Assembly: GCA_001692895.1 (NCBI GenBank)
Contig: KV748180.1
Span: forward strand, 4,127,169 to 4,191,168
DNA length: 64,000 nt
Direction: 5' to 3'
From: Cenococcum geophilum 1.58
Taxonomy: Eukaryota > Ascomycota > Dothideomycetes > Gloniales > Gloniaceae
Position numbers and translations under genes: made by a program. This document shows positions 1 to 64,000 of this stretch, in pieces. Positions within the stretch are counted from its first letter, which is position 1, and each line of letters begins with the position of its first letter. The notes under the pieces are model-generated. The model made no database searches. It saw only the letters and a program-made list of their open reading frames with translations, and was not told the DNA's origin.

Positions 1-1667
1 ATACCTATAGCTCTATATACTAAGTCTTAGGCAGTATAAACCCTATTAGCTTTAATTAATATTCTAGCTAAAGTACCTAGTCCGTTACTATTAAGGGTTT
101 AAATATACCTAAATAGAACGCTCCTAATATAAGTATAAAACCTAGTAATATACTATGTCTAATTACTAAGCTATTCCCTTAAACCAATAGCGAATCTATA
201 AAGTAATTAGAACTTAGAGCCTTATAATAACTAAAGAACTTTAACCTTATAGCGGCCTTTCTAATATATACGCATTAAAAAGTTATAAGATCTTTAGTAC
301 TATCTAGTTTTATACTTAAAGTAAAATGGGATAAAATGGCTTTTACCTAAAAAATATTTAAAAGGTTAATAGATCTTATCTATAAGGTGTAATAGGTTCT
401 TATAGCGCTAATTAGCACCGGCCTCTAAGATAAGCTACATCTATAGGTTTAAAATAATTTATAATAGGGTTAATACGGGCTAAGCCTAAAGCCGTTCCCT
501 TACGGTTTAATAAAGGGCAATAAAAGGGTTCTATACCTTAGATAGTATAGCAGTAAGGCACTATAAAATAGTTATATCTAGCTAGGTATTAAGACGGGCC
601 CGTAGCTGGATATTTATAGCATAACTAGGGTTATAAAAGTATAGCTAGGCATACCGCAGAGCAACGTCAGTAGGAGGCTCTAGCGGGCCCTATAAATGGT
701 AAAGCTTACCATATATCTAGAAGCAATTTAGGCCGCCGCGGGCTACACTATAGTTAGTAATAGTATAATTTACGGACGTAAAAGCTAATGCTATATTATA
801 TACGCGGAGCCGCTCTCTAAACTGCCTAGTAGAAGTATTGTAAAACTCTAAAGGGCCGCGTAGATATTCCGGCGGAGGCTAGAATAGAAGGAGGTTTATA
901 TTACTATGCTTATAGTAGGCTTTAAACTATAGATTGTTGGGCTTTAATATACTAACACGTTTATTAATCTAATATAGGGCTATATAGAAGTTATAAACAA
1001 CGTTTATAGGACTAAGATCTAGCTACTCTATAAGGCGGATGGTAGTAGGATTATAATCTAGCTGCTTCGCGATAGGGCGAACTATAGTAATAGGCCCGGT
1101 ATCTAACTGGCCCACAATAGGGTAGACTATAGTAGGTCGCGGCTAGATTAATATAGGGGGTCGCGGCTAAATTAATATAGGTAATTATAGCTGAATTAAT
1201 ACGGGCGGTATAAGGGGAGGAGTAGCAGTGGAAGTAGCGGCGGAAGCCGTAGCGGCCGCTAGGGGTCGTTAGGACTGTTTATTTCTTTTGTCCTATATAT
1301 ATAGAGTTAGAAAGGTAGTAGGTTAAAAAAGAGTAAATAAAGGATTAACCCTATAAGATTTATACGTCTTATACAGAGCTATATAACAGTTCGTTATAAA
1401 GTTAGTAGAAGGGTAATATTGCCTATAGGTAGTACAAAATGCACAATCGGAAGGTATTTAGGCGATAGTAGATAGGGAGTAGTAACCGGGGTAGAAGATA
1501 TTTAAGCAGTAAGGAGTAGAAAGAGGTTGCGAGGTTATAAGGTCGCGAAGTTGCGAATTTAATAGGCTCCGTATACGGCTCCCCTTTATTCCGTAAAGCT
1601 CTACGTTTACTTCCTTAGAATATCTAAATAAAGTGGTACTATATTAAAGCGCTTTATAGGCTCTATA
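1..1667. other. RIP-degraded relic, unrecognised, left part of the backbone
   Basis: No open frame of any length survives. On the plus strand, roughly 600-1650 reads as coding-like sequence with TAG/TAA scattered at what look like former Gln and Trp codons, plus short Arg/Gly/Ser-rich runs near 1190-1260. I could not assign a family. The stretch is continuous with 4355 onward once the 1682-4340 insertion is removed, so it is the older backbone. It could be part of a retroelement ORF1, but nothing decisive is visible. Confidence 0.4.
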
Positions 1668-1681
1668 AATCTATCTAAATA
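1668..1681. repeat. 14-bp target-site duplication (partner at 4341-4354)
   Basis: The sequence aatctatctaaata is present exactly at 1668-1681 and 4341-4354, immediately outside the insertion 1682-4340. The bases on either side differ, so the duplication is exactly 14 bp. A duplication of this length fits target-primed reverse transcription rather than LTR or cut-and-paste integration. Confidence 0.88.
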
Positions 1682-2575
1682 ATAATAGATTCAATTTACC
1701 GTCCGACCCGGTCCCCCTAATGGGTCCACGCAGACTAATTCCTATGGTAAAAACTCAATATTTACTGAGAAAAACCCATTTTTTGGGTGAACAAAAAACC
1801 CCCAAGGGAAACGTGAGAGGTAGTACTTCCAGATAGCATCCATACTACATTAACGGGGGGAAAAACACCGTCAGGTTGCTGCTTTAAGACTCCCCTTGCG
1901 CGGGAGTGTCTAAAATGCCTGTCTTGCCCTGTCTGCCACTTGAACCAATTTGCCACGCTATATATTACCTGTATTAAGTCGTGTACCTGCCCCTAGCTCC
2001 TTCTCCAAGTCTCCTGTGAATATCTCCTGATAATAACGCTTGCGCTCCGCCTGGGCCTGTATGCTAAGGTCTCTTATCCTTTCCTCTATCAAAAGGTTTC
2101 TATAACGGGGTGTATAACTTAGTATCGCTTTTGCCCTAGGGCCCAAACCCAGGCCCTTGCACCTATTCGTGAGGTGTAGGAGGACGCTCTAGTATTTAAT
2201 AGGGGGGACCAGTCCCTATAACTAGATACCTAGGTTGCCAGGTAATGTTAAAATGGGGGGCCTCTGCTACGCTTAGGGCGCGGATTGTTCGCGTATGTGT
2301 GTGGGTACTGCGCGGTGTATGTAGTATTCGTAGGAGGGAGGGGGTACGCCGGAGGGATAATTGCCTATCGATTCGAATGACCGAACGTGTAACGATAGAC
2401 GTGGTATATAGCTGTGTTCAACCTTTTTGCTGGGGCTCACCCCCCAGTGAAAAATTTTCGCACCACCACCACCACGTCGCTGCGCAGGCGCTGCGCAGCC
2501 GTACACACGTCTCTGCGTTTGCTCTGGTAGTCTATTAACACGATCCAAATGGAACATCAATAGTAGCTGCCAGGT
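1682..2575 (-). other. 3' part of the 2.66-kb retroposon, no recognised gene
   Basis: This is a comparatively intact, GC-richer segment. Reading on the minus strand it contains short open frames: 2273-2560 (95 codons), 1958-2146 (62 codons, Arg/Glu-rich and likely helical), and 1762-1956 (64 codons). None resembles a family I know and none has an obvious start context, so I do not call them genes. The terminal 150 bp contain three T-rich boxes (ggggttttt-like) spaced by about 25-30 bp and then tagtctgcgtgg near 1717-1730 (minus strand). That arrangement is shared with 48349-49343 and suggests a conserved 3' recognition tail. Confidence 0.5.
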
Positions 2576-4340
2576 CAGGTAGTTATATATTAGCTAGTAA
2601 TATAGTAGGGTTTAACATGCCTGCTTATCTAAGCCTCTACCCCAGTTTTCTAGTGCTTTAGTCCTAGTCTGCAAGCAGTTAGCTGCCACCACCACTCGTA
2701 CAGGGAATTTCACCATTCTTTTGGATATCTTATAACGGGTTATTAGCCTAAGTACTAGTCTGCCCCCCAGCAGTCTGTATAAGAGTCTCCTCCTAGAGTT
2801 GGTACGCTTTCGCACAGCTTAGGAGCCTTCTATAGCCTCTAGTTTCACGCCTTTTTTATTATTTCCGCCGGTATAGGCATAAGCTGCCATTTCTAGGGGT
2901 TGTAACTCCCGTTTTACGCGCCTACTGGCGTAATCCTATAAAGGCGTTATAGCTATATCCTATAATGCAGACTTAGGCGCACTTTCTATAGTTAGGCCTA
3001 GCCAAAACCTTTCTGCCTAAGTAACTCCTATTTGCTCCTTAAGTATATCTTACTAGCGTACCGCCCTAGAGACGGACGGTTCCGTTTATTAATATACTAA
3101 TACGCGCATCCGTTCTCTTAAGCTATATAGTAGTCTCTCTAGCTAAGACGTAATTCTACCTGCCTACTAGGTGCACTAAGGGTTAAAGCCTAGCTAAGGG
3201 GTAAGGTCCTTAGAGCTAGCAGTAGCTACTACGCACTACGCCCTATAGGAGGTTCCCGTTTCGCGTTGCCTATAAGAGTTTCCTTATAATAGGCTAACCG
3301 TGTCTTGTAGGAGAGGGGCTATAGAGATACTAGGTCCTATACCGGATAACTTACTTCCCCCTCTCTTACTAACTAAGCTTATATTCCCCCCTTTTATAAG
3401 CTAGCCTATATCTTTAACTATCAAGACCTTATCTAACTAGCCTATGTTTCCTCTATAGCCTCCCCTATATATATACATTAGGTTGCGTATACTACGCCTA
3501 TTAAAACCCTCCTATAAGTCGCCTTATATATATACGCATTAGGTTACGTATACTACGCCTATTAAGACCCTCCTATAAGTTACCTATAAGTCGACTAAGT
3601 TGTACACTATAGGGCCGTTAAAGCTAGCCTGTGTTTCCGCTGCCTAGAGCTTTACCTATATTTCCACCTTATTAAGCCGTTTGGTCGCCGTTACATTACT
3701 ATTATATTACTATCGCGTTGCTGTCGTCTAGGTTACGCGCACTACGCCTATTAAGACCCTCTTCTGAGTTACCTGGGTATACTAGATACCAGATAGGCCC
3801 TTATAGAGGGGCCTTAATAAGTTTTCTAGGTAGGGCCTTAATAAGTTCTTTGTAGTGGCCTTAGGGCCTTAATAAGTTTCGTATAAAGTATCTATAACGC
3901 GTTAACCTTAATAAGTTCTTATAAAAAGAGGTTCCCTATACCCTTACCGTATCCTCTTGGTCTTAGAGCTAGTATAAGCCTAAGGGTGTCCTATCGTACG
4001 CCTAGGGCGCGTTTATATTAACTAGCTAAATAAGGCCAGTTTTAGGCCTGGCTGTAAGCTAGGTAGTTATACGTTAGGCGGTTTTCGTATCCCAGTTTCC
4101 CTTAATAGCCCCCCTAGATGGTATGGCAGGAGCCCTAAGTAGGGGCAGTAGGACTCCTGGTGTTGTTAAGGGCGATATACGCGTCGTAGGCTTAACACTA
4201 CAGAGTCGCAACACCAGCGCGCTGCGCGCGCTGCGACGGCTCTCCTCCATCGCCTCTGCACTTAGCCATCATAGGGAATGATTTCCCGATAATGTTTCCA
4301 CCCGCGGCGACGTAGACGCGTGCAGTAGGGCTTCGCGGGC
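2576..4340 (-). repeat. Module X, copy 1 (1,765 bp), inverted relative to 14444-16208
   Basis: Reverse-complementing this stretch gives continuous similarity to 14444-16208 from the first base (gcccgc) to the last (actacctg), with the same length of 1,765 bp and mostly C-to-T/G-to-A differences. The better-preserved copy is this one. Its 3' portion carries an open frame at 2612-2815 (minus, 67 codons, rich in Arg and Lys). The same residues can be read, with stops, in the other copy, so this end may have been coding. No domain was recognised. Downstream of the module the two copies continue into unrelated sequence. Confidence 0.85.
4207..4239. other. GC-rich hairpin near the 5' end of module X
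   Basis: gtcgca at 4207 pairs with tgcgac ending at 4239, and the interior gcgcgc blocks can pair as well, giving an imperfect stem of about 12 bp about 100 bp inside the 5' end of the module. The equivalent hairpin is present, slightly mutated, at about 14547-14580 in copy 2. It could be an RNA structure in the retroposon transcript. It is not followed by a Helitron-type CTRR end. Confidence 0.5.
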
Positions 4341-4354
4341 AATCTATCTAAATA

Positions 4355-5100
4355 GAAATTTTATTTAGGTAATATTAGGGGGTGCATCGTAGGTGTAGAA
4401 GGGTCGGTCGTAAGGTTGCGATTTAATGGGGTAGTACGGACCCTATATATGACCAGTTAAATAATAACCAATTAAACCTTATTTTCTTACCAATTTAAAC
4501 TCTTATTTAAAAGTAATTCAGTATATATAAAAAGATAAGATATTAGGGCGTCTTGGTTAATACAGTATAGTTATATATTAAGGCGTTTCGGTTACTATAA
4601 TACAGTTCTATATTAAAGTGTCTCGGTCACTATAGTGTAGTCCTATATTAAGACGTCTCGGTTACTAGTACAGTTCTATATTAAGGCGTCTTGGTTACCA
4701 TAGTAAAATAGCTATTATTTACTACCTAAAAGGGAGCCTTCCCTACCTTAGATATTCTTATAAAGCTACTCTAAAGAACGCTAGCCTTATAGCTATTCTA
4801 GCTAGTTAATAGCCTATCTTTTATCTCTTACCGTACCGTCTTTTACGCGCCATCTTATATTCTTAATTATTTTACGGCGACGGCTATAGAATATAGTCTC
4901 GCTATTAACCCGCTAGTATACCTCCTAGTAACAGTTAAAAGCTTTAATTAATGGACTACCCGCTAGCCCTAAAGTCCACTTAGTCCAGGGTTAGAAGACT
5001 AAATTACCACCTTAAAGCATTTATATTTCCTTAGCGGCGCCTATAGGTTAAGAATAAATTGGGGGGATAGTTAAGTATTAGCTTATGCCTACGTTAATAG
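4355..5100. other. Backbone sequence without a recognisable gene
   Basis: AT-rich RIP-degraded sequence continuing the backbone from 1-1667. Apart from the 35-bp tandem array, no motif was recognised. It lies on the 3' side of the minus-strand tyrosine recombinase relic and may be its 3' untranslated or C-terminal region. Confidence 0.35.
4543..4713. repeat. 35-bp tandem repeat, about five copies
   Basis: Units begin at 4543, 4578, 4613, 4648 and 4681, so the period is 35 bp with a 33-bp fourth unit. Each contains a core like ggcgtctcggttacta followed by cagttctatatta. Differences between units are mainly transitions. The array lies in the backbone downstream of the tyrosine recombinase relic. 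Confidence 0.8.
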
Positions 5101-5303
5101 GGGCGATGCGGATATAGTAGACGGCTAAGCGGGCGGTATAGATATAGTAGACAGCTAAGCAGGTAGTACGGATATTGTAAACGGCTAAGTAGATAGTGTG
5201 GATATTATAAACAGCTAAGCGGATGATGCGGATATTATAGACGGCTAAGTGGGTAGTATAAATATTGTAAACAGTTAAGCGGGCGGCGTAGATATAGTAG
5301 ACG
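5101..5303 (-). repeat. 30-bp minisatellite, seven units, possible decapeptide repeat
   Basis: The core gatatagtagacggctaagc recurs at 5111, 5141, 5171, 5201, 5231, 5261 and 5291, an exact 30-bp period. Thirty is a multiple of three. On the minus strand, in the frame that continues from the tyrosine recombinase relic, it reads as a Pro/Ser/Thr/Ile-rich decapeptide with one stop (likely a former Gln) per unit. This suggests a low-complexity C-terminal tail of that protein, although other frames are also partly open. Confidence 0.7.
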
Positions 5304-6911
5304 TTATAGTAACGGCGTAGGCTTGCCTAAAGGTAAACGTATAGACTCCGTAGGCCCTATCTAGATACTCGACTTTCTTTACTGGATTTATATAGGTGCG
5401 AATAATACTAATAACCTTTTTATTTTGCTAAGGCGTTCTAAGATCGTTTACGTGCGTAATTAAACCCCCTTTATCTTAGAGATCGCGGCCTTATATTTTA
5501 GCTTAGCTATAGCCTTATAGGCGGGCCAGTATTTCTACATTATTAGCTTATCTAGTGTAACTACGTTAGCTAGCGAGCTTTCCACCCATATGGCAAACCT
5601 TTAGTACTCCTCGCAGCTAAAAGGGGGTCTTTCTATAGGGGGTAGAGCGGGAACTGCTTATATAGGATTACTAAGTCCTATAATAGGATTACCCTAAGCG
5701 CGTAGAGGAGGCGTAGAAATCCTAAGCCTATAAGGTTAAGCTGTATAATCTTATTATCGGCCTAACTTAAGTGGTAGGCCTCTATATATTTTAGCTAGAC
5801 GTTAGTTTTAGGCCATATTTTTAAGGGCCTTCTCTTGCACCTCCCATGCGTAGGGGAGAAAGTAGCCCTTTCCTTTCTTTAGGAAGCCGGTAATTAACCG
5901 CATAAACGTATAGGGTAGGTAGCTAAGGTAGGCTCCCGTTATTGCGTCCGTATTCCAGCGTTTGGCCCGTTTAATTTAGGTCTCCTTAATATCGCTAAGC
6001 TTAGTTTACCAAACGCTCTACTTATAGGCGTTATAGGTCTTCTCCTTTAAGTAAATTCCTACCCCCTAAAATATCTTTTTGTTCTATTTAAACTACATAT
6101 AATAGCTTAGCGGCTATTACGGTACTTTAATACTGCTAGGGAAGACGTATAGGTTATAGTAGTTCTTTAGCTGCTAAAAAAAATAAGAAGCTTTTAGCGC
6201 CATCTTACCTTGGTAGTTAAAGAAGTAAAAGGCTATTATAGAGAGGGGGTAGAGGATAGGGTTAGCGTTCCGTATATAGCCTATATACTTAACCTTACCG
6301 TACTAATTTTGCTTCCCTTATATTATTAACATAATTATATATAGCGCTAACTCAGCTAGTTTAGGCCCTTTGTTCTCTAGTTTAATAAAGGTAAGATTGG
6401 TAAGCTAAACGTTTTATCTACTTTTACTATAGATAACGGTAGTATAGCCTAAAGAATGGGTTAGAAAATAGCAGCTATATAAACTAGGGAGGGTATATAT
6501 AAACCTAATAAATACTCAGCTGTAGTTTAAAGGTAAGACTTAACTAAACCTAGTATCTTAGAGCCCGTCTCCTAGCACTAAGTAATCGCCTTTTTAAGTC
6601 CTTTAATGTTATAGCCACTAGTAATTATAAATAGGCCTTAATTAATAAAGTTAATACGTTAAATCCGGTCTTTATTGCGGCGGATACTATCTAGTACTAC
6701 TAAGAGCTTTACCCCCCATAGTGGCTGCGAGGTCTTACCTTCTAACTACTATACGTAAAGTTCGGTAATAGTGGAGACGTAGCTATTTATAACTAAGTAT
6801 TAGACTATCTTGTTAAATAGGGCATCTAGGGCCTCCTTATCCCATATCTTCCCTTCCTCCTTTATAGCTTCCTCCTCTATGCCTACGGCTGCCCCTATAG
6901 CTGCCCCTATA
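5304..6911 (-). pseudogene. Crypton-like tyrosine recombinase (Ndc10/GCR1_C type), main part
   Basis: Translated on the minus strand, this is a RIP-broken relic of the fungal protein family related to the CBF3 subunit Ndc10 and to Crypton tyrosine recombinases. Such proteins cut and rejoin DNA through a catalytic Arg/His/Arg/Tyr set. From the N-terminal side I read VVLDSIRRNKDR (about 6690), then GKQN and a region ending in IIAFYFF (about 6300). The recombinase core KRAKRWNTDAITGAYLSYLP (about 5915-5972) follows, then MRLITGFLKKGKGYFLP. The tyrosine in GAYL is a candidate nucleophile. Many TAG/TAA codons interrupt the frame. The N-terminal part lies beyond the insertion 6912-8902, at about 8905-9240. 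Family membership is recognised from memory of the conserved blocks; exact ends are uncertain. Confidence 0.72.
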
Positions 6912-6925
6912 CATTGGGAAAATAT
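6912..6925. repeat. Terminal inverted repeat, left (right copy 8889-8902)
   Basis: cattgggaaaatat matches the reverse complement of 8889-8902 at all 14 positions; the next base inward differs. Both copies are flanked outside by TA. A perfect 14-bp inverted match placed exactly at both edges of a segment that interrupts a coding relic is very unlikely by chance. Confidence 0.85.
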
Positions 6926-6947
6926 AGTACCCTACTAATAGCCTCAA

Positions 6948-7024
6948 TGGTTAGTGGTTAACGCAATTGGCGCGCAGTTGAGGGTATTTGGCAACTCGAC
7001 CGACTAGCCTATATCGTGTTTTTT
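6948..7024 (+). ncRNA. Possible tRNA-derived (SINE-like) segment
   Basis: tggttagtggttaacgc near 6957-6973 matches the D-arm/A-box pattern of tRNA genes. About 35-45 bp downstream, ggcaactcgacc is a poor B-box match, and a run of seven T at about 7018-7024 could terminate RNA polymerase III. CCTCAA at 6952 can also pair with TTGAGG at about 6985. I cannot draw a complete cloverleaf with a 7-bp acceptor stem, so this is a weak call: a degenerate tRNA-like or SINE-head sequence rather than a functional tRNA. Confidence 0.25.
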
Positions 7025-7179
7025 TAACATACAGCCTGCGCGCAACCTACCAGCAATCTGCGCATTTGGTAACTATAATTATATTTACCTCTTTTAAATA
7101 AATAAAAGCTACTTTAAGGCTATTTATAAGGCTAGCAAAATAATTATTATTATTTTAGATAATTTAATATAATATAGTA

Positions 7180-7480
7180 ATGGTTCTCTTCTACCTATCT
7201 ACCTATTAAATTACCTACCTACCTATCTACCTACCTGCCTGCATCGCCTACCTATCTACATCGCTTACCTATTTATATCTACCTACCTATCTATATCTAC
7301 CTACCCGTTAGCATCTGCCTACCTATCTGCATCTGCTTGCCTGTTTGTATCTACTTACCTATTTATATCTACTTACCTGTCTATATCTGCCTACCTGTCT
7401 ATATCTACTTACCTATCTGCATCTGCCTACTCGTCAGCATCTTCCTATTTGTGCCTACCTGTCTATACTGCCTTGATTCG
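7180..7480. repeat. CCTA/CCTG-rich microsatellite with higher-order units
   Basis: Long runs of cctacctatctacctacctgcctg alternate with longer units of the form tatctgcatctgcctacc. The array is interrupted by transitions but clearly periodic at 4 bp, with a looser period of about 20 bp. A short second patch of the same motif occurs at 7690-7745. Confidence 0.8.
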
Positions 7481-7523
7481 ATTAATCGATCGAATTGTTT
7501 ATAGTGTTCGCTGGCTAGTCTTT

Positions 7524-7690
7524 GTCGTCTGGCTTTGGCGACGGTCGTCTGGTTCTGGTAACGGTTATCTAGTTCTAGCGACGGTCGTCTAGCTCTGGCG
7601 ACGGCTGTCTAGCTCTAGCGAAGGTGGTCTGGTTCTGGTAACGGTGGTCTAGTTTTAGCGACGGTGGTCTGGTTCTGGCAACGGTCGTCT
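7524..7690. repeat. 20-bp minisatellite (GTCGTCTGGTTCTGGYRACG), eight units
   Basis: Units start every 20 bp from 7524 to 7684. They differ mostly by transitions at a few positions (cgacg/taacg, gtcg/gtgg). Two further units stand apart at 7944-7983, so the array has probably been split by the intervening sequence. Confidence 0.85.
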
Positions 7691-7882
7691 TCTACTTACC
7701 TACCTACCTATCTACCTACCTGCCTGCCTGCCTACCTGCCTATATCAGTATATAATTCAATTTGGGGGAGGGGTTGGCCCGATTGAAGGCCCTAATTACA
7801 TTTAAACGGTGGTCGTCTAGGGTGCCTCCCTAGGAGGCCTTAATTTGATTCGGTGACGGGCCAATATTAAAGCTCTGGTTTA

Positions 7883-7906
7883 ATTTAATTAATCGATTAA
7901 TTAAAT
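7883..7906. other. 24-bp perfect AT-rich palindrome
   Basis: The sequence is a perfect inverted repeat centred on the CG at 7894-7895 (attaatcgattaat core, extended by TTTA/TAAA on either side). It lies inside the satellite carrier, between the split halves of the 20-bp minisatellite. A related imperfect palindrome with attaatcgat occurs at about 7475-7496. Its role is unknown; it may simply form a cruciform. Confidence 0.7.
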
Positions 7907-8118
7907 CATTCGTGGTGTTTGCTAGCTGGTTATTTAAACGGTCGTCGTCTAGTTTTAGCGACAGTCGTCTAGTTCTGGTGACGGTTTTTTGCTAGCTGCC
8001 GTTCTGGTACCTCCCTAAATAGGGAGGATGTAAGGAAGGAAGAGTAAAAAAAATAAGGTGGCTATATAGGGTAGAGGTATATATAGAGGCTATTGGGAAT
8101 ATAGCGGGGACCCAATGC

Positions 8119-8528
8119 AGAGCTTTGTATAAAGCCTCTATACGCAGAGCTTCGTGCAGAGCCTCTATACGTAAAGCTTTATACAGAACCTCTATACGCA
8201 GAGCTTTGTATAGAGCCTCGTGTAGAGCCTTATATAGAGCTTTGTATAGAGCCTTATATAGAGCCTTATGCAGAGCTTTGTATAGAGCCTCGTGTAGAGC
8301 TTCGTGTAGAGCTTCGTGCAGAGCTTTGTATAGAGCTTTATATAGAGCTTTATATAGAGCTTTATATAGAGCTTTATATAGAGCTTTATGCAGAGCTTTA
8401 TATAGAGCTTTATACAGAGCCTTTATATGCAAAGCTTCGTATAAAGCTTTGTATAGAGCTTTGTATAGAGCTTTGTATAGAGCTTTGTATAGAGCCTTAT
8501 ATAGAGCCTCGTGCAGAGCCTCTAAATA
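8119..8528. repeat. 12-bp minisatellite (AGAGCTTTRTAT), about 34 units
   Basis: The unit is agagctttgtat/agagccttatat/agagcctcgtgc, with an exact 12-bp period. Because 12 is a multiple of three and the unit lacks stops, long frames are open on both strands: plus 8125-8529 (Arg-Ala-Leu-Tyr repeats) and minus 7992-8432 (Tyr-Lys-Ala-Leu repeats). Neither frame has independent support as a gene. A related 12-bp array occurs at 30950-31585. Confidence 0.9.
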
Positions 8529-8660
8529 ATAAGACTATATTAGATTATATAAGATTGCGTAATTAGTATATAACTTTACCTTAATTGCATGTTAAGGAAT
8601 ATACAGTTAGCTTTTAAAGTTGTTAAGTAAGTTAACTGCGTATTATTTAACTTTTAAATA

Positions 8661-8846
8661 TGTCAAGTTAGTCAATTACGTGTCAATTACGTGTTAAGTT
8701 AGTTAAATTACGTGTCAAGTTAGTTAATTACATATTAAGTTGGTCGAATTGCGTGTTAAGTTAGTTAATTGCATGTCAAGTTAGTCTAATTACGTGTCAA
8801 GTTGGTCAATTGCGTGTTAAGTTAGTTAAATTGCATGTTAATTACG
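8661..8846. repeat. 20-21-bp minisatellite (TGTYAAGTTRGTYAATTRCG), eight full and two partial units
   Basis: Full units start at 8661, 8692, 8713, 8733, 8754, 8774, 8795 and 8815; 11-bp partial units lie at 8681 and 8836. Alternate units are 20 and 21 bp long. Variation is transition-dominated. The array ends about 40 bp before the right terminal inverted repeat of the carrier. Confidence 0.85.
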
Positions 8847-8904
8847 CGAAACGCGCTATATAAAGTCTACTTAAATCTTATCCTACGAATATTTTCCCAA
8901 TGTA

Positions 8905-9240
8905 ACTACCCCTACGGCTGCCTTCCCCCCTAGCTATCCTACCCGCTTAACTATTTTCTACCTCTTCTTTGCCCGCTCGCTATCTTTCTATATCTCTTTT
9001 ATTTTAACTTCTGTTTTTAATAGCTAGCAGCCCGTAATTCCTGGTTAATAACTTACTACTCTAAAAATAGGTAAATCTTATCTTTTGTTACCTAGTCGCC
9101 GTTTATATTACCTTCTAGGCTTATATACTAGTCTTCCTACTCTTTTTACTTTAGCTTATACGCCTTTATAGTATTCTTTAAGCGCTAGGCCTTATAAATA
9201 TTGTATAGCCATACTGTCTAGGCCTTGAATTCGTTCTAGA
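8905..9240 (-). pseudogene. Crypton-like tyrosine recombinase, N-terminal part
   Basis: On the minus strand this reads as the N-terminal DNA-binding region of the same relic as 5304-6911. It shows a lysine/glutamine-rich stretch with TKDKIYLFLE (about 9060), followed by a second helix-rich segment and then a Gly-rich linker. The Gly-rich linker continues in the other half as IGAAIGAAVGI. In this family the N-terminus typically has a short helical region before the core, which agrees in order. The two halves are separated only by the TIR element 6912-8902. Confidence 0.55.
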
Positions 9241-10162
9241 GGCTATAAAAGGAGGGGAAGGAGAAGGCTAGGGGGGCTTCCTTTAACTATAAAGTAGACT
9301 ATAGGGTAAAAAGATTCTTAAAAGACTCCATCTCCGTAAGAGGTTAGGGGGAAGACGCGTAAGCGTGGCGCGGGTATAGGTAAATAAAGCCATTAAACGC
9401 GTAAATATTAATAGAGGAGGAGAAGAAGAAGAAGAATAGAGCTCTATATTATAAAAATAGAATTATAGTAGGCCATTTTATATAAACTAAAAGCCCCGCG
9501 TGAGCTAGGAGCTAGCGTAGGTACGAAAATAAAAAGAGGGTTAAAAAAATAGATTATTAAGGCGACGATAAGGTCAAAGGCGCGTAATGAGGTTCTTTAT
9601 ACTAACCTAGTACTAACCTAGGCCTTAAAAACGCGTCTAATAAGTAGGGGCCACTACTAAAAGAGGGGGGTAATATTTGGACAATATGTTGCGAACCTTA
9701 GGGGGTTATATATAACCTAAGGTTATGCTAAGCCTAACCCAGATCTGCAATACCTAATAATTACTACCTAAGGCTGTGTAATTAATTATAGAATCCTACT
9801 AGGAAGTTTAGGGATATCTACTAAAGAGTATAAGGATATTTTAAGGAATAGGAGTAATAGAAGTATGTAAAGTAGAGCCTATAAGATGCCTAAAAGTAGT
9901 AAAGACTTTAGTATAATTATAAGCACTAGGATAAGCATTTCGGAGTAGGTAATAAGATCCTATTTTATTTAATAAATATTAAAATCTATTAACTATTAAA
10001 GAAGCTTAATATAAGATGCCTAGGTCCCTTTTAAATTTATTAAAAATAAGGTAAGCGGTTATTACGTAACGCCGCGGCACTAGCGTAGCGAGTTATCTTG
10101 GTCCTAGACGATTAGCCAATTATAAGCTGCTTATATAACAGATTAATTATCTTATATTATTG
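9241..10162. other. RIP-degraded region without a recognised gene
   Basis: Contains a purine-rich patch (gaggaggagaagaagaagaagaa-like, about 9412-9437) and a short direct repeat tactaaccta near 9600. It would correspond to the upstream region of the minus-strand recombinase relic. I see no promoter or coding motif that can be supported. Confidence 0.35.
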
Positions 10163-10720
10163 TCGTCTAGTATACGGTTTAGAAATTTATTAGTCCCTCG
10201 CGTTAATTTATATGTAATTTTTATACAAACTTACGCGCCATACTAAATTTTCAGCTATTAACCAATAATAAACTAATACCTTTATAAATAATCGGCTAAT
10301 GTTATGTTCTAGAACTTTATAAGGCGATTTTAATACTACTAAAATTATTGCGAACGGCCTGGTAATTACTACTATATTTCGCCTTAAATAAGCGGGTCTC
10401 CCCTTTAAAGCTCCGCCTAAAACCCTACTGCTATTAATTAATAATAAACTAACGCCTTTATAGATAATTGGCTAACGTTATATTCTAGAGCTTTATAAGG
10501 CGATTCTAATGCTACCAAAATTATTGTAAACGGCCTAGTGGTTACCGCTACGTTTTGCTTTAAATATTACCGCTAAAATGGTAAATATTTAGCTAGAGCT
10601 ATTAACTATTACCAATCCTTAACGTTTGACCTCCTATATTAATATTTATAGTAGATAAATACCTAAATAGCTAATATATTATATCTAGATTAATTCTATA
10701 CCTTATTACCTACTTTATTG
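10163..10720 (+). repeat. 5' region of the helicase unit, copy 1 (copy 2 at 30588-30953)
   Basis: Starting at gtctagtatacggtttagaaatttattagtccctcgcg-like sequence, this stretch is similar over several hundred bases to 30588-30953. It has an extra internal duplication here: the block aataataaactaa...gctttataaggcgat occurs at about 10265 and again at about 10440. It leads directly into the RecQ-like relic, so it is probably its upstream untranslated region and promoter. Both copies end their similarity at accttattacctactttattgc. Confidence 0.6.
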
Positions 10721-13200
10721 CTTCTTTGCTACCTATACTACCTAAATATTAACCTGTAAACCCCCTACTAACTTTATATTTCCTAATAAGCTATATACCG
10801 CCGTTTAGTATAAAGAAATGCTTAAAGGCCTTAATAAGGAAGCTAAAAGTTAAATATATGCCTAGTATAGTACGCAACTATCCTTATACTGCTAGTGAGG
10901 TAGTAGATAATACTATTAGTATAGTAAACGTCTTTCAAAAGCAACGTACTAATAATAAGGCGTTTTAGTTACTGGCAGTAGATAGTAAAGCTCCTTAGTT
11001 ACTATAAATAGATTTATAAATATCTTAACTCTCTACTAGCTTAGCTAGCTAGGATATACCTTAACTCTCTACTAGCTTGGCCTATTAGGATATACTAAAA
11101 ATGCGAGTAGCTAGAGCTTAGAGAAAAATCTAAGATAAGAAGAAGCCTAATATAATAACTTAAGTACGAGATAACGTAATTTAGGGTACTATATTACTGC
11201 TATACGGCGACAAATTCTATATAAAAAATAAGTCGGTAACCTATATTTGGAGGCTAATCTATAATTATATTAATGTTATCCTTATTGTATAAACCGGCTT
11301 TAGTAAAAGCCTTATTATATAAGTAATTTTAATCTTTTATAAAAATACTATATTGCTAATATTTCTTCCTCTAAACAAGATTATAAAAGAGTAAGTTTAA
11401 AAGGTTAATTAGATTAGTAGTAATGCGCTACTCCTTAATGCTAACGTTAAGGATATAGATAAAGCGCTTAAGAATATAAGAGCCGGCCTATATACTTATA
11501 TCTTTATTAGTCCTAAGCTTGCCAGTATACCATCTTTTTAAGATTTGCTTAAAGACCTTAAGTTTAAGAAGTAATTAGCCTTAGTTACTGTTAATAAAGC
11601 TCATCTTATTATATAATAGGGTAAGAAGTTTTGCCCTAAGTATACGCAGCTACACTATATACGTAATCTAATTAGAAGCTTGGTTCCATAGTTTACCTAT
11701 TCTACAACTTTTAATTTAGAAACGTTAGAAACGGTTAAGAAGTCCTTAGGCTTTAATAATACTAATATATACCTTAAGTAGACTTCTATTTCCTATAGAG
11801 AGCTTATCTTTTATCTTAGCTAAATACTAAAGGATATAATTACTAAATATACCTTACTCCGCTTCCTTTTTAATAAGGCTATTAATCCTCTAACTATTAA
11901 AATATATATTAATCCTGCCGTCTTTTAGGGAGGGAGCCGCTTAGCTACTCCGTATAAGATTCTAAAGACTATTATATTTTTTAATACTAAAGTTTAAGCT
12001 ATAAAGGCGTATAGAAGTATATTTAAGTACCTATAGTAGCTATATCTAGCTTAATATACTAAGAATATTACCCGCTTAATTATAGCTATATTCTATTAAA
12101 TAACCTTATTATTTAGTAAGAAGTTAATACTAGATAAGTTTAGGAAACTAGTAAAATCTTTTAAGATTTAAATTATTTTTACTATAGAGGCTATTAGGAT
12201 TAGTGTTAATCTTCTAGACGTCTATAAAGTGGTTATATATATAATACCGGCGCCTAAATAACATTTCTCTTTTCTTTTATAGCGTGGTGATTAAGCTAGT
12301 CGCGATAATAAAAGGGCTAAAGTAATCTTTTTATTTAAATACTAGTGCTTTAGCGAATAAGACCTACTCCTACAGCTAAAGCTAAAGGCAGTATACCGTT
12401 TAAATTCTCGCCGATAGTAATAATCTTGCGTATTATTATCCTACCCCTCTTCTACCTTTTAGCTATTACTATTACGCGGATCCTAATTACTGTTAGTTAA
12501 TTCTATAAACTTAGATAACTTATTAGCTAGTAATACTATCTAGTTAAAGCGGGGAGGTAAAAAGGAAGATAAGTAGAAGCGTATAAAGATAAGAAATAAG
12601 TTTTTCTAGCTATATAACGATTATAAGTGTATTAAGGAAATACTATATAAGTATTTCGCCGAGCCTAACGCTTTAATTGCTGCTAATACCAATAAAGGCT
12701 TCTACTGTAGTTACTATAATAACTCCCTTTAGTTAAGAACGCCTAAACGTGAAATATATAATAAAAAGGGGGCAAATCTAGATGCTAAAAAGAATTATAT
12801 CCTTAAGAGACTTTAGACGTGGGCTTAGATATTAGTAGTACTTATAGCTATTAATAGATCTGCTCTATTTCTAATATATTACACTATTACCGTTCTATAT
12901 ACTATACTATATTAAATAGCATATTAATTTCACCTAATTACTACACGCGAATACCTTAATAACTATATAAATAAATAGGAGCACGCAGATCTACTATCTA
13001 AAAGTCTATAGTAGGAGCTATATGCGGCCGGTCTTAAATATAATTATATACTATACCCTTCTTTATAGGGTATAGATGGGATATTTAGGATTTTTAGTAT
13101 TAATCCGATGCTAAGCTAGAGTTAAACTTTATTAATTAACTCCCTATTTAATACTGCTATATTTACCGCTACTACTAGTTAAGCTATATTAGTTACTACC
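10721..13200 (+). pseudogene. RecQ-like DNA helicase relic (telomere-linked-helicase type)
   Basis: RecQ helicases unwind DNA using ATP. In the plus frame I see TGFSKSLI at about 11293-11316 (Walker A, motif I). VNKAHLI..GKKFCPKY at 11590-11642 is the RecQ-type DEAH box, with Asp and Glu of the box replaced (NKAH), followed by the RecQ-specific aromatic loop. STTF at about 11701 is the motif III SAT position with Ala replaced by Thr. Downstream, helicase domain 2 and a Cys-containing zinc-binding region are only faintly readable. Stops replace presumed Gln/Trp codons throughout, so the gene is dead. In several fungi RecQ genes of this kind are multicopy and lie next to telomeres; that context is inferred, as no telomeric repeats are visible here. 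Confidence 0.7.
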
Positions 13201-13544
13201 GTATCCACTATATAACCGCGACTCTTTTTAAGCCTACCCCCGCGCCAGTCTCCTCTATATAATACTTAGGTGCTATTGCCTATAAGATATAGCCTATTAA
13301 GCTTATAAAGCTTAAATATATAATATATCTAGAATATACTAGATATAAGGAAGAGAAAGAGGTTTTAGTCATTATCGCGGTTATAAAGGGAAGGTAAGTT
13401 ATTACTATTTTAATAATATTTTTACACCCTATATATTCCGCTAAGCCCTATTACTAATAAGCTATTTAATATATATATAGTAGTATATAGGGAGCTTTAG
13501 CTTTATAACCGGATTAATATTACCGCCGTTATAGGCAGTATAGA
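13201..13544. other. Downstream of the helicase relic, no recognised feature
   Basis: AT-rich, mutated sequence between the end of readable helicase homology and the start of the direct-repeat unit at 13545. No gene or motif could be supported. Confidence 0.35.
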
Positions 13545-14429
13545 AGAGTAAAGCCTAATACTAAAAGATAATACTTAATTAAGCATTGTAAATAAAAGAA
13601 TAGAATAACTTAAGTTATACTAGAGAAATCGTTAATTAATAGAGGGTAGAGGAGAAGTTATATTAAGGTAAAGTAAGGTTAAAACCTAAGCTCCTTTTAA
13701 AATATATATAACCTTAAGTCTTATATATATAATAAGAAAACGAACTAAAAACTAAGGGGCATTTAACATTACTACTTTACCTCCCCTACCTAAAACGTTG
13801 TCCCCTAACGTTTCCTTATATCTCCTAAAGTGGGTAATAAATACCCTAAAAAAGAAGACACCCTAACGCCTAATACTCCTCCAACTTATTAAAAGCTGCC
13901 TATACTCCCTCCTTAATTATTACCTCTGCTTCTTCCATATTATCCTTATTTACTATACCTTCTACTTTAAGTTCTATACTCCTATTATCCTACATATTAA
14001 TATCTCTAGCTTAGAGGTTTAAAGACACTTTTTCTCTAATAGTATACACTTCTGCTTATATTTTCTTCTATAAAGGAGATTATAAAATACTAGAGTTAAT
14101 TACCTACTCTTCTAAAGCAGTACCCCTTTCCAAAATTAGTAAAGGCGTTGGGCGGTATAATGCTATTGGTTTATTAGTGTTTTCTAAGGTACTAATAACT
14201 GTTAATAATTATTTAGGGGTAGTATCCTAGAGGCTATCTCCCTTAGGCTTACTTAGATCCTTTAGTTTATAGTCAATCTTTATAGGTACTACTTCGTTAT
14301 TAAAGATATTAGGACTAAGGTTTAGAGCAGTAGTTCTAGCGCCTTAAGGCGTAATAGCCCTATCCTCGCCTTTAGTATAGCCTTTAGAACTATACTCAGT
14401 TAATAGAGGAGCGCTAAAAGTTATACCCT

Positions 14430-14443
14430 TATTTTTTAGATCT
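14430..14443. repeat. 14-bp target-site duplication (partner at 18118-18131)
   Basis: tattttttagatct occurs exactly at 14430-14443 and 18118-18131, immediately outside the segment 14444-18117. The neighbouring bases differ on the outer side. The uninterrupted arrangement (...ttttttagat... followed by ctaaacttaag) matches copy 2 of unit E near 23500-23550. So 14444-18117 was inserted as one piece. Confidence 0.88.
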
Positions 14444-16208
14444 GCCCGCAAAGCCCTACTATACACATCTACGTCGCCGCGGGTGGAAACATTATCGGGA
14501 AATCATTCCCTATAATAGCTAAGTGCAGAGGCAATAAAGGAGAGCCGTCGCAGCGCGCGTAGCGCGCTAGTGTTGCAACTCTGTAGTGTTAAGCCTATAA
14601 CGTATATATCGCCCTTAACAACACTAGGAGTCCTACTGCCCCTACTTAGGGCTCCTACTATACTATCTAGGGGGGCCATTAAGGGAAACTAGGATACGAA
14701 AACCGCCTAATATATAACTACCTAGCTCGCAGCCAGGCCTAAAACTAGCCTTATTTAGCTAGTTAATATAAACGCGCCCTAGGCGTATAATAGGACACCC
14801 TTAGGCTTATACTAGCTCTAAAACTAAGAGGATACGGCAAGGGTATAGGGAACCTCTTTTTATAAGAACTTATTAAGGTTAACGCGTCGTAGATACTTTA
14901 TACAAAACTTATTAAGGCCCTAAGGCTACCGCGAAGAACTTATTAAGGCCCTACCTAAAAAACTTATTAAGGCCCCTCTATGAGGGCCTATTTAGTATCT
15001 GGTATACCTAGGTAACTTAAAAGAGGGTCTTAATAGGTATAGTGCGCGCGACCTGGACGACAGCGACGTAACAGCAACATAATGGCGACGTGACGGCGAC
15101 TAGATAGCTTAATGAGGTAGAAATACGGGTAAAGCTCTAGGCAGCGGAAACATAGGCCAGCTTTAACGGCCCTATAGTATACGACTTAGTTAACTTATAG
15201 GTAACTTATAGGAGGGTCTTAATAGGCGTAGTGCATGTAACCTAATGCGTATATATATAAGGCGACTTATAGGAGGGTCTTAATAGGCGTAGTATATATA
15301 ACCTAATATATATATATAGAGGAGGCTATAGGGGAAACACAGGCTAGTTAGATAAGGTCTTAATAGTTAGAGATATAGGCTAGCTTATAAAAGGGGGGGA
15401 CACAAGCTTAGTTAGTAGGAGAGGGGGGAGTAGGTTGTCTGGTACGGGACCTAGTATCTCTACGGCCCCTCTCCTATAAGATACGGTCGGCCTATTATAA
15501 GGAAACTCTTATAGGTAATACGAAACGGGAACCTCCTATAGGGCGTAGTATATAGTAGCCACTACTAGCTCTAAGGACCTTACCCCTTAGCTAGGCTTTA
15601 ATCCTTAGTGCACTTAATAGGTAAGTAGGATTACGTCCTAGCTAGAGAGACTATTATATGGCTTAAAAGAACGGATATGCGTATTAGTATATTAATAGAC
15701 GGAACCGTCTATCTCTAGGGTGGTATACTAGCGAGATATACTTAAGGAGTAAACAGAAGTTACTTAGGCAGGAAGGTTTTAGCTAGGCCTAACTATAGAA
15801 AGTGCGCCTAAGTCTATATTATAGGATATAGCTATAACGCCTTTATAGGATTACGCCAGTAGGCGCGTAAGACGGAAGTTACAACCCCTAGAAATGGCAG
15901 CTTATACCTATACCGGCAGAAATAATAGAAAAGGCGTAAAACTAGAGGCTATAGAAGGCTCCTAAGCTATATAAAAGCGTACTAACTTTAGGAGGAGACT
16001 CTTATATAGACTGCTAGGGGGTAAACTAGTACTTAGGCTAATAACCCGTTATAAGATATCTAAAAAAATGGTGAAATTCCCTATATAAGTAGTGGTGGCA
16101 GCCAACTGCTTGCAGACTAGGACTAAAGCACTAGAAAACTAGGGTAGAGGCTTAGATAAGTAGGTATATTAAACTCTACTATATTACTAGCTAATATATA
16201 ACTACCTG
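14444..16208 (+). repeat. Module X, copy 2 (1,765 bp)
   Basis: Same length and end points as the inverted copy at 2576-4340. This copy is more RIP-mutated: relative to copy 1 it shows additional C-to-T and G-to-A changes, for example ctatacacatc against ctgcacgcgtc just inside the 5' end. The hairpin near the 5' end is retained in weakened form. The plus strand near 15975-16180 carries the Arg/Lys-rich reading frame seen at 2612-2815, with stops. Confidence 0.85.
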
Positions 16209-18117
16209 CTATGCTAAGCCTAGATATAAGCGGAGCCTTTAACCACATATCGCATAAAAGGCTCCTATAGATCCTAAGAAAGAAGGGCCTCTTAGAATGG
16301 ATAATTAAGTTTACCCAATCCTTCTTAATAGGGCGCAATACTAAAATAGTATTTAAGGGATATAAAAGTGAAACAATACCAACACGCACAGGAATCCTAT
16401 AGGGATCACCCCTATCGCCAATCCTATTCCTATTCTTTATATCTAAGCTACTAGAGACATTTAACAACAACTAGAAAACAGTAGCCCTAGGCTTTATAGA
16501 CGATATAAACCTTATTATATAGGGAAACACAGCAGCAGAAAACTATACTAGGCTAAATTAGGCATATAACAGGTGCATCGCATAGGCAAAACGACATGGT
16601 GCCAAATTTGCACTAGATAAATACCAGCTTATCCATTTTACAAGGAAAAGGAGGGTAAACAACAACCTAGCGTCGACGGTAAGTATCTAGGGATGCGAAG
16701 CAAAGCCGGAAGCCACACTCAAGGTCCTAGGGGTCTGGGTAGACACTAAACTAAACTAAAATGCACATATTATAAAGGCGACCACTAGGGGTGCAGTAGC
16801 ATTCGCAGCAGCATTATGAATTACAGCCTCGACCTGGGGACCATTATTTAGACGTATACGACTACTATATACGGCAGTAGTAAGACCAACAATGCTATAC
16901 GGAGCCTAGATCTAGGGCCTCGGACTAAATGGCAAGCTAATAGCAAAAAGCTCCCTAGCGCCACTAGAAAAACTACAGAACTAATGCCTACGTAGAATTA
17001 CAGGAGCCTATAAGCGGACACCACGTGCCGTAATAGAACGCAAAGCAGCAGTACCACTACTTAATATCTATATAGACATAACTGCTATATAAAGAGCAGC
17101 CACAGTATAAGGACACCCGGTAGAGAAAGATATACACTAAGTACTAGAACGTATACGCGAAGCGAGGCCTTACTAGAGAGGAGTAAGGTCCTATTAAAGG
17201 CGTAATACACCCAAGTATATAAGCTAGGAGGCCCTATGCCTATAAGCAGCAGAGAGAGAACAAGAAATATGGGAGCTACTATAACACCAAGTAGAGACCC
17301 GGCGCCACGCCGGTAGAGCACCGCTACGGCAACAGAGGATAGGAGGCCACTAATATAGGTGGAGATCGACTATATATATCGCAAGATGGGCAGATATAGA
17401 GTGGAAGCGACGCTGGAAGAAGGCGGCAAAGACATAGAGAGTAGCCACGTGGAACACCCTATAGACAATACTAACTCTCCCCCTATATAAAGGACAGACA
17501 AAGGCAGAATCTACGGCTGGCTTTCTACTACGGATAAAGGTAATAGGGCTAAACGCATGGCTAGCAAGCATCTATGTCCCACAAACTACACCACACTATA
17601 CGTGCGGATGGCCCACACAACTAGTACGCCACGTGCTACTCTTTTGCAACCACCACACAGCTAGAGACTAGCTATTCACTAGGGCGGGCACAAATAATAT
17701 TACCCAAATGCTCTCTACCAGTAGAGGCCTATATGTAACGGCAAAATAGCTAATAAGCTAAGGAGTCCTCTAGCAATTCTAGACAGCATACAAGATCCAA
17801 CAGGAGGACACTGGAGGATACGCCCCCTTCCAGCCCCTTAGGGACTGGACACCCCCGCCTAGTTAAAGGCGACACGCAGGCGAACCACCTAACCCTCCTA
17901 CTACCCCCTAGATCTTCTAAGATACCCTAGAAGCATAGTACGAAAGGTAAACAAACTACAAAGATATACAGGCTAGGCGAAGGTGGAGCGCGTAAGACTA
18001 GCTAAAAGGATACACCTAGGTTTTCCCCTAATTAGGGATTTTTCCTATATAGAAGGTAGAAGCCTGCATAGACCTAGAATAGGGACCAAATCGGGCGATA
18101 AATAGAATTAATAATGA
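16209..18117 (+). pseudogene. LINE reverse transcriptase, 3' half (Tad1/I-like), in the chimera
   Basis: The frame begins MLSLDISGAFNHISHKRLL, the catalytic Asp region of the palm (motif A). It continues with TGIL.GSPLSPILFLFF (motif B) and GFIDDINLI at about 16490-16513 (the xxDD catalytic motif, both Asp intact). It then passes through the thumb region to a C-terminal zinc finger of the LINE type, CGWPTQLVRHVLLFCNHH at about 17603-17655. Only about a dozen or two stops interrupt it, fewer than in the other LINE copies, so it is the best-preserved LINE copy in the window. No poly-A is present; the tail is AATAAT-like. Confidence 0.85.
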
Positions 18118-18131
18118 TATTTTTTAGATCT

Positions 18132-18600
18132 AAACTTAAGTCTTTAAGGTATTCTCAGTTATTTACGGGACGCCTATAGCCTTATTTTTTTACTAAAAAG
18201 TAAGACCTCGCCCTAAATACCTTTTATTTAAATTCCTTAAGATCTTTAAAACTGTTACAAATAGCCTTAGCAATACGCGCCCTATGTTTTTCCTAAAATA
18301 CTTTATATTTATTATTTAAAGTAGGATTTAGGATTACCTGCTATTCTACCCTTACTTAAGGATTATTTTATAAAAGTCTTCCAACTAAAGCATTAAAAGG
18401 GCACTCTTTGCCTGTAGTTGTATATAGGCCGGGAATTTATATAGAGAAATACTAGTAATAGGTTCGCTAGTAGAAGTTAAAACCAGGGGAAGACTAGTTA
18501 GATTTATCTATATAACCTCCTACTAGCTTTTAAGCCTAGGGATTTCTAATTTCCTAGTGTTTGGTAGGATTATAATTAAGTTTAAAGTAATAATTAAGCG
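18132..18600 (-). other. Junction region of unit E after the chimera
   Basis: Continuation of the unit E ORF. The minus strand reads a Lys/Arg-rich segment followed by a stretch matching copy 2 at about 23560-23900. This confirms that the material on both sides of 14444-18117 was contiguous before insertion. Confidence 0.5.
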
Positions 18601-21545
18601 GCTTAATGTTGCTTAAGATGCTCCTTATATAATAGTAACTTTTATAAACTATACTTCTCTAGTTTTTAACGCAATAGGTATCTAGTTAAGCTTAAACCTT
18701 TTAGCATTAGCTTTAGTCCAGGCCGTCTCTATATTCTTAATACGCCCCCTACTATTAAGTTCTCCGCGCTTTTAAAGTAAATCTACCCATTTTAGTATAT
18801 ACTAATGCATTCTAGGTAGGAGTTCTATATAAAACTAAATCCCCTCCTTAACTAAGGAAATACAAGAATAAAGCTAGCTATCTCTAGAATTTGGCCCTCC
18901 TTCGCGTACCTAGAGAAGATTAATTTCTAAGTTCCGTTTTTTAGGAAGATAGCTATTAAGAAACTAGAGCGTGTAGCTTAGATATATAATAAAATAAGTA
19001 GCATTATTAGTACGTAAAGCTATAGTATATTTATAGTGCTCCAGATCTATACAAACCGCCTATTATAGTAAGGTATAATATATAGTTTAGAGGATACTAT
19101 CTTTCTCTTCTCTAGCAGTCTTTTATAAATAGTATACGTATATATTAAACTCTTTCTTAAAAATGCCTAGAATTCTAATGTTTTCCTACTATTTAAATAA
19201 ATCGGCGTGGTAGATTCCGAGTAAGTCCTATTTAAGTTCCCCTTTTAAGCCTAATATAAGCTTTTTTAATCCCACGCGGTTTATTAGATAATCGCTAGGC
19301 TATATAGCAGAATAAGCGTAAATTCCGAGGTTATCATTTATATACTTTAGGCAACTATTCTTTTTAAACTAAAAATAGGAGCTTTTAGCCATCTAGAGAA
19401 TGTTAATAGTATTATAGTTCTTAGAGACTAAGTAGATTTATAAATATAAATTAGTAAAAAAACGCTGGTATCTAATCCTAACAACCCTACTATTTTTTGA
19501 AGATATATCCGGTATAACGCGCGGACTTCTATTCTATTTCCTTACTAGGCCGTAATAAATTAGTATAAGATAGAAAAGATACCGTCTTCTAGCTTTTTCT
19601 TAGAATTAAGGGCCTTAATTAATTTAGCTGGCGTTTTAGAATAATATAAGCATTTTATTTTCCACTTTGGCCGTGCTTTTATAATAATTACCTCTTCTTT
19701 AGCAATTATTATTACTTTTCCCTTTTACCTATTAGCTCTACTAAAAGCTAAAGGCTTTATAGGTCTTATCTTTAGCTTCTTTTTTAGCCCTACGTTTCTA
19801 TAGGGAGCTAGCGACGAGGTTATCCTCTAAAGACGTAAATTTATTAGATTTAGAGTCTTTTCCTTACGTTTTAGGTACCTTACCTCTAAACAGAAATAAG
19901 CTACGCAGCATTCTTATATTTAAGCCTTTAACCTTCTTAAAAGATAATAGTAGAGGTGCTAGAGCAACTGGCTCTAGTGCAGATTCCTTTTTAGTTTTAA
20001 TAGTTAAGGCTAGCACTAAAAGCTTATGGCCTTAGCTTAGATAATAAACGAGCTTTTATTTCTTAATTAACTCCTTATTAACTACCAATCCGAATTTATA
20101 GGCGGTAAGAAAGTCTAAGGGTGTTAGGTATAGGGTCCTTAAGATCCTAGCCTTTAAGAGTTTTAGGCGGCTTAGTATTATATTATTAATTATTTCTAAT
20201 ATATCTTTCCTAAAGATCTAACTTCTTTTTACCTGATTAATAAAGATACGGATGCTTTTTAGTATATAATACATATAGAAGAGCTTATAGGGACCTTCTA
20301 AAAGTTTCTCTCCTTACTCCTTCTTAATTGTATTTCGTACCGCTTTAATCTTATTAATCTTATAGGTAATCTTAGAGAGCTTTCTAATATCCGTAAAGGC
20401 GTTTTCCTAATCTTTATTTTCTAAATTTCCCTTAAGCTTATTATCCTTCTTAATCTTAACTATTGCATTTTTTATAGCCTTAACTATATTATGCTCCTAG
20501 TTTATAATAGCCTATATTAAACCATAATAGATATTCACGCGCTAATTAACTAGGTGGCTTTAGGCAGCCCTAAGAATGACCTTTATTATTTACGCCTTTC
20601 CTTAGTATATAAGGGCTATTAACTAAATAGTAGGAGGTAAAGGTATAAAAGGCAGAGGCATAGAAGGCAAAGGTGGCGGCTTTCCTTTTAAGTAGAGTTC
20701 CATAGTTCTAGATATTTTTATAATAATATTTTATATGTATAACGGGTGTATAGGTGGTATTTTAAGATAAAAGTTATAATAGTGTCTTCTTAACATAAGA
20801 GAAAAGTAAATAGGCGCGTATAACTAAATAAGATAAGATAATAAGAAATTAAAATAAAGGCCTTATAGTATTTTCTAGAAAAAGGTAAATTAAAAAGGAC
20901 TATTACATAAATTGTTAATATATTAAAGAACTTTAACCGGCGGTTAAAGTTATTTAATTAGTTAGATTTTTCTTGCCAAGACTTTTCTATAATAATAATA
21001 TTAGTTAGTACTAAAAATTAACTTTAACCTCTAATATACTTAACTAAGGTTTCTTAAAGTAAGTAGCTCTTCTCTTAACTTAAAAGGAAATAAAAATACT
21101 AAATTAAAAATTATAGAGCGTAAAAATGTAAAATACTTATAAGAGATAGTTACTAGTAATAAGGATAAAAGGAAGAAGACTATATATAAAGTTATTCTCT
21201 ATAAAAGCAGTTATTAAGACTAAGGATTTAGAATTAGCTTTAAAGAAGTAAACTCTTTTCCTAATTGCTTATAGCAGTGAGGTAGGAGTACGGTAGGAGA
21301 CTTTTAGTCTCTAAGAGTGCTAGCTATTATAGTGCTAAGTGTTCCTTAGATAAGCCTTACTTATAGTTACTTTACGCGTTTATTATAGAGATAAAGAAAA
21401 AAAAGAGAAAAAGTTACTACTTATAGTAATAGGTATCCTAAGTAACGGCTTACCTATAAAAGGATCTTTATAAAAGACCGTCTTTTAATAGAGCTATAAT
21501 TCTTAAGACGTAATAAGATTATAATATAATTAGAAGGGAGGAACG

Positions 21546-21867
21546 TATATAAAGGATAGGTAGAATTAACCGTAACCATAATATAACCCTAGTTAATTAC
21601 CGTTTATAAAGGCTTTTTCTCCTACTTCTTTTCTTCTACTTTCTTTCCTTAGAAGGGTTTAATTAAGCTTAGCTTCTATAATCCTTATGCTAATAGAGCA
21701 GTACAGTGCTATACCAGTGTAGTAGGAAACTGGCTATTTATCTTTTAGGAAGCTTAAAGGAACTCTTTTAATAAGTAGTAGTAATTAAGTTGCTTAAATA
21801 AGAGGGCAGGAGGACTTTTATAGATAAGAACTTAGCTAATTCTTCCTAGAGATTACCTTTTCTCTAC
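21546..21867. other. Segment of unit E absent from copy 2
   Basis: About 320 bp of AT-rich sequence, absent between the homologous flanks at 27122-27125 in copy 2. No gene was recognised. It may be a deletion in copy 2 or an extra insertion in copy 1; no clear duplication was found at its edges. Confidence 0.4.
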
Positions 21868-22420
21868 CTACGCTACGGCCTCCTCCTTAGGTGCCTTTTT
21901 TTCTATAGGGACCTCTTTTATATTATATTGCTTTTATTTATACGGCCTTTTAGTCTAACTTTCTTAAGATCTTATATAAGGAACTGTTTTAACCTATTCC
22001 TATATAAATTGCCTCTTATTTTAGTACTATTAAGTTTATAAAACCCTTTTTCTAATGCTATTTTAATCCAGAAGGGACCCTGCTATTTTAGCTATAGCTT
22101 TTACCACTATAATATATCTTTTGCCTTTTTTGCATCCTATACTAGCATAAGCCCCCTAGACTTAAGCTTGCCCTTATAGGTATTCTCTATTAGCTAAATA
22201 ATAGCGGCGTATCCTCTCCTAAGCTTTTTTATTATTTATCTCTTATTACTTAAACTATTTTATTCTTAGAATAATTAACTCTTCTATTATCTTTACCTTA
22301 TTCTATAGAAGTGTCTACTATATAGGAAGGCAGAGCTATTTATTAAGGCCTATTCCTAAAGGGTAGCCGTCTAAGTTAGATATAAGGCTTCCTCTATAGA
22401 GGTAGTAGAGGAAGCGGTAA
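21868..22420 (-). pseudogene. Ty3/Gypsy integrase C-terminal relic
   Basis: On the minus strand, the helix-rich segment with KARERIRRYYLANREYL precedes a short beta-rich module. That module ends GFYKLNSTKIRGNLYRNRLKQFL, an arrangement typical of the GPY/F module at the C-terminus of Gypsy integrases. The catalytic core is not present in the window. Stops mark it as dead. The same tail is seen at 27125-27485, where upstream sequence is truncated. Confidence 0.6.
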
Positions 22421-22624
22421 AAGCTATAATGGAAGCTAAGAAAGAGGAGTAGATTTAAAAATCTCATTAAAAATCTCATTAAAGTTAAACTAAGTATCTA
22501 ATATTTTGATAAGCTTATAGGCAAAGCTATAGGTTAATTAGATTTAGCTACTTTTTAAAAGGGAAGGTAATATATAGACACTAATCTAATTATAGTAGTA
22601 AATAATAGAGAGCTAGTATAGAAG
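22421..22624. other. Spacer between the two E units
   Basis: Contains a direct repeat of aaaaatctcatt (about 22458-22485). Nothing else recognisable. Confidence 0.35.
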
Positions 22625-22939
22625 GGCAAAGCCTAATACTAAAAGATAATACCTAATTACGCATTATAAGGGGAATAGGACTAGATAAGTTACGCTAGAA
22701 AGGTAGAAGAATAACTAGAGGGTAAGTTAGATTTTTTTTAGGATAAAGTTGAAGCCTAGGTTGCTTTTATAATATATATAACCCTAAGCCCCCCATATAT
22801 AATAAGAAATAAACTAAAATAACTAAGGAGTATTCCATACTACTATATTACTACCCCCACCTAAAACATTATCCCCTAACGTTTCTTTATAGACCCTATT
22901 TAGTAGGTAAGAAACGCTTAAAAATAAAATAAAAAATAA

Positions 22940-25900
22940 CCTAATACCTAGTATACCTTTAACTCCTCTAAAGCTGCCTATACCCCTTCCCTATTTATCG
23001 CCTTTATTCTATATTATTTACGCCTTCCGCCTTAAGCTCTATATTTATATTATCCTATATATTAATAACACCAACCTAGAGTTTTAAAGACACCTTTTTA
23101 CATACAGTATTTATTTCCACTTGTATTGTCTTTTATATAGGAGGTTAGAGAATACTAGAATTAATTATCTATTCTTCTAAAGCAGTACCCTTTTTTAAAA
23201 TTAGTAAAGACGTTAGGCGGTATAATACTACTAGCTTATTAATATTCTCTAAAGCATTAATAAATGCCGGCGAATGTTTAGAAGTAGCATTTTAGAAGCT
23301 ATCTTCTTTAAGCTTACTTATATCCTTTAGCTCTTAGTTAATTTCTATAGGCGCTACCTTATTATTAAATATATTAGGATTAAGGTTTAGCGCAGTAGTC
23401 CTAGCGCCCTAAGGCGTAATAGCCCTAGCCTTATCTTTAGAATAGCCTTTAGAACTATAATCGGTTACTAGGGAAGCGTAAGAAGTTATACTAGCTAGGT
23501 TATGTTTATACTCTAAATCCGAAACCAAGTTTTTAGGATATTTTAGGTTATCTATAGAACGCTTATACCCTTATTCTTTTACTAAAAAGTAAAACTTTAC
23601 CCTAAATACCTTTCGCTTAAATTCCTCTAGCTCTATAAAGCTCTTATAAACAGCCTTAGTAATACACATCCTGTGTCTTTTTTAAAATACTTTATATTTA
23701 TTATTTAATAAAGGATCTAGGATTAACTATTGCTCTCTTTTTACTTAAGGGTTGTCCTATAAAAGTCTCCTAACTAAAGCATTTAAAATAGCGCTTTTTG
23801 CTTACAGCTATATATAGGCCGGAAACTTATATAAAGGAGCGTTAGAAATAGGTTTGCTAGTAGGAGTTAAAACAAGGGGAAAAGTATCTAGATTTATTTA
23901 TGTAATGGCCTACTAGCTTTTAAGCCCAGAAATCTTTAATCTCTTAGTATTTAGTAGGATTGCAATTAAGTCTAGTATAATAATTAAGCGACTTAATGTT
24001 GCTTAAGAGGCTCTTTATGTAATAGTAGCTTTTATAAACTATACTTTACTAGTCCTTAATATAATGGGCATCTAGTTAAGCTTAAACTTTTTAGTATTAG
24101 CTTTAGTCTAGGCAGTTTCTATATTCTTAATACGCCCTCTACTATTAAGTTCCCTACGTTCTTAAAGTAAGCCTATTTATTCCAGTATATACTAATGTAT
24201 ACTAGGTAGGAACTCTACGTAAAACTAACTCCCCTTATTAATTAAGGAAATATAAGAACGAAGCTAGCTTTCTCTAGAATTTGGCCCTCCTTTATATACT
24301 TATAGAAGGTTAATTTCCAAGTTCCGCTTTTTAGGGAGATGGCCACTAAGGAACTAAAGTGTATAGCTTAGATATATAATAAAACGAGTAGCGCTATTGG
24401 CGCGTAAAGCCACTATATGCCGGCAGTGCTCTAGATTTATTTAAACTGCCTACTATAGTAGAGAATGGTATATAGTCCGAAGGATACCGCTATTTTCCTC
24501 TCTAGTGGTCTTACGTAAATAATGCGCATATATATTAAACTCCTTTTTAAAAATGTCTAGAATTCTAGTATCTTTTTACTATTTAAATAAATTGGCCTAG
24601 TGGATTCTAAGTCCTATTCTATTTCCCCTTTTAAGCCTAATATAAGCTTTTTTAACCCTATATAATCTACTTAATAATTACTAGGTTGTATAGTAGAATA
24701 AGCGTAAATTTTAAGACTATCGTTCGCATGCTTAGGACGACTATCCCTTTTAAACTAAAAATAAGAGCTTTTAGCTGTCTAGAGAATATTAATAGTATTA
24801 TAATTTTTAGAGACTAAGTGAATTTGTAAATATAAATTTGTAGAGGAAGTACTAGGATTTAGTCCTAGCAACCCAACTATTTTCTAAAGATATATCTGGT
24901 ATAGCGCGCGGACTTCTATCCTATTTCCTTGCTAGGCTATAATAAACTATTATAAGATAGAAGAGACACCGCCTTCTAGTTCTTTCTTTAAATTAAAAGC
25001 CTTTATTAATTTAATTAGCGTTTTAGAATAGCACGAGCATTTTATTTTTTATTTCGGCCGTAGTTTCCTAATAATTACCTCTCTATTAGCTTTAGTAATT
25101 ATAGCTACTTTTTTTTTGTCTATTAGCTTTACTAGAAGCTAAAGGTTCCGTAGGTTTTATTTTTAGCTTCTTTTTAGGAGATTTCTTAAAAGCTTTTCTA
25201 GCCTTACGTTTCTGCGAGGAGCTAGCAATAAAGATATTCTCTAAAGATGTAGATTTATTAGATTTAGAGTCCTCTTTATTAGCTTTAGGAACCTTACCTC
25301 TAAATAGAAATAAATTACGCAGTATCTTTATGTTTAAGCCTTTAACCTCTTTAAAAGGTACTAATAGAGGTCCTAGAGTAACTGGCTTTAGTATAAATCC
25401 CTCTTCTTTAGCTTTAACGGTTAAGGCTAGTACTAAAAGCTTATAGCCCTAGCTTAGATAATAGGCGAGCCTCTATTTCTTAACTAGCTCCTTATTAACT
25501 TTTAGTCCGAATTTATAAGTATTAAGGAAATCTAAGGGTGTTAGGTATAGAGTCTTTAAGATCCTAGCCTTTAAGAGTTCTAAGCGGTTTAGTATTATAT
25601 TATTAACCATTTTTAACGCATTTTCTTTAGCGATCTTACTCTTTTTAGCTTAATTAATAAGGATATAAATGCTTTTTAGTGCGTAATATGTGTAGAAGAG
25701 CTTATAGGGACTTTTTAAAAGTTTCTCTTTCTACTTCTTCTTAACTATATCCCGCACCATTTTAATCTTATTAATTTTATAAGTAATTTTAGAAAGCTTC
25801 CTAATATCTATAAAGGTATTTTCCTACTCTTTACTTTCTAAGTTTCCTTTAAGCTCTCTATCCTTTTTAATCTTAATTATAGTATTTCTTGCAGCCTTAA

Positions 25901-26105
25901 CCACATTATACTCCTAGTTTAAAATGACCTATATTAAACTATAATAGATATTTACGCGCTAATTAACTAGGTGGCTTTAGGCAGCTTTAAGGATAACCTC
26001 TATTATTTGCGCCTTTTCTTAGTATACGAGAGCTATTAACCGGATAGTAGGAGGCGGAGGCGTAGGAGGCAGAGGCGGCGGCCTTTCTTTTAAGCGGAGT
26101 TCTAT
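22940..26105 (-). pseudogene. Unrecognised ORF of unit E, copy 2, about 1,050 codons
   Basis: Homologue of the relic at 13850-20703. The start codon position (26103-26105) has changed from ATG to ATA. The proline-rich N-terminus, Lys/Glu-rich middle and low-complexity C-terminus are in the same order and the total length is nearly identical (about 3.16 kb). Function unknown. Confidence 0.5.
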
Positions 26106-26575
26106 AGTTCTAGGCATTTTTATAGTAAAATTCCGCGTGCGCAATAGGCAATTTAAGAGAAGGGTAATAATAGTGCTTTTTAACGTAAAGAAAGGTAAAT
26201 GGGTGCGTATAATTAAACGAGATAGGGTAATAGGATAATAGGAAGTTAAAATAAAGATCTTATAGTATTTACTAAAAAGGTAAATTAAAATGGTTATTAT
26301 GTGAAATCTTAAAATGTTAAGGAACTTTAACCACCGGTTAAAGTTATCTAATTAGTTAGATTTTCCTTGCCAAGACATTTATATAATAATAACTTTAACA
26401 TTAATAATTTTTTAAAAGAATAAATGAGACTTAGATAATGCCTAATTTTAACCTTTAGTATGCTTAACTAAGACTTCTTAAAGTAAAGTAGCTCTTCTCT
26501 TAACTTAAAAGGAAACGAAAATATTAATTTAAAAATTATAGAATGTGAAAATGTAAAATACTTATAAGAGATAGT

Positions 26576-26765
26576 GTCTGAACGAGTTCGGACAGGAATT
26601 TATGGTCGCAATCACGTGAGCTAAGCGAGCTCAGGAAACCCCTTAAATTGCACCTCTTCATGTACGATTAGAAGACAAGTCACCACCATCCTAAAGAGCA
26701 TACGATACTATACGTATTTCGTGCCCCGGGATATGACTCACTCGTGCTATTAAGTTAGTACGAAT
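26576..26765. mobile_element. 190-bp insert, little affected by RIP, hairpin-rich
   Basis: The sequence interrupts unit E where copy 1 is continuous (cttataagagatagttactag at about 21141). The target agatagt is found on both sides (26569-26575 and 26766-26772), a possible 7-bp duplication (at least 5 bp is secure). The insert starts with a hairpin, gtctgaacgagttcggac, contains another, tgagctaagcgagctca at 26617-26633, and keeps normal CpA/TpG. It is noncoding. A MITE or very short retroposon fits; the family is not recognised. Confidence 0.6.
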
Positions 26766-27124
26766 AGATAGTTATTGGTAATAAAGGTGGAAGGAAGAAA
26801 ACCACGTATGCAGTTATTTCTTATAAAAGTAGTTGTTAAGATAGAGAATTTAAAACCAGCTTTAAAGAGCTAAACTCTTTTCTTAATTCCTTGTACTAGT
26901 GGGATAAGGTAGGAGTATAGTAGAAGACTCTAATCCTTGCAGTTGCTTTGCGTATTTATTATAAAGGTAGAGAGAAGAAAGCAAACGAGTTGCTGCTTAT
27001 AGTGATAGGTGTCCTAAGTAATAGCCTATTTATAGAAGAATCTTTACAAAAGACTGCCTTTTTAGTAGGGTTGTATAATCCTTAAGACGCGGTAAGATCG
27101 TGGTGCAGTTAGAAGGAAGAAACG

Positions 27125-27485
27125 TTGCTATAGCCTCCTCTTTAGGTGCTTCTTCTTCTATAAAGACTTCTTCTATATTATAATTGCTTTTATTTATACG
27201 GTTTTCTAGTCTAATACCCTCGGGATCTTATATACAAAACCGTTTCAACTAATTCCTATATAGGGTGCCTCCTATTTTAGTGCTATTAAGGTCTTTAATT
27301 TTATAAAACCCTTTTTTTAATAACCTTTTAATCCGAAGGGGGTCTTGCTATTTTAGCTGCAGCTTTTACTATCGCGATATATCCTTTACCTTCTTTATAT
27401 CCTATACTAGCATAAGCTCTTTAGGCTTAAGCTTACTTTTATAGGTATTCTTTATCTTATTAAAGTATTCTTTATTAGCTAGACG
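27125..27485 (-). pseudogene. Ty3/Gypsy integrase GPY/F tail, second copy
   Basis: Similar to the 21868-22205 part of the relic in copy 1, ending abruptly at 27485, where sequence becomes unrelated. It preserves the GPY/F-like end. The break may mark an old recombination or insertion boundary. Confidence 0.5.
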
Positions 27486-30400
27486 ATAGCCGCATATAGA
27501 ATACTAGAACTAGATAGGAAGTCTATAAGATTAGGTATTAAGTGTAGCTCTATTAAGTAAGGTATTAATTAGACTTATCTGCGTTAATATTATTAAGGCC
27601 TTCTACTATGGGAATACGCCCTTGTAGCTTTGTATTAAAGCTATTAATAAGTAAGTTATAGTAAGCTGGTTGCTTTAGGATTCTTTGCTTTCTAGCTCTA
27701 GAAGGTTCTAATTATAATAAGGTTGATTTAAAAGGTAGCTTTATAGGCTGTCCTTTCTTTAAACCCCTAGAGAGTTTTTAGGTTCTAATATTAACAATAT
27801 CCTTATAGCTAAGGTAACTCTTTCGTCCGCTAGGCCGCCTTATAATAGTAGTTAACAGCTTAAGCGTAAGATAATATATATTAGTAGCTACGTCAGCTAG
27901 TATATAATATATGCTATTAAACTAGCTAAATGCGTCCTTTATAGTATACCGTAGCTCTAGGCAGTAACTAGCGGTAAGTAATACTTAAGTAAATAACTCT
28001 ATTATATCTAAACTAGCTCGCCGTTGGCCTTAAAGAAGAAGCTTAAGAATAAGGTTGTAATGTTTATTAAGTTAATCTATCTTAAACTAACTATCTTACT
28101 AGCCTCTATAATTAACCAATATACTAGTAAGTAATAATCTTTAGAGGACTTAATCTGTGGCTTTAGTTATGAGCAATCTAGTAAGGTATAAAGCCAACTA
28201 TATATATTAACTCTTTGTACTGCTTGTAAAGAGAAAATAGTAATAAATAATCACCTATTTAATAAGCCTAATATTAGCGTGCTTAATAGTAAACTTTAAT
28301 ATAAGGTAGACCTCTATATCTTATATAAATTAAATATAGTTTTAGAACACCTTATTAACTAGTTTATTACTATAGGACCGTTAGCTAGGCGAGAAGAACT
28401 CCTCTTAAATACGCTATAAGGTAGTAAAGAATCTTACTCTTACTGCTGCCGTTTTATTACCTCTTTTAATATCTTGTCCGGTAATCTAATTATTAACCCC
28501 CTTATTACCCTAGTCCTTAATATTTTAAGGAAAAAGACTAAGGAAGTAGGCAGTAATTTAGGCGTTAAAGGACTTAATTACAACCGCCTCTTTATAATAA
28601 AACGGCGTCCTATAACCCTAATGCGCGCTAAGGTAGACCTTACTATAATTTAATAATTTAAAGTAGTTGGATGGTCCGCTGTAAACGTCGTATATTATAT
28701 CTATATAGTTAGTTCGCTAATAGAATAATCCAGCCATAGGAAGAAACCATTTTAGCTATTTATAGTAACGCTTTTTAAGATAGCGCTCTTGCTATATAGA
28801 TTAGAGGAGGCCTATAGTCTTCTAATTGCCATTAATTAAGACTAATTCACTATTATTAAAGGATCCTTCCTTATACCCTAGCTGGCCCTCTTAAAACCCG
28901 TATTTACCATTATCGCCACTAAATATATTCCTAAGAACACTATACATGCCCTTTAGAGTGCCCTTATTCTTTAGAATTGGACCTAATATAAAGTGGCGTA
29001 GCTTTTATAAAAGGAGATAATCTATAATAGGTATACTGGGCTAGAAGTCTGCGACAATATTAAGCTCTTTAACTTTTAGTATTGTATACGCAATAGCCTT
29101 AGCAATCTAATATAACTGGTACTGTTCTATATAGCTGTCTGCCTAGTTACTAGGATAATTAAAGATTACGCTATAAGTAAGCTGTTTTATAGGTTTAAGT
29201 ATAGAAGTGCAAAGACCGTTATATAGAAACTTGGGGTTAAGTATAAGCTTAGAAGTAGTAGCGGAGAGGTGCTTATTAGTGTTTAGTATAGTTTTATATT
29301 AAATCCTTTTATTTTAGTTAAAGTTATTATATATAACCGTCAGCTGGTTCCGGTTCTTTAAAGCAGTTGCCTTAATTATGCGCTATAAGAAAGTTACTAT
29401 TTATTACACTAGCAGTGACCGAGAAACCTTAAGTGCGCGATTTATAGCTAAGATACCTTAATTATACCCTCCGCTTGTAGTAACGGAGGCGTTTTATCTA
29501 AACCCTTAAGTATAGAAGTATATACCCTGCCAACTTCCTCCAGTTCCTTTTGTATTTTGGTAAGACCGGTATATAATATTATAACTCCCAACTTATAAAG
29601 AAGCGCAATATACCTTCTTTTAACACCTATATTATGTAAATAAACCCCTAAAGCAGTATAGAACCGGTAGCTAGCTTAAGGGGCTTATATATTTGTTAGG
29701 ATTGCGTATACTATAAAGAGCTTATTATAGTAAGGCGTAATATCACGAGAATTGGCATATGGCCTTTGCTAAATTAAAGCTATAAGGAAGCTCTATAGCG
29801 TTAGAGTAAGGCACTATACGTTAGCAGTAATTGTATTAAGCTCGAGCTTTTTAACTAGTTCTTTAGCGTTAAATTATCTAAGCNTACTAGAAATAATAAC
29901 TCCGTTCTCTTCTCTTAGGCGTATAAGATCCTCTAACTCTTATTTTATCTACTTATATAGAGGTTCTTAATAGAGCCTTCCTAGCTAGTAATTACTATAC
30001 ACTATAAGCTGTTCCTTAACTTCTAGCTCTTTAAATATTGCCTTCTATAACCTATTTATACGTTGCTCTAGCGTATTATAATTAGAAGGGCCAGAAGCGG
30101 TTATATAATGCTTAATAAAAGTTGCAATGCCCTAGTGGTGCTTATACAGCTGTTCTAATATTAAGTTAACTCTTTTGCGTTCTAAATAAAAGACTTATAG
30201 TCCTTAATTTTTATTTAAAGCTGGCTTGTTAGTTTAGGTACTTTAGCTATAATAGAAAGAGAGCGGCGGTAGTTATAGAAGAGGTGCGGCTGCTATAACT
30301 TAGGGGCGTTAGGCGCGACGACAAGATAACGAATTAGAATTAGGTAAATTGGGTAACGTAGTCTTCTTCGCCAGGTTTAATTTGGTAATTCTAGCCATTA

Positions 30401-30587
30401 GGAATAGCTTAGGGAGCTATAAAAGTTAAGATAATTTGGCTTAAAGTAGGTGTATATAGGCCTAAATACCCCGCGTGGGACTAATAAAAATCTAAACCGT
30501 GTACTAGACCTTCTAATAAAGGTCTTGCTAAAAGCGGCTAGCGGCTTAGCAAGGTAAGCCTTGGCAAGAAGGTCTGGGAATAAGACA
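27486..30587 (-). pseudogene. Unrecognised minus-strand coding relic
   Basis: A candidate start is the ATG complementary to 30396-30398, reading MARITKLNLAKKTTLPNL. A Lys/Ser-rich stretch follows, then a helical segment near 30000-30200 with ERKRVNLILEQLYKHH. Further left the frame becomes uncertain, with many stops. Several stretches look protein-like (e.g. 28400-28600) but I do not recognise them. It is arranged head-to-head with the helicase 5' region at 30588. One N lies at about 29884. Confidence 0.35.
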
Positions 30588-30953
30588 AGTCTGGTATATG
30601 GTTTGGAAATTTATTAGTCCCTCGCGCCAATTTATATGTAATTCTTATACAAACTCACGCGCTATACTATTTTTTTAGCTACTAATTAATAACAAACTAA
30701 TATCTTTATAAACAATTAGCAAACGTTACGTTCTAGAACTTTGTAGGGCGATTCTAATGCTGCCAAAATTATCGCGAACGGCCTGGTGGTTACCGCTACG
30801 TTTCGCCTCAAATATTACCGCCAAAATAGTAAACATTTAGCTAGAGCCACTAATTCTTAATATTTATAGTAGATAAACACCTAAATAGCTAATGCATTAT
30901 ATCTAGACTAACTCTGGGCCTTATTACCTGCTTTATTGCTCCTCCGCTGCCTG
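30588..30953 (+). repeat. 5' region of the helicase unit, copy 2
   Basis: Similar to 10163-10720 from the start until ccttattacctgctttattgc, with fewer RIP changes. It is not followed by the helicase but by a 12-bp minisatellite, so this is a truncated or rearranged copy. It lacks the internal duplication seen in copy 1. Confidence 0.65.
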
Positions 30954-31585
30954 CACAAACGCCTGTACAAAAGCCTGCACGAACGCCTGCACGAACGCCT
31001 GCACGAACGCCTGCACGAATGCCTATACAAAGCTCTATATAAAGCTCTGCACGAGGCTCTGCTTGAAGGTCTGGTCGAAGGTCTGGTCGAAGGTCTGATC
31101 GAAGGTCTGGTCGAGGGTCTGGTCGAGGGTCTGGTTGAAGCTCTGGTCGAAGCTCTGGTCGAAGCTCTGGTCGAGGGTCTGGTTGAAGCTCTGGTCGAAG
31201 CTCAGGTCGAGGGTCTGGTCGAAGCTCTGCTCGAGGGTCTGGTCGAAGCTCTGCTCGAGGGTCTGCTTGAAGCTCTGGTCGAAGCTCTGGTCGAAGCTCT
31301 GGTCGAGGGTCTGGTCGAGGGTCGAGGGTCTGGTCGAGGGTCTGGTCGAAGCTCTGGTCGAAGCTCTGGTCGAGGCTCTGGTCGAGGCTCTGGTCAAAGC
31401 TCTGGTCGAAGCTCTACACGAAGCTCTGGTCGAAGCTCTGGTCGAGGCTCTGGTCGAGGCTCTGGTCAAAGCTCTGGTCGAAGCTCTACACGAAGCTCTA
31501 CATAAAGCTCTGCACGAGGCTCTGCTCAAAGCTCTGCACAAGGCTCTGCTCGAAGCTCTGCTCAAAACCTTATATAGAGCTTAAA
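30950..31585. repeat. 12-bp minisatellite (GCTCTGGTCGAA), about 53 units
   Basis: Units are gcctgcacgaac at the left, ggtctggtcgag in the middle, and gctctgctcaaa at the right, always at a 12-bp period. The exception is an irregular unit at about 31317-31328 that shifts the reading frame. Long frames are open on both strands (plus 30936-31505 and 31135-31584, minus 31035-31565). The Ala-Leu-Val-Glu repeat of the first becomes Gly-Arg-Gly-Ser after the irregular unit, which argues against coding constraint. CpA and CpG are retained. Confidence 0.9.
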
Positions 31586-31649
31586 GCTCTACTAACACAC
31601 AGCACTAATATAACTAGGAAGGTTCTATAATTAGCTATATAACCGCCTA

Positions 31650-34090
31650 TATAATTATTATTATTAATTCTATTTATTACCTAATTTGGTCCCTTTTTAA
31701 GTCTATATAGGAAAAAGCCCTATAAGGGGAAAACCCTAAGTATTTCCTTTTAGCTAGTCCTACTCGTTCCATCTTCGCCTAGCTAGTATATCTTTATATC
31801 TTCTAGTCTACCTTATATATACTATACTTTCTAGGTATATTAGAAGATCTAAGGGGGTAGTAGGAGGGTCTAGCAATTCGCTAGTAAGCCGCCTATAGCT
31901 AGGCGGGGGTATTTAGTCCTTAAGGGGCTAGAATAGGGCGTATTATTTAGTGTCCTCCTATTAGATCTTATATGCTATTTAAAACTACTAAAGAATTTCT
32001 TTACCTATAAACCCCTACTTATAAAGAGTATCTAAGTAATATTATTTATACCTATATTAGTAAGTAGCTAGTTCCTTACTAAGCGGTAACTATAGAATAG
32101 TAGTATATAGTATACTAATTAAATAGGCCACCCGTATATATATTAATGTAAGATATTTAGAATATAGATATTAGCTATATATTTAGACTTAAGACCTTTA
32201 TCTATAGTAGAAAGGCGGCTATAGATTTTACCTTTATTAGTCCTTTATATAGGGAGAGGGTTAGTATTAACTATAGGGTATTCTATATAGCTGCGTTATA
32301 TATTTTTACTACCTTCTTCTATTATTGCTTCTATTTAAGATCTGCCTATCTTATAATTAGTATAGTAAATCTCTATCTATATTAGTAACCCCCTATCCTT
32401 TATTACTATTATAGCGCTCTACTAGTATAGCGCTAGGTCTCTACTTAGTAAGCTAATAGTTCCTATATTCTTTTTCTCTCTCTATTACTTATAGGTAGAG
32501 GGCTTCCTAACTAGTATATTTAGGCATATCGCCCCTTTAAGGGGCTATTGCTTTATATATATATATCTCGTTCCTTATATATATATCTCGTTCCTTATAT
32601 ATATTTTAGTATATATTATATATCTTCTTCTACTAGGTAGTCTTATACTATAATTACTCTCTATATAGTAGTTAAGTTAATATATATTAACCTGGATCGG
32701 ACTTTCCTTACTACTATTATACTACTATCTAACGACCTAGATCGTCTATACGAACTGTATTTTAGTTATCTCTTAACTTATAACTAAATGTCTTATTAAA
32801 TATCTTATTACCTATTTCTATTACCTATTTTAACTTACTTATCTAGACCTATCTAATATATATAAAGAGCTTCTAAAGCCCTCTTTAATAGACAGAGTTC
32901 TTATCCTTAATTAACTGTTTAATAATATATAAGTCTAGTAGTAGAACTAATGCTTTATATTCTAGTATAAAGCGTAGTATTCTTCTATAGGCCCCTATAG
33001 TTCTATATAGGTACTAGTTTTATAGCTTAGCTAGCGGCGCTAAAGAGATTTTTATTAGTACCTTACCGCTAAGCCCTAGGCCCTAGATCTAGGAGCCGTA
33101 TAGTATTATTGGCCTAACTACTACTACTATATATAGTAGGCGTATATATTTAAAAGAGGGTCCCTATATTAAGGTAGTAATTTATAATACTGCCAAAAAT
33201 ACTACTACTCCCCTATAAGTAGTTTATATAATATACTTATTCTAGTTTAACCTAGGGTCTACCTAAATCCCTAGGACCTTAAGGGTAGCTTCTAGTTTTA
33301 CTTTATAGCCTTAGATATTTACTATTAAGGCTAGGTTACTACTTACCCTTCTTTTCCTTATAAAGTAGATAAGTTAGTATTTATCTAATACGAATTTAGC
33401 GCCGTATTATATACCTAGTTTAGCCTAATATAGTTTTCTACTACTATATTTTCCTATATAATTAGATTTATATTATTTATAAATCCTAGGACTATTATAT
33501 CCTAGCTATTATTATATATCTCTAGTAGTTTAGGTATAAAGAAAAGGAGTCGAATTAGTAATAGGGGTAATCTCTATAGAATACCTCTAATACTTTACTT
33601 AGGTCTAGGCTTAGCATAAATACGGTATATCCTAGGTAAGTTTACTATACCGCTTAAATATAAGAGGTAATTAGGGAAAGGGCTAAGAGAGTTAATCTTT
33701 TCTTTCTTACGCCTATTTATATCTATAGTAGCAGAATCTATACTTCCGCCGCTTCTTATATACGTTTTATAACTATCTTTTCTANAAGCTTTTTTAGGGT
33801 GCTATAAGTATATAGTAATAAGTTTTAAAACATTAATAGGTATTATATTAATTTAAATCTCTATAAAGGTCTTTAAAAAGTATATCTTAAATATACTTTT
33901 ATATAATTACCTTATAAGTATAATTAAAGCTATAATGGCCTATTATAGAATTATTATAATTCCTTTAAAGGATCTTTTAATAAAGTAAAATATTTTTTAG
34001 TACTAAAACCCTACTATTTTATTATATAAGATTGTTTTGATTTTTAAAAAAAACTTTTATACTAATAATAGGCATTCCCCCCCCCCCTTT
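31650..34090 (-). pseudogene. LINE (Tad1/I-like) 3' half, minus strand
   Basis: The 3' tail (aataataataattat, read on minus) lies at about 31650. Reading leftward-to-rightward from the 5' side on minus, the relic includes EKIV/KR-rich palm entry (about 33790), the motif region near 33350-33450 and the C-terminal zinc finger near 32100-32200. It is more mutated than the chimera copy. A local 20-bp tandem duplication of atatatatctcgttccttat lies at about 32560-32600. The 5' boundary is blurred; an 11-C run lies at 34077-34087. Confidence 0.65.
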
Positions 34091-34560
34091 ATAACTTCTT
34101 ATAAATAGTATAAGAATTAGTAACCTTATCCTATACTATTTAAAATTAGTTTTAAAGTAGTTTAGAAAGTTCTTCCTTAAAAGTTATTTTTAGTAAAAGC
34201 TATTACTATTACTTTTTACTATAGTATAAGACTCTATATAAAGTCTATACTAATAAGTATATTATATAATATATATACTACTTATAAAGTTATTATAATA
34301 GAGTATCTTAGCTTATTAGTACTATAGTTATAAAGGTCACTTATATACTTTTTATAGTATAGTTAGTATGGTAGTACTAGATAAACCTTCTATAAGGCTT
34401 ATTATTTATAACTTTTACTATATTATTAATAGTATAGTATTAAGGATTATCCTTTTACTGCCTTTTTAACCCTCTTTTATATAGTTTAAGTACTATAATA
34501 GGCTATTTACTAGGTTTAACTTACTAGGTTTATATTTAATCTTATAATTAAACTTAATAA
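34091..34560. other. Very AT-rich spacer between two LINE copies
   Basis: Probably more of the minus-strand LINE ORF2 (some frames remain protein-like) grading into the start of the plus-strand LINE. No sharp boundary and no duplication were found. Confidence 0.35.
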
Positions 34561-34699
34561 AAAGCCACTATAGTAGTAGAATACGTCTACTACTTACCTA
34601 ATAAAGAAATAACTACTCCTAATTAAACCTATAGCATATTATACCCTAGAACTAATATATATAGCATAACTAGAAAGCCTACGCAATATAAGAGGATTA

Positions 34700-36050
34700 A
34701 CGTAGACTTAAAGGCAGGATACTATATAGAAAATTTTAATACTATAATAAACCTAATAGGGGGCGATATAACTATAATAACTAAAGAATAACGGCTAGAA
34801 ATAGTAGAAACTTATAAATATCCTAAAAGATATTAAAGAAGATTTAGGGAAGAGAGAAGATAAATACCTACGCATGGGGGTAGTGTGTACTAATAGTAGG
34901 ATAAATTATTTAGGAGCTATAGATAAGGTATAATAGAAACTAAAACACCGTAAAGAATAGGCTTAGGCGTATTAAATATATTATAAAATTATAGGGAATA
35001 CTAATAACGTACCTAATAAAGCCCTTATAGGCTAATATTGCTATTAATACCTAATTAGTGCCCCTCTAGCGCCTACCTAATATAGCACCCAAAAGGTCTA
35101 TAGTTAGGGTCTAAATATTAAAGTTAGTAGGAGTAGAGCTAGAATAGATCCTTATATTAATTAGAGTATATATACTAAAGGCAGTAGTAGTAAGGGTCCT
35201 ATATAGTAGTAATGTAAAGGTTATACTTTTTAACTAATAGGTAAAGAACTAGGCTATTACTTAGGGAGATACCCTTAAGTATAAGATCCTCCGTTAAGAC
35301 TACCCAGTTAAAGTAATTAGGGTACCCCTTAATATATAAGTAGAAAGCGGGTAAGGCGCTATAAACTTATAACTTATTTAAAAGATTATAAAGGCTACTA
35401 AAAAACTAGTCTTAGGAATTACGGTATTTAGGGTTATATAGCTTTATAGAGTATATATAATATATATAGGGGTATTACTAGGGTTCTAAAGGGTTAAAAT
35501 ATACAGTACCTTAATAATTAACCTACTAGCTTAGGAGATATAGGCAGTAGTAGCCTATAAAGGAATAGTTATAAATAGCCTATAGTATAAAGTCTGGCTA
35601 TACTACTATGTAGTCTAAGTCCGCTAATACTTTAAATACTAGTAGTAAGGCTATACCTAGAGTGTATATAGGAGATAGGAAGGGTATAGGCGATGCGCTA
35701 ATATATATAAGACGAAGAACTACCTTAAGGATAAGGGAGCTAAATATATAAACTATGGTAAAGGATATAAAGTATAGCAGAAGACGGTATATAAAACCTT
35801 CTAAGTATACCTAAAGTTTATTAGAATAAAATAAACCTAATTATACTAGCTTATAACTACGCTATAGGGAAATATATATAAGGGGAAAGGGCTAAGTAGG
35901 GTAAGTAATAGCGGTTAAATAGTTATATAAAGAAAGAGATTTAAGGTACTAACCCTAATAGGGGCACCCTTTACCTAGCTAGTAGTAAAGGAGAGTATAG
36001 GACGCCTATAAGGTAGTACTAACACTACTAAAGGCCTACTNTAGTAAANA
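34700..36050 (+). pseudogene. LINE ORF1 (Gag-like, zinc-knuckle) relic
   Basis: ORF1 proteins bind the LINE RNA. At about 35620-35800 the plus frame reads three spaced knuckle-like clusters, in which several Cys and His have become Tyr: FKY...GYT..VY, RRCANIYKTKNY and YINYGKGYKV. Upstream the sequence is helix-rich and lacks clear motifs. The frame is full of stops. Ends are approximate. Confidence 0.55.
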
Positions 36051-36099
36051 ATTCTAATTGTAATAGTCCTTAATAAGACGCCCTAAAGGCGAATAAAAG

Positions 36100-37707
36100 A
36101 TACCTATAAGTTACTAGGCTAACTAATACTTTAAAAAAGATTAATAATAGTATAATATAACTACGGATACTTAANCTATAAAGTAATACATCTTTTATNT
36201 AATAGCCTAGACCTNAAAGAGTATTAGAAAATAGCCCTATAGNAACCGGTATATAATAAATAACTACGNAAAATATACTAAATAAAAGGATACTACCTTC
36301 TATTTAAACTAAACCTAGATGCATTAATATATAGGTATAGAGCTACTATACTATTAGCTCTAATATAGGTAAACTATAAAAAGCTTCTAATAGGAGCTAA
36401 ATTAACGTTTATAACCTAAGGGATAATAAACCCTAAATTGCTATATAGGGACTATTCTAATATACTATTAATATAGTAAAAGGCAAGGTAATAGTCCTAG
36501 GAAATTTTAACGTATAATATATAGTGTAGTAAGAATAGTAGGCTATAGCTAAAGTATAGGCGACTTACCTACTAAGTAAGCCTAAAACGTAGGGCCTAAC
36601 TTTAACTATCTTAATAGGCAAGCCTACCTAGAAAAGAGGAACCTAAAAAAGTTTAATCGACTTTATATTTATATAAGAAATACTTATAAACTAACTAGCG
36701 CTTTATGGACTAGAAGGCATATAGGTAATTATCTTAGACTATATACCTATATAGATAATACTTAATATCGCCGTACTAGTGTAATAAACTCGCAAGAGAT
36801 ATGCTACTAAGAAATTTAACTTAAAAAAGTATACCTAGGAAGTTATTAATAGGCTAGCAGCTATACCCTAGGTATTACTAGAGGATATTTAAAGGATTAT
36901 AAGTAATTACTTAAAAGAATACTACTTAAAGGCCTAGCCTAGAAAATATGCCTACTATAAATAGTCGCTAGAGACGGCCTAGCTACTTATAGGCGTAAAA
37001 TAGGCAAGGCAATAGTATAGCATATTAAATAAAGCATATTACTAATAGAGCTATAAGACCCTAAAGAATAGGCCTAAGAAGATAATATAAAAGGAGGGTA
37101 GAAATAACTAGCGCTAATTCCTAAAAGAAATTACCTTAAACCCTACTAAACTATATAATAAGAGACTTTAGCNTAAATTAAAGTAAAATAGGCAAGCTGC
37201 TANAAAGACGCTAGGTANCTTTTANNTACTTATACTTTACTAAATAGAATAGGACTAGTATATAAATAATAACAAGGAAAAATTAAAATATTAGTAGAGA
37301 GGTATTTTTTAGGCGCGGGCTAAGCAGACTTATAGAATATTAGTAGCTAATTTTACCCCTTACCTATTAAAATAAGTTATANAATATTAGTAAAAGAAAT
37401 AAAAGACGCTATATTAAAGCTCCTTACTAGTAAAGCGTTAAGGCTAGATAAGACCCTAAATAAGGTAATTAAAGCTATAGTAGAAGCGGTAGTAATACTA
37501 CTCATTAACGCTATAACTGCTTACCGTTAGAGAGACGAACTACTTAAATACTTTAAAGTAATAACTATAGTCGTTTTATAAAAGGTATAAAAAAAGACTA
37601 CTCTATTTTAGAAAGCTACTAACCCTAAAAAGGCCTTTAGAAAAGATAGTTATAGGATATATATAAGAAGCAGCAGAAGTATAGGAGCTACTACTATATA
37701 TATAAAT
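36100..37707 (+). pseudogene. LINE ORF2, endonuclease and start of reverse transcriptase
   Basis: The AP-endonuclease signature is readable: IVLGNFN at about 36495-36515 (Asp of GDFN changed to Asn), SLIDFIFI at about 36655-36680, and ILDYIPI near 36740 (His changed to Tyr). The reverse transcriptase entry is around 37540-37700 (TIVVL and following). The frame is cut at 37707 by the chromovirus and resumes at 45667. Confidence 0.65.
37703..37707. repeat. 5-bp target-site duplication TAAAT (partner 45662-45666)
   Basis: taaat directly precedes the 5' LTR and directly follows the 3' LTR, as expected for Ty3/Gypsy integration. Joining the flanks restores the LINE frame. Confidence 0.9.
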
Positions 37708-38132
37708 TGTTACGGACGCTTTAAGCACGATGTTACAACTACTAGGAGAAGAGTCAGAAGAAGCTAGTTGGTTAATTTAGGCACGGTCTAGGATAGAGCC
37801 GATAGAACCATATGACGAGGAATAGTAACCAAGGTTATATAATATGCTACGTATTAAACGCGAGGAACGAGAGAAACTTATGTACCTTATGTATAAGACG
37901 TATATCACGTACAAGAAGGATTTCATAGGAGTACGGTTGTGTATTTAAGGACCCTTAGTCCCTACCTAGATAGTTCCTTCCTTATAGTAATTCTTAGAAT
38001 ACAATTAGAGTTAATCTGTTAGGCAACTACTCCACCAGTTATTATTACGTTGTTGACTTTTATACTTACATTTCCTATACACCTAGCCTAATAACGAGCC
38101 CACCGTAGTTCCTGCTACAAGGTTCCGTTACA
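37708..38132 (+). repeat. 5' LTR (425 bp), begins TGTTACGGA, ends CCGTTACA
   Basis: Same length as the 3' LTR and nearly identical except for C-to-T/G-to-A changes. The ends are the canonical TG...CA. It should contain the promoter and polyadenylation signals, but no specific sites could be assigned. Because the two LTRs were identical at insertion, the differences record RIP rather than time alone. Confidence 0.92.
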
Positions 38133-38176
38133 CAATCACTACCTAGTTATAGTATTAATATAAGAAGTCAAACAAC

Positions 38177-41100
38177 ATGCCACCAAAAGCAGCCACTATA
38201 ACGCCATCGACGGCAGCAACTACATTAAGGTTAGGTAACAACACCAGTATAGCAGATATTAACTTATAGCAACCTATAATAGTTGGACAGTTATAAGAGA
38301 TAGTTAACTAGTTAACAGAAAATAATATAACGTTAGAAAATAGGATCAATGGGATAGGCGCAGCAAAGGTTAAGTTACTATTAATTAAAAGGTACTTAGG
38401 AGAGAGATTAAAGCTCAAAGGATTCCTAATGCAAATACACTTTAAGGTAGCACAGGAAGGAGCAAAGCTGGTAATACCTATGGATCAAATAGCCTACGCA
38501 GGACTATTCCTATCAGGAAGGGCACTTAAATAGTTTAAGCCTTACCTTACGGAAATACAGGCAAATAGAATAACAACTACTAATTAAGATATGCGGTATA
38601 TATTCTTAAGTTAGGAAGGGTTTATAAAGAGACTCACGCAAATATTTAGGGACCTAGAGGCAACAACTATAGCAGAAAGGAAGCTTTAGAACCTTACATA
38701 ATAAACCTTAGTAATTAAGTACACAATACAGTTCCAGACGTTAGTAATGTAAGTAGAGTAGAATAATAGGGCGCTTATAGTATAGTACAAACAGGGACTT
38801 AAGGCTAAAGTCTAGGACGTAATTATTCTAATGGAAGATGCGGACACCCTAAGGGAATTAATAAATTAGGCGATTAAGATTAATAATTAAATCTACTAAA
38901 GGGAATAGGCTAAGAAAGGTTAGGATAGAGTTCTATAGTTATATAAGGCGCAGAGTACGCAATAATAAAAGCCAAGTTAAAAACTATAGTATAGCGCAGA
39001 GCCAATGGACCTAAGTGGTACTAAAAAAGCCTATAAAAGATAGAGTAAACAACTATAGAAACCTAGAGGATAAGAATTAAGTAATTAAAGGTCTAAGGAG
39101 CAGAGGCTGAATTAGGGATCTTAATAGTAGAAGACATTTAGGCGGACTCCATAGCAAGAAAAATGGTTTAAAAAAGGAGCTTGCATAAATTACGGAAAAT
39201 AGGGTTATTACGTTAGAGACTATAGAAGTAGGCAGAGTCATTATGTAGTAAAAGGCACGAGACTAGCAGACGACATATACGTATAGAGGGACAATAATGT
39301 GCTATAAGGAACAAAAGAATGTTTAATCAGAAGTTTTGCATTTTATTATAATAACGCATGCTAAATTTATAAGGACGCTAAGTATGGCGTAAGCTATTAG
39401 CTATAGGAGCTAGTACCTACAGGATATAGAGGAACTAATGAACCAGTTCGTAGATCGGACATTAAGGACGATAAATTTGACGTAGGTAAAACATTCTATA
39501 ACGATAAGGCAATAAGAGCGGTTTACTAGGAATACGCAGCCATTAGAGATATTACACTAGAGGTAGAGGATGATTTTACTACAGAATAGGGAACATTAGT
39601 AGGGATTAAAACCCCATTAGACACAATGTCTATCGCTTCGCGAGATATAAGAGAAATAGGACAGTAAACCACTTCGGCACTTAATAAAGGCAAAAGGCTA
39701 AAGGCTCAAGATTCTTATAGCGAGATGAGAGATAACTAAGATTCTTAAGATAAGATAAGGTAAGCTTAAAGACCCATAACAAACAAAAACCGATAGAGCA
39801 GAGCAGCAGCTTAGTTTAAGAATATATAAATAAGCTTAGGACAGAGATTCCCATAGGTATAAGATTCTTAAGACGAGATAAGTGAGATTTAAGACTCTTA
39901 AGACAAGATAAGAACACTAAGTAAACCTAGTTAAACTAAGGCTGGAGCGAAGCTTAAGTTAGAAGTAAGCTCAGGATTAAAGAATTTAAAGGGTTAAGAA
40001 TTCGGAGTACAAATTAGGACACCTATAGGAAAGAGGTAAGGAGCTTCTTTACAGATCAAAGAATCTGCAGCGTAAATAGTAATCAGACTGGGAGACGAAT
40101 ACATAGACTTAGAAGATTTACTAGTAGAATACAGTATTCGGACTAAAGATTAAAAAGTTAATACTAGGATTAAGAAGTAAGAAAACTTTAAGGATTAAAG
40201 CGTAAGACGCAAACCAAAAGAAACCATAGAAGAATTTAGAGCAAGAATTATCGCATAGCAAGAATAGAAACTAGATAAGAGATCTAGCATATTAGGACGT
40301 ACAAAGGACAGAGCACTAGTACGAAGAATTACCAATAGGCTAAGAGCAGGCACACTAAGAGCTAAGTGGCTTACTAAACTGGAAAACGAAGAGGATCTAG
40401 GGATTCTAACTAGGTTCGAGGAACGACATATAAAAGGCTATTATAATACAGCAATAAGAAGATACTTCCTTACGGATAAGCCGTATATACTCCAGCAGCT
40501 ATACTAAAAGTGATATAGATAGAGACACAACGATAAGTAGGAAGATTTCTATATATAGCTGAATGAAAAAGTTATCTAAGACCACCCGATTATAGAAAAA
40601 GCGATAAGTCACATTAAGGGAGCCTTAATTATGATATTAAAGGATCTAAAGGAGCGTTTAAAGGACTAGAGAAGTAAGTAACGCATCTTAGTACCTGCGA
40701 ATAAAGTTGCAACGTTTAGATCAGCATAATAAAGGTTTAAACTTAAAGATAAAGACAAGTTAAGAGTTAACCTAAAGTACCTAGCACACTATATACTATC
40801 ATAGATTGCATACGTGGACGATATATATAAGATGCATAAGAATCTAAAAGAAAAGAATCGGAAATACCCTATAAGGATATACTGGATAATAAATAAGTAA
40901 TAATACAGGAATGCTAAATATATATATAGATGGCATCTAGCAGAAGTCTAAGAGGAAGGAAGCTTAGTACTTTAACCAGGAAGATTCCTTATAGAAGAAT
41001 ACTTAGACGGATAATAGTGGTGGGAATACCTAGAGAATACGTGTCTATAGTATATCGAAGATAAAAAGCGAACTAGGCATTAGCTAAAGAGCGAGCCAAG

Positions 41101-41180
41101 TGTATAAAGATTAAGTAGCTAATAGTTGGGAAAAGTAGAGGCCCATAGGACTAGAGGGAGCCAGTGATAGAGCCTTAGAC
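38177..41180 (+). pseudogene. Chromovirus gag (copy 1) with zinc knuckle
   Basis: An ATG at 38177-38179 starts MPPKAATITPSTAATTLRL. The capsid region follows (residues about 60-250, with LKGFLMQIHFKV and AGLFLSGRALK). A CCHC knuckle at about 39184-39225 is damaged (CINYGK.GYYVRDY; Cys and His changed to Tyr). Gag forms the virus-like particle and binds RNA. Between the knuckle and the protease the frame is Lys/Asp-rich and repetitive (gattcttaagac-type repeats at about 39700-39920). Confidence 0.8.
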
Positions 41181-44100
41181 CCTTAAAGGAATTTAAAGAC
41201 GGCACCTAAATTTATAAGTCAAATGGCAAGATTAATAGTTTAAGGCATTAATAGATAGTAGAGCAATAAGGAACCACATCTTGCTAGCAGCAGTTAAAAG
41301 AATAGGATTACCTCACAGATAAAAGGAGGAACCTTACCCATTAGTTATAATTTTAGGAGATCCAATAACCTACGGAGGAAGGATTATCAATCTTAAAATA
41401 GAACCTATTTAGATAACTATTAAAGGAAGACGAATTAAGATGTCTTTTAATATCCTACTATTGGGACGGGATGAGGTAGTACTAGGGATGCCTTAGTTAT
41501 AAGAATACAATCTAAAGATTAATTAGATTATAGGTTAAGTCAATATTAGAGATACTTAACGCTATAAGATGCGACAATAAGCCAAGTTGGTATAGTACTA
41601 AGTGGGAGCAACCTACGAGGAAATAGAAAAAGGATTAAGTTATATACTAAAGAGATACCACAAGTATAGTAAGAAACTATAGTCACTAGAAAGTGAAAAG
41701 CTGTTAGAGTATATAGCATAGGACTATAAGATAGAATTAGAACCAGGAACGAGTCTAAAGTTCTTTCCAATCTACAAGCTTACTAAAGAAGAAGGTAGAG
41801 CACTAAAAGAGTTTATCTAGGAAAACTTATAAAAGGGATACATTAGACTATCATAGTCATCGGCAGGATATTTAGTACTATTTATACTAAAAAAAAATGG
41901 CAAACTAAGGCTGTATATTAACTATAAATAGTTAAACAGCATCACCAGGAAGGATAGATATCCTTTACCCTTAATTAGCGAAATCTAAGACAGAATAGGC
42001 AATGCGCAAATCTTTACGAAGATAGATCTAAGATGGGCGTACCATTAGATTAGGATTAAGGAAGGCAATAAATGGAAGGCAGCCTTTAGGTTAAAGGAAG
42101 GACTATATAAACTATTAGTTATACAATTTGGGCTTATAAACGCACCAGCAACGTTCTAGAAGCGTATTAACAATATATTAGGAGAACACTTAGATAAATT
42201 TATTATGGCATATCTCAATAATATTATTATCTACTTAATAACTAAGGAAGAATATAGGGAATACATTAAATAGGTCTTAAAGAGACTATAAGAAGAATAG
42301 ATACTAGTAGCAATTAAGAAATATAAGTTCTTTACTAGGAAGACAGATTTTGTTAAATTTATTATTAAACTAGGCTAACTTAGTATAGATCTAAAAAAGA
42401 TCGAGGCTATAGTAAATTGGCAGGAACTAGAGAATATTACGCAGTTGAGATTGTTCCTAGGGTTTTGCAATTACTGTAGAAGGTTTATAGCGCAATAGTT
42501 AAAGAATATTAAGCCATTTACGCGATTAATAAAGAAAGAAGAACTATAGGCATGGGAAGAGAAATAAAGAGAACTCTTTAGGAAAGTTAAGGAGTTATTT
42601 ACCTAGGAGCTAGTTCTTAAGATCTATTAACTAGGACTAGAGACAGTTATAGAAACGGATGCATTAGACTATATACTAGGGGCGTACTTTATGTAGAAAT
42701 ATTAAGATGGATAGCACCTAGTGGCATACTATAGTTAAAAGATAATACCACTAGAGTTAAACTATGACATTTATAACAAGGAGTTATTAGGTATAGTTAC
42801 AGCATTAAAGAAATAAAGAGCATTCTTGCAAGGCACAGAGAAACCATTTATAGTTAAGACGGATTATAAGAACCTAATAGGATTCCTAACGACGAAGGAA
42901 CTTAACTAAAGATAGGTTAGATGGGCAGAGATACTTACAGAATACTATTTCAAGATTCAGCATACCAAGGGTACAGATAACACGCGGGCAGACGCTCTAA
43001 GCCGCAAAACTGAACTACAGAACGATAAGAAGCCATTAGGGGCTTTACTACGAAAATACACAGACGGACTAATTAGGTACAATTATCTAAAAATCGCAGC
43101 AACTTAAAAGAGTAATAAACTAAAGAAAGTCTATAAGACACTAGAGAGCTTTTAGGTATAAAGGATTCTAAAAGCATAACTAGAAGATCTATAAATGGAT
43201 ATATACAAAAATTAAGAAGCGAAGTACATCCTAAGAAGTATAGCAAAGCAGTTTATGGAAGACTTCTATAAGGGATTAACTTAAGGACATAATAGAGCTA
43301 TAGGCTTAGTGTTAAGACTTTAGGAGGAGTATATTATTAACGGAATCTAGAGGATAGCCAGAAAGGTTACTAAAGAGTGTTTAGATTACTAAAGGAATAA
43401 ACTAATAAGGCATAAGCTATATAGAGGGCTACAACCTATTAAAATACCAGAGAGACTATAGGAGGTTATATTGTAGGACTTTATTATTAAGTTGCCAAAG
43501 TTAAAAGATCCTATTACCGAATAAGATTATAACGCGATCTTAGTAATAGTAGATAAGCTTATAAAGTGGGGATACTTTATAGCATATATAGAAGAAATCT
43601 TAGCGGAAGATATCGCTAGAATTTATGTTAAAGAAGTGTTTATAAGATATAGAGCACTAAGCAAGATTATATCGGATAGAGATTTAAGATTTATAGCAGC
43701 ATTCTAGGAGGTATTCTTAGCGGAGCAAGGAGTTTAAGTAGTAACTTCTACCGCATATTATCCGCAGACAGATGGTTAAACGGAAAAACTAAATTAGACA
43801 CTAGAGCAGTATCTAAGGCATTATATTAATTATATATAGAATAATTAGGTATCGCTATTACTAGTTATATAGTTTATATATAATGCAATACCTTAAGAAG
43901 GAATAGGCATATTACTATTTAAGGCGAATTATAGATATAAGCTAAGGACATTATTATTACTACGGCAAGTAAAGAAAATAAGTAGTACAGCTAAAGAGAG
44001 AATAAAGACGTTAATAAATCTTTATATAAACCTTATAGAATTAGTAAAGAAAGTATAAAAGAGAATAAAAAAGTACTATAATACTAAAAGATCTAAGGGA

Positions 44101-44600
44101 CTAGATCTTAAGGAGGGAGATAAAGTATAGCTACTATACAAAAATTTTAAGAGTCGATAACTAAGCAAGAAGTTAGACCACGTTAGACTAGGACCTTTTA
44201 AAATTATATAAAGAATTTCACCGGTTACATTTAAGTTAAACTTACCAGCTAAAATAAAGATCTACCCTATACAGCACATTATAATGCTAAAGCCAGTATA
44301 CGGGAATATTAAGCCACTAGTTTATAAAGTAGACACGTATAGAGGACAGGAAGAAGACAAATAGTAAGTTTTAAAGATTATTAGTTATAAGGATATTGAC
44401 GATAAAATATAGTATAAGGTTAAGTGGATAGGCTATAACAAGACTACCTAGGAGTTACTAGAAAATTTAAAAAATGCTATAGGAAAGGTACAGGAGTATC
44501 GGAAGAGATTAGGTTAGGCAGCATTAATAAAAAAGGATTGCTAAAGAATAAGTCACCTAAGGGGGACCTAAGAAGAGCAGTTGCTAAGCTATTCGGATCT
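41181..44600 (+). pseudogene. Chromovirus pol (copy 1): protease, RT, RNase H, integrase, chromodomain
   Basis: The protease active site reads ALIDSRA at about 41246-41266 (Gly of DSG changed to Arg). [15 protein letters not shown] at about 41890, then AYLNNIIIYL at about 42208-42237 (both Asp of the catalytic pair changed to Asn). RNase H is readable near 42650-43000 (ETDALDYILGAYF, ADALSRKTE). Integrase: VIVDKLIKWGYF at about 43540, SDRDLRF at about 43673, TAYYPQTDG at about 43753. The C-terminus has YKVKWIGYNK at about 44413, a chromodomain that in this group directs integration to heterochromatin. Many stops; non-functional. Confidence 0.88.
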
Positions 44601-45216
44601 GTTTCCTTCTCTATTGGAAGAGAATCCGTTCTTTTATTACTAAGTTTCTGCAAACCTTATTTTATAAGTTTCTACTCCTTAGAATAAACCTTCTTATAAA
44701 CCTTCTTAAGACAAAGCAGATAAGTAGATGCCGCAATCCGAGTATTTAAGGCCTTCTATTCCGCATTATAAGAACGTTCTAACTTAGTAAGGGCTTAAGA
44801 TAGTTTACCATCTAGCTGCGCAGTAGTAGATTAAATATAAAACCCTAAGATAAATTAATTAGGAAACTAGACAACTATTAAGAGCAATAAGTCGCGTATA
44901 TTTAGCATTAGAAGTAGAGCGAACGTCATAGGACAAACGAATATTCGCTTTAGTGCACTTTAAGTAAAAGAACGGTTGTTGCGAAGATAGGTTCGCCAAT
45001 ATAACATAAACTAACCCCTCTTTTAAATAACAAGAACATAGAGACGGTATAATCTTACTAAGAGATAATATTGCAGCAACAGTGCGAGCATAACGTTGGG
45101 CGTATAAAGAAGAAATTGCTTTAGGTATAATAAGCAATAATATTAACTAAATTAATTAGACGGATATTATACCTCTAGTAAATAACCTAGAGATATTCCA
45201 AATCTTTAAGAACGAA

Positions 45217-45236
45217 GATAAAGAGGAGGGAGATAG
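45217..45236 (+). promoter_or_regulatory. Polypurine tract before the 3' LTR
   Basis: The purine-rich run gataaagaggagggagatag directly abuts the 3' LTR start at 45237. This is the position and composition of a plus-strand primer. Confidence 0.8.
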
Positions 45237-45661
45237 TATTACGGACGCTTTAAGCACAATATTACAACTACTAAGAGAAGAGTTAAAAGAAGCTAGTTAG
45301 TTAATTTAGGCACAGTCTAGAATAAAGCCAATAGAACTATATAACGAGGAATGGTAATTAAGGTTACATAATATGCTATATATTAAACGCAAGGAATAAG
45401 AGAAACTCACGTACCTTATATATAAGACGTATATTATATACAAGAAGGATTTTATAGGAGTACGGTTATGTATTTAAGGACCCTTAATCCCTACCTAGAT
45501 AGTTCCTTCTTTATAGTAATTCTCAGAATATAATTAGAGTTAATCTGTTAGGCAACCACTCCACCAGTTATTATTACGTTGTTGACTTTTGTACTTACAT
45601 TTCCTACACACCTAGCCCAATAACGAGCCTACCGTAGTTCCTGCTATAAGGTTCCGTTACA
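45237..45661 (+). repeat. 3' LTR (425 bp) of chromovirus copy 1
   Basis: Begins tattacgga (TG changed to TA by a G-to-A mutation) and ends CCGTTACA, followed by the TAAAT duplication. It carries more G-to-A/C-to-T changes than the 5' LTR in its first part. Confidence 0.92.
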
Positions 45662-45666
45662 TAAAT

Positions 45667-47605
45667 AGGCGTAAAAAAGAAAAAATTAACCCTTTTAGCT
45701 CTCGCCCTAATTACCTCTAGTATTTAAGCGGTATATTAAGCTTACCTAAGATATATTATAACTATATTAAGCCTAGACCTAAGCAGAATATTTAATAATA
45801 TATTATATAAGAGACTTTTATAGATCCTAAGAAATAAGGGCCTATTAAACTAGATAATTAAGTTTATCTAAGCCTTTCTAATAGGGCGTACTATAAAAAT
45901 TATAATTAAGGGCTATAAAAGNGAATNAATACTAATACCTATANNTATCCTATAGAGATTACCCCTATTTCTAATTCTAATTCTTTTCTTTATATCTAAA
46001 CTACTAGAGATATATAATAATAGCTAGGATATAATAGTCCTAAAATTTATAAATAATATAAATCTAATTATATAGGGAAATATAGTAGTAGAAAACTATA
46101 CTAGGCTAAACTAGGTATATAATAGGTATATTATATAGGTAAAACAATATAGCGCTAAATTCATACTAGATAAATACTAGCTTATCTACTTTATAAGGGG
46201 AAAAAAGTAAGTAGTAACCTAGCTTTAATAGTAAATATCTAGAGTTGCGAAGTAAAACTAGAAGTTACCCTTAAGGTCCTAGGGGTTTAGGTAGACTTTA
46301 GGTTAAACTAGAACGAGTATATTATATAGGCAACTTATAGAGGAGTAGTAGCATTTTTAGTAGTATTATAAATTACTACTTTAATATAGAGACTCCCTTT
46401 TAAATATATACGCCTATTATATATAGCAGTAGTAAGGCTAATAGTGCTATATAGCTCCTAAATCTAGGGCCTAAAACTAGGCGGTAAAGTACTAGTAAAA
46501 AGCTTTCTAGCGCTACTAGCTAAGCTATAAAATATATAGAACTATAGGGGCCTATAGGAGGATACTACGCGCGGTACTGGAACGCGAAGTAGTAGTTCTA
46601 CTACTAGACTTATATATTAACTTAATAAAAGAAAATATGAAATAAGTACTAAAATATATATAAGGAACGAGATATATATATAAAGCAATAGCCCCTTAGA
46701 GGGGCGATACGCCTAAATATACTAGCTAGGAAGCCCGCTACCTATAAGTAATAAAAAGAGAAAAGGAAATATGGGAATTACTAGCTTATTAGGTAGAGAC
46801 CCAGCGCTATACTAATAGAGCGCTATAACGGTAATAGAGGATAGGAGGTTACTAATATAAATAGAGATTTACTATACTAAGTGTAAGATAGATAGATCTT
46901 AAATAAAAGCGATAATAGAAGGAGGTAGCAAAAATATATAACGTAGCTATAAAGAACACCCTATAGTTAATACTAATAGGGGCAAAATCTATAGCCGCCT
47001 TTCTACTATAGATAAAGGTTTTAGGCCTAAATATATAGCTAATAAGCATCTATATTCTAAATACCTTACCTTAATATATATACAGGTAGCCTATTTAGTT
47101 AATACGCTATATACTACTATTTTATAGCTACCGCTTAGTAAGGGACTAGCTATTTACTAGTATAGGCATAAATAATATTATCTAAATACTCTCTATAAGT
47201 AGAGGCCTATAGGTAGTAGTAAAATAGCTTATACGTTAAGGAATTCTTTAATAGTTTTAAATAGTATATAAGATCTAATAGGAGGATACTAAAGGATACG
47301 CCCTATTCTAGCCCCTTAAGGACTAAATACCCCCGCCTAGTTACAGGCGGCTTATTAGCAAATCGCTAAACCCTTTTACTACCTCCCCTTAGATCTTCTA
47401 ATATACCTAAAAAGTATAGTATGTAAGGTAGACTAAAAGATATAAAGATATACTAGCTAGGTAAAGGCGAAACATATAAAACTAGCTAAAAGGAAATACT
47501 TAGGTTTTCCCCCTTATAGGACTTTTTCCTATATTAAAAGGTAGAAGCCTATATAGACCTAAAAATAGACTAAATTAGGTAATAAATAGAATTAATAATA
47601 ATAAT
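45667..47605 (+). pseudogene. LINE ORF2 continued: RT palm to C-terminal zinc finger
   Basis: The sequence after the chromovirus continues the reverse transcriptase. LSLDLS at about 45770 is the region of the catalytic Asp. The motif corresponding to GFIDDINLI is degraded (KFINNINLI, near 46045), and the region corresponding to the C-terminal zinc finger lies near 47080-47140. The tail is at 47583-47605. It is more mutated than 16209-18117. Confidence 0.65.
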
Positions 47606-48110
47606 ATACTATATACTACTTTTCTATAGCTACTACTTAGTAAGGTACTAGCTATTTACTAGTATAGGTATAAATAATATTACTTATACTCTCTATAAGT
47701 AGGGGCCTATAAGTAGTATTAATATAGCTTATAGGCTAAGGAGTTTTTTAGTAATTCTAAATAGTATATAAGATCTAATTGGAGGATACTAAAGGATATG
47801 CCCTTTTCTAGCCCCTTAAAGACCAAATACCCCTACCTAGCTATAGGTAGTACGCTAGTAAATTACTAGATACTTTTACTACCCCCCCTTAGATCTTTTA
47901 ATATACTTAGAAAGTATAGTATATAAGGTAGACCTAAAGATAGAAAAATATATTAGTTTAGTAAAGGTAAAACTTATAGAACTAGCTAAAAGGAAATACT
48001 TAGGTTTTCCTTCTTATAGGGCCTTTTCCTATATAGAAAGGTAAAAGTATATATAGATTTAAAAAGGAACTAAATTGGGCAATAAATAGAATTAATATAA
48101 TAATTATATA
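47606..48110 (+). pseudogene. 5'-truncated LINE 3' end directly after the previous copy
   Basis: tactatatactacttttctatagc at the left and aatagaattaatataataat at the right reproduce the last roughly 500 bp of the LINE in the same orientation. A short, 5'-truncated insertion next to the tail of another copy is typical for LINEs. Confidence 0.7.
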
Positions 48111-48334
48111 CTTAAGCCTAAAGCTTAATATAAAGTTTTAAATCTCTTTATAAATATTTATATTAATTATATTTATTGCCTAATTTAGTCCCTATTTAGG
48201 TCTTTATAGGCTTTTACCTTTCTATATAGAAAAAGGCCCTATAAGGGGAAAACCCTAAGTATTTCCTTTTAGCTAGTTCTATACGTTTTATCTTTACTAA
48301 ACTAATATACTTTTATATCTTTAGGTCTACCTTA

Positions 48335-48348
48335 TATATATTATACTT
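48335..48348. repeat. 14-bp target-site duplication (partner at 49344-49357)
   Basis: tatatattatactt is present on both sides of 48349-49343 and is part of the host LINE sequence; outer bases differ. The length equals that of the other two retroposons in the window. Confidence 0.85.
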
Positions 48349-49343
48349 GGCCGTTAAAATCGGACTCTGCACCTGTACGCGGTAACGGCTACGAACCTAA
48401 ATCTTATCTAGAGCCAACGTAGAGACGTCGCACAGCGTACTGGTGGGCCTGGTAGTGGTTGTGTGCGTCATGGGGCGTAGTAAAGGGTTTTCGCATGGGA
48501 TAGTGAGATCTCAAAAACCACTATAGACGGTACCCCTTCACACAATACAGCTATTACTGTTCCCCTGCTAAGCACCTATACAATCCAACATAGATACGCG
48601 GCATTTAATAGTATCCCCCAACCCCCAATAGAAAGCATTAACGACCTCCTATTAACAAACGAGCTATTGCAAACGGATAAGCAACGAGCAAATATACGGC
48701 CCCTCCTAACCCCTAGGGCGATCGCCCGCGGAGTATGCGGTTACTCGCTATTAACTATCAAATACCAAAAAGACCTGGCAGCCTAGATGACACCGTACGG
48801 TTTTCCTGTCTCCTCTTAAGGAGTGGTGACCCTTGGCGAGGGCCTAGTAACTAGGGCCTAGGCACAAAAGATACCCAGGTATACACGTCCCGCTCGCCTT
48901 ATAGTATAGTATGGTAGTAGTTTATAGATGAATCCCCCTTACGCCTTCGATAGGCCTTAGGGGGGGGAGGCATGGCGTATATAGCAATGGTTAAACAAGA
49001 GATAGCACACAGGGGATGGCCAAGATATGGGAAATAACAGTATAGCGATCAATCAATCAAGCAAGGACTGTATGTCCTGGTAAAGGAAGCAGTGGTTCCT
49101 AAGGAGTTCGAATCATCCAAGGAGGACAGGACATAGCCGTAGGCCCGTAGGGCCGCCGCTACGGACGGACATGGCAAAACAGGGGTTTTTCATCCTACTA
49201 AGGTGGCTCATAGGGTTTTTCCATCCCTTACATCAATAAGGGTTTTCTTCTTGTCAATTTATAAGTTTCCCTTATATACAGAGTAGTCTGCGTGGGCCTA
49301 GATAGGATCCGTATCAGACGTTAATTAAAGAACTTACTACTAC
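48349..49343 (+). mobile_element. 995-bp retroposon, little RIP, 14-bp duplication
   Basis: It begins ggccgttaaaatcggactct and ends in ttaattaaagaacttactac just before the duplication. It contains no LTR or TIR. Three boxes with ggggttttt, gggttttt and agggtttt (about 49183-49245) are followed by tagtctgcgtgg at about 49286-49297. This is the same tail arrangement as in 1682-4340, although the bodies differ. An open stretch from the ATG at 48972 (MAYIAMVKQEIAHRGW) is short and unrecognised. gttcgaatc at about 49109 resembles a B box but there is no convincing A box. The element retains CpA, so it is young or escaped RIP. Confidence 0.68.
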
Positions 49344-49452
49344 TATATATTATACTTTTTAGGAATATTAGAAGATCTAGGGGGGGTAGTAAAAGTATCT
49401 AGTAATTTACTAGCGTACTACCTATANCTAGGCGGTGGTATTTAGTCTCTAA

Positions 49453-49645
49453 TATTACGGGATAGGGGTAGTAGCTATAAAGCGTATATATTTAAGGAGT
49501 CTACAAAATGTTACGCGATTAATCGTAAGGGTTAAGGGTGTAAGAAGGTAATATACCTACGCGTAGCTAATATAAGCTATACATAAGGTGTATATAAAAG
49601 CACGGGGCTCTCCTATAAAGGCCCCTATAGTAGGGTTCCGTAACA
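49453..49645 (-). repeat. 3' LTR (193 bp) of chromovirus family 2
   Basis: Read on the minus strand it starts TGTTACGGAACCC and ends CCCGTAATA (CA changed to TA). It shares the TGTTACGGA start with the other chromovirus family, but the rest differs. Confidence 0.88.
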
Positions 49646-49989
49646 CTACCCCCCCTCTTATAGAGGCGGAGCTCTAGCGACGCTATAGTTACTATATATA
49701 TATAAAAGGGATACTTAAGGTATAGAAAAGAAGGAAAAAGGGGGTATTACTAAAGGCTTAAAATAACGTTATATAATAGGGCTTAGCATCTAAAAATCCG
49801 ACTAATTAGATAACTTTAACTAGCGGTTGAAGTTCCTGGATATCTTAACAATATTCCGGTTATATAATCGCACTTTACCGCAATCTAACGGTAATCTAAC
49901 GGCAATTTACCCTTACGTAGTAATGTATAACGGTTTAACTCTATAAGGGCTCCTATAGAGAATTAGGTATAAAGTCTCTGCTTAGGCCT

Positions 49990-52900
49990 AGTTTCTATAG
50001 GTTCGCGTAGTAAAAGTTGCTAATTAGATCCTTTGTATTTTTAAAGTCTTCCTATAGTTGCCATTCTGGCTAATTTATGTCGAATTATATATATATAGCT
50101 CTATAGTAAAGCCGTCGTCCTCTACCTTTACCAAAGTATTTAGAGTTAATAATTTGTTTAACGGTCCACTCCTTATAGTTCTTATCTTCATTCTTGTCTC
50201 AGATTAGTACTAGTGGGGGTTTAGGCTATATCTGCCCTAGTAAGGGGTTAGGCTAATAGAGGTATAGTAGCCATAGGTAAAATATGGGCTATATCCTATA
50301 GGTAGCTAGGGTAGGCGGGAGTTCTAGCTTATATACAGCTCTCCTATTAATAACTTGTTTAATTAGATAGGGGCTAAGGTTCTTATAATTAAGTGACTTT
50401 ATAGGCCTCTATNTANAGATATTNCGTATATNTAGCTATACCNAGTTACNAACACGTATCTCNGGTGGTNGCGTTNTATAATAGTTNGNNAAGTAGGCCT
50501 ACTTTGCTTAAGCCTAGGCCATTTCTCCCTTACAGTAGTTAAGTAGATTTTTTATACAGTCTGCATACTAGTTAGTAAGTAGTATCTTAAGGCGTTTTCT
50601 ATATAGCAGTTTCTTATTAATAGGTTCTAGTGGCTCTATACCGGATTAGGGGTAATAACCCTTATTCGCGAAGAACGGGGTAAGTCCTATAGTGGTTAAG
50701 ACGTAGTTATTTACTACAAATTTACCTAGTAGGAGGTAATTTACTTAATTATCTTAACTATAGTCGACTACCTATTATAGGTACGCTTTTATATTGGTAT
50801 TAGCGTTTTTTAGTTGCCTAGCAGTTTTATAGTAAAAGGATATAAATATTTTAACGGAGATGCTAAGGCGTTAGCAGATTTGTCTTTATATATTAGAGTT
50901 AAATTATATGCCTTAGTCGGACGTAATTAAGTTAGGTAACCTATATAGTCAGTAAACTTTACAAAGGAAGGCGTTAGTAACGTCGCTAACGGCTACGCCT
51001 TTAGTTAGGACATAGTGGCGCTCTTTTATAAGTCGGTATATTATTATAACGATATTTTTATAGGTACGGCCATATTGTTTATAGGGTGGTAGGTTAATAA
51101 CGAAATCTATAGTAATATCTACCTATTGTTATATAGGTACTAGTAGAGGGTATAGTAGTCCTTAGTACTTTATATTAAAGGCCTTAGCGCGCTTATAACT
51201 ATAGTAGGCGCCTATAAAGCGTTTAACTAAGTCTATTATTTTTGGCTAAAAGTAGTATCGGCTAAGAAGCTTGTAGGTTTCTCCTTTGCCTAGGTAACCG
51301 CTTAATTAGAGGTTATAGGCTATTTAAATTAGTTGCTGTTATAGATTTTCTAAGTTAGGAATAAATAGGCGGTCTTTATAATAGAGCCTGTTCTTTTTTA
51401 CCTCTAAGACTACTATATTAATCTAGCCTAAGCTTTAGAGGTTAGTAGGCAGCGTATAGGCGCTAGCGGTTTTATAGTAATAAGTTAATGCAGTAATAGG
51501 TCAACAGAGGCGTTATATACCATAGTAATAAGCTCGTTAATTTTAGGAGATAACTCTAGTTCTATAGTATAAAGCTAGGGTATAGTTGGCTCTATTATAG
51601 GTAGTATACCTAAGGCTAAATTTCGTGCCTCTAGAATTGTTTATTGTTGGAACTAATTATAGGGGTCATTTTTAAACTAAGGAAGGTCTTGCGAGCGGCG
51701 TATTAGGCTATTAGGTTTAGTACCTTATACTCTTAGTCTATATACAATTTTAAAGTTAAAACAAGAGAGGAACTTATTCTAACGTACTTGGCGTTAGTTT
51801 AGCTACTTTATAGTTATAAAATACTTAAGGTTGCGATAGTCCGTAAGGACTTTAGTTAACTAGTTAGGCTCTACTAAGAAAAGTTCTAGTTAGAATTCTT
51901 TAAACGCTTATATAATTATAAGGAGTTCTTTATTATAGATCTTATAGTTACACTCTTATAATATAAGCTTAGATAAGTAGAATGCGACTAGGTAAAGGAG
52001 ACTGTTATTACCTATTTAAAAGAGGACGCCTACGTTAACGTGGTCTAAGAAGTCGGTTTTAAGGTAGAGTTGTTATCCTAGTATAAAGTAAGCTAGGACA
52101 GGTGCTTTAGTAAAGGTATTTTTAAGGTCTTAGAACGCCTTCTTGTATTTAGGCGTCTAGGTAAAGCGTAAGTGCGTTTTTCTTCCTTTTATAGAAAGGC
52201 CCTTTGTTCGCATTATTGCTATAAATAGTACTACTACGCTTAAGAAGTTGTATATAAATTTCTAATAGAAGTTAGTAAAACTAAAAAAGGCTTATACGTC
52301 CTTAATGTAATTAAGGGCTTACTATTTAGTAATTATATATACCTTCTTAGGGTCTATATAGATACCCTTAGTAGTAATAATTAGTTTAAGGTATTTTACT
52401 TCTATAACTAAGAATTTACATTTCTTTAAATTAATATAAAGTCCTACGTCCCTAAGGCGCTATAGAACCTTTTAAACGTATTTAGTATACTTAAAGGGGT
52501 TATTACTATAAATAAGTATATTATCCAGGTACGCAGAGTAGAAGTTATTAAGGTAATCCCGTAAGGCATTATTAATATAGCTTTAGAAGGTACCTAGGCC
52601 GTTATATACGCTAAAGGGTATAACGGTATATTTAAATTGGCTAAAGCGTAATGTAAATGCGGTTTTCTATTCGTTACCTTCCTATATTTAGAAATAGTTA
52701 AAGGCGGCAATAATATTAAGCTTAGTATAGATTTTAGCTTAACTAAGCCGCTTAAGGGTCTTACGTATAAGCGGTACTAGGTATTAGTTTTTAATTATAA
52801 TAGCGTTAAGTCCTCTATAGTTAATATAGAATTAAATACCTCCTCCTATCTTTTTAGCGAGAAGGATAGGGGTGGCTGCTAGTAATATACTAGGACGAAT

Positions 52901-53850
52901 AAATCCTTTATTAAGGTGCTTATTAATATACTTTTTTATAACTAGAAGTTTGTCTTTTAACATTAGGTAGGGTCTCTCACAAGGTAGCATTTTTCCTTAT
53001 TTAATATTAATGGCGTAGTTATTAGGTTAATATAGGGGGAGTATATCTACGCTCTTTTGTGAGTATATATTAGTAAAGTCATAGTACCTCTTAGGGAGGA
53101 GCTTACGGAGTTCTTTGTTAGTAAGTCCTTTTTTTAGCTTTATAAACTTCTTAAAGTCTAAAGGTAAAAGTCCATAGAGTTCTATAGGGGCGTTATCTTC
53201 TAAAAGGTTAACTATATCTATCCTATTACTATAGAGGATATAGTCCTATTCTTTATTAAGCTTATATAGTTATAATTAGGAAGCTACAGTAACGGTCTAG
53301 CCTTTCTTACATACTATACGGTAGAAGGCTAGGGCACTTACGTAGTAGTAGTTAGTCGTAGGTAGAATAATAAGGGGTTTCTTAGGTTAATATCCTAGGG
53401 AGTAAATAGAGGCGACTAGGCCATACCCTAGGCAAGTCTCTCTATAGTATTTAGAGTTAAAGGTTACTTCTTTCTTCTTCTAGTTAATAGCGGGGTTGTA
53501 TTATTTAAGCTAGTTTATTTTAAGGATAATAGGGTAGTTAGTAAGTAGTATAATATAGGCCTAGAGTTCTTCCTGGTGCCCATTTATATTTAGGTAAAGT
53601 TATACTATATAGGTAATCTTCTATGTGGTATAATTACCGTTAGTAAGTTATAGGGCGCGGGCTTTAGTAAGGGGTAAGGTAGATAGGTTATAAGTACGCA
53701 CAAATTAGGCATTTATAAATTTATTAGTAGCTTTATAATTAATTATAAAACGGCTTTTATATTATTTTTTAGCAGTAGTTCCTATTATAGGTAAAACTAT
53801 CTATTTCCGTCTATTTATCTTTATAGAGTTATTTATTAAGTAAGCCGATA
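49990..53850 (-). pseudogene. pol of chromovirus family 2
   Basis: Minus-strand order. The protease region is near 53400-53750 (poorly readable). RT follows, with KYINKHLNKGFIRPS at about 52905-52950, then YRGLNAI near 52800 and SAYLDNILIYS at about 52510-52540 (second Asp of the catalytic pair changed to Asn). RNase H is at about 51700-52000, and integrase at about 50500-51350. A chromodomain-like end, EWTVKQIINSKYFGKGRGRR, lies at about 50110-50175. Stops are abundant. Integrase catalytic residues could not be placed with certainty. Confidence 0.75.
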
Positions 53851-55600
53851 TATAAATCCCTCTATTATTAGGGCGTCTTAACCCGCAACTTAGGGCTAGG
53901 ACTTAGCGTTTTCCGTTTCCGTATCCGACTCTACCGCTATTACTACGTCTTCGTCTTATATAGTAGTGGCATATAGTAACGTATTTAGTATTTAGGGTAT
54001 TAGGTTAGGTATTAGGCAGTAGCTACTAAACCTAGCTATTAGGCAGTTTAGGTTATTATAATAATAGCCTTTTTAACGGCATCTATAGCAGCGTCCTAGT
54101 TTTTAGAGTAGCTCGCGCTCTTTATCTAGGAGTTTTTATAGGAAGGTTAGTATAGAGAAATTAATATTAGTTCCGGTAATACTTAATATAATATGTATTA
54201 GTGGCTTAGTATATATAGGTTTAATAAGCCTAGGGGGCTTCTATAGAGAGGTTTTTAGGTAAGGGTTAGTAGTAGTAATCTAATTTAGTTATTATTTAAT
54301 CTTCTGTAGAGCTGCTACTATATTATAAATATCGTTATAGTTACAGCTGGCGGCTGCGTAACTAAGGCGATAAGTAACTTTTTTAAGGAGGTCCTTTTAG
54401 TCTTTAGTATTATCTCGGGTAAGAGCTCTGGTATATTCCTAGAATTTAATATAGAATTTAATAAATAATTTAGTAGGGCTTATCTTTAGGGCACGTAGTT
54501 TAGCTTAGTTAGTGGCTAGTAGGTTATAATCGCGGTATATTATGTTAAGATTATTAAGGACTTTTTAGTAGGACTACTACTTTTAGGGGCTACTAGTCTC
54601 CTATTAGGCGAAGAGTCTATTAAATAGTATACCCTTTATTCGCCCGATAATATAGCCAATCTTAGTATCTTCTATAGAAAAAAGGCAAGTACTCTAAGTT
54701 AGTTTCTTGCGGATTTATATCTTCTAGTAGCTATATTCCTTACGGTTTCCCTAAAAGACTAGATTAGGGTAGCATACATTAGACCCTATAGTAGCAGTTT
54801 AGGTCCAATTATTATAGCTTTTATTATCACTACTTTAGTAGGGGTTCCTATTAGGTAAAGCTGCTTAGCGCTAGCCCTCTATTAAGCGTTAAGTAGGTAA
54901 AGTTGCTAGGAGCGTAGAAACTTAGGTGGCGTTATATATAGTAAAGAGGTGTCTAGCGTTATTATAAATATGCTTATTAAGCTAAGATTATAGGTATTTA
55001 ATTATACCTTCTCTTTTAGTAACTATAGTAATTAGTGTAATCTCAGCCTTCTTTAACTACTAGACGTCGCGTTTAGATACACAGAGGTCATCTTTAGTTT
55101 CTTAACGTGTATTATCGGCGAGCGCCTTATAAGCTTATAGGTCTTAGATAATATCGCGATCTTAGGCAGTACGCATCTTAGCTTGTATAAGCTTTAGGTA
55201 GTAGTTCTATAAAAGGCGGTAGTATTTATTAGGGTCTTGTGCTACCATTTTTATAAACGTCTTAGCGTCTTATATTTTGATTTTAATAGGTAGTAGCCCT
55301 TCTGTTTACTTATCTGTAGTTATATAGTTAATAAAAGATAAGATATTATTAGTGTCCGTCTCTTTAAGGGTTAAGGCTAAAGCTAATAAATTAAATTCTC
55401 CTAGGATTAATTAGCGTTGTAGGTTAAGTATAGGTATTAGATTATTCTTTAGGTTTAATATAGTAGCTAGTAAGGGATATCGTCTTACTATTATAGGTTC
55501 CTTAGAAGTATAAAGTAAGGTAATTTATAGATACGCTGCTTCTGGCAGCGTCTGCAGTATTATAAAGATATAGAATTAGTTATAGGCTAAGCGTTAGTGG
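53851..55600 (-). pseudogene. gag of chromovirus family 2
   Basis: Minus-strand frame with a helix-rich capsid-like part. A knuckle-like cluster, GRCYRCR.KGYYYNNLNC, lies at about 54050-54100, with a presumed His changed to Tyr. The start codon cannot be fixed because of RIP. The 5' LTR lies just upstream at 55620. Confidence 0.6.
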
Positions 55601-55619
55601 TAAAAAAGGCGCAACGTAA

Positions 55620-55812
55620 TGTTATAGGACGGGGGCAGTGGCTATAAAGCGTATGTATTTAAAGAGTCTACAAAACATTACGCGATTAATCGTAAGGGCC
55701 GAGGGCGTAAGGAGGTGATATACCTACGCGTAGCTGACATAAGCTGTACGCGAGGTGTACGCGAGAGTACAGGGCTCTCCTATAGAGGCCCCTATGGTAG
55801 GGTTCCGTGATA
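55620..55812 (-). repeat. 5' LTR (193 bp) of chromovirus family 2
   Basis: Same length as 49453-49645. It preserves more CpG/CpA (for example cgcgaggtgtacgcgagagtac) than the other LTR. The minus-strand start is mutated to TATCACGGAACCC. Confidence 0.88.
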
Positions 55813-56771
55813 CTAAGGAGCTAAAAGGGGGCATATCCTTTAGTGTCCTCCTATTAGATCTTATATACTATTTAGAATTACTAAAGAACTTCTTAGCCTA
55901 TAAGCTATTTTAATACTATTTATAGGCCCCTACTTATAGAGAGTATAGGTAATATTATTTATACCTATATTTATAAATAGCTAGTACCTTACTAAGTAGT
56001 AGCTATAGAAAAGTAGTATATAGTATCCTAACTAAATAGGCTATCTATAAGTATATTAAGGTATAGTATTTAGAATATAGATACTTACTAGCTATATATT
56101 TAGGCTTAAAATCTTTATTTATAGTAGGAAAGCGGCTATAGATTTTACCTTTATTAGTCCTTTATATAGGAGGAGTATTAGTATTAACTATAGGGTATTC
56201 TATATAGCTACGTCTTATATTTTCACTACCTCCTTCTATTATCGCTTCAATTTAAGGTCTATCTATTTTATAATAAGTATAGTAGATCTCTATCTATACT
56301 AATAGCCTCTTATCCTCTATTACTATAGTAGTACTCTATTAATACGGCGCTAGGTCTCCACCTAGTAAGCTAATAATTTCTATATTTTCTTTTCTCTCTT
56401 TACTACCTATAGGTAGAGGGCTTCCTAGCTAGTATACTTAGGCGTATTACCTCTTTAAGGGGCCCTTAATCCTTATATACGTCTTATTCCTTATATACGT
56501 TTTAGTATTTAGCNTATATTTTCTTTTACTAGGTAGCCTTATACTATAACTATTCTCTATATAGTAGTTATATTAATATATAAGTCTACTAGTAGAACTA
56601 CCACTTTATATTTTAGTATGGCGCGTAGTGTTCTCTTATAAACCCCTATAGTTCTATATAGGTACTAGTTTTATAGCTTAGCTAATAGCGCTAAGGAACT
56701 TTTTATTAATACCTTACTACCTAGTCCTGGGCCCTAGATCTAGGAGCCATATAGTATTATTAGCCTTACTA

Positions 56772-56795
56772 TAAATAAATAAATAAATAAATATC
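56772..56795. repeat. TAAA microsatellite, about five units
   Basis: tataaataaataaataaata directly follows the 5' end of the truncated LINE and precedes chromovirus copy 2 by about 45 bp. Confidence 0.8.
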
Positions 56796-56841
56796 TATAT
56801 AATTTCCTATATAATTATTTCTATAAATTCTATAATTAATT

Positions 56842-57262
56842 TGTTACGGACGCTTTAAGTATAATGTTATAACTACTTAGAGAGGAGTTGGAAGAAGCTA
56901 GTTAGTTAATTTAGGCACGGTCTAGAATGGAGCCAATAGAGCTATGTGACGAGAAATGGTAACCGAGGTCACATGACGTAATCTATATAATCTATACAAT
57001 CCGTATAATCTGTAATAGAGTAAATAGAGTATACGTACCTTACGTACCAAGGGGATTTCTTAGGAGTACGGTTGTGTATTTAAAGGACCACAGTCCCTAC
57101 CCAGATAGTTCTCTCCTTTATAGTGAATCTCAGAATATAATTAGAGTTAATCTATTAGGTAACCACTCTACCAGTTATTATTACGTTGTTAACTTCTTAT
57201 TTACCTATATACCCAGCCTATTAATAAGTCTACCGTAGTTCTTACTATAAGGCTTTGTTATA
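56842..57262 (+). repeat. 5' LTR (421 bp) of chromovirus copy 2
   Basis: Begins TGTTACGGACGC and ends tttgttata (a mutated CCGTTACA). Same family as the 37708 LTR. The host sequence immediately before is taatt, which should recur after the 3' LTR outside the window. Confidence 0.88.
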
Positions 57263-57303
57263 TATTTACTACTAAGGTTACGGTATTAACAAAGTCGAAT
57301 AAT

Positions 57304-60300
57304 ATGCCACCAAAAGCAGCCACCACGACGCTATTAACGGCGGCAACTACTTTAAGGTTAGGTAACGACACCAGTATAGCAGACACTGACTTATAGCAAC
57401 CTATAACGGTTGGATAGTTATAAGAGATAGTTAACTAGTTAACAGAAAATAATGTGATATTAGAAAATAGGATTAACGGGATAGGCGCAGTGAAGGTTAA
57501 GTTACTATCAATTAAAAGATACTTAGGAAAGAGATTAAAGCTTAAAGGATTCCTTATATAAATATACTTTAAGGTTGTATAGGAAGGAGCAAAGCTAGCA
57601 ATACCTATGGATTAAATAGCGTATATAGGACTGTTCTTAACAGGAAGGGCACTTAAGTAATTTAAGCCTTATCTTATAAAGATATAAGTAAATAATATAA
57701 TGACCACTAATTAGGAGGTACGGTTTATATTCTTAAGCTAGAATGTATTTATAGAACAACTTATACAGATATTCGGAGATCTAGAAGCAACAACTATAGC
57801 AGAGAGGAAACTCTAAGACATTACGTAATAAACCTTAGCAATTAAGTATATAACGCAGTTCTAGACGTTAGCAATATAAGTAAAGTAGAATAATAAGGCG
57901 CTTATGGCATAGTATAAGTAAGGACTTAAGGCTAAAGTTTAGGATGTAATTATCCTAATAGAAGATACGGACACCTTAAGGGAACTAATAGATTAAGCGA
58001 TTAAGATTAATAATTGGATCTACTAAAGGGAATAGGCTAAGAAAGGCTAGGATAGAGTTCTATAGTTATATAAGACGTAGAGTACGTAATAACTAAAGCT
58101 AAGTTAAAAACTATAGTATAGCGCAGAGCTAATAGACCTAAGTGGTACTAAAGAATCTAGGAAATAAAATAAGAAATTATAGAAACCTAGAGGATAAGAA
58201 TTAAGTAATTAAAGGTCTAGGGAGCAGAGGCCAAACTAGGGATCTTAGTAGTAGAAGACGTTTAGGCGGACTCTATAGTAAGAAAAATGGTTTAAAGAAG
58301 GAGCTTATATAAATTGCGGAAAATAGGGTTATTACGTTAGAGACTATAGAAGTGGGCAGAGTTATTATATAGTAAAAGGCACAAGACTAGTAGACGATAT
58401 ATATGTATAGAGGGACGATAATATACTACGAGGAACAAAAGAGTATTTAATTAGAAGTTTTGCGTTTTGTTATAATAACGTATACCAAATTTATAAAGAC
58501 GCTAAGTATGGCGTAAGCTATTAGCTATAAGAGCTAGTACCTATAAGATATAGAGGAACTAATAAACTAGTTCGTAGATCGGATATTAAGGACAATAAAT
58601 TTAACGTAGGCGAAATATTTTATAACGATAAGGCGATATAGGCCGTTTACTAGAAACGAGTAGACCTTAAAGATGTTATACTAGAGGTAGAGGATAATTC
58701 CGCTATAGAACAGGGAATATTAGTAGGGATTAAGACCCCGCTAGATATAACGTCTATTGCTTTATAAGACGCAAGAGAAGTAGGACAGTAAACCACTTTG
58801 GCACTTAATCAAGGTAAAAGGCTAAAGGCTTAAGATTTTTAAGATGAGATAAAAGATGACTAAGATTCTTAAGACAAGATAAGGTAAGCTTAAGGACCTA
58901 CAATGGATAATAACCGATGGAGTAGAGTAACGGCTTAGTTTAGCGATATATAAATAAGCTTAGGACGAAGTTTTCTAAAAGCATAAGACTCTTAAGACGA
59001 GATAAGTGAGATTTAAGACTCTTAAGATAAGATAAGAATACTAAGTAAGCCTAGTTGGACTAAGGCTAGAGTAAAGCTTAAGTTAGGAGTAAGCTTAGGA
59101 TTAAAGAATCTAAGGGACTAAAGATTTAGAGAACAAATAAGGGAATTTATAAGTAAGAGGTAAGGAGCTTCTTTATAGATTAGTAAATCTATAGTATAAA
59201 TAGTAGTTAGACCAGGAGATAGATATATAGACCTAGAAGACCTACTAGGGGAACATAGTGTTTGGCCTAAAGATTGAAATGTTAATACCAAGATTAAGAA
59301 GTATAAAGACTTTAAGGATCTAAGTATAAGGCGTAAATTAAAAGAAACTATAGAGGAGTTTAGATAAAGAATTATTATATAGTAAGAATAGAAACTAGAC
59401 AAGAGATCTAGCATATTAGGACGTATTAGGGACAAAGCGCTAGTATAAAGAATTACTAATAGACTTAGGGTAGGCACGCTAAGAGCTCAGTAGCTTATCG
59501 AACTAAAAAATGAAGAGGATTTAGGAATCCCTACTAGGTTTAAAGAACGATATATAAAAGGCTGTTATAACGTAGTAATAAGAAGATACTTCCTTATAGA
59601 TAAGCCGTATACACTCCAGCAGCTGTACTAAAAGTGGTATAGGTAACGATATAATGATAAGTGGGAAGATTTCTATATATAGTTGGATGAAAGAGTTATC
59701 TAGGACCACCCGATTATAGAAAAGGCCATAACGCATATTAAAGGAGCCTTAATTATAATGTTAAAGAATCTAGAGGAATGATTAAAGGACTAAAGAAGTG
59801 AAAGACGCATCTTAGTACCTATAAACGAAGTTATAACGTTTAGATTAATATAATAAAGGTTTAAACTTAAAGATAAAGATAAGTTAAGAGTTAACCTAAA
59901 GTACCTAGCACACTATACGCTATTATAGATTGTATGCGTGGATGATATATACGAGATATATAAGAATCCAAAGGAAAAGAATTAGAAATACCCTATAAGG
60001 ATATACTAGATAATAGATAAGCAATAGTATAGAAACGCTAAGTATATATATAGATGGCATCCAGCAGAAGCCTAAGAGGAAGGAAATTTAATACTTTAGC
60101 TAGGAAGATTTCTTATAGAAGAATGCCTAGACGGATAATAGTGGTAGGAATGCCTAAAGAACACGTGTCTATGGTATATTAAAAATAAAAAGCGAACTAA
60201 GTATTGGCTAAAAGTGGACTAAGTGTAAATAAGATTAAGTAGCTAATAGTTAGAAAAGTAGAGGCCTAAGGGATTAGAGGGAGCTAGTAGTAGAGCCTTA
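57304..60300 (+). pseudogene. Chromovirus gag (copy 2)
   Basis: An ATG at 57304-57306 gives the same N-terminus as copy 1 (MPPKAATTTLLTAATTLRL). The knuckle near 58308-58350 reads YINCGK.GYYVRDY. The first Cys is lost here while the second survives, the opposite of copy 1. Numerous stops. Confidence 0.78.
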
Positions 60301-63300
60301 GACCCTTAAAGGAATTTAAGGACGATACTTAAATTTATAAGTTAATTAGTAAGATTAGCAGTTTAAAGCGCTAATAGATAGTAGAGTAACGCGAAACTAT
60401 ATCTTACTACCAGTAATTAAGAGAATAGGATTACCTTATAGACAGAAGGAATAACCTTACCTATTAGTTATAATTTTAGGAGATCTAATAGCTTACGGAG
60501 GAGGGATTATTAATCTTAAAATAGGACTAATTTAGATAACTATTAAAGAAAGACGAATTGAGATGTCTTTTAATATCCTACCGTTGGGACAGGATGAGGC
60601 AGTATTAGGCATGCCTTGGTTATAAGAATATAATCTAAGGATCGATTAGATTATAGGTTAAGTTAATATTAAAGATACTTAACGCCGTAAGATGCGATAG
60701 TAAACTAAGTTGGTATAGTACTAAGTTAGAGCAATATACGAAGAAACTAAGCAAGGCTTAAGTTATGTACTAAAAAGATACCACAAATATGGCAAAAAAC
60801 TATAGTTACCAGAAAGTAAAAAGCTAGCAGATTATGCAGTATAGGACTATAAAATAGAGTTAGAACTAGGAATAAGTCTAAGGTTCTTTCTAACCTATAA
60901 GCTTACTTAGGAGGAGTTAAGCGTACTTAAAGAGTTTATCTAGGAGAACTTACGAAAGGGATATATTAGACTATTATAGTTATTAGTAGGTTATCTAGTA
61001 TTATTCGTACCAAAGAAAAACGGAAAGCTTAGGTTATGCATTAACTATAGACAGTTAAACAGCATTACTAGGAAGGATAGGTATTCTTTACCCTTAATTA
61101 GCGAAATCTAGGATTGGATAGGTAATGCGTAAATCTTTATAAAGATAGATCTAAGATAGGCGTACCATTAGATTAGAATTAAGGAAGGCAATGAATAGAA
61201 GGCAGCCTTTAGATCGAGAGAATGACTATATAAACCATTAGTTATGCAATTTGGGTTAACGAATGCATTAGCAATGTTTTAGAAGCGAATTAATAGTATA
61301 TTAGGAGAACACCTCGATGAGTTTGTTATAGCATACCTCGATAATATTATTATCTACTTAATAACTAAGGAAGAATATGGGGAATACGTTAAATGGGTCT
61401 TAAAGAGACTATAAGAAGAACAGATGCTAGTAGCAATTAAGAAATACGAGTTCTTTATAAGGAAGACCGATTTTATCGGATTTATTATTAAACTAGGTTA
61501 TATTAGTATGGACCTAAAGAAGATTGAAGCTATAGTAAGCTAGTAAAAACTAGAGAATGTAACGCAGTTAAGGTTATTCTTAGGGTTTTATAACTACTAC
61601 AGAAGGTTTATAGTATAATGGTTAAAGAATGTTAAACCATTTACCAGGCTTATAAAGAAAGAGGAACTATAGATATAGGGAGACGAGTAAAAGAAGTTGT
61701 TTAAAGAACTTAAGGAGTTATTTACCTAGGAGCTAATCCTTAAGATCTATTAACTAGGACTAGATACGGTTGTAGAAACGGACGTATTAGACTATATACT
61801 AGGAGTATGTTTACTATAGAAGTATAAGGATATATAGCATCCAGTAGTATACTATAGTAAAAAGATAACACCACCGGAGTTAAACCATGACGTTTATAAT
61901 AAGGAGTTATTAGGTATAGTTATAGTACTTAAGGAATAGAGAGCATTCTTATAAGGCGTAGAGAAACTATTTATAGTTAAGATAGATTATAAGAACCTAA
62001 CGGGGTTCCTAATAACAAAAGAACTTAATTATAGATAAGTTAGATGGGTAGAGATGCTTATAGAATACCATTTTAAGATTTAGTATACTAAAGGAATAGA
62101 GAATACAAGAGTAGATGCATTTAGTAGAAAGGCTAAACTATAAAATAATAAAAAACTATTGGGAGCAATACTACACAGAGATAAGGATAAATTAATTAGA
62201 TATAATTACCCTAAACTGGTAGCAACTTAAGAGGATAACGAACTAGAAAGAGTCTACGAGATACTGGAAAGCTTTTAGGTATAGAGAATTCTAGAAGCAT
62301 AGCTAGAAGATCTATAGATGGATATATACAAAAGTTAAGAAGTAAAGTACATCCTAAAGAGTGTAGTAGAGCATATCGTAAAAGACTTCTATAAGGGAAT
62401 AACTTAAGGACATAATGGAGTAATAGGCTTAGTGTTAAGACTTTAGGAAGAATACATTATTAACGGAATCTGGAATATCGCAAGAAAGGTAATAAAAGAG
62501 TGTTTAGATTGCTAAAGGAATAAACTAATAAGGCATAAGCTATATAGAGGGCTACAACCTATTAAAACACTAGAGAGACTATAGGAGGTTATATTATAGG
62601 ACTTTATTATTAAGTTACTAAAGTTAAGAGATCCTATTACTGGATAAGATTATAATATAATTTTAGTAATAGTAGATAAGCTTATAAAGTGGGGATACTT
62701 TATAGTATGCACAGAAGAAATCTTAGCGGAAGATATCGCTAGAATCTATATTAAAGAAGTGTTTATAAGATATAGAGCACTAAGCAAGATTATATTAGAT
62801 AGAGATTTAAGATTTATAGCAGCATTTTAGGAGGTATTCTTAGCGGAGTAAGGAGTTTAAGCAGTAACTTCTACCGTATATTATCCGTAGACAGACGGTT
62901 AAATAGAAAAATTAAATTAGATGCTAGAATAGTATCTAAGGTATTATATTAATTATGCATAAAATAATTGGGTATTGCTATTATTAGTTATATAGTTTAT
63001 ATATAATGCAACACTACAGGAAGGAATAGGCATATTACTATTTAAGGCGAATTATGGATATAAGCTAAGAATATTATTATTACTACGGTAAGCGAAGAAA
63101 ACGAGTAGTATAGCTAAAGAAAGAATGAAGATATTAATAAATCTTTATATAGACCTTATAGAATTAGTAAAGGAAGTATAAGAAAGAATAAAAAGGTACT
63201 ATAATGCTAAGAGATCTAAGGGACCAGATCTTAAGGAGGGAGATAAAGTGTAGCTACTATATAAAAATTTTAAGAGTTAACGGCTAAGTAAGAAGTTAAA

Positions 63301-63700
63301 CTATGTTAGACTAGGACCTTTTAAAATTATATAGAGGATTTTACTAGTTACGTTTAAGTTAAACCTACTAGCCAAGATGAAAATTTACCCTATATAGCAT
63401 ATTATAATGCTAAAGCCAGTATACGGGAATATTAAGCTACTAGTTTATAAAGCAGACACGTATAGAGGATAGGAAGAAGACAAATAGTAAGTTTTAAAGA
63501 TCGTTAGTTATAAGGACGTTAACAATAAAATATAGTATAAGGNTAAGTAGATAGGCTATAATAAGACTATCTAAGAGCTATTAGAGAATTTAAAGAACGC
63601 TATAGGAAAGGTATAGGAGTATTAAAAGAGATTAGGTCAGGTAGTATTAATAAAAAGGGATCGCTAAAAAATAAATTACCTAAGGGGGACCTAAGAAGAG
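60301..63700 (+). pseudogene. Chromovirus pol (copy 2)
   Basis: Protease ALIDSRV at about 60380. RT IAYLDNIIIYL at about 61329-61358 (one Asp retained, the other changed to Asn). RNase H near 61770-62130. Integrase near 62640-62900 (VIVDKLIKWGYF, TVYYP.TDG). Chromodomain near 63530-63625 with an N in it. Dead, as in copy 1, but with a different set of lesions. Confidence 0.85.
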
Positions 63701-64000
63701 TAGTTACCAAACTACTTAAATCTATTTCCTTCTTAGTTAAAAGAGAACCCGTTCTTTTATTACTAAATTTCTATAAACCTTATTTTATAAGTTTCTACTC
63801 CTTAAAACGGACCTTCTTACGAACCTTCTTAAGACGGATTAGTTAAGCGGACGCCGCAAGACGAGATTTAAGGGCCCGTTGTTAAGCATTAGCAGCCTCT
63901 TATTTAGCATTATAAAAACGGCGTAACTCCGCTAGGGTAATAGATAGTTTATTATCTAGCCGCGTAGTAGTAGATTAAATATAAAACCTTAAGATAGATA
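63701..64000 (+). other. 3' region of chromovirus copy 2 before its 3' LTR
   Basis: Corresponds to about 44560-44850 of copy 1. No separate gene is recognised in either copy; the region is Lys/Leu-rich in the pol frame and may be a C-terminal extension after the chromodomain. Confidence 0.5.

Follow-up and report, generated by a model that had tools for sequence, protein, structure and literature searches.

A window of 64,000 nucleotides from the fungus Cenococcum geophilum, by which we mean the whole stretch of DNA analysed here, contains a locus at which a module of 1,765 bp meets a LINE reverse transcriptase. How did the two parts come to be joined, and what is the module? An initial annotation proposed template switching by a LINE reverse transcriptase, on the model of the MINE elements of Magnaporthe. 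In that system, as described in the available text of Gogvadze 2007 (PMC2104539), WEIRD is a non-coding RNA of 1.1 kb that is present at full length in chimeras, fused to MGL or Mg-SINE, and for which no solo copy was found.

Chimeric insertions in the window

The junction at 16208/16209 holds up under closer analysis. A reverse transcriptase domain lies downstream of it (Pfam RVT_1, about 16211–16738, E 7.7e-20), and the junction is clean: in 15/15 fetched LINE A copies (of 40 matches) the equivalent LINE point is crossed by LINE sequence, with no module. Two carriers of the module are known among the 40 scored genomic matches of LINE A, namely the window copy and L028, and the tails of these two agree. 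Listed matches of the window's reverse transcriptase that name an organism came from Podosphaera, Aspergillus and Colletotrichum. The 14-bp target duplication read around module and LINE, TATTTTTTAGATCT, matches at 14/14 positions, while the best of 20 control positions at the locus scores 10. The fusion of module and LINE inside one duplication, as first observed, is thus confirmed. Separate insertion of the two parts, each with its own duplication, was rejected, since a single duplication encloses module and partner.

The module was also said to occur a second time, inverted, with identical ends and length. This part of the claim stands: the two window modules match over their whole length at 90% identity without a gap, and differ by 170 transitions, 0 transversions and 0 indels. 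Because only transitions separate them, they represent the same sequence apart from C-to-T/G-to-A decay, a kind of decay that we take to be repeat-induced point mutation (RIP). Repeats of this genome decay almost only via transitions, and the CpA/TpG context holds 42% of all transitions between the class I copies described below. The inverted copy does not stand alone: within its own 14-nt duplication, TATTTAGATAGATT, it is joined to an 894-bp stretch of a different retroposon, E (Table 1). All 10 fetched copies of retroposon E carry 48 more nucleotides at the 5′ end than this partner, and all begin GGGCT(C/T).

Table 1. Features of the two window loci, and partner families of the class I module copies
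Feature	Position or copies	Strand	Basis or remark
5′ target-site duplication TATTTTTTAGATCT	14430..14443	.	14/14 identical to 18118–18131
Module, full length, probably non-coding	14444..16208	+	ends same as in 20/20 fetched class I copies
Predicted HDV-like ribozyme region, module nt 1–85	14444..14528	+	alignment, pair counts, descriptor scan
LINE A copy, 5′-truncated, 3′ part with reverse transcriptase, many stop codons	16209..18117	+	Pfam, genomic matches, tail
3′ target-site duplication TATTTTTTAGATCT	18118..18131	.	pairs with 14430–14443
3′ target-site duplication TATTTAGATAGATT, second copy	1668..1681	.	pairs with 4341–4354
Retroposon E minus first 48 nt	1682..2575	-	40 scored genomic matches
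Module, full length, second window copy	2576..4340	-	0 transversions, 0 indels vs 14444–16208
Predicted HDV-like ribozyme region, second copy	4256..4340	-	Rfam RF00094 27.3 bits, model 1–89, E 0.92; strict descriptor match
5′ target-site duplication TATTTAGATAGATT, second copy	4341..4354	element on -	14/14; control maximum 12
Family A partners (the window's LINE)	L009, L028
Family B partners (LINE, TTA-rich tail)	L011, L012, L013, L016, L017, L021, L022, L024, L025, L026
Family C partners (about 0.6–0.7 kb)	L010, L015, L018, L019, L023
Family D partners (A-rich tail)	L020, L027
Family E partner	L014

A module family with fixed ends and many junctions

A search of the genome (177 Mb, 162 contigs) for the module and its ends reveals a large family with many junction points and enclosing duplications. 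In the first search with the module, 40 candidates out of 552 were scored; of the 46 matches on the resulting list, 37 start at module base 1 or 2. A pattern for the module 3′ end occurs at 236 places, 118 per strand (control 1), and one for the 5′ region at 210 places, 105 per strand (control 0); the closeness of these counts suggests that most copies are complete, with the proviso that the two sensitivities need not be equal. The 20 best-scoring copies were fetched as class I, a choice that favours complete copies. Every one of them begins at base 1 and closes with AACTACCT plus a G or A, except that L011 has AACTATCTG there. The sequence downstream differs among them, and only L018 and L023 share a junction. 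Exact duplications of 12–16 nt surround module plus partner in 15/20; L018 and L028 have one mismatch, and none was found within 5 kb of L012, L016 and L017. Control positions reach at most 12, and the duplication of L027 is weak because its score equals its own control maximum. Duplications enclosing both parts argue that module and LINE were inserted as one molecule, as the initial annotation held.

The same ends recur outside the 20 class I copies. Forty further short flanks were fetched, 18 5′ and 18 3′ flanks from matches reaching both ends and four from other lists. The 5′ flanks all begin at base 1 (20/20, with one internal change in L080), and AACTACCT is present in 20/20 3′ flanks. 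As a check on hidden other ends, 15 matches that stop 12–20 nt short of the module end were fetched as well; all 15 reach the same AACTACCT(G/A), slightly altered in L124, L130, L131 and L137. A second module 3′ end was therefore rejected, these short-stopping matches sharing the usual end and most lacking the short stretch before it. Nine more copies, fetched via a variant of the ribozyme described below, form class II and show roughly 77–85% identity to class I over longer pieces. The class I copies are heavily mutated. In 7/9 class II copies G+C exceeds that of every class I copy, which suggests that these seven are less decayed. In a class II copy with less mutation, none of three sense ORFs gave a Pfam match at E 0.01, and a protein-coding module was rejected. 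The module ends ACCTG with no constant tail after it, and so has no LINE-like tail of its own of the kind expected of a SINE.

The partners of class I fall into five families (Table 1). Pfam identifies a reverse transcriptase in family A only; family B is called LINE from its length, from the way its copies are truncated and from a weak resemblance of its DNA to the reverse transcriptase stretch of A. LINE B partners are truncated at many points, and alignment to longer relatives gives clean junctions at many donor points. The MINE-like arrangement of a variably truncated LINE 3′ part in the same orientation was found for families A and B only. Modules can also be joined to modules. In L011 a module is followed by the final 651 nt of another module and then by LINE B, which makes it a double jump. 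Module is fused to module in L043 as well, and further cases are suggested by the match tables.

Might the module simply be the normal 5′ UTR of the LINE, with short copies arising by internal deletion? HDV-like ribozymes do head several LINEs of animals and trypanosomes (available text of PMC3774820 and PMC4035085). In L016 the module stands 39 unexplained nucleotides before the start of a full-length LINE B, and it precedes long LINE B copies in L017, L012 and L134 (the last judged by eye on a short flank). However, 10/10 fetched LINE B 5′ ends, drawn from 41 matches that nearly all have the same starting point, begin AAAAGGAGCTCTTGC after unrelated flanks (two bases shorter in L033) and carry no module. 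The 3/3 fetched LINE A 5′ ends share a start about 3.3 kb above the window junction point, again without module. The notion that this LINE family normally carries the module at its 5′ end thus fails at 13/13 fetched LINE A and B ends, and the partners come from several families and are joined at many points. No Rfam ribozyme was found at the LINE A and B 5′ ends at E 0.5 in the 5/13 loci scanned, a weak test because Rfam also misses many module copies. We rejected the 5′ UTR on the LINE A and B 5′ ends and consider it very unlikely.

Template jumping leads to a different expectation, and six copies illustrate it. L009, L010, L011, L014, L015 and L020 differ from one another by transitions only, yet have six junctions, to LINE A, to family C at two points, to a second module, to E and to D. 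Their sameness follows from pairs without transversion or indel that link all six, identity apart from transitions carrying over from pair to pair. Six junctions on one module sequence are the pattern that independent template jumps, all from a single RNA, should leave. L018 and L023 are the only pair among the 20 class I copies that share both junction and module sequence (apart from transitions), and represent either one chimera that moved as a unit or a hot spot for jumps. Of the new mobile genes that the initial annotation inferred, this pair is the single candidate among the 20. At the junction base common to L052 and L058 a hot spot is indicated, since the module 3′ ends there belong to different variants. 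L051 and L061 also share a junction, judged from short flanks only.

The junctions have a preferred first base. With the last G/A assigned to the module, the first partner base is C in 38/46 junctions counted by eye (16/20 in class I, 17/20 in the short flanks and 5/6 of L043–L048; p 3.7e-16 against 0.25, some junctions not being independent). This count omits L042, L049 and L050, in which the usual end was not found, and the second junction of L011; the C of L016 belongs to its 39 extra nucleotides. Among the 15 late-fetched flanks the first partner base is C in 13. The preference differs from the GCC*A/U jump site of MINE (available text of PMC2104539). The preference would be accounted for if the module RNA ended in a C that pairs with the final G of the cDNA. 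Trans-splicing of the module to partner RNAs before reverse transcription would also join a constant module 3′ end to variable partners. Donor sequence does not consistently show AG just ahead of the junction, which makes trans-splicing so improbable that we rejected it.

A predicted ribozyme at module base 1

If the module 3′ end serves as the point of arrival, what makes the 5′ end so exact? In both subfamilies the first 85 nt of the module are predicted to adopt an HDV-like ribozyme structure whose cut falls at the first base. Rfam matches lie exactly at module base 1 in all cases, in 1/1, 2/8 and 3/7 loci of three scan sets: RF00094 with 27.3–31.1 bits (L014, L013, L044, L045; gathering score 50), RF01788 with 28.1 bits, E 0.0023 (L017; gathering 38), and RF02682 with at best 31.8 bits, E 0.016 (L043–L045; gathering 44). 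None of these ribozyme matches reaches its gathering score, and most scanned copies are blank (6/8, 4/7). A genome search with RF00094 gave no match, and its controls were equally silent. An Rfam scan of the whole window at E 1 listed no ribozyme; it did return three miRNA-family matches far below gathering, two of them in a 12-bp repeat array.

Because all Rfam matches fell below gathering, a descriptor was written from general knowledge of the class. It consists of P1 of 7 bp, P2, P3 of 3 bp and an L3 starting UC, with a fixed G after P1 and a fixed C and A in J4/2. Scanned over 652,152 bases, strands summed and overlapping loci included, it gave 23 matches at 18 distinct places, every one of them module base 1, while plain shuffles of the same sequences gave 0. 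The informative part of this result is its specificity, since the descriptor was designed after the module had been seen. Strict matches were obtained at 18/34 module starts. The other 16 fail because pairs or fixed bases have changed, and they include the window's 14444, where the ribozyme region shows transition damage and incomplete P2 pairing and has no descriptor match. At the second window copy the predicted cut falls directly before base 4340, the first base of the element.

An alignment of 29 copies is consistent with the nested double pseudoknot of P1, P2, P3, P1.1 and P4, which is paired in 95.3% of 728 cells, against 34–56% when slid. P1 starts exactly at the first inserted base. 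C76 in J4/2, which we take to be the catalytic C of the HDV-like class, is invariant (29/29 sequences). The base pair at the cut is G-U, once A-U, and no base intervenes between P2 and P3. One P4 pair is G-C in 12 rows and A-U in 7. Covariation is nevertheless weak evidence, since pair changes are mostly C-to-T and G-to-A, as made by the mutation process, and for two of five covariation measures 59 and 73 of 500 shuffles do as well. In 30 class I × class II pairs (6 × 5 chosen copies), nt 1–90 are the sole gapless 90-nt window and have the lowest transition rate (0.061 vs 0.074–0.203), although not the lowest transversion rate. Plain energy folding is blind to pseudoknots; applied to the first 96 nt, it gives a structure that does not surpass those of shuffles (z -0.75). 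Judged from these models, an HDV-like ribozyme that cuts just before base 1 is the most likely source of the module 5′ end.

A unit of about 1.7 kb with an HDV-like ribozyme at one end brings to mind an integrated viroid-like or delta-like RNA replicon, and circular folds of 4/4 copies are more stable than three plain shuffles each. The folds are not rod-like, however; in these four mutated copies they consist of 30–36 hairpins with 62–64% of bases paired, against 58–65% in shuffles. Rfam listed no ribozyme on the opposite module strand. A unit-to-unit junction is absent genome-wide at 3 mismatches save for three near matches, none of which has a module upstream, and a tandem or circular source of the module was rejected accordingly. 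A replicon of this kind was rejected on the fold and is highly improbable.

Probable template switching and possible origins of the module RNA

The element is very probably a MINE-type chimeric retroposon formed by template switching, with a 5′ end most likely made by the predicted ribozyme. The initial annotation had likewise named template switching by a LINE reverse transcriptase; it is the best account of the junctions, the duplications and the shared module sequence. The analysis adds the predicted ribozyme, a range of partner families that includes the module itself, and the chimeric nature of the inverted window copy. In such a process, copying by the LINE reverse transcriptase would begin at the target, with the 3′ tail of a LINE or LINE-dependent RNA as its template. 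At some inner point the enzyme would abandon this template and jump to the 3′ end of another RNA, that of the module. This RNA, non-coding and about 1.76 kb long, would offer its fixed 3′ end, ACCUG or perhaps ACCUGC, as the landing site, and would be copied to its 5′ end before integration. A single integration of the jumped cDNA would leave one target duplication enclosing both parts. We infer that the RNA cuts itself, that its 3′ end is free and that the jumps take place during target-primed reverse transcription. What can be read in the sequences themselves is fixed ends, many junctions, enclosing duplications, one module on different partners and a predicted fold at base 1.

Two views of the module's origin deserve most weight. 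It may be a housekeeping gene for a non-coding RNA that is caught up only by accident, as has been suggested for WEIRD and as occurs with U6 and mammalian L1. A single source RNA is indicated by the copies whose only differences are transitions, and the module has no LINE tail. Over 200 pattern matches and the existence of at least two subfamilies speak against such a gene, and its intact source locus was not found among the fetched copies. A 5′ ribozyme is, to our knowledge, usual in retroelements, and we know of no housekeeping RNA that has one. There is a precedent in the available text of PMC2104539, and we regard this origin as possible but somewhat less likely than not. Alternatively, the module could be a parasite that spreads only as an acceptor of jumps. 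Its chimeric copies would then serve as templates for its transcription, and the RNA would be trimmed at the 5′ and the 3′ end. Self-trimming at the 5′ end would make it independent of an upstream promoter, the subfamilies keep both ends while their interiors are roughly 80% identical, and the 5′ and 3′ pattern counts are close. The heavy mutation of class I counts against this, as does the fact that no signal able to make the module 3′ end was found. We regard a parasite of this kind as quite possible, a little short of probable.

The family resembles MINE, as the latter is described, in its full-length non-coding 5′ RNA of about 1–2 kb, in the 5′-truncated LINE that follows this RNA at many points in the same orientation, in duplications of 10–20 nt, in rare double jumps and in the absence of any solo copy found. 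It differs in having an HDV-like ribozyme predicted at the module 5′ end, more partner families than MGL and Mg-SINE, and 200+ pattern matches as against 31 MINEs (available text of PMC2104539). The word ribozyme is absent from the main text of that paper. As far as we found, spread onto broken retrotransposon fronts has been described in one other fungus, there without a ribozyme, and a literature search conducted mostly outside subscription journals found no publication joining HDV-like ribozymes with template-jump chimeras. U6-L1 and other mammalian LINE-1 chimeras likewise arise by a template switch to another RNA (available text of PMC4476161 and PMC13174262). The RNAs captured in mammalian LINE-1 chimeras are small capped or Pol III RNAs and are not known to have a self-cutting end.

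Template-jump chimeras, so far known from one fungus and mammals, are hereby extended to a large family with several partner families. The predicted ribozyme would offer a physical reason for the exact module 5′ end, and an old puzzle, the repeated capture of WEIRD-type RNAs and the absence of solo copies, becomes testable. Copies with one module sequence but different partners would serve as a natural archive of the points at which a LINE reverse transcriptase quits its template. One might go further, tentatively, and envisage a class of retroposons without a 3′ priming tail of their own, with a ribozyme-made 5′ end and a fixed 3′ landing site for several LINE families, which would spread only as the last-copied template; Magnaporthe WEIRD would be its second member.

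The ribozyme itself also has relatives in other settings. R2, R4, Dong, baggins and L1Tc also begin with HDV-like ribozymes (available text of PMC3774820 and PMC4035085), and there, as here, the predicted cut corresponds to the first base of the inserted copy. Unlike in those elements, the ribozyme here would head a non-coding RNA and not the enzyme-supplying LINE. A variant of the HDV class is known from fungi as well. In it the pair at the cut is typically C-G, part of P4 forms an E loop, and P2 and P3 are separated by an extra base; the available text of PMC5640933 draws no link to retroelements. The G-U (once A-U) pair at the cut and the directly adjoining P2 and P3 set the present ribozyme apart from that variant.

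Finally, a second retroposon family of this genome may be headed by an HDV-like ribozyme. The first ~100 nt of retroposon E have an HDV-like look, with P1 GGGCUC/GAGCCC and L3 UCCACG. Rfam drz-agam-1 matches there in 2/8 loci with 23.0 bits (E 0.17) and 21.8 bits (E 0.35), below the gathering score of 37. In 5/5 copies of retroposon E with both flanks, judged by eye, the target duplications adjoin the first base of GGGCT(C/T).

Junction bases and shared jump sites

C was the first partner base 3′ of the module in 51 of 61 junctions (38/46 and 13/15; loci L009–L028, L043–L048, L051–L070 and L124–L138), a preference that differs from the GCC*A/U rule of Magnaporthe. Two pairs of loci, L051 with L061 and L052 with L058, each share a donor junction base. 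Because L052 and L058 use the same base despite carrying different module 3′ variants, their sequences suggest a hot spot for the jump at this junction. At L016, 39 extra nucleotides separate the module end from the start of a full-length LINE B, the partner family with a TTA-rich tail; this LINE B is itself broken near 680 nt by other sequence.

Module-to-module fusions and a module variant

The module can also have a second, 5′-truncated module as its partner. This arrangement was checked on sequence at L011 and L043, read by eye at L136, and read from match tables only on contigs C103, C9, C27, C62, C17 and C37 of the same assembly (G000). A variant module on contigs C62, C32, C3 and C104 matches nt 1–1325 and about 1640–1727 of class II, a module subfamily; the stretch between the two matching parts differs or is absent.

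Retroposon E start and 12-bp arrays

Retroposon E, partner of the inverted window copy, has its own predicted HDV-like fold at its 5′ start, directly abutting the target duplication. The Rfam model drz-agam-1 matched this start weakly in 2 of 8 loci scanned. Separately, the two 12-bp-period arrays in the window are in part inverted copies of each other.

Positions of the retroposon E start and of the repeat arrays
Feature	Position	Strand	Reference
Retroposon E, start with predicted HDV-like fold	from nt 253	element strand	L106–L115, 400-nt loci
Array, 12-bp period	8153–8534		window
Array, 12-bp period	30908 to at least 31506		window
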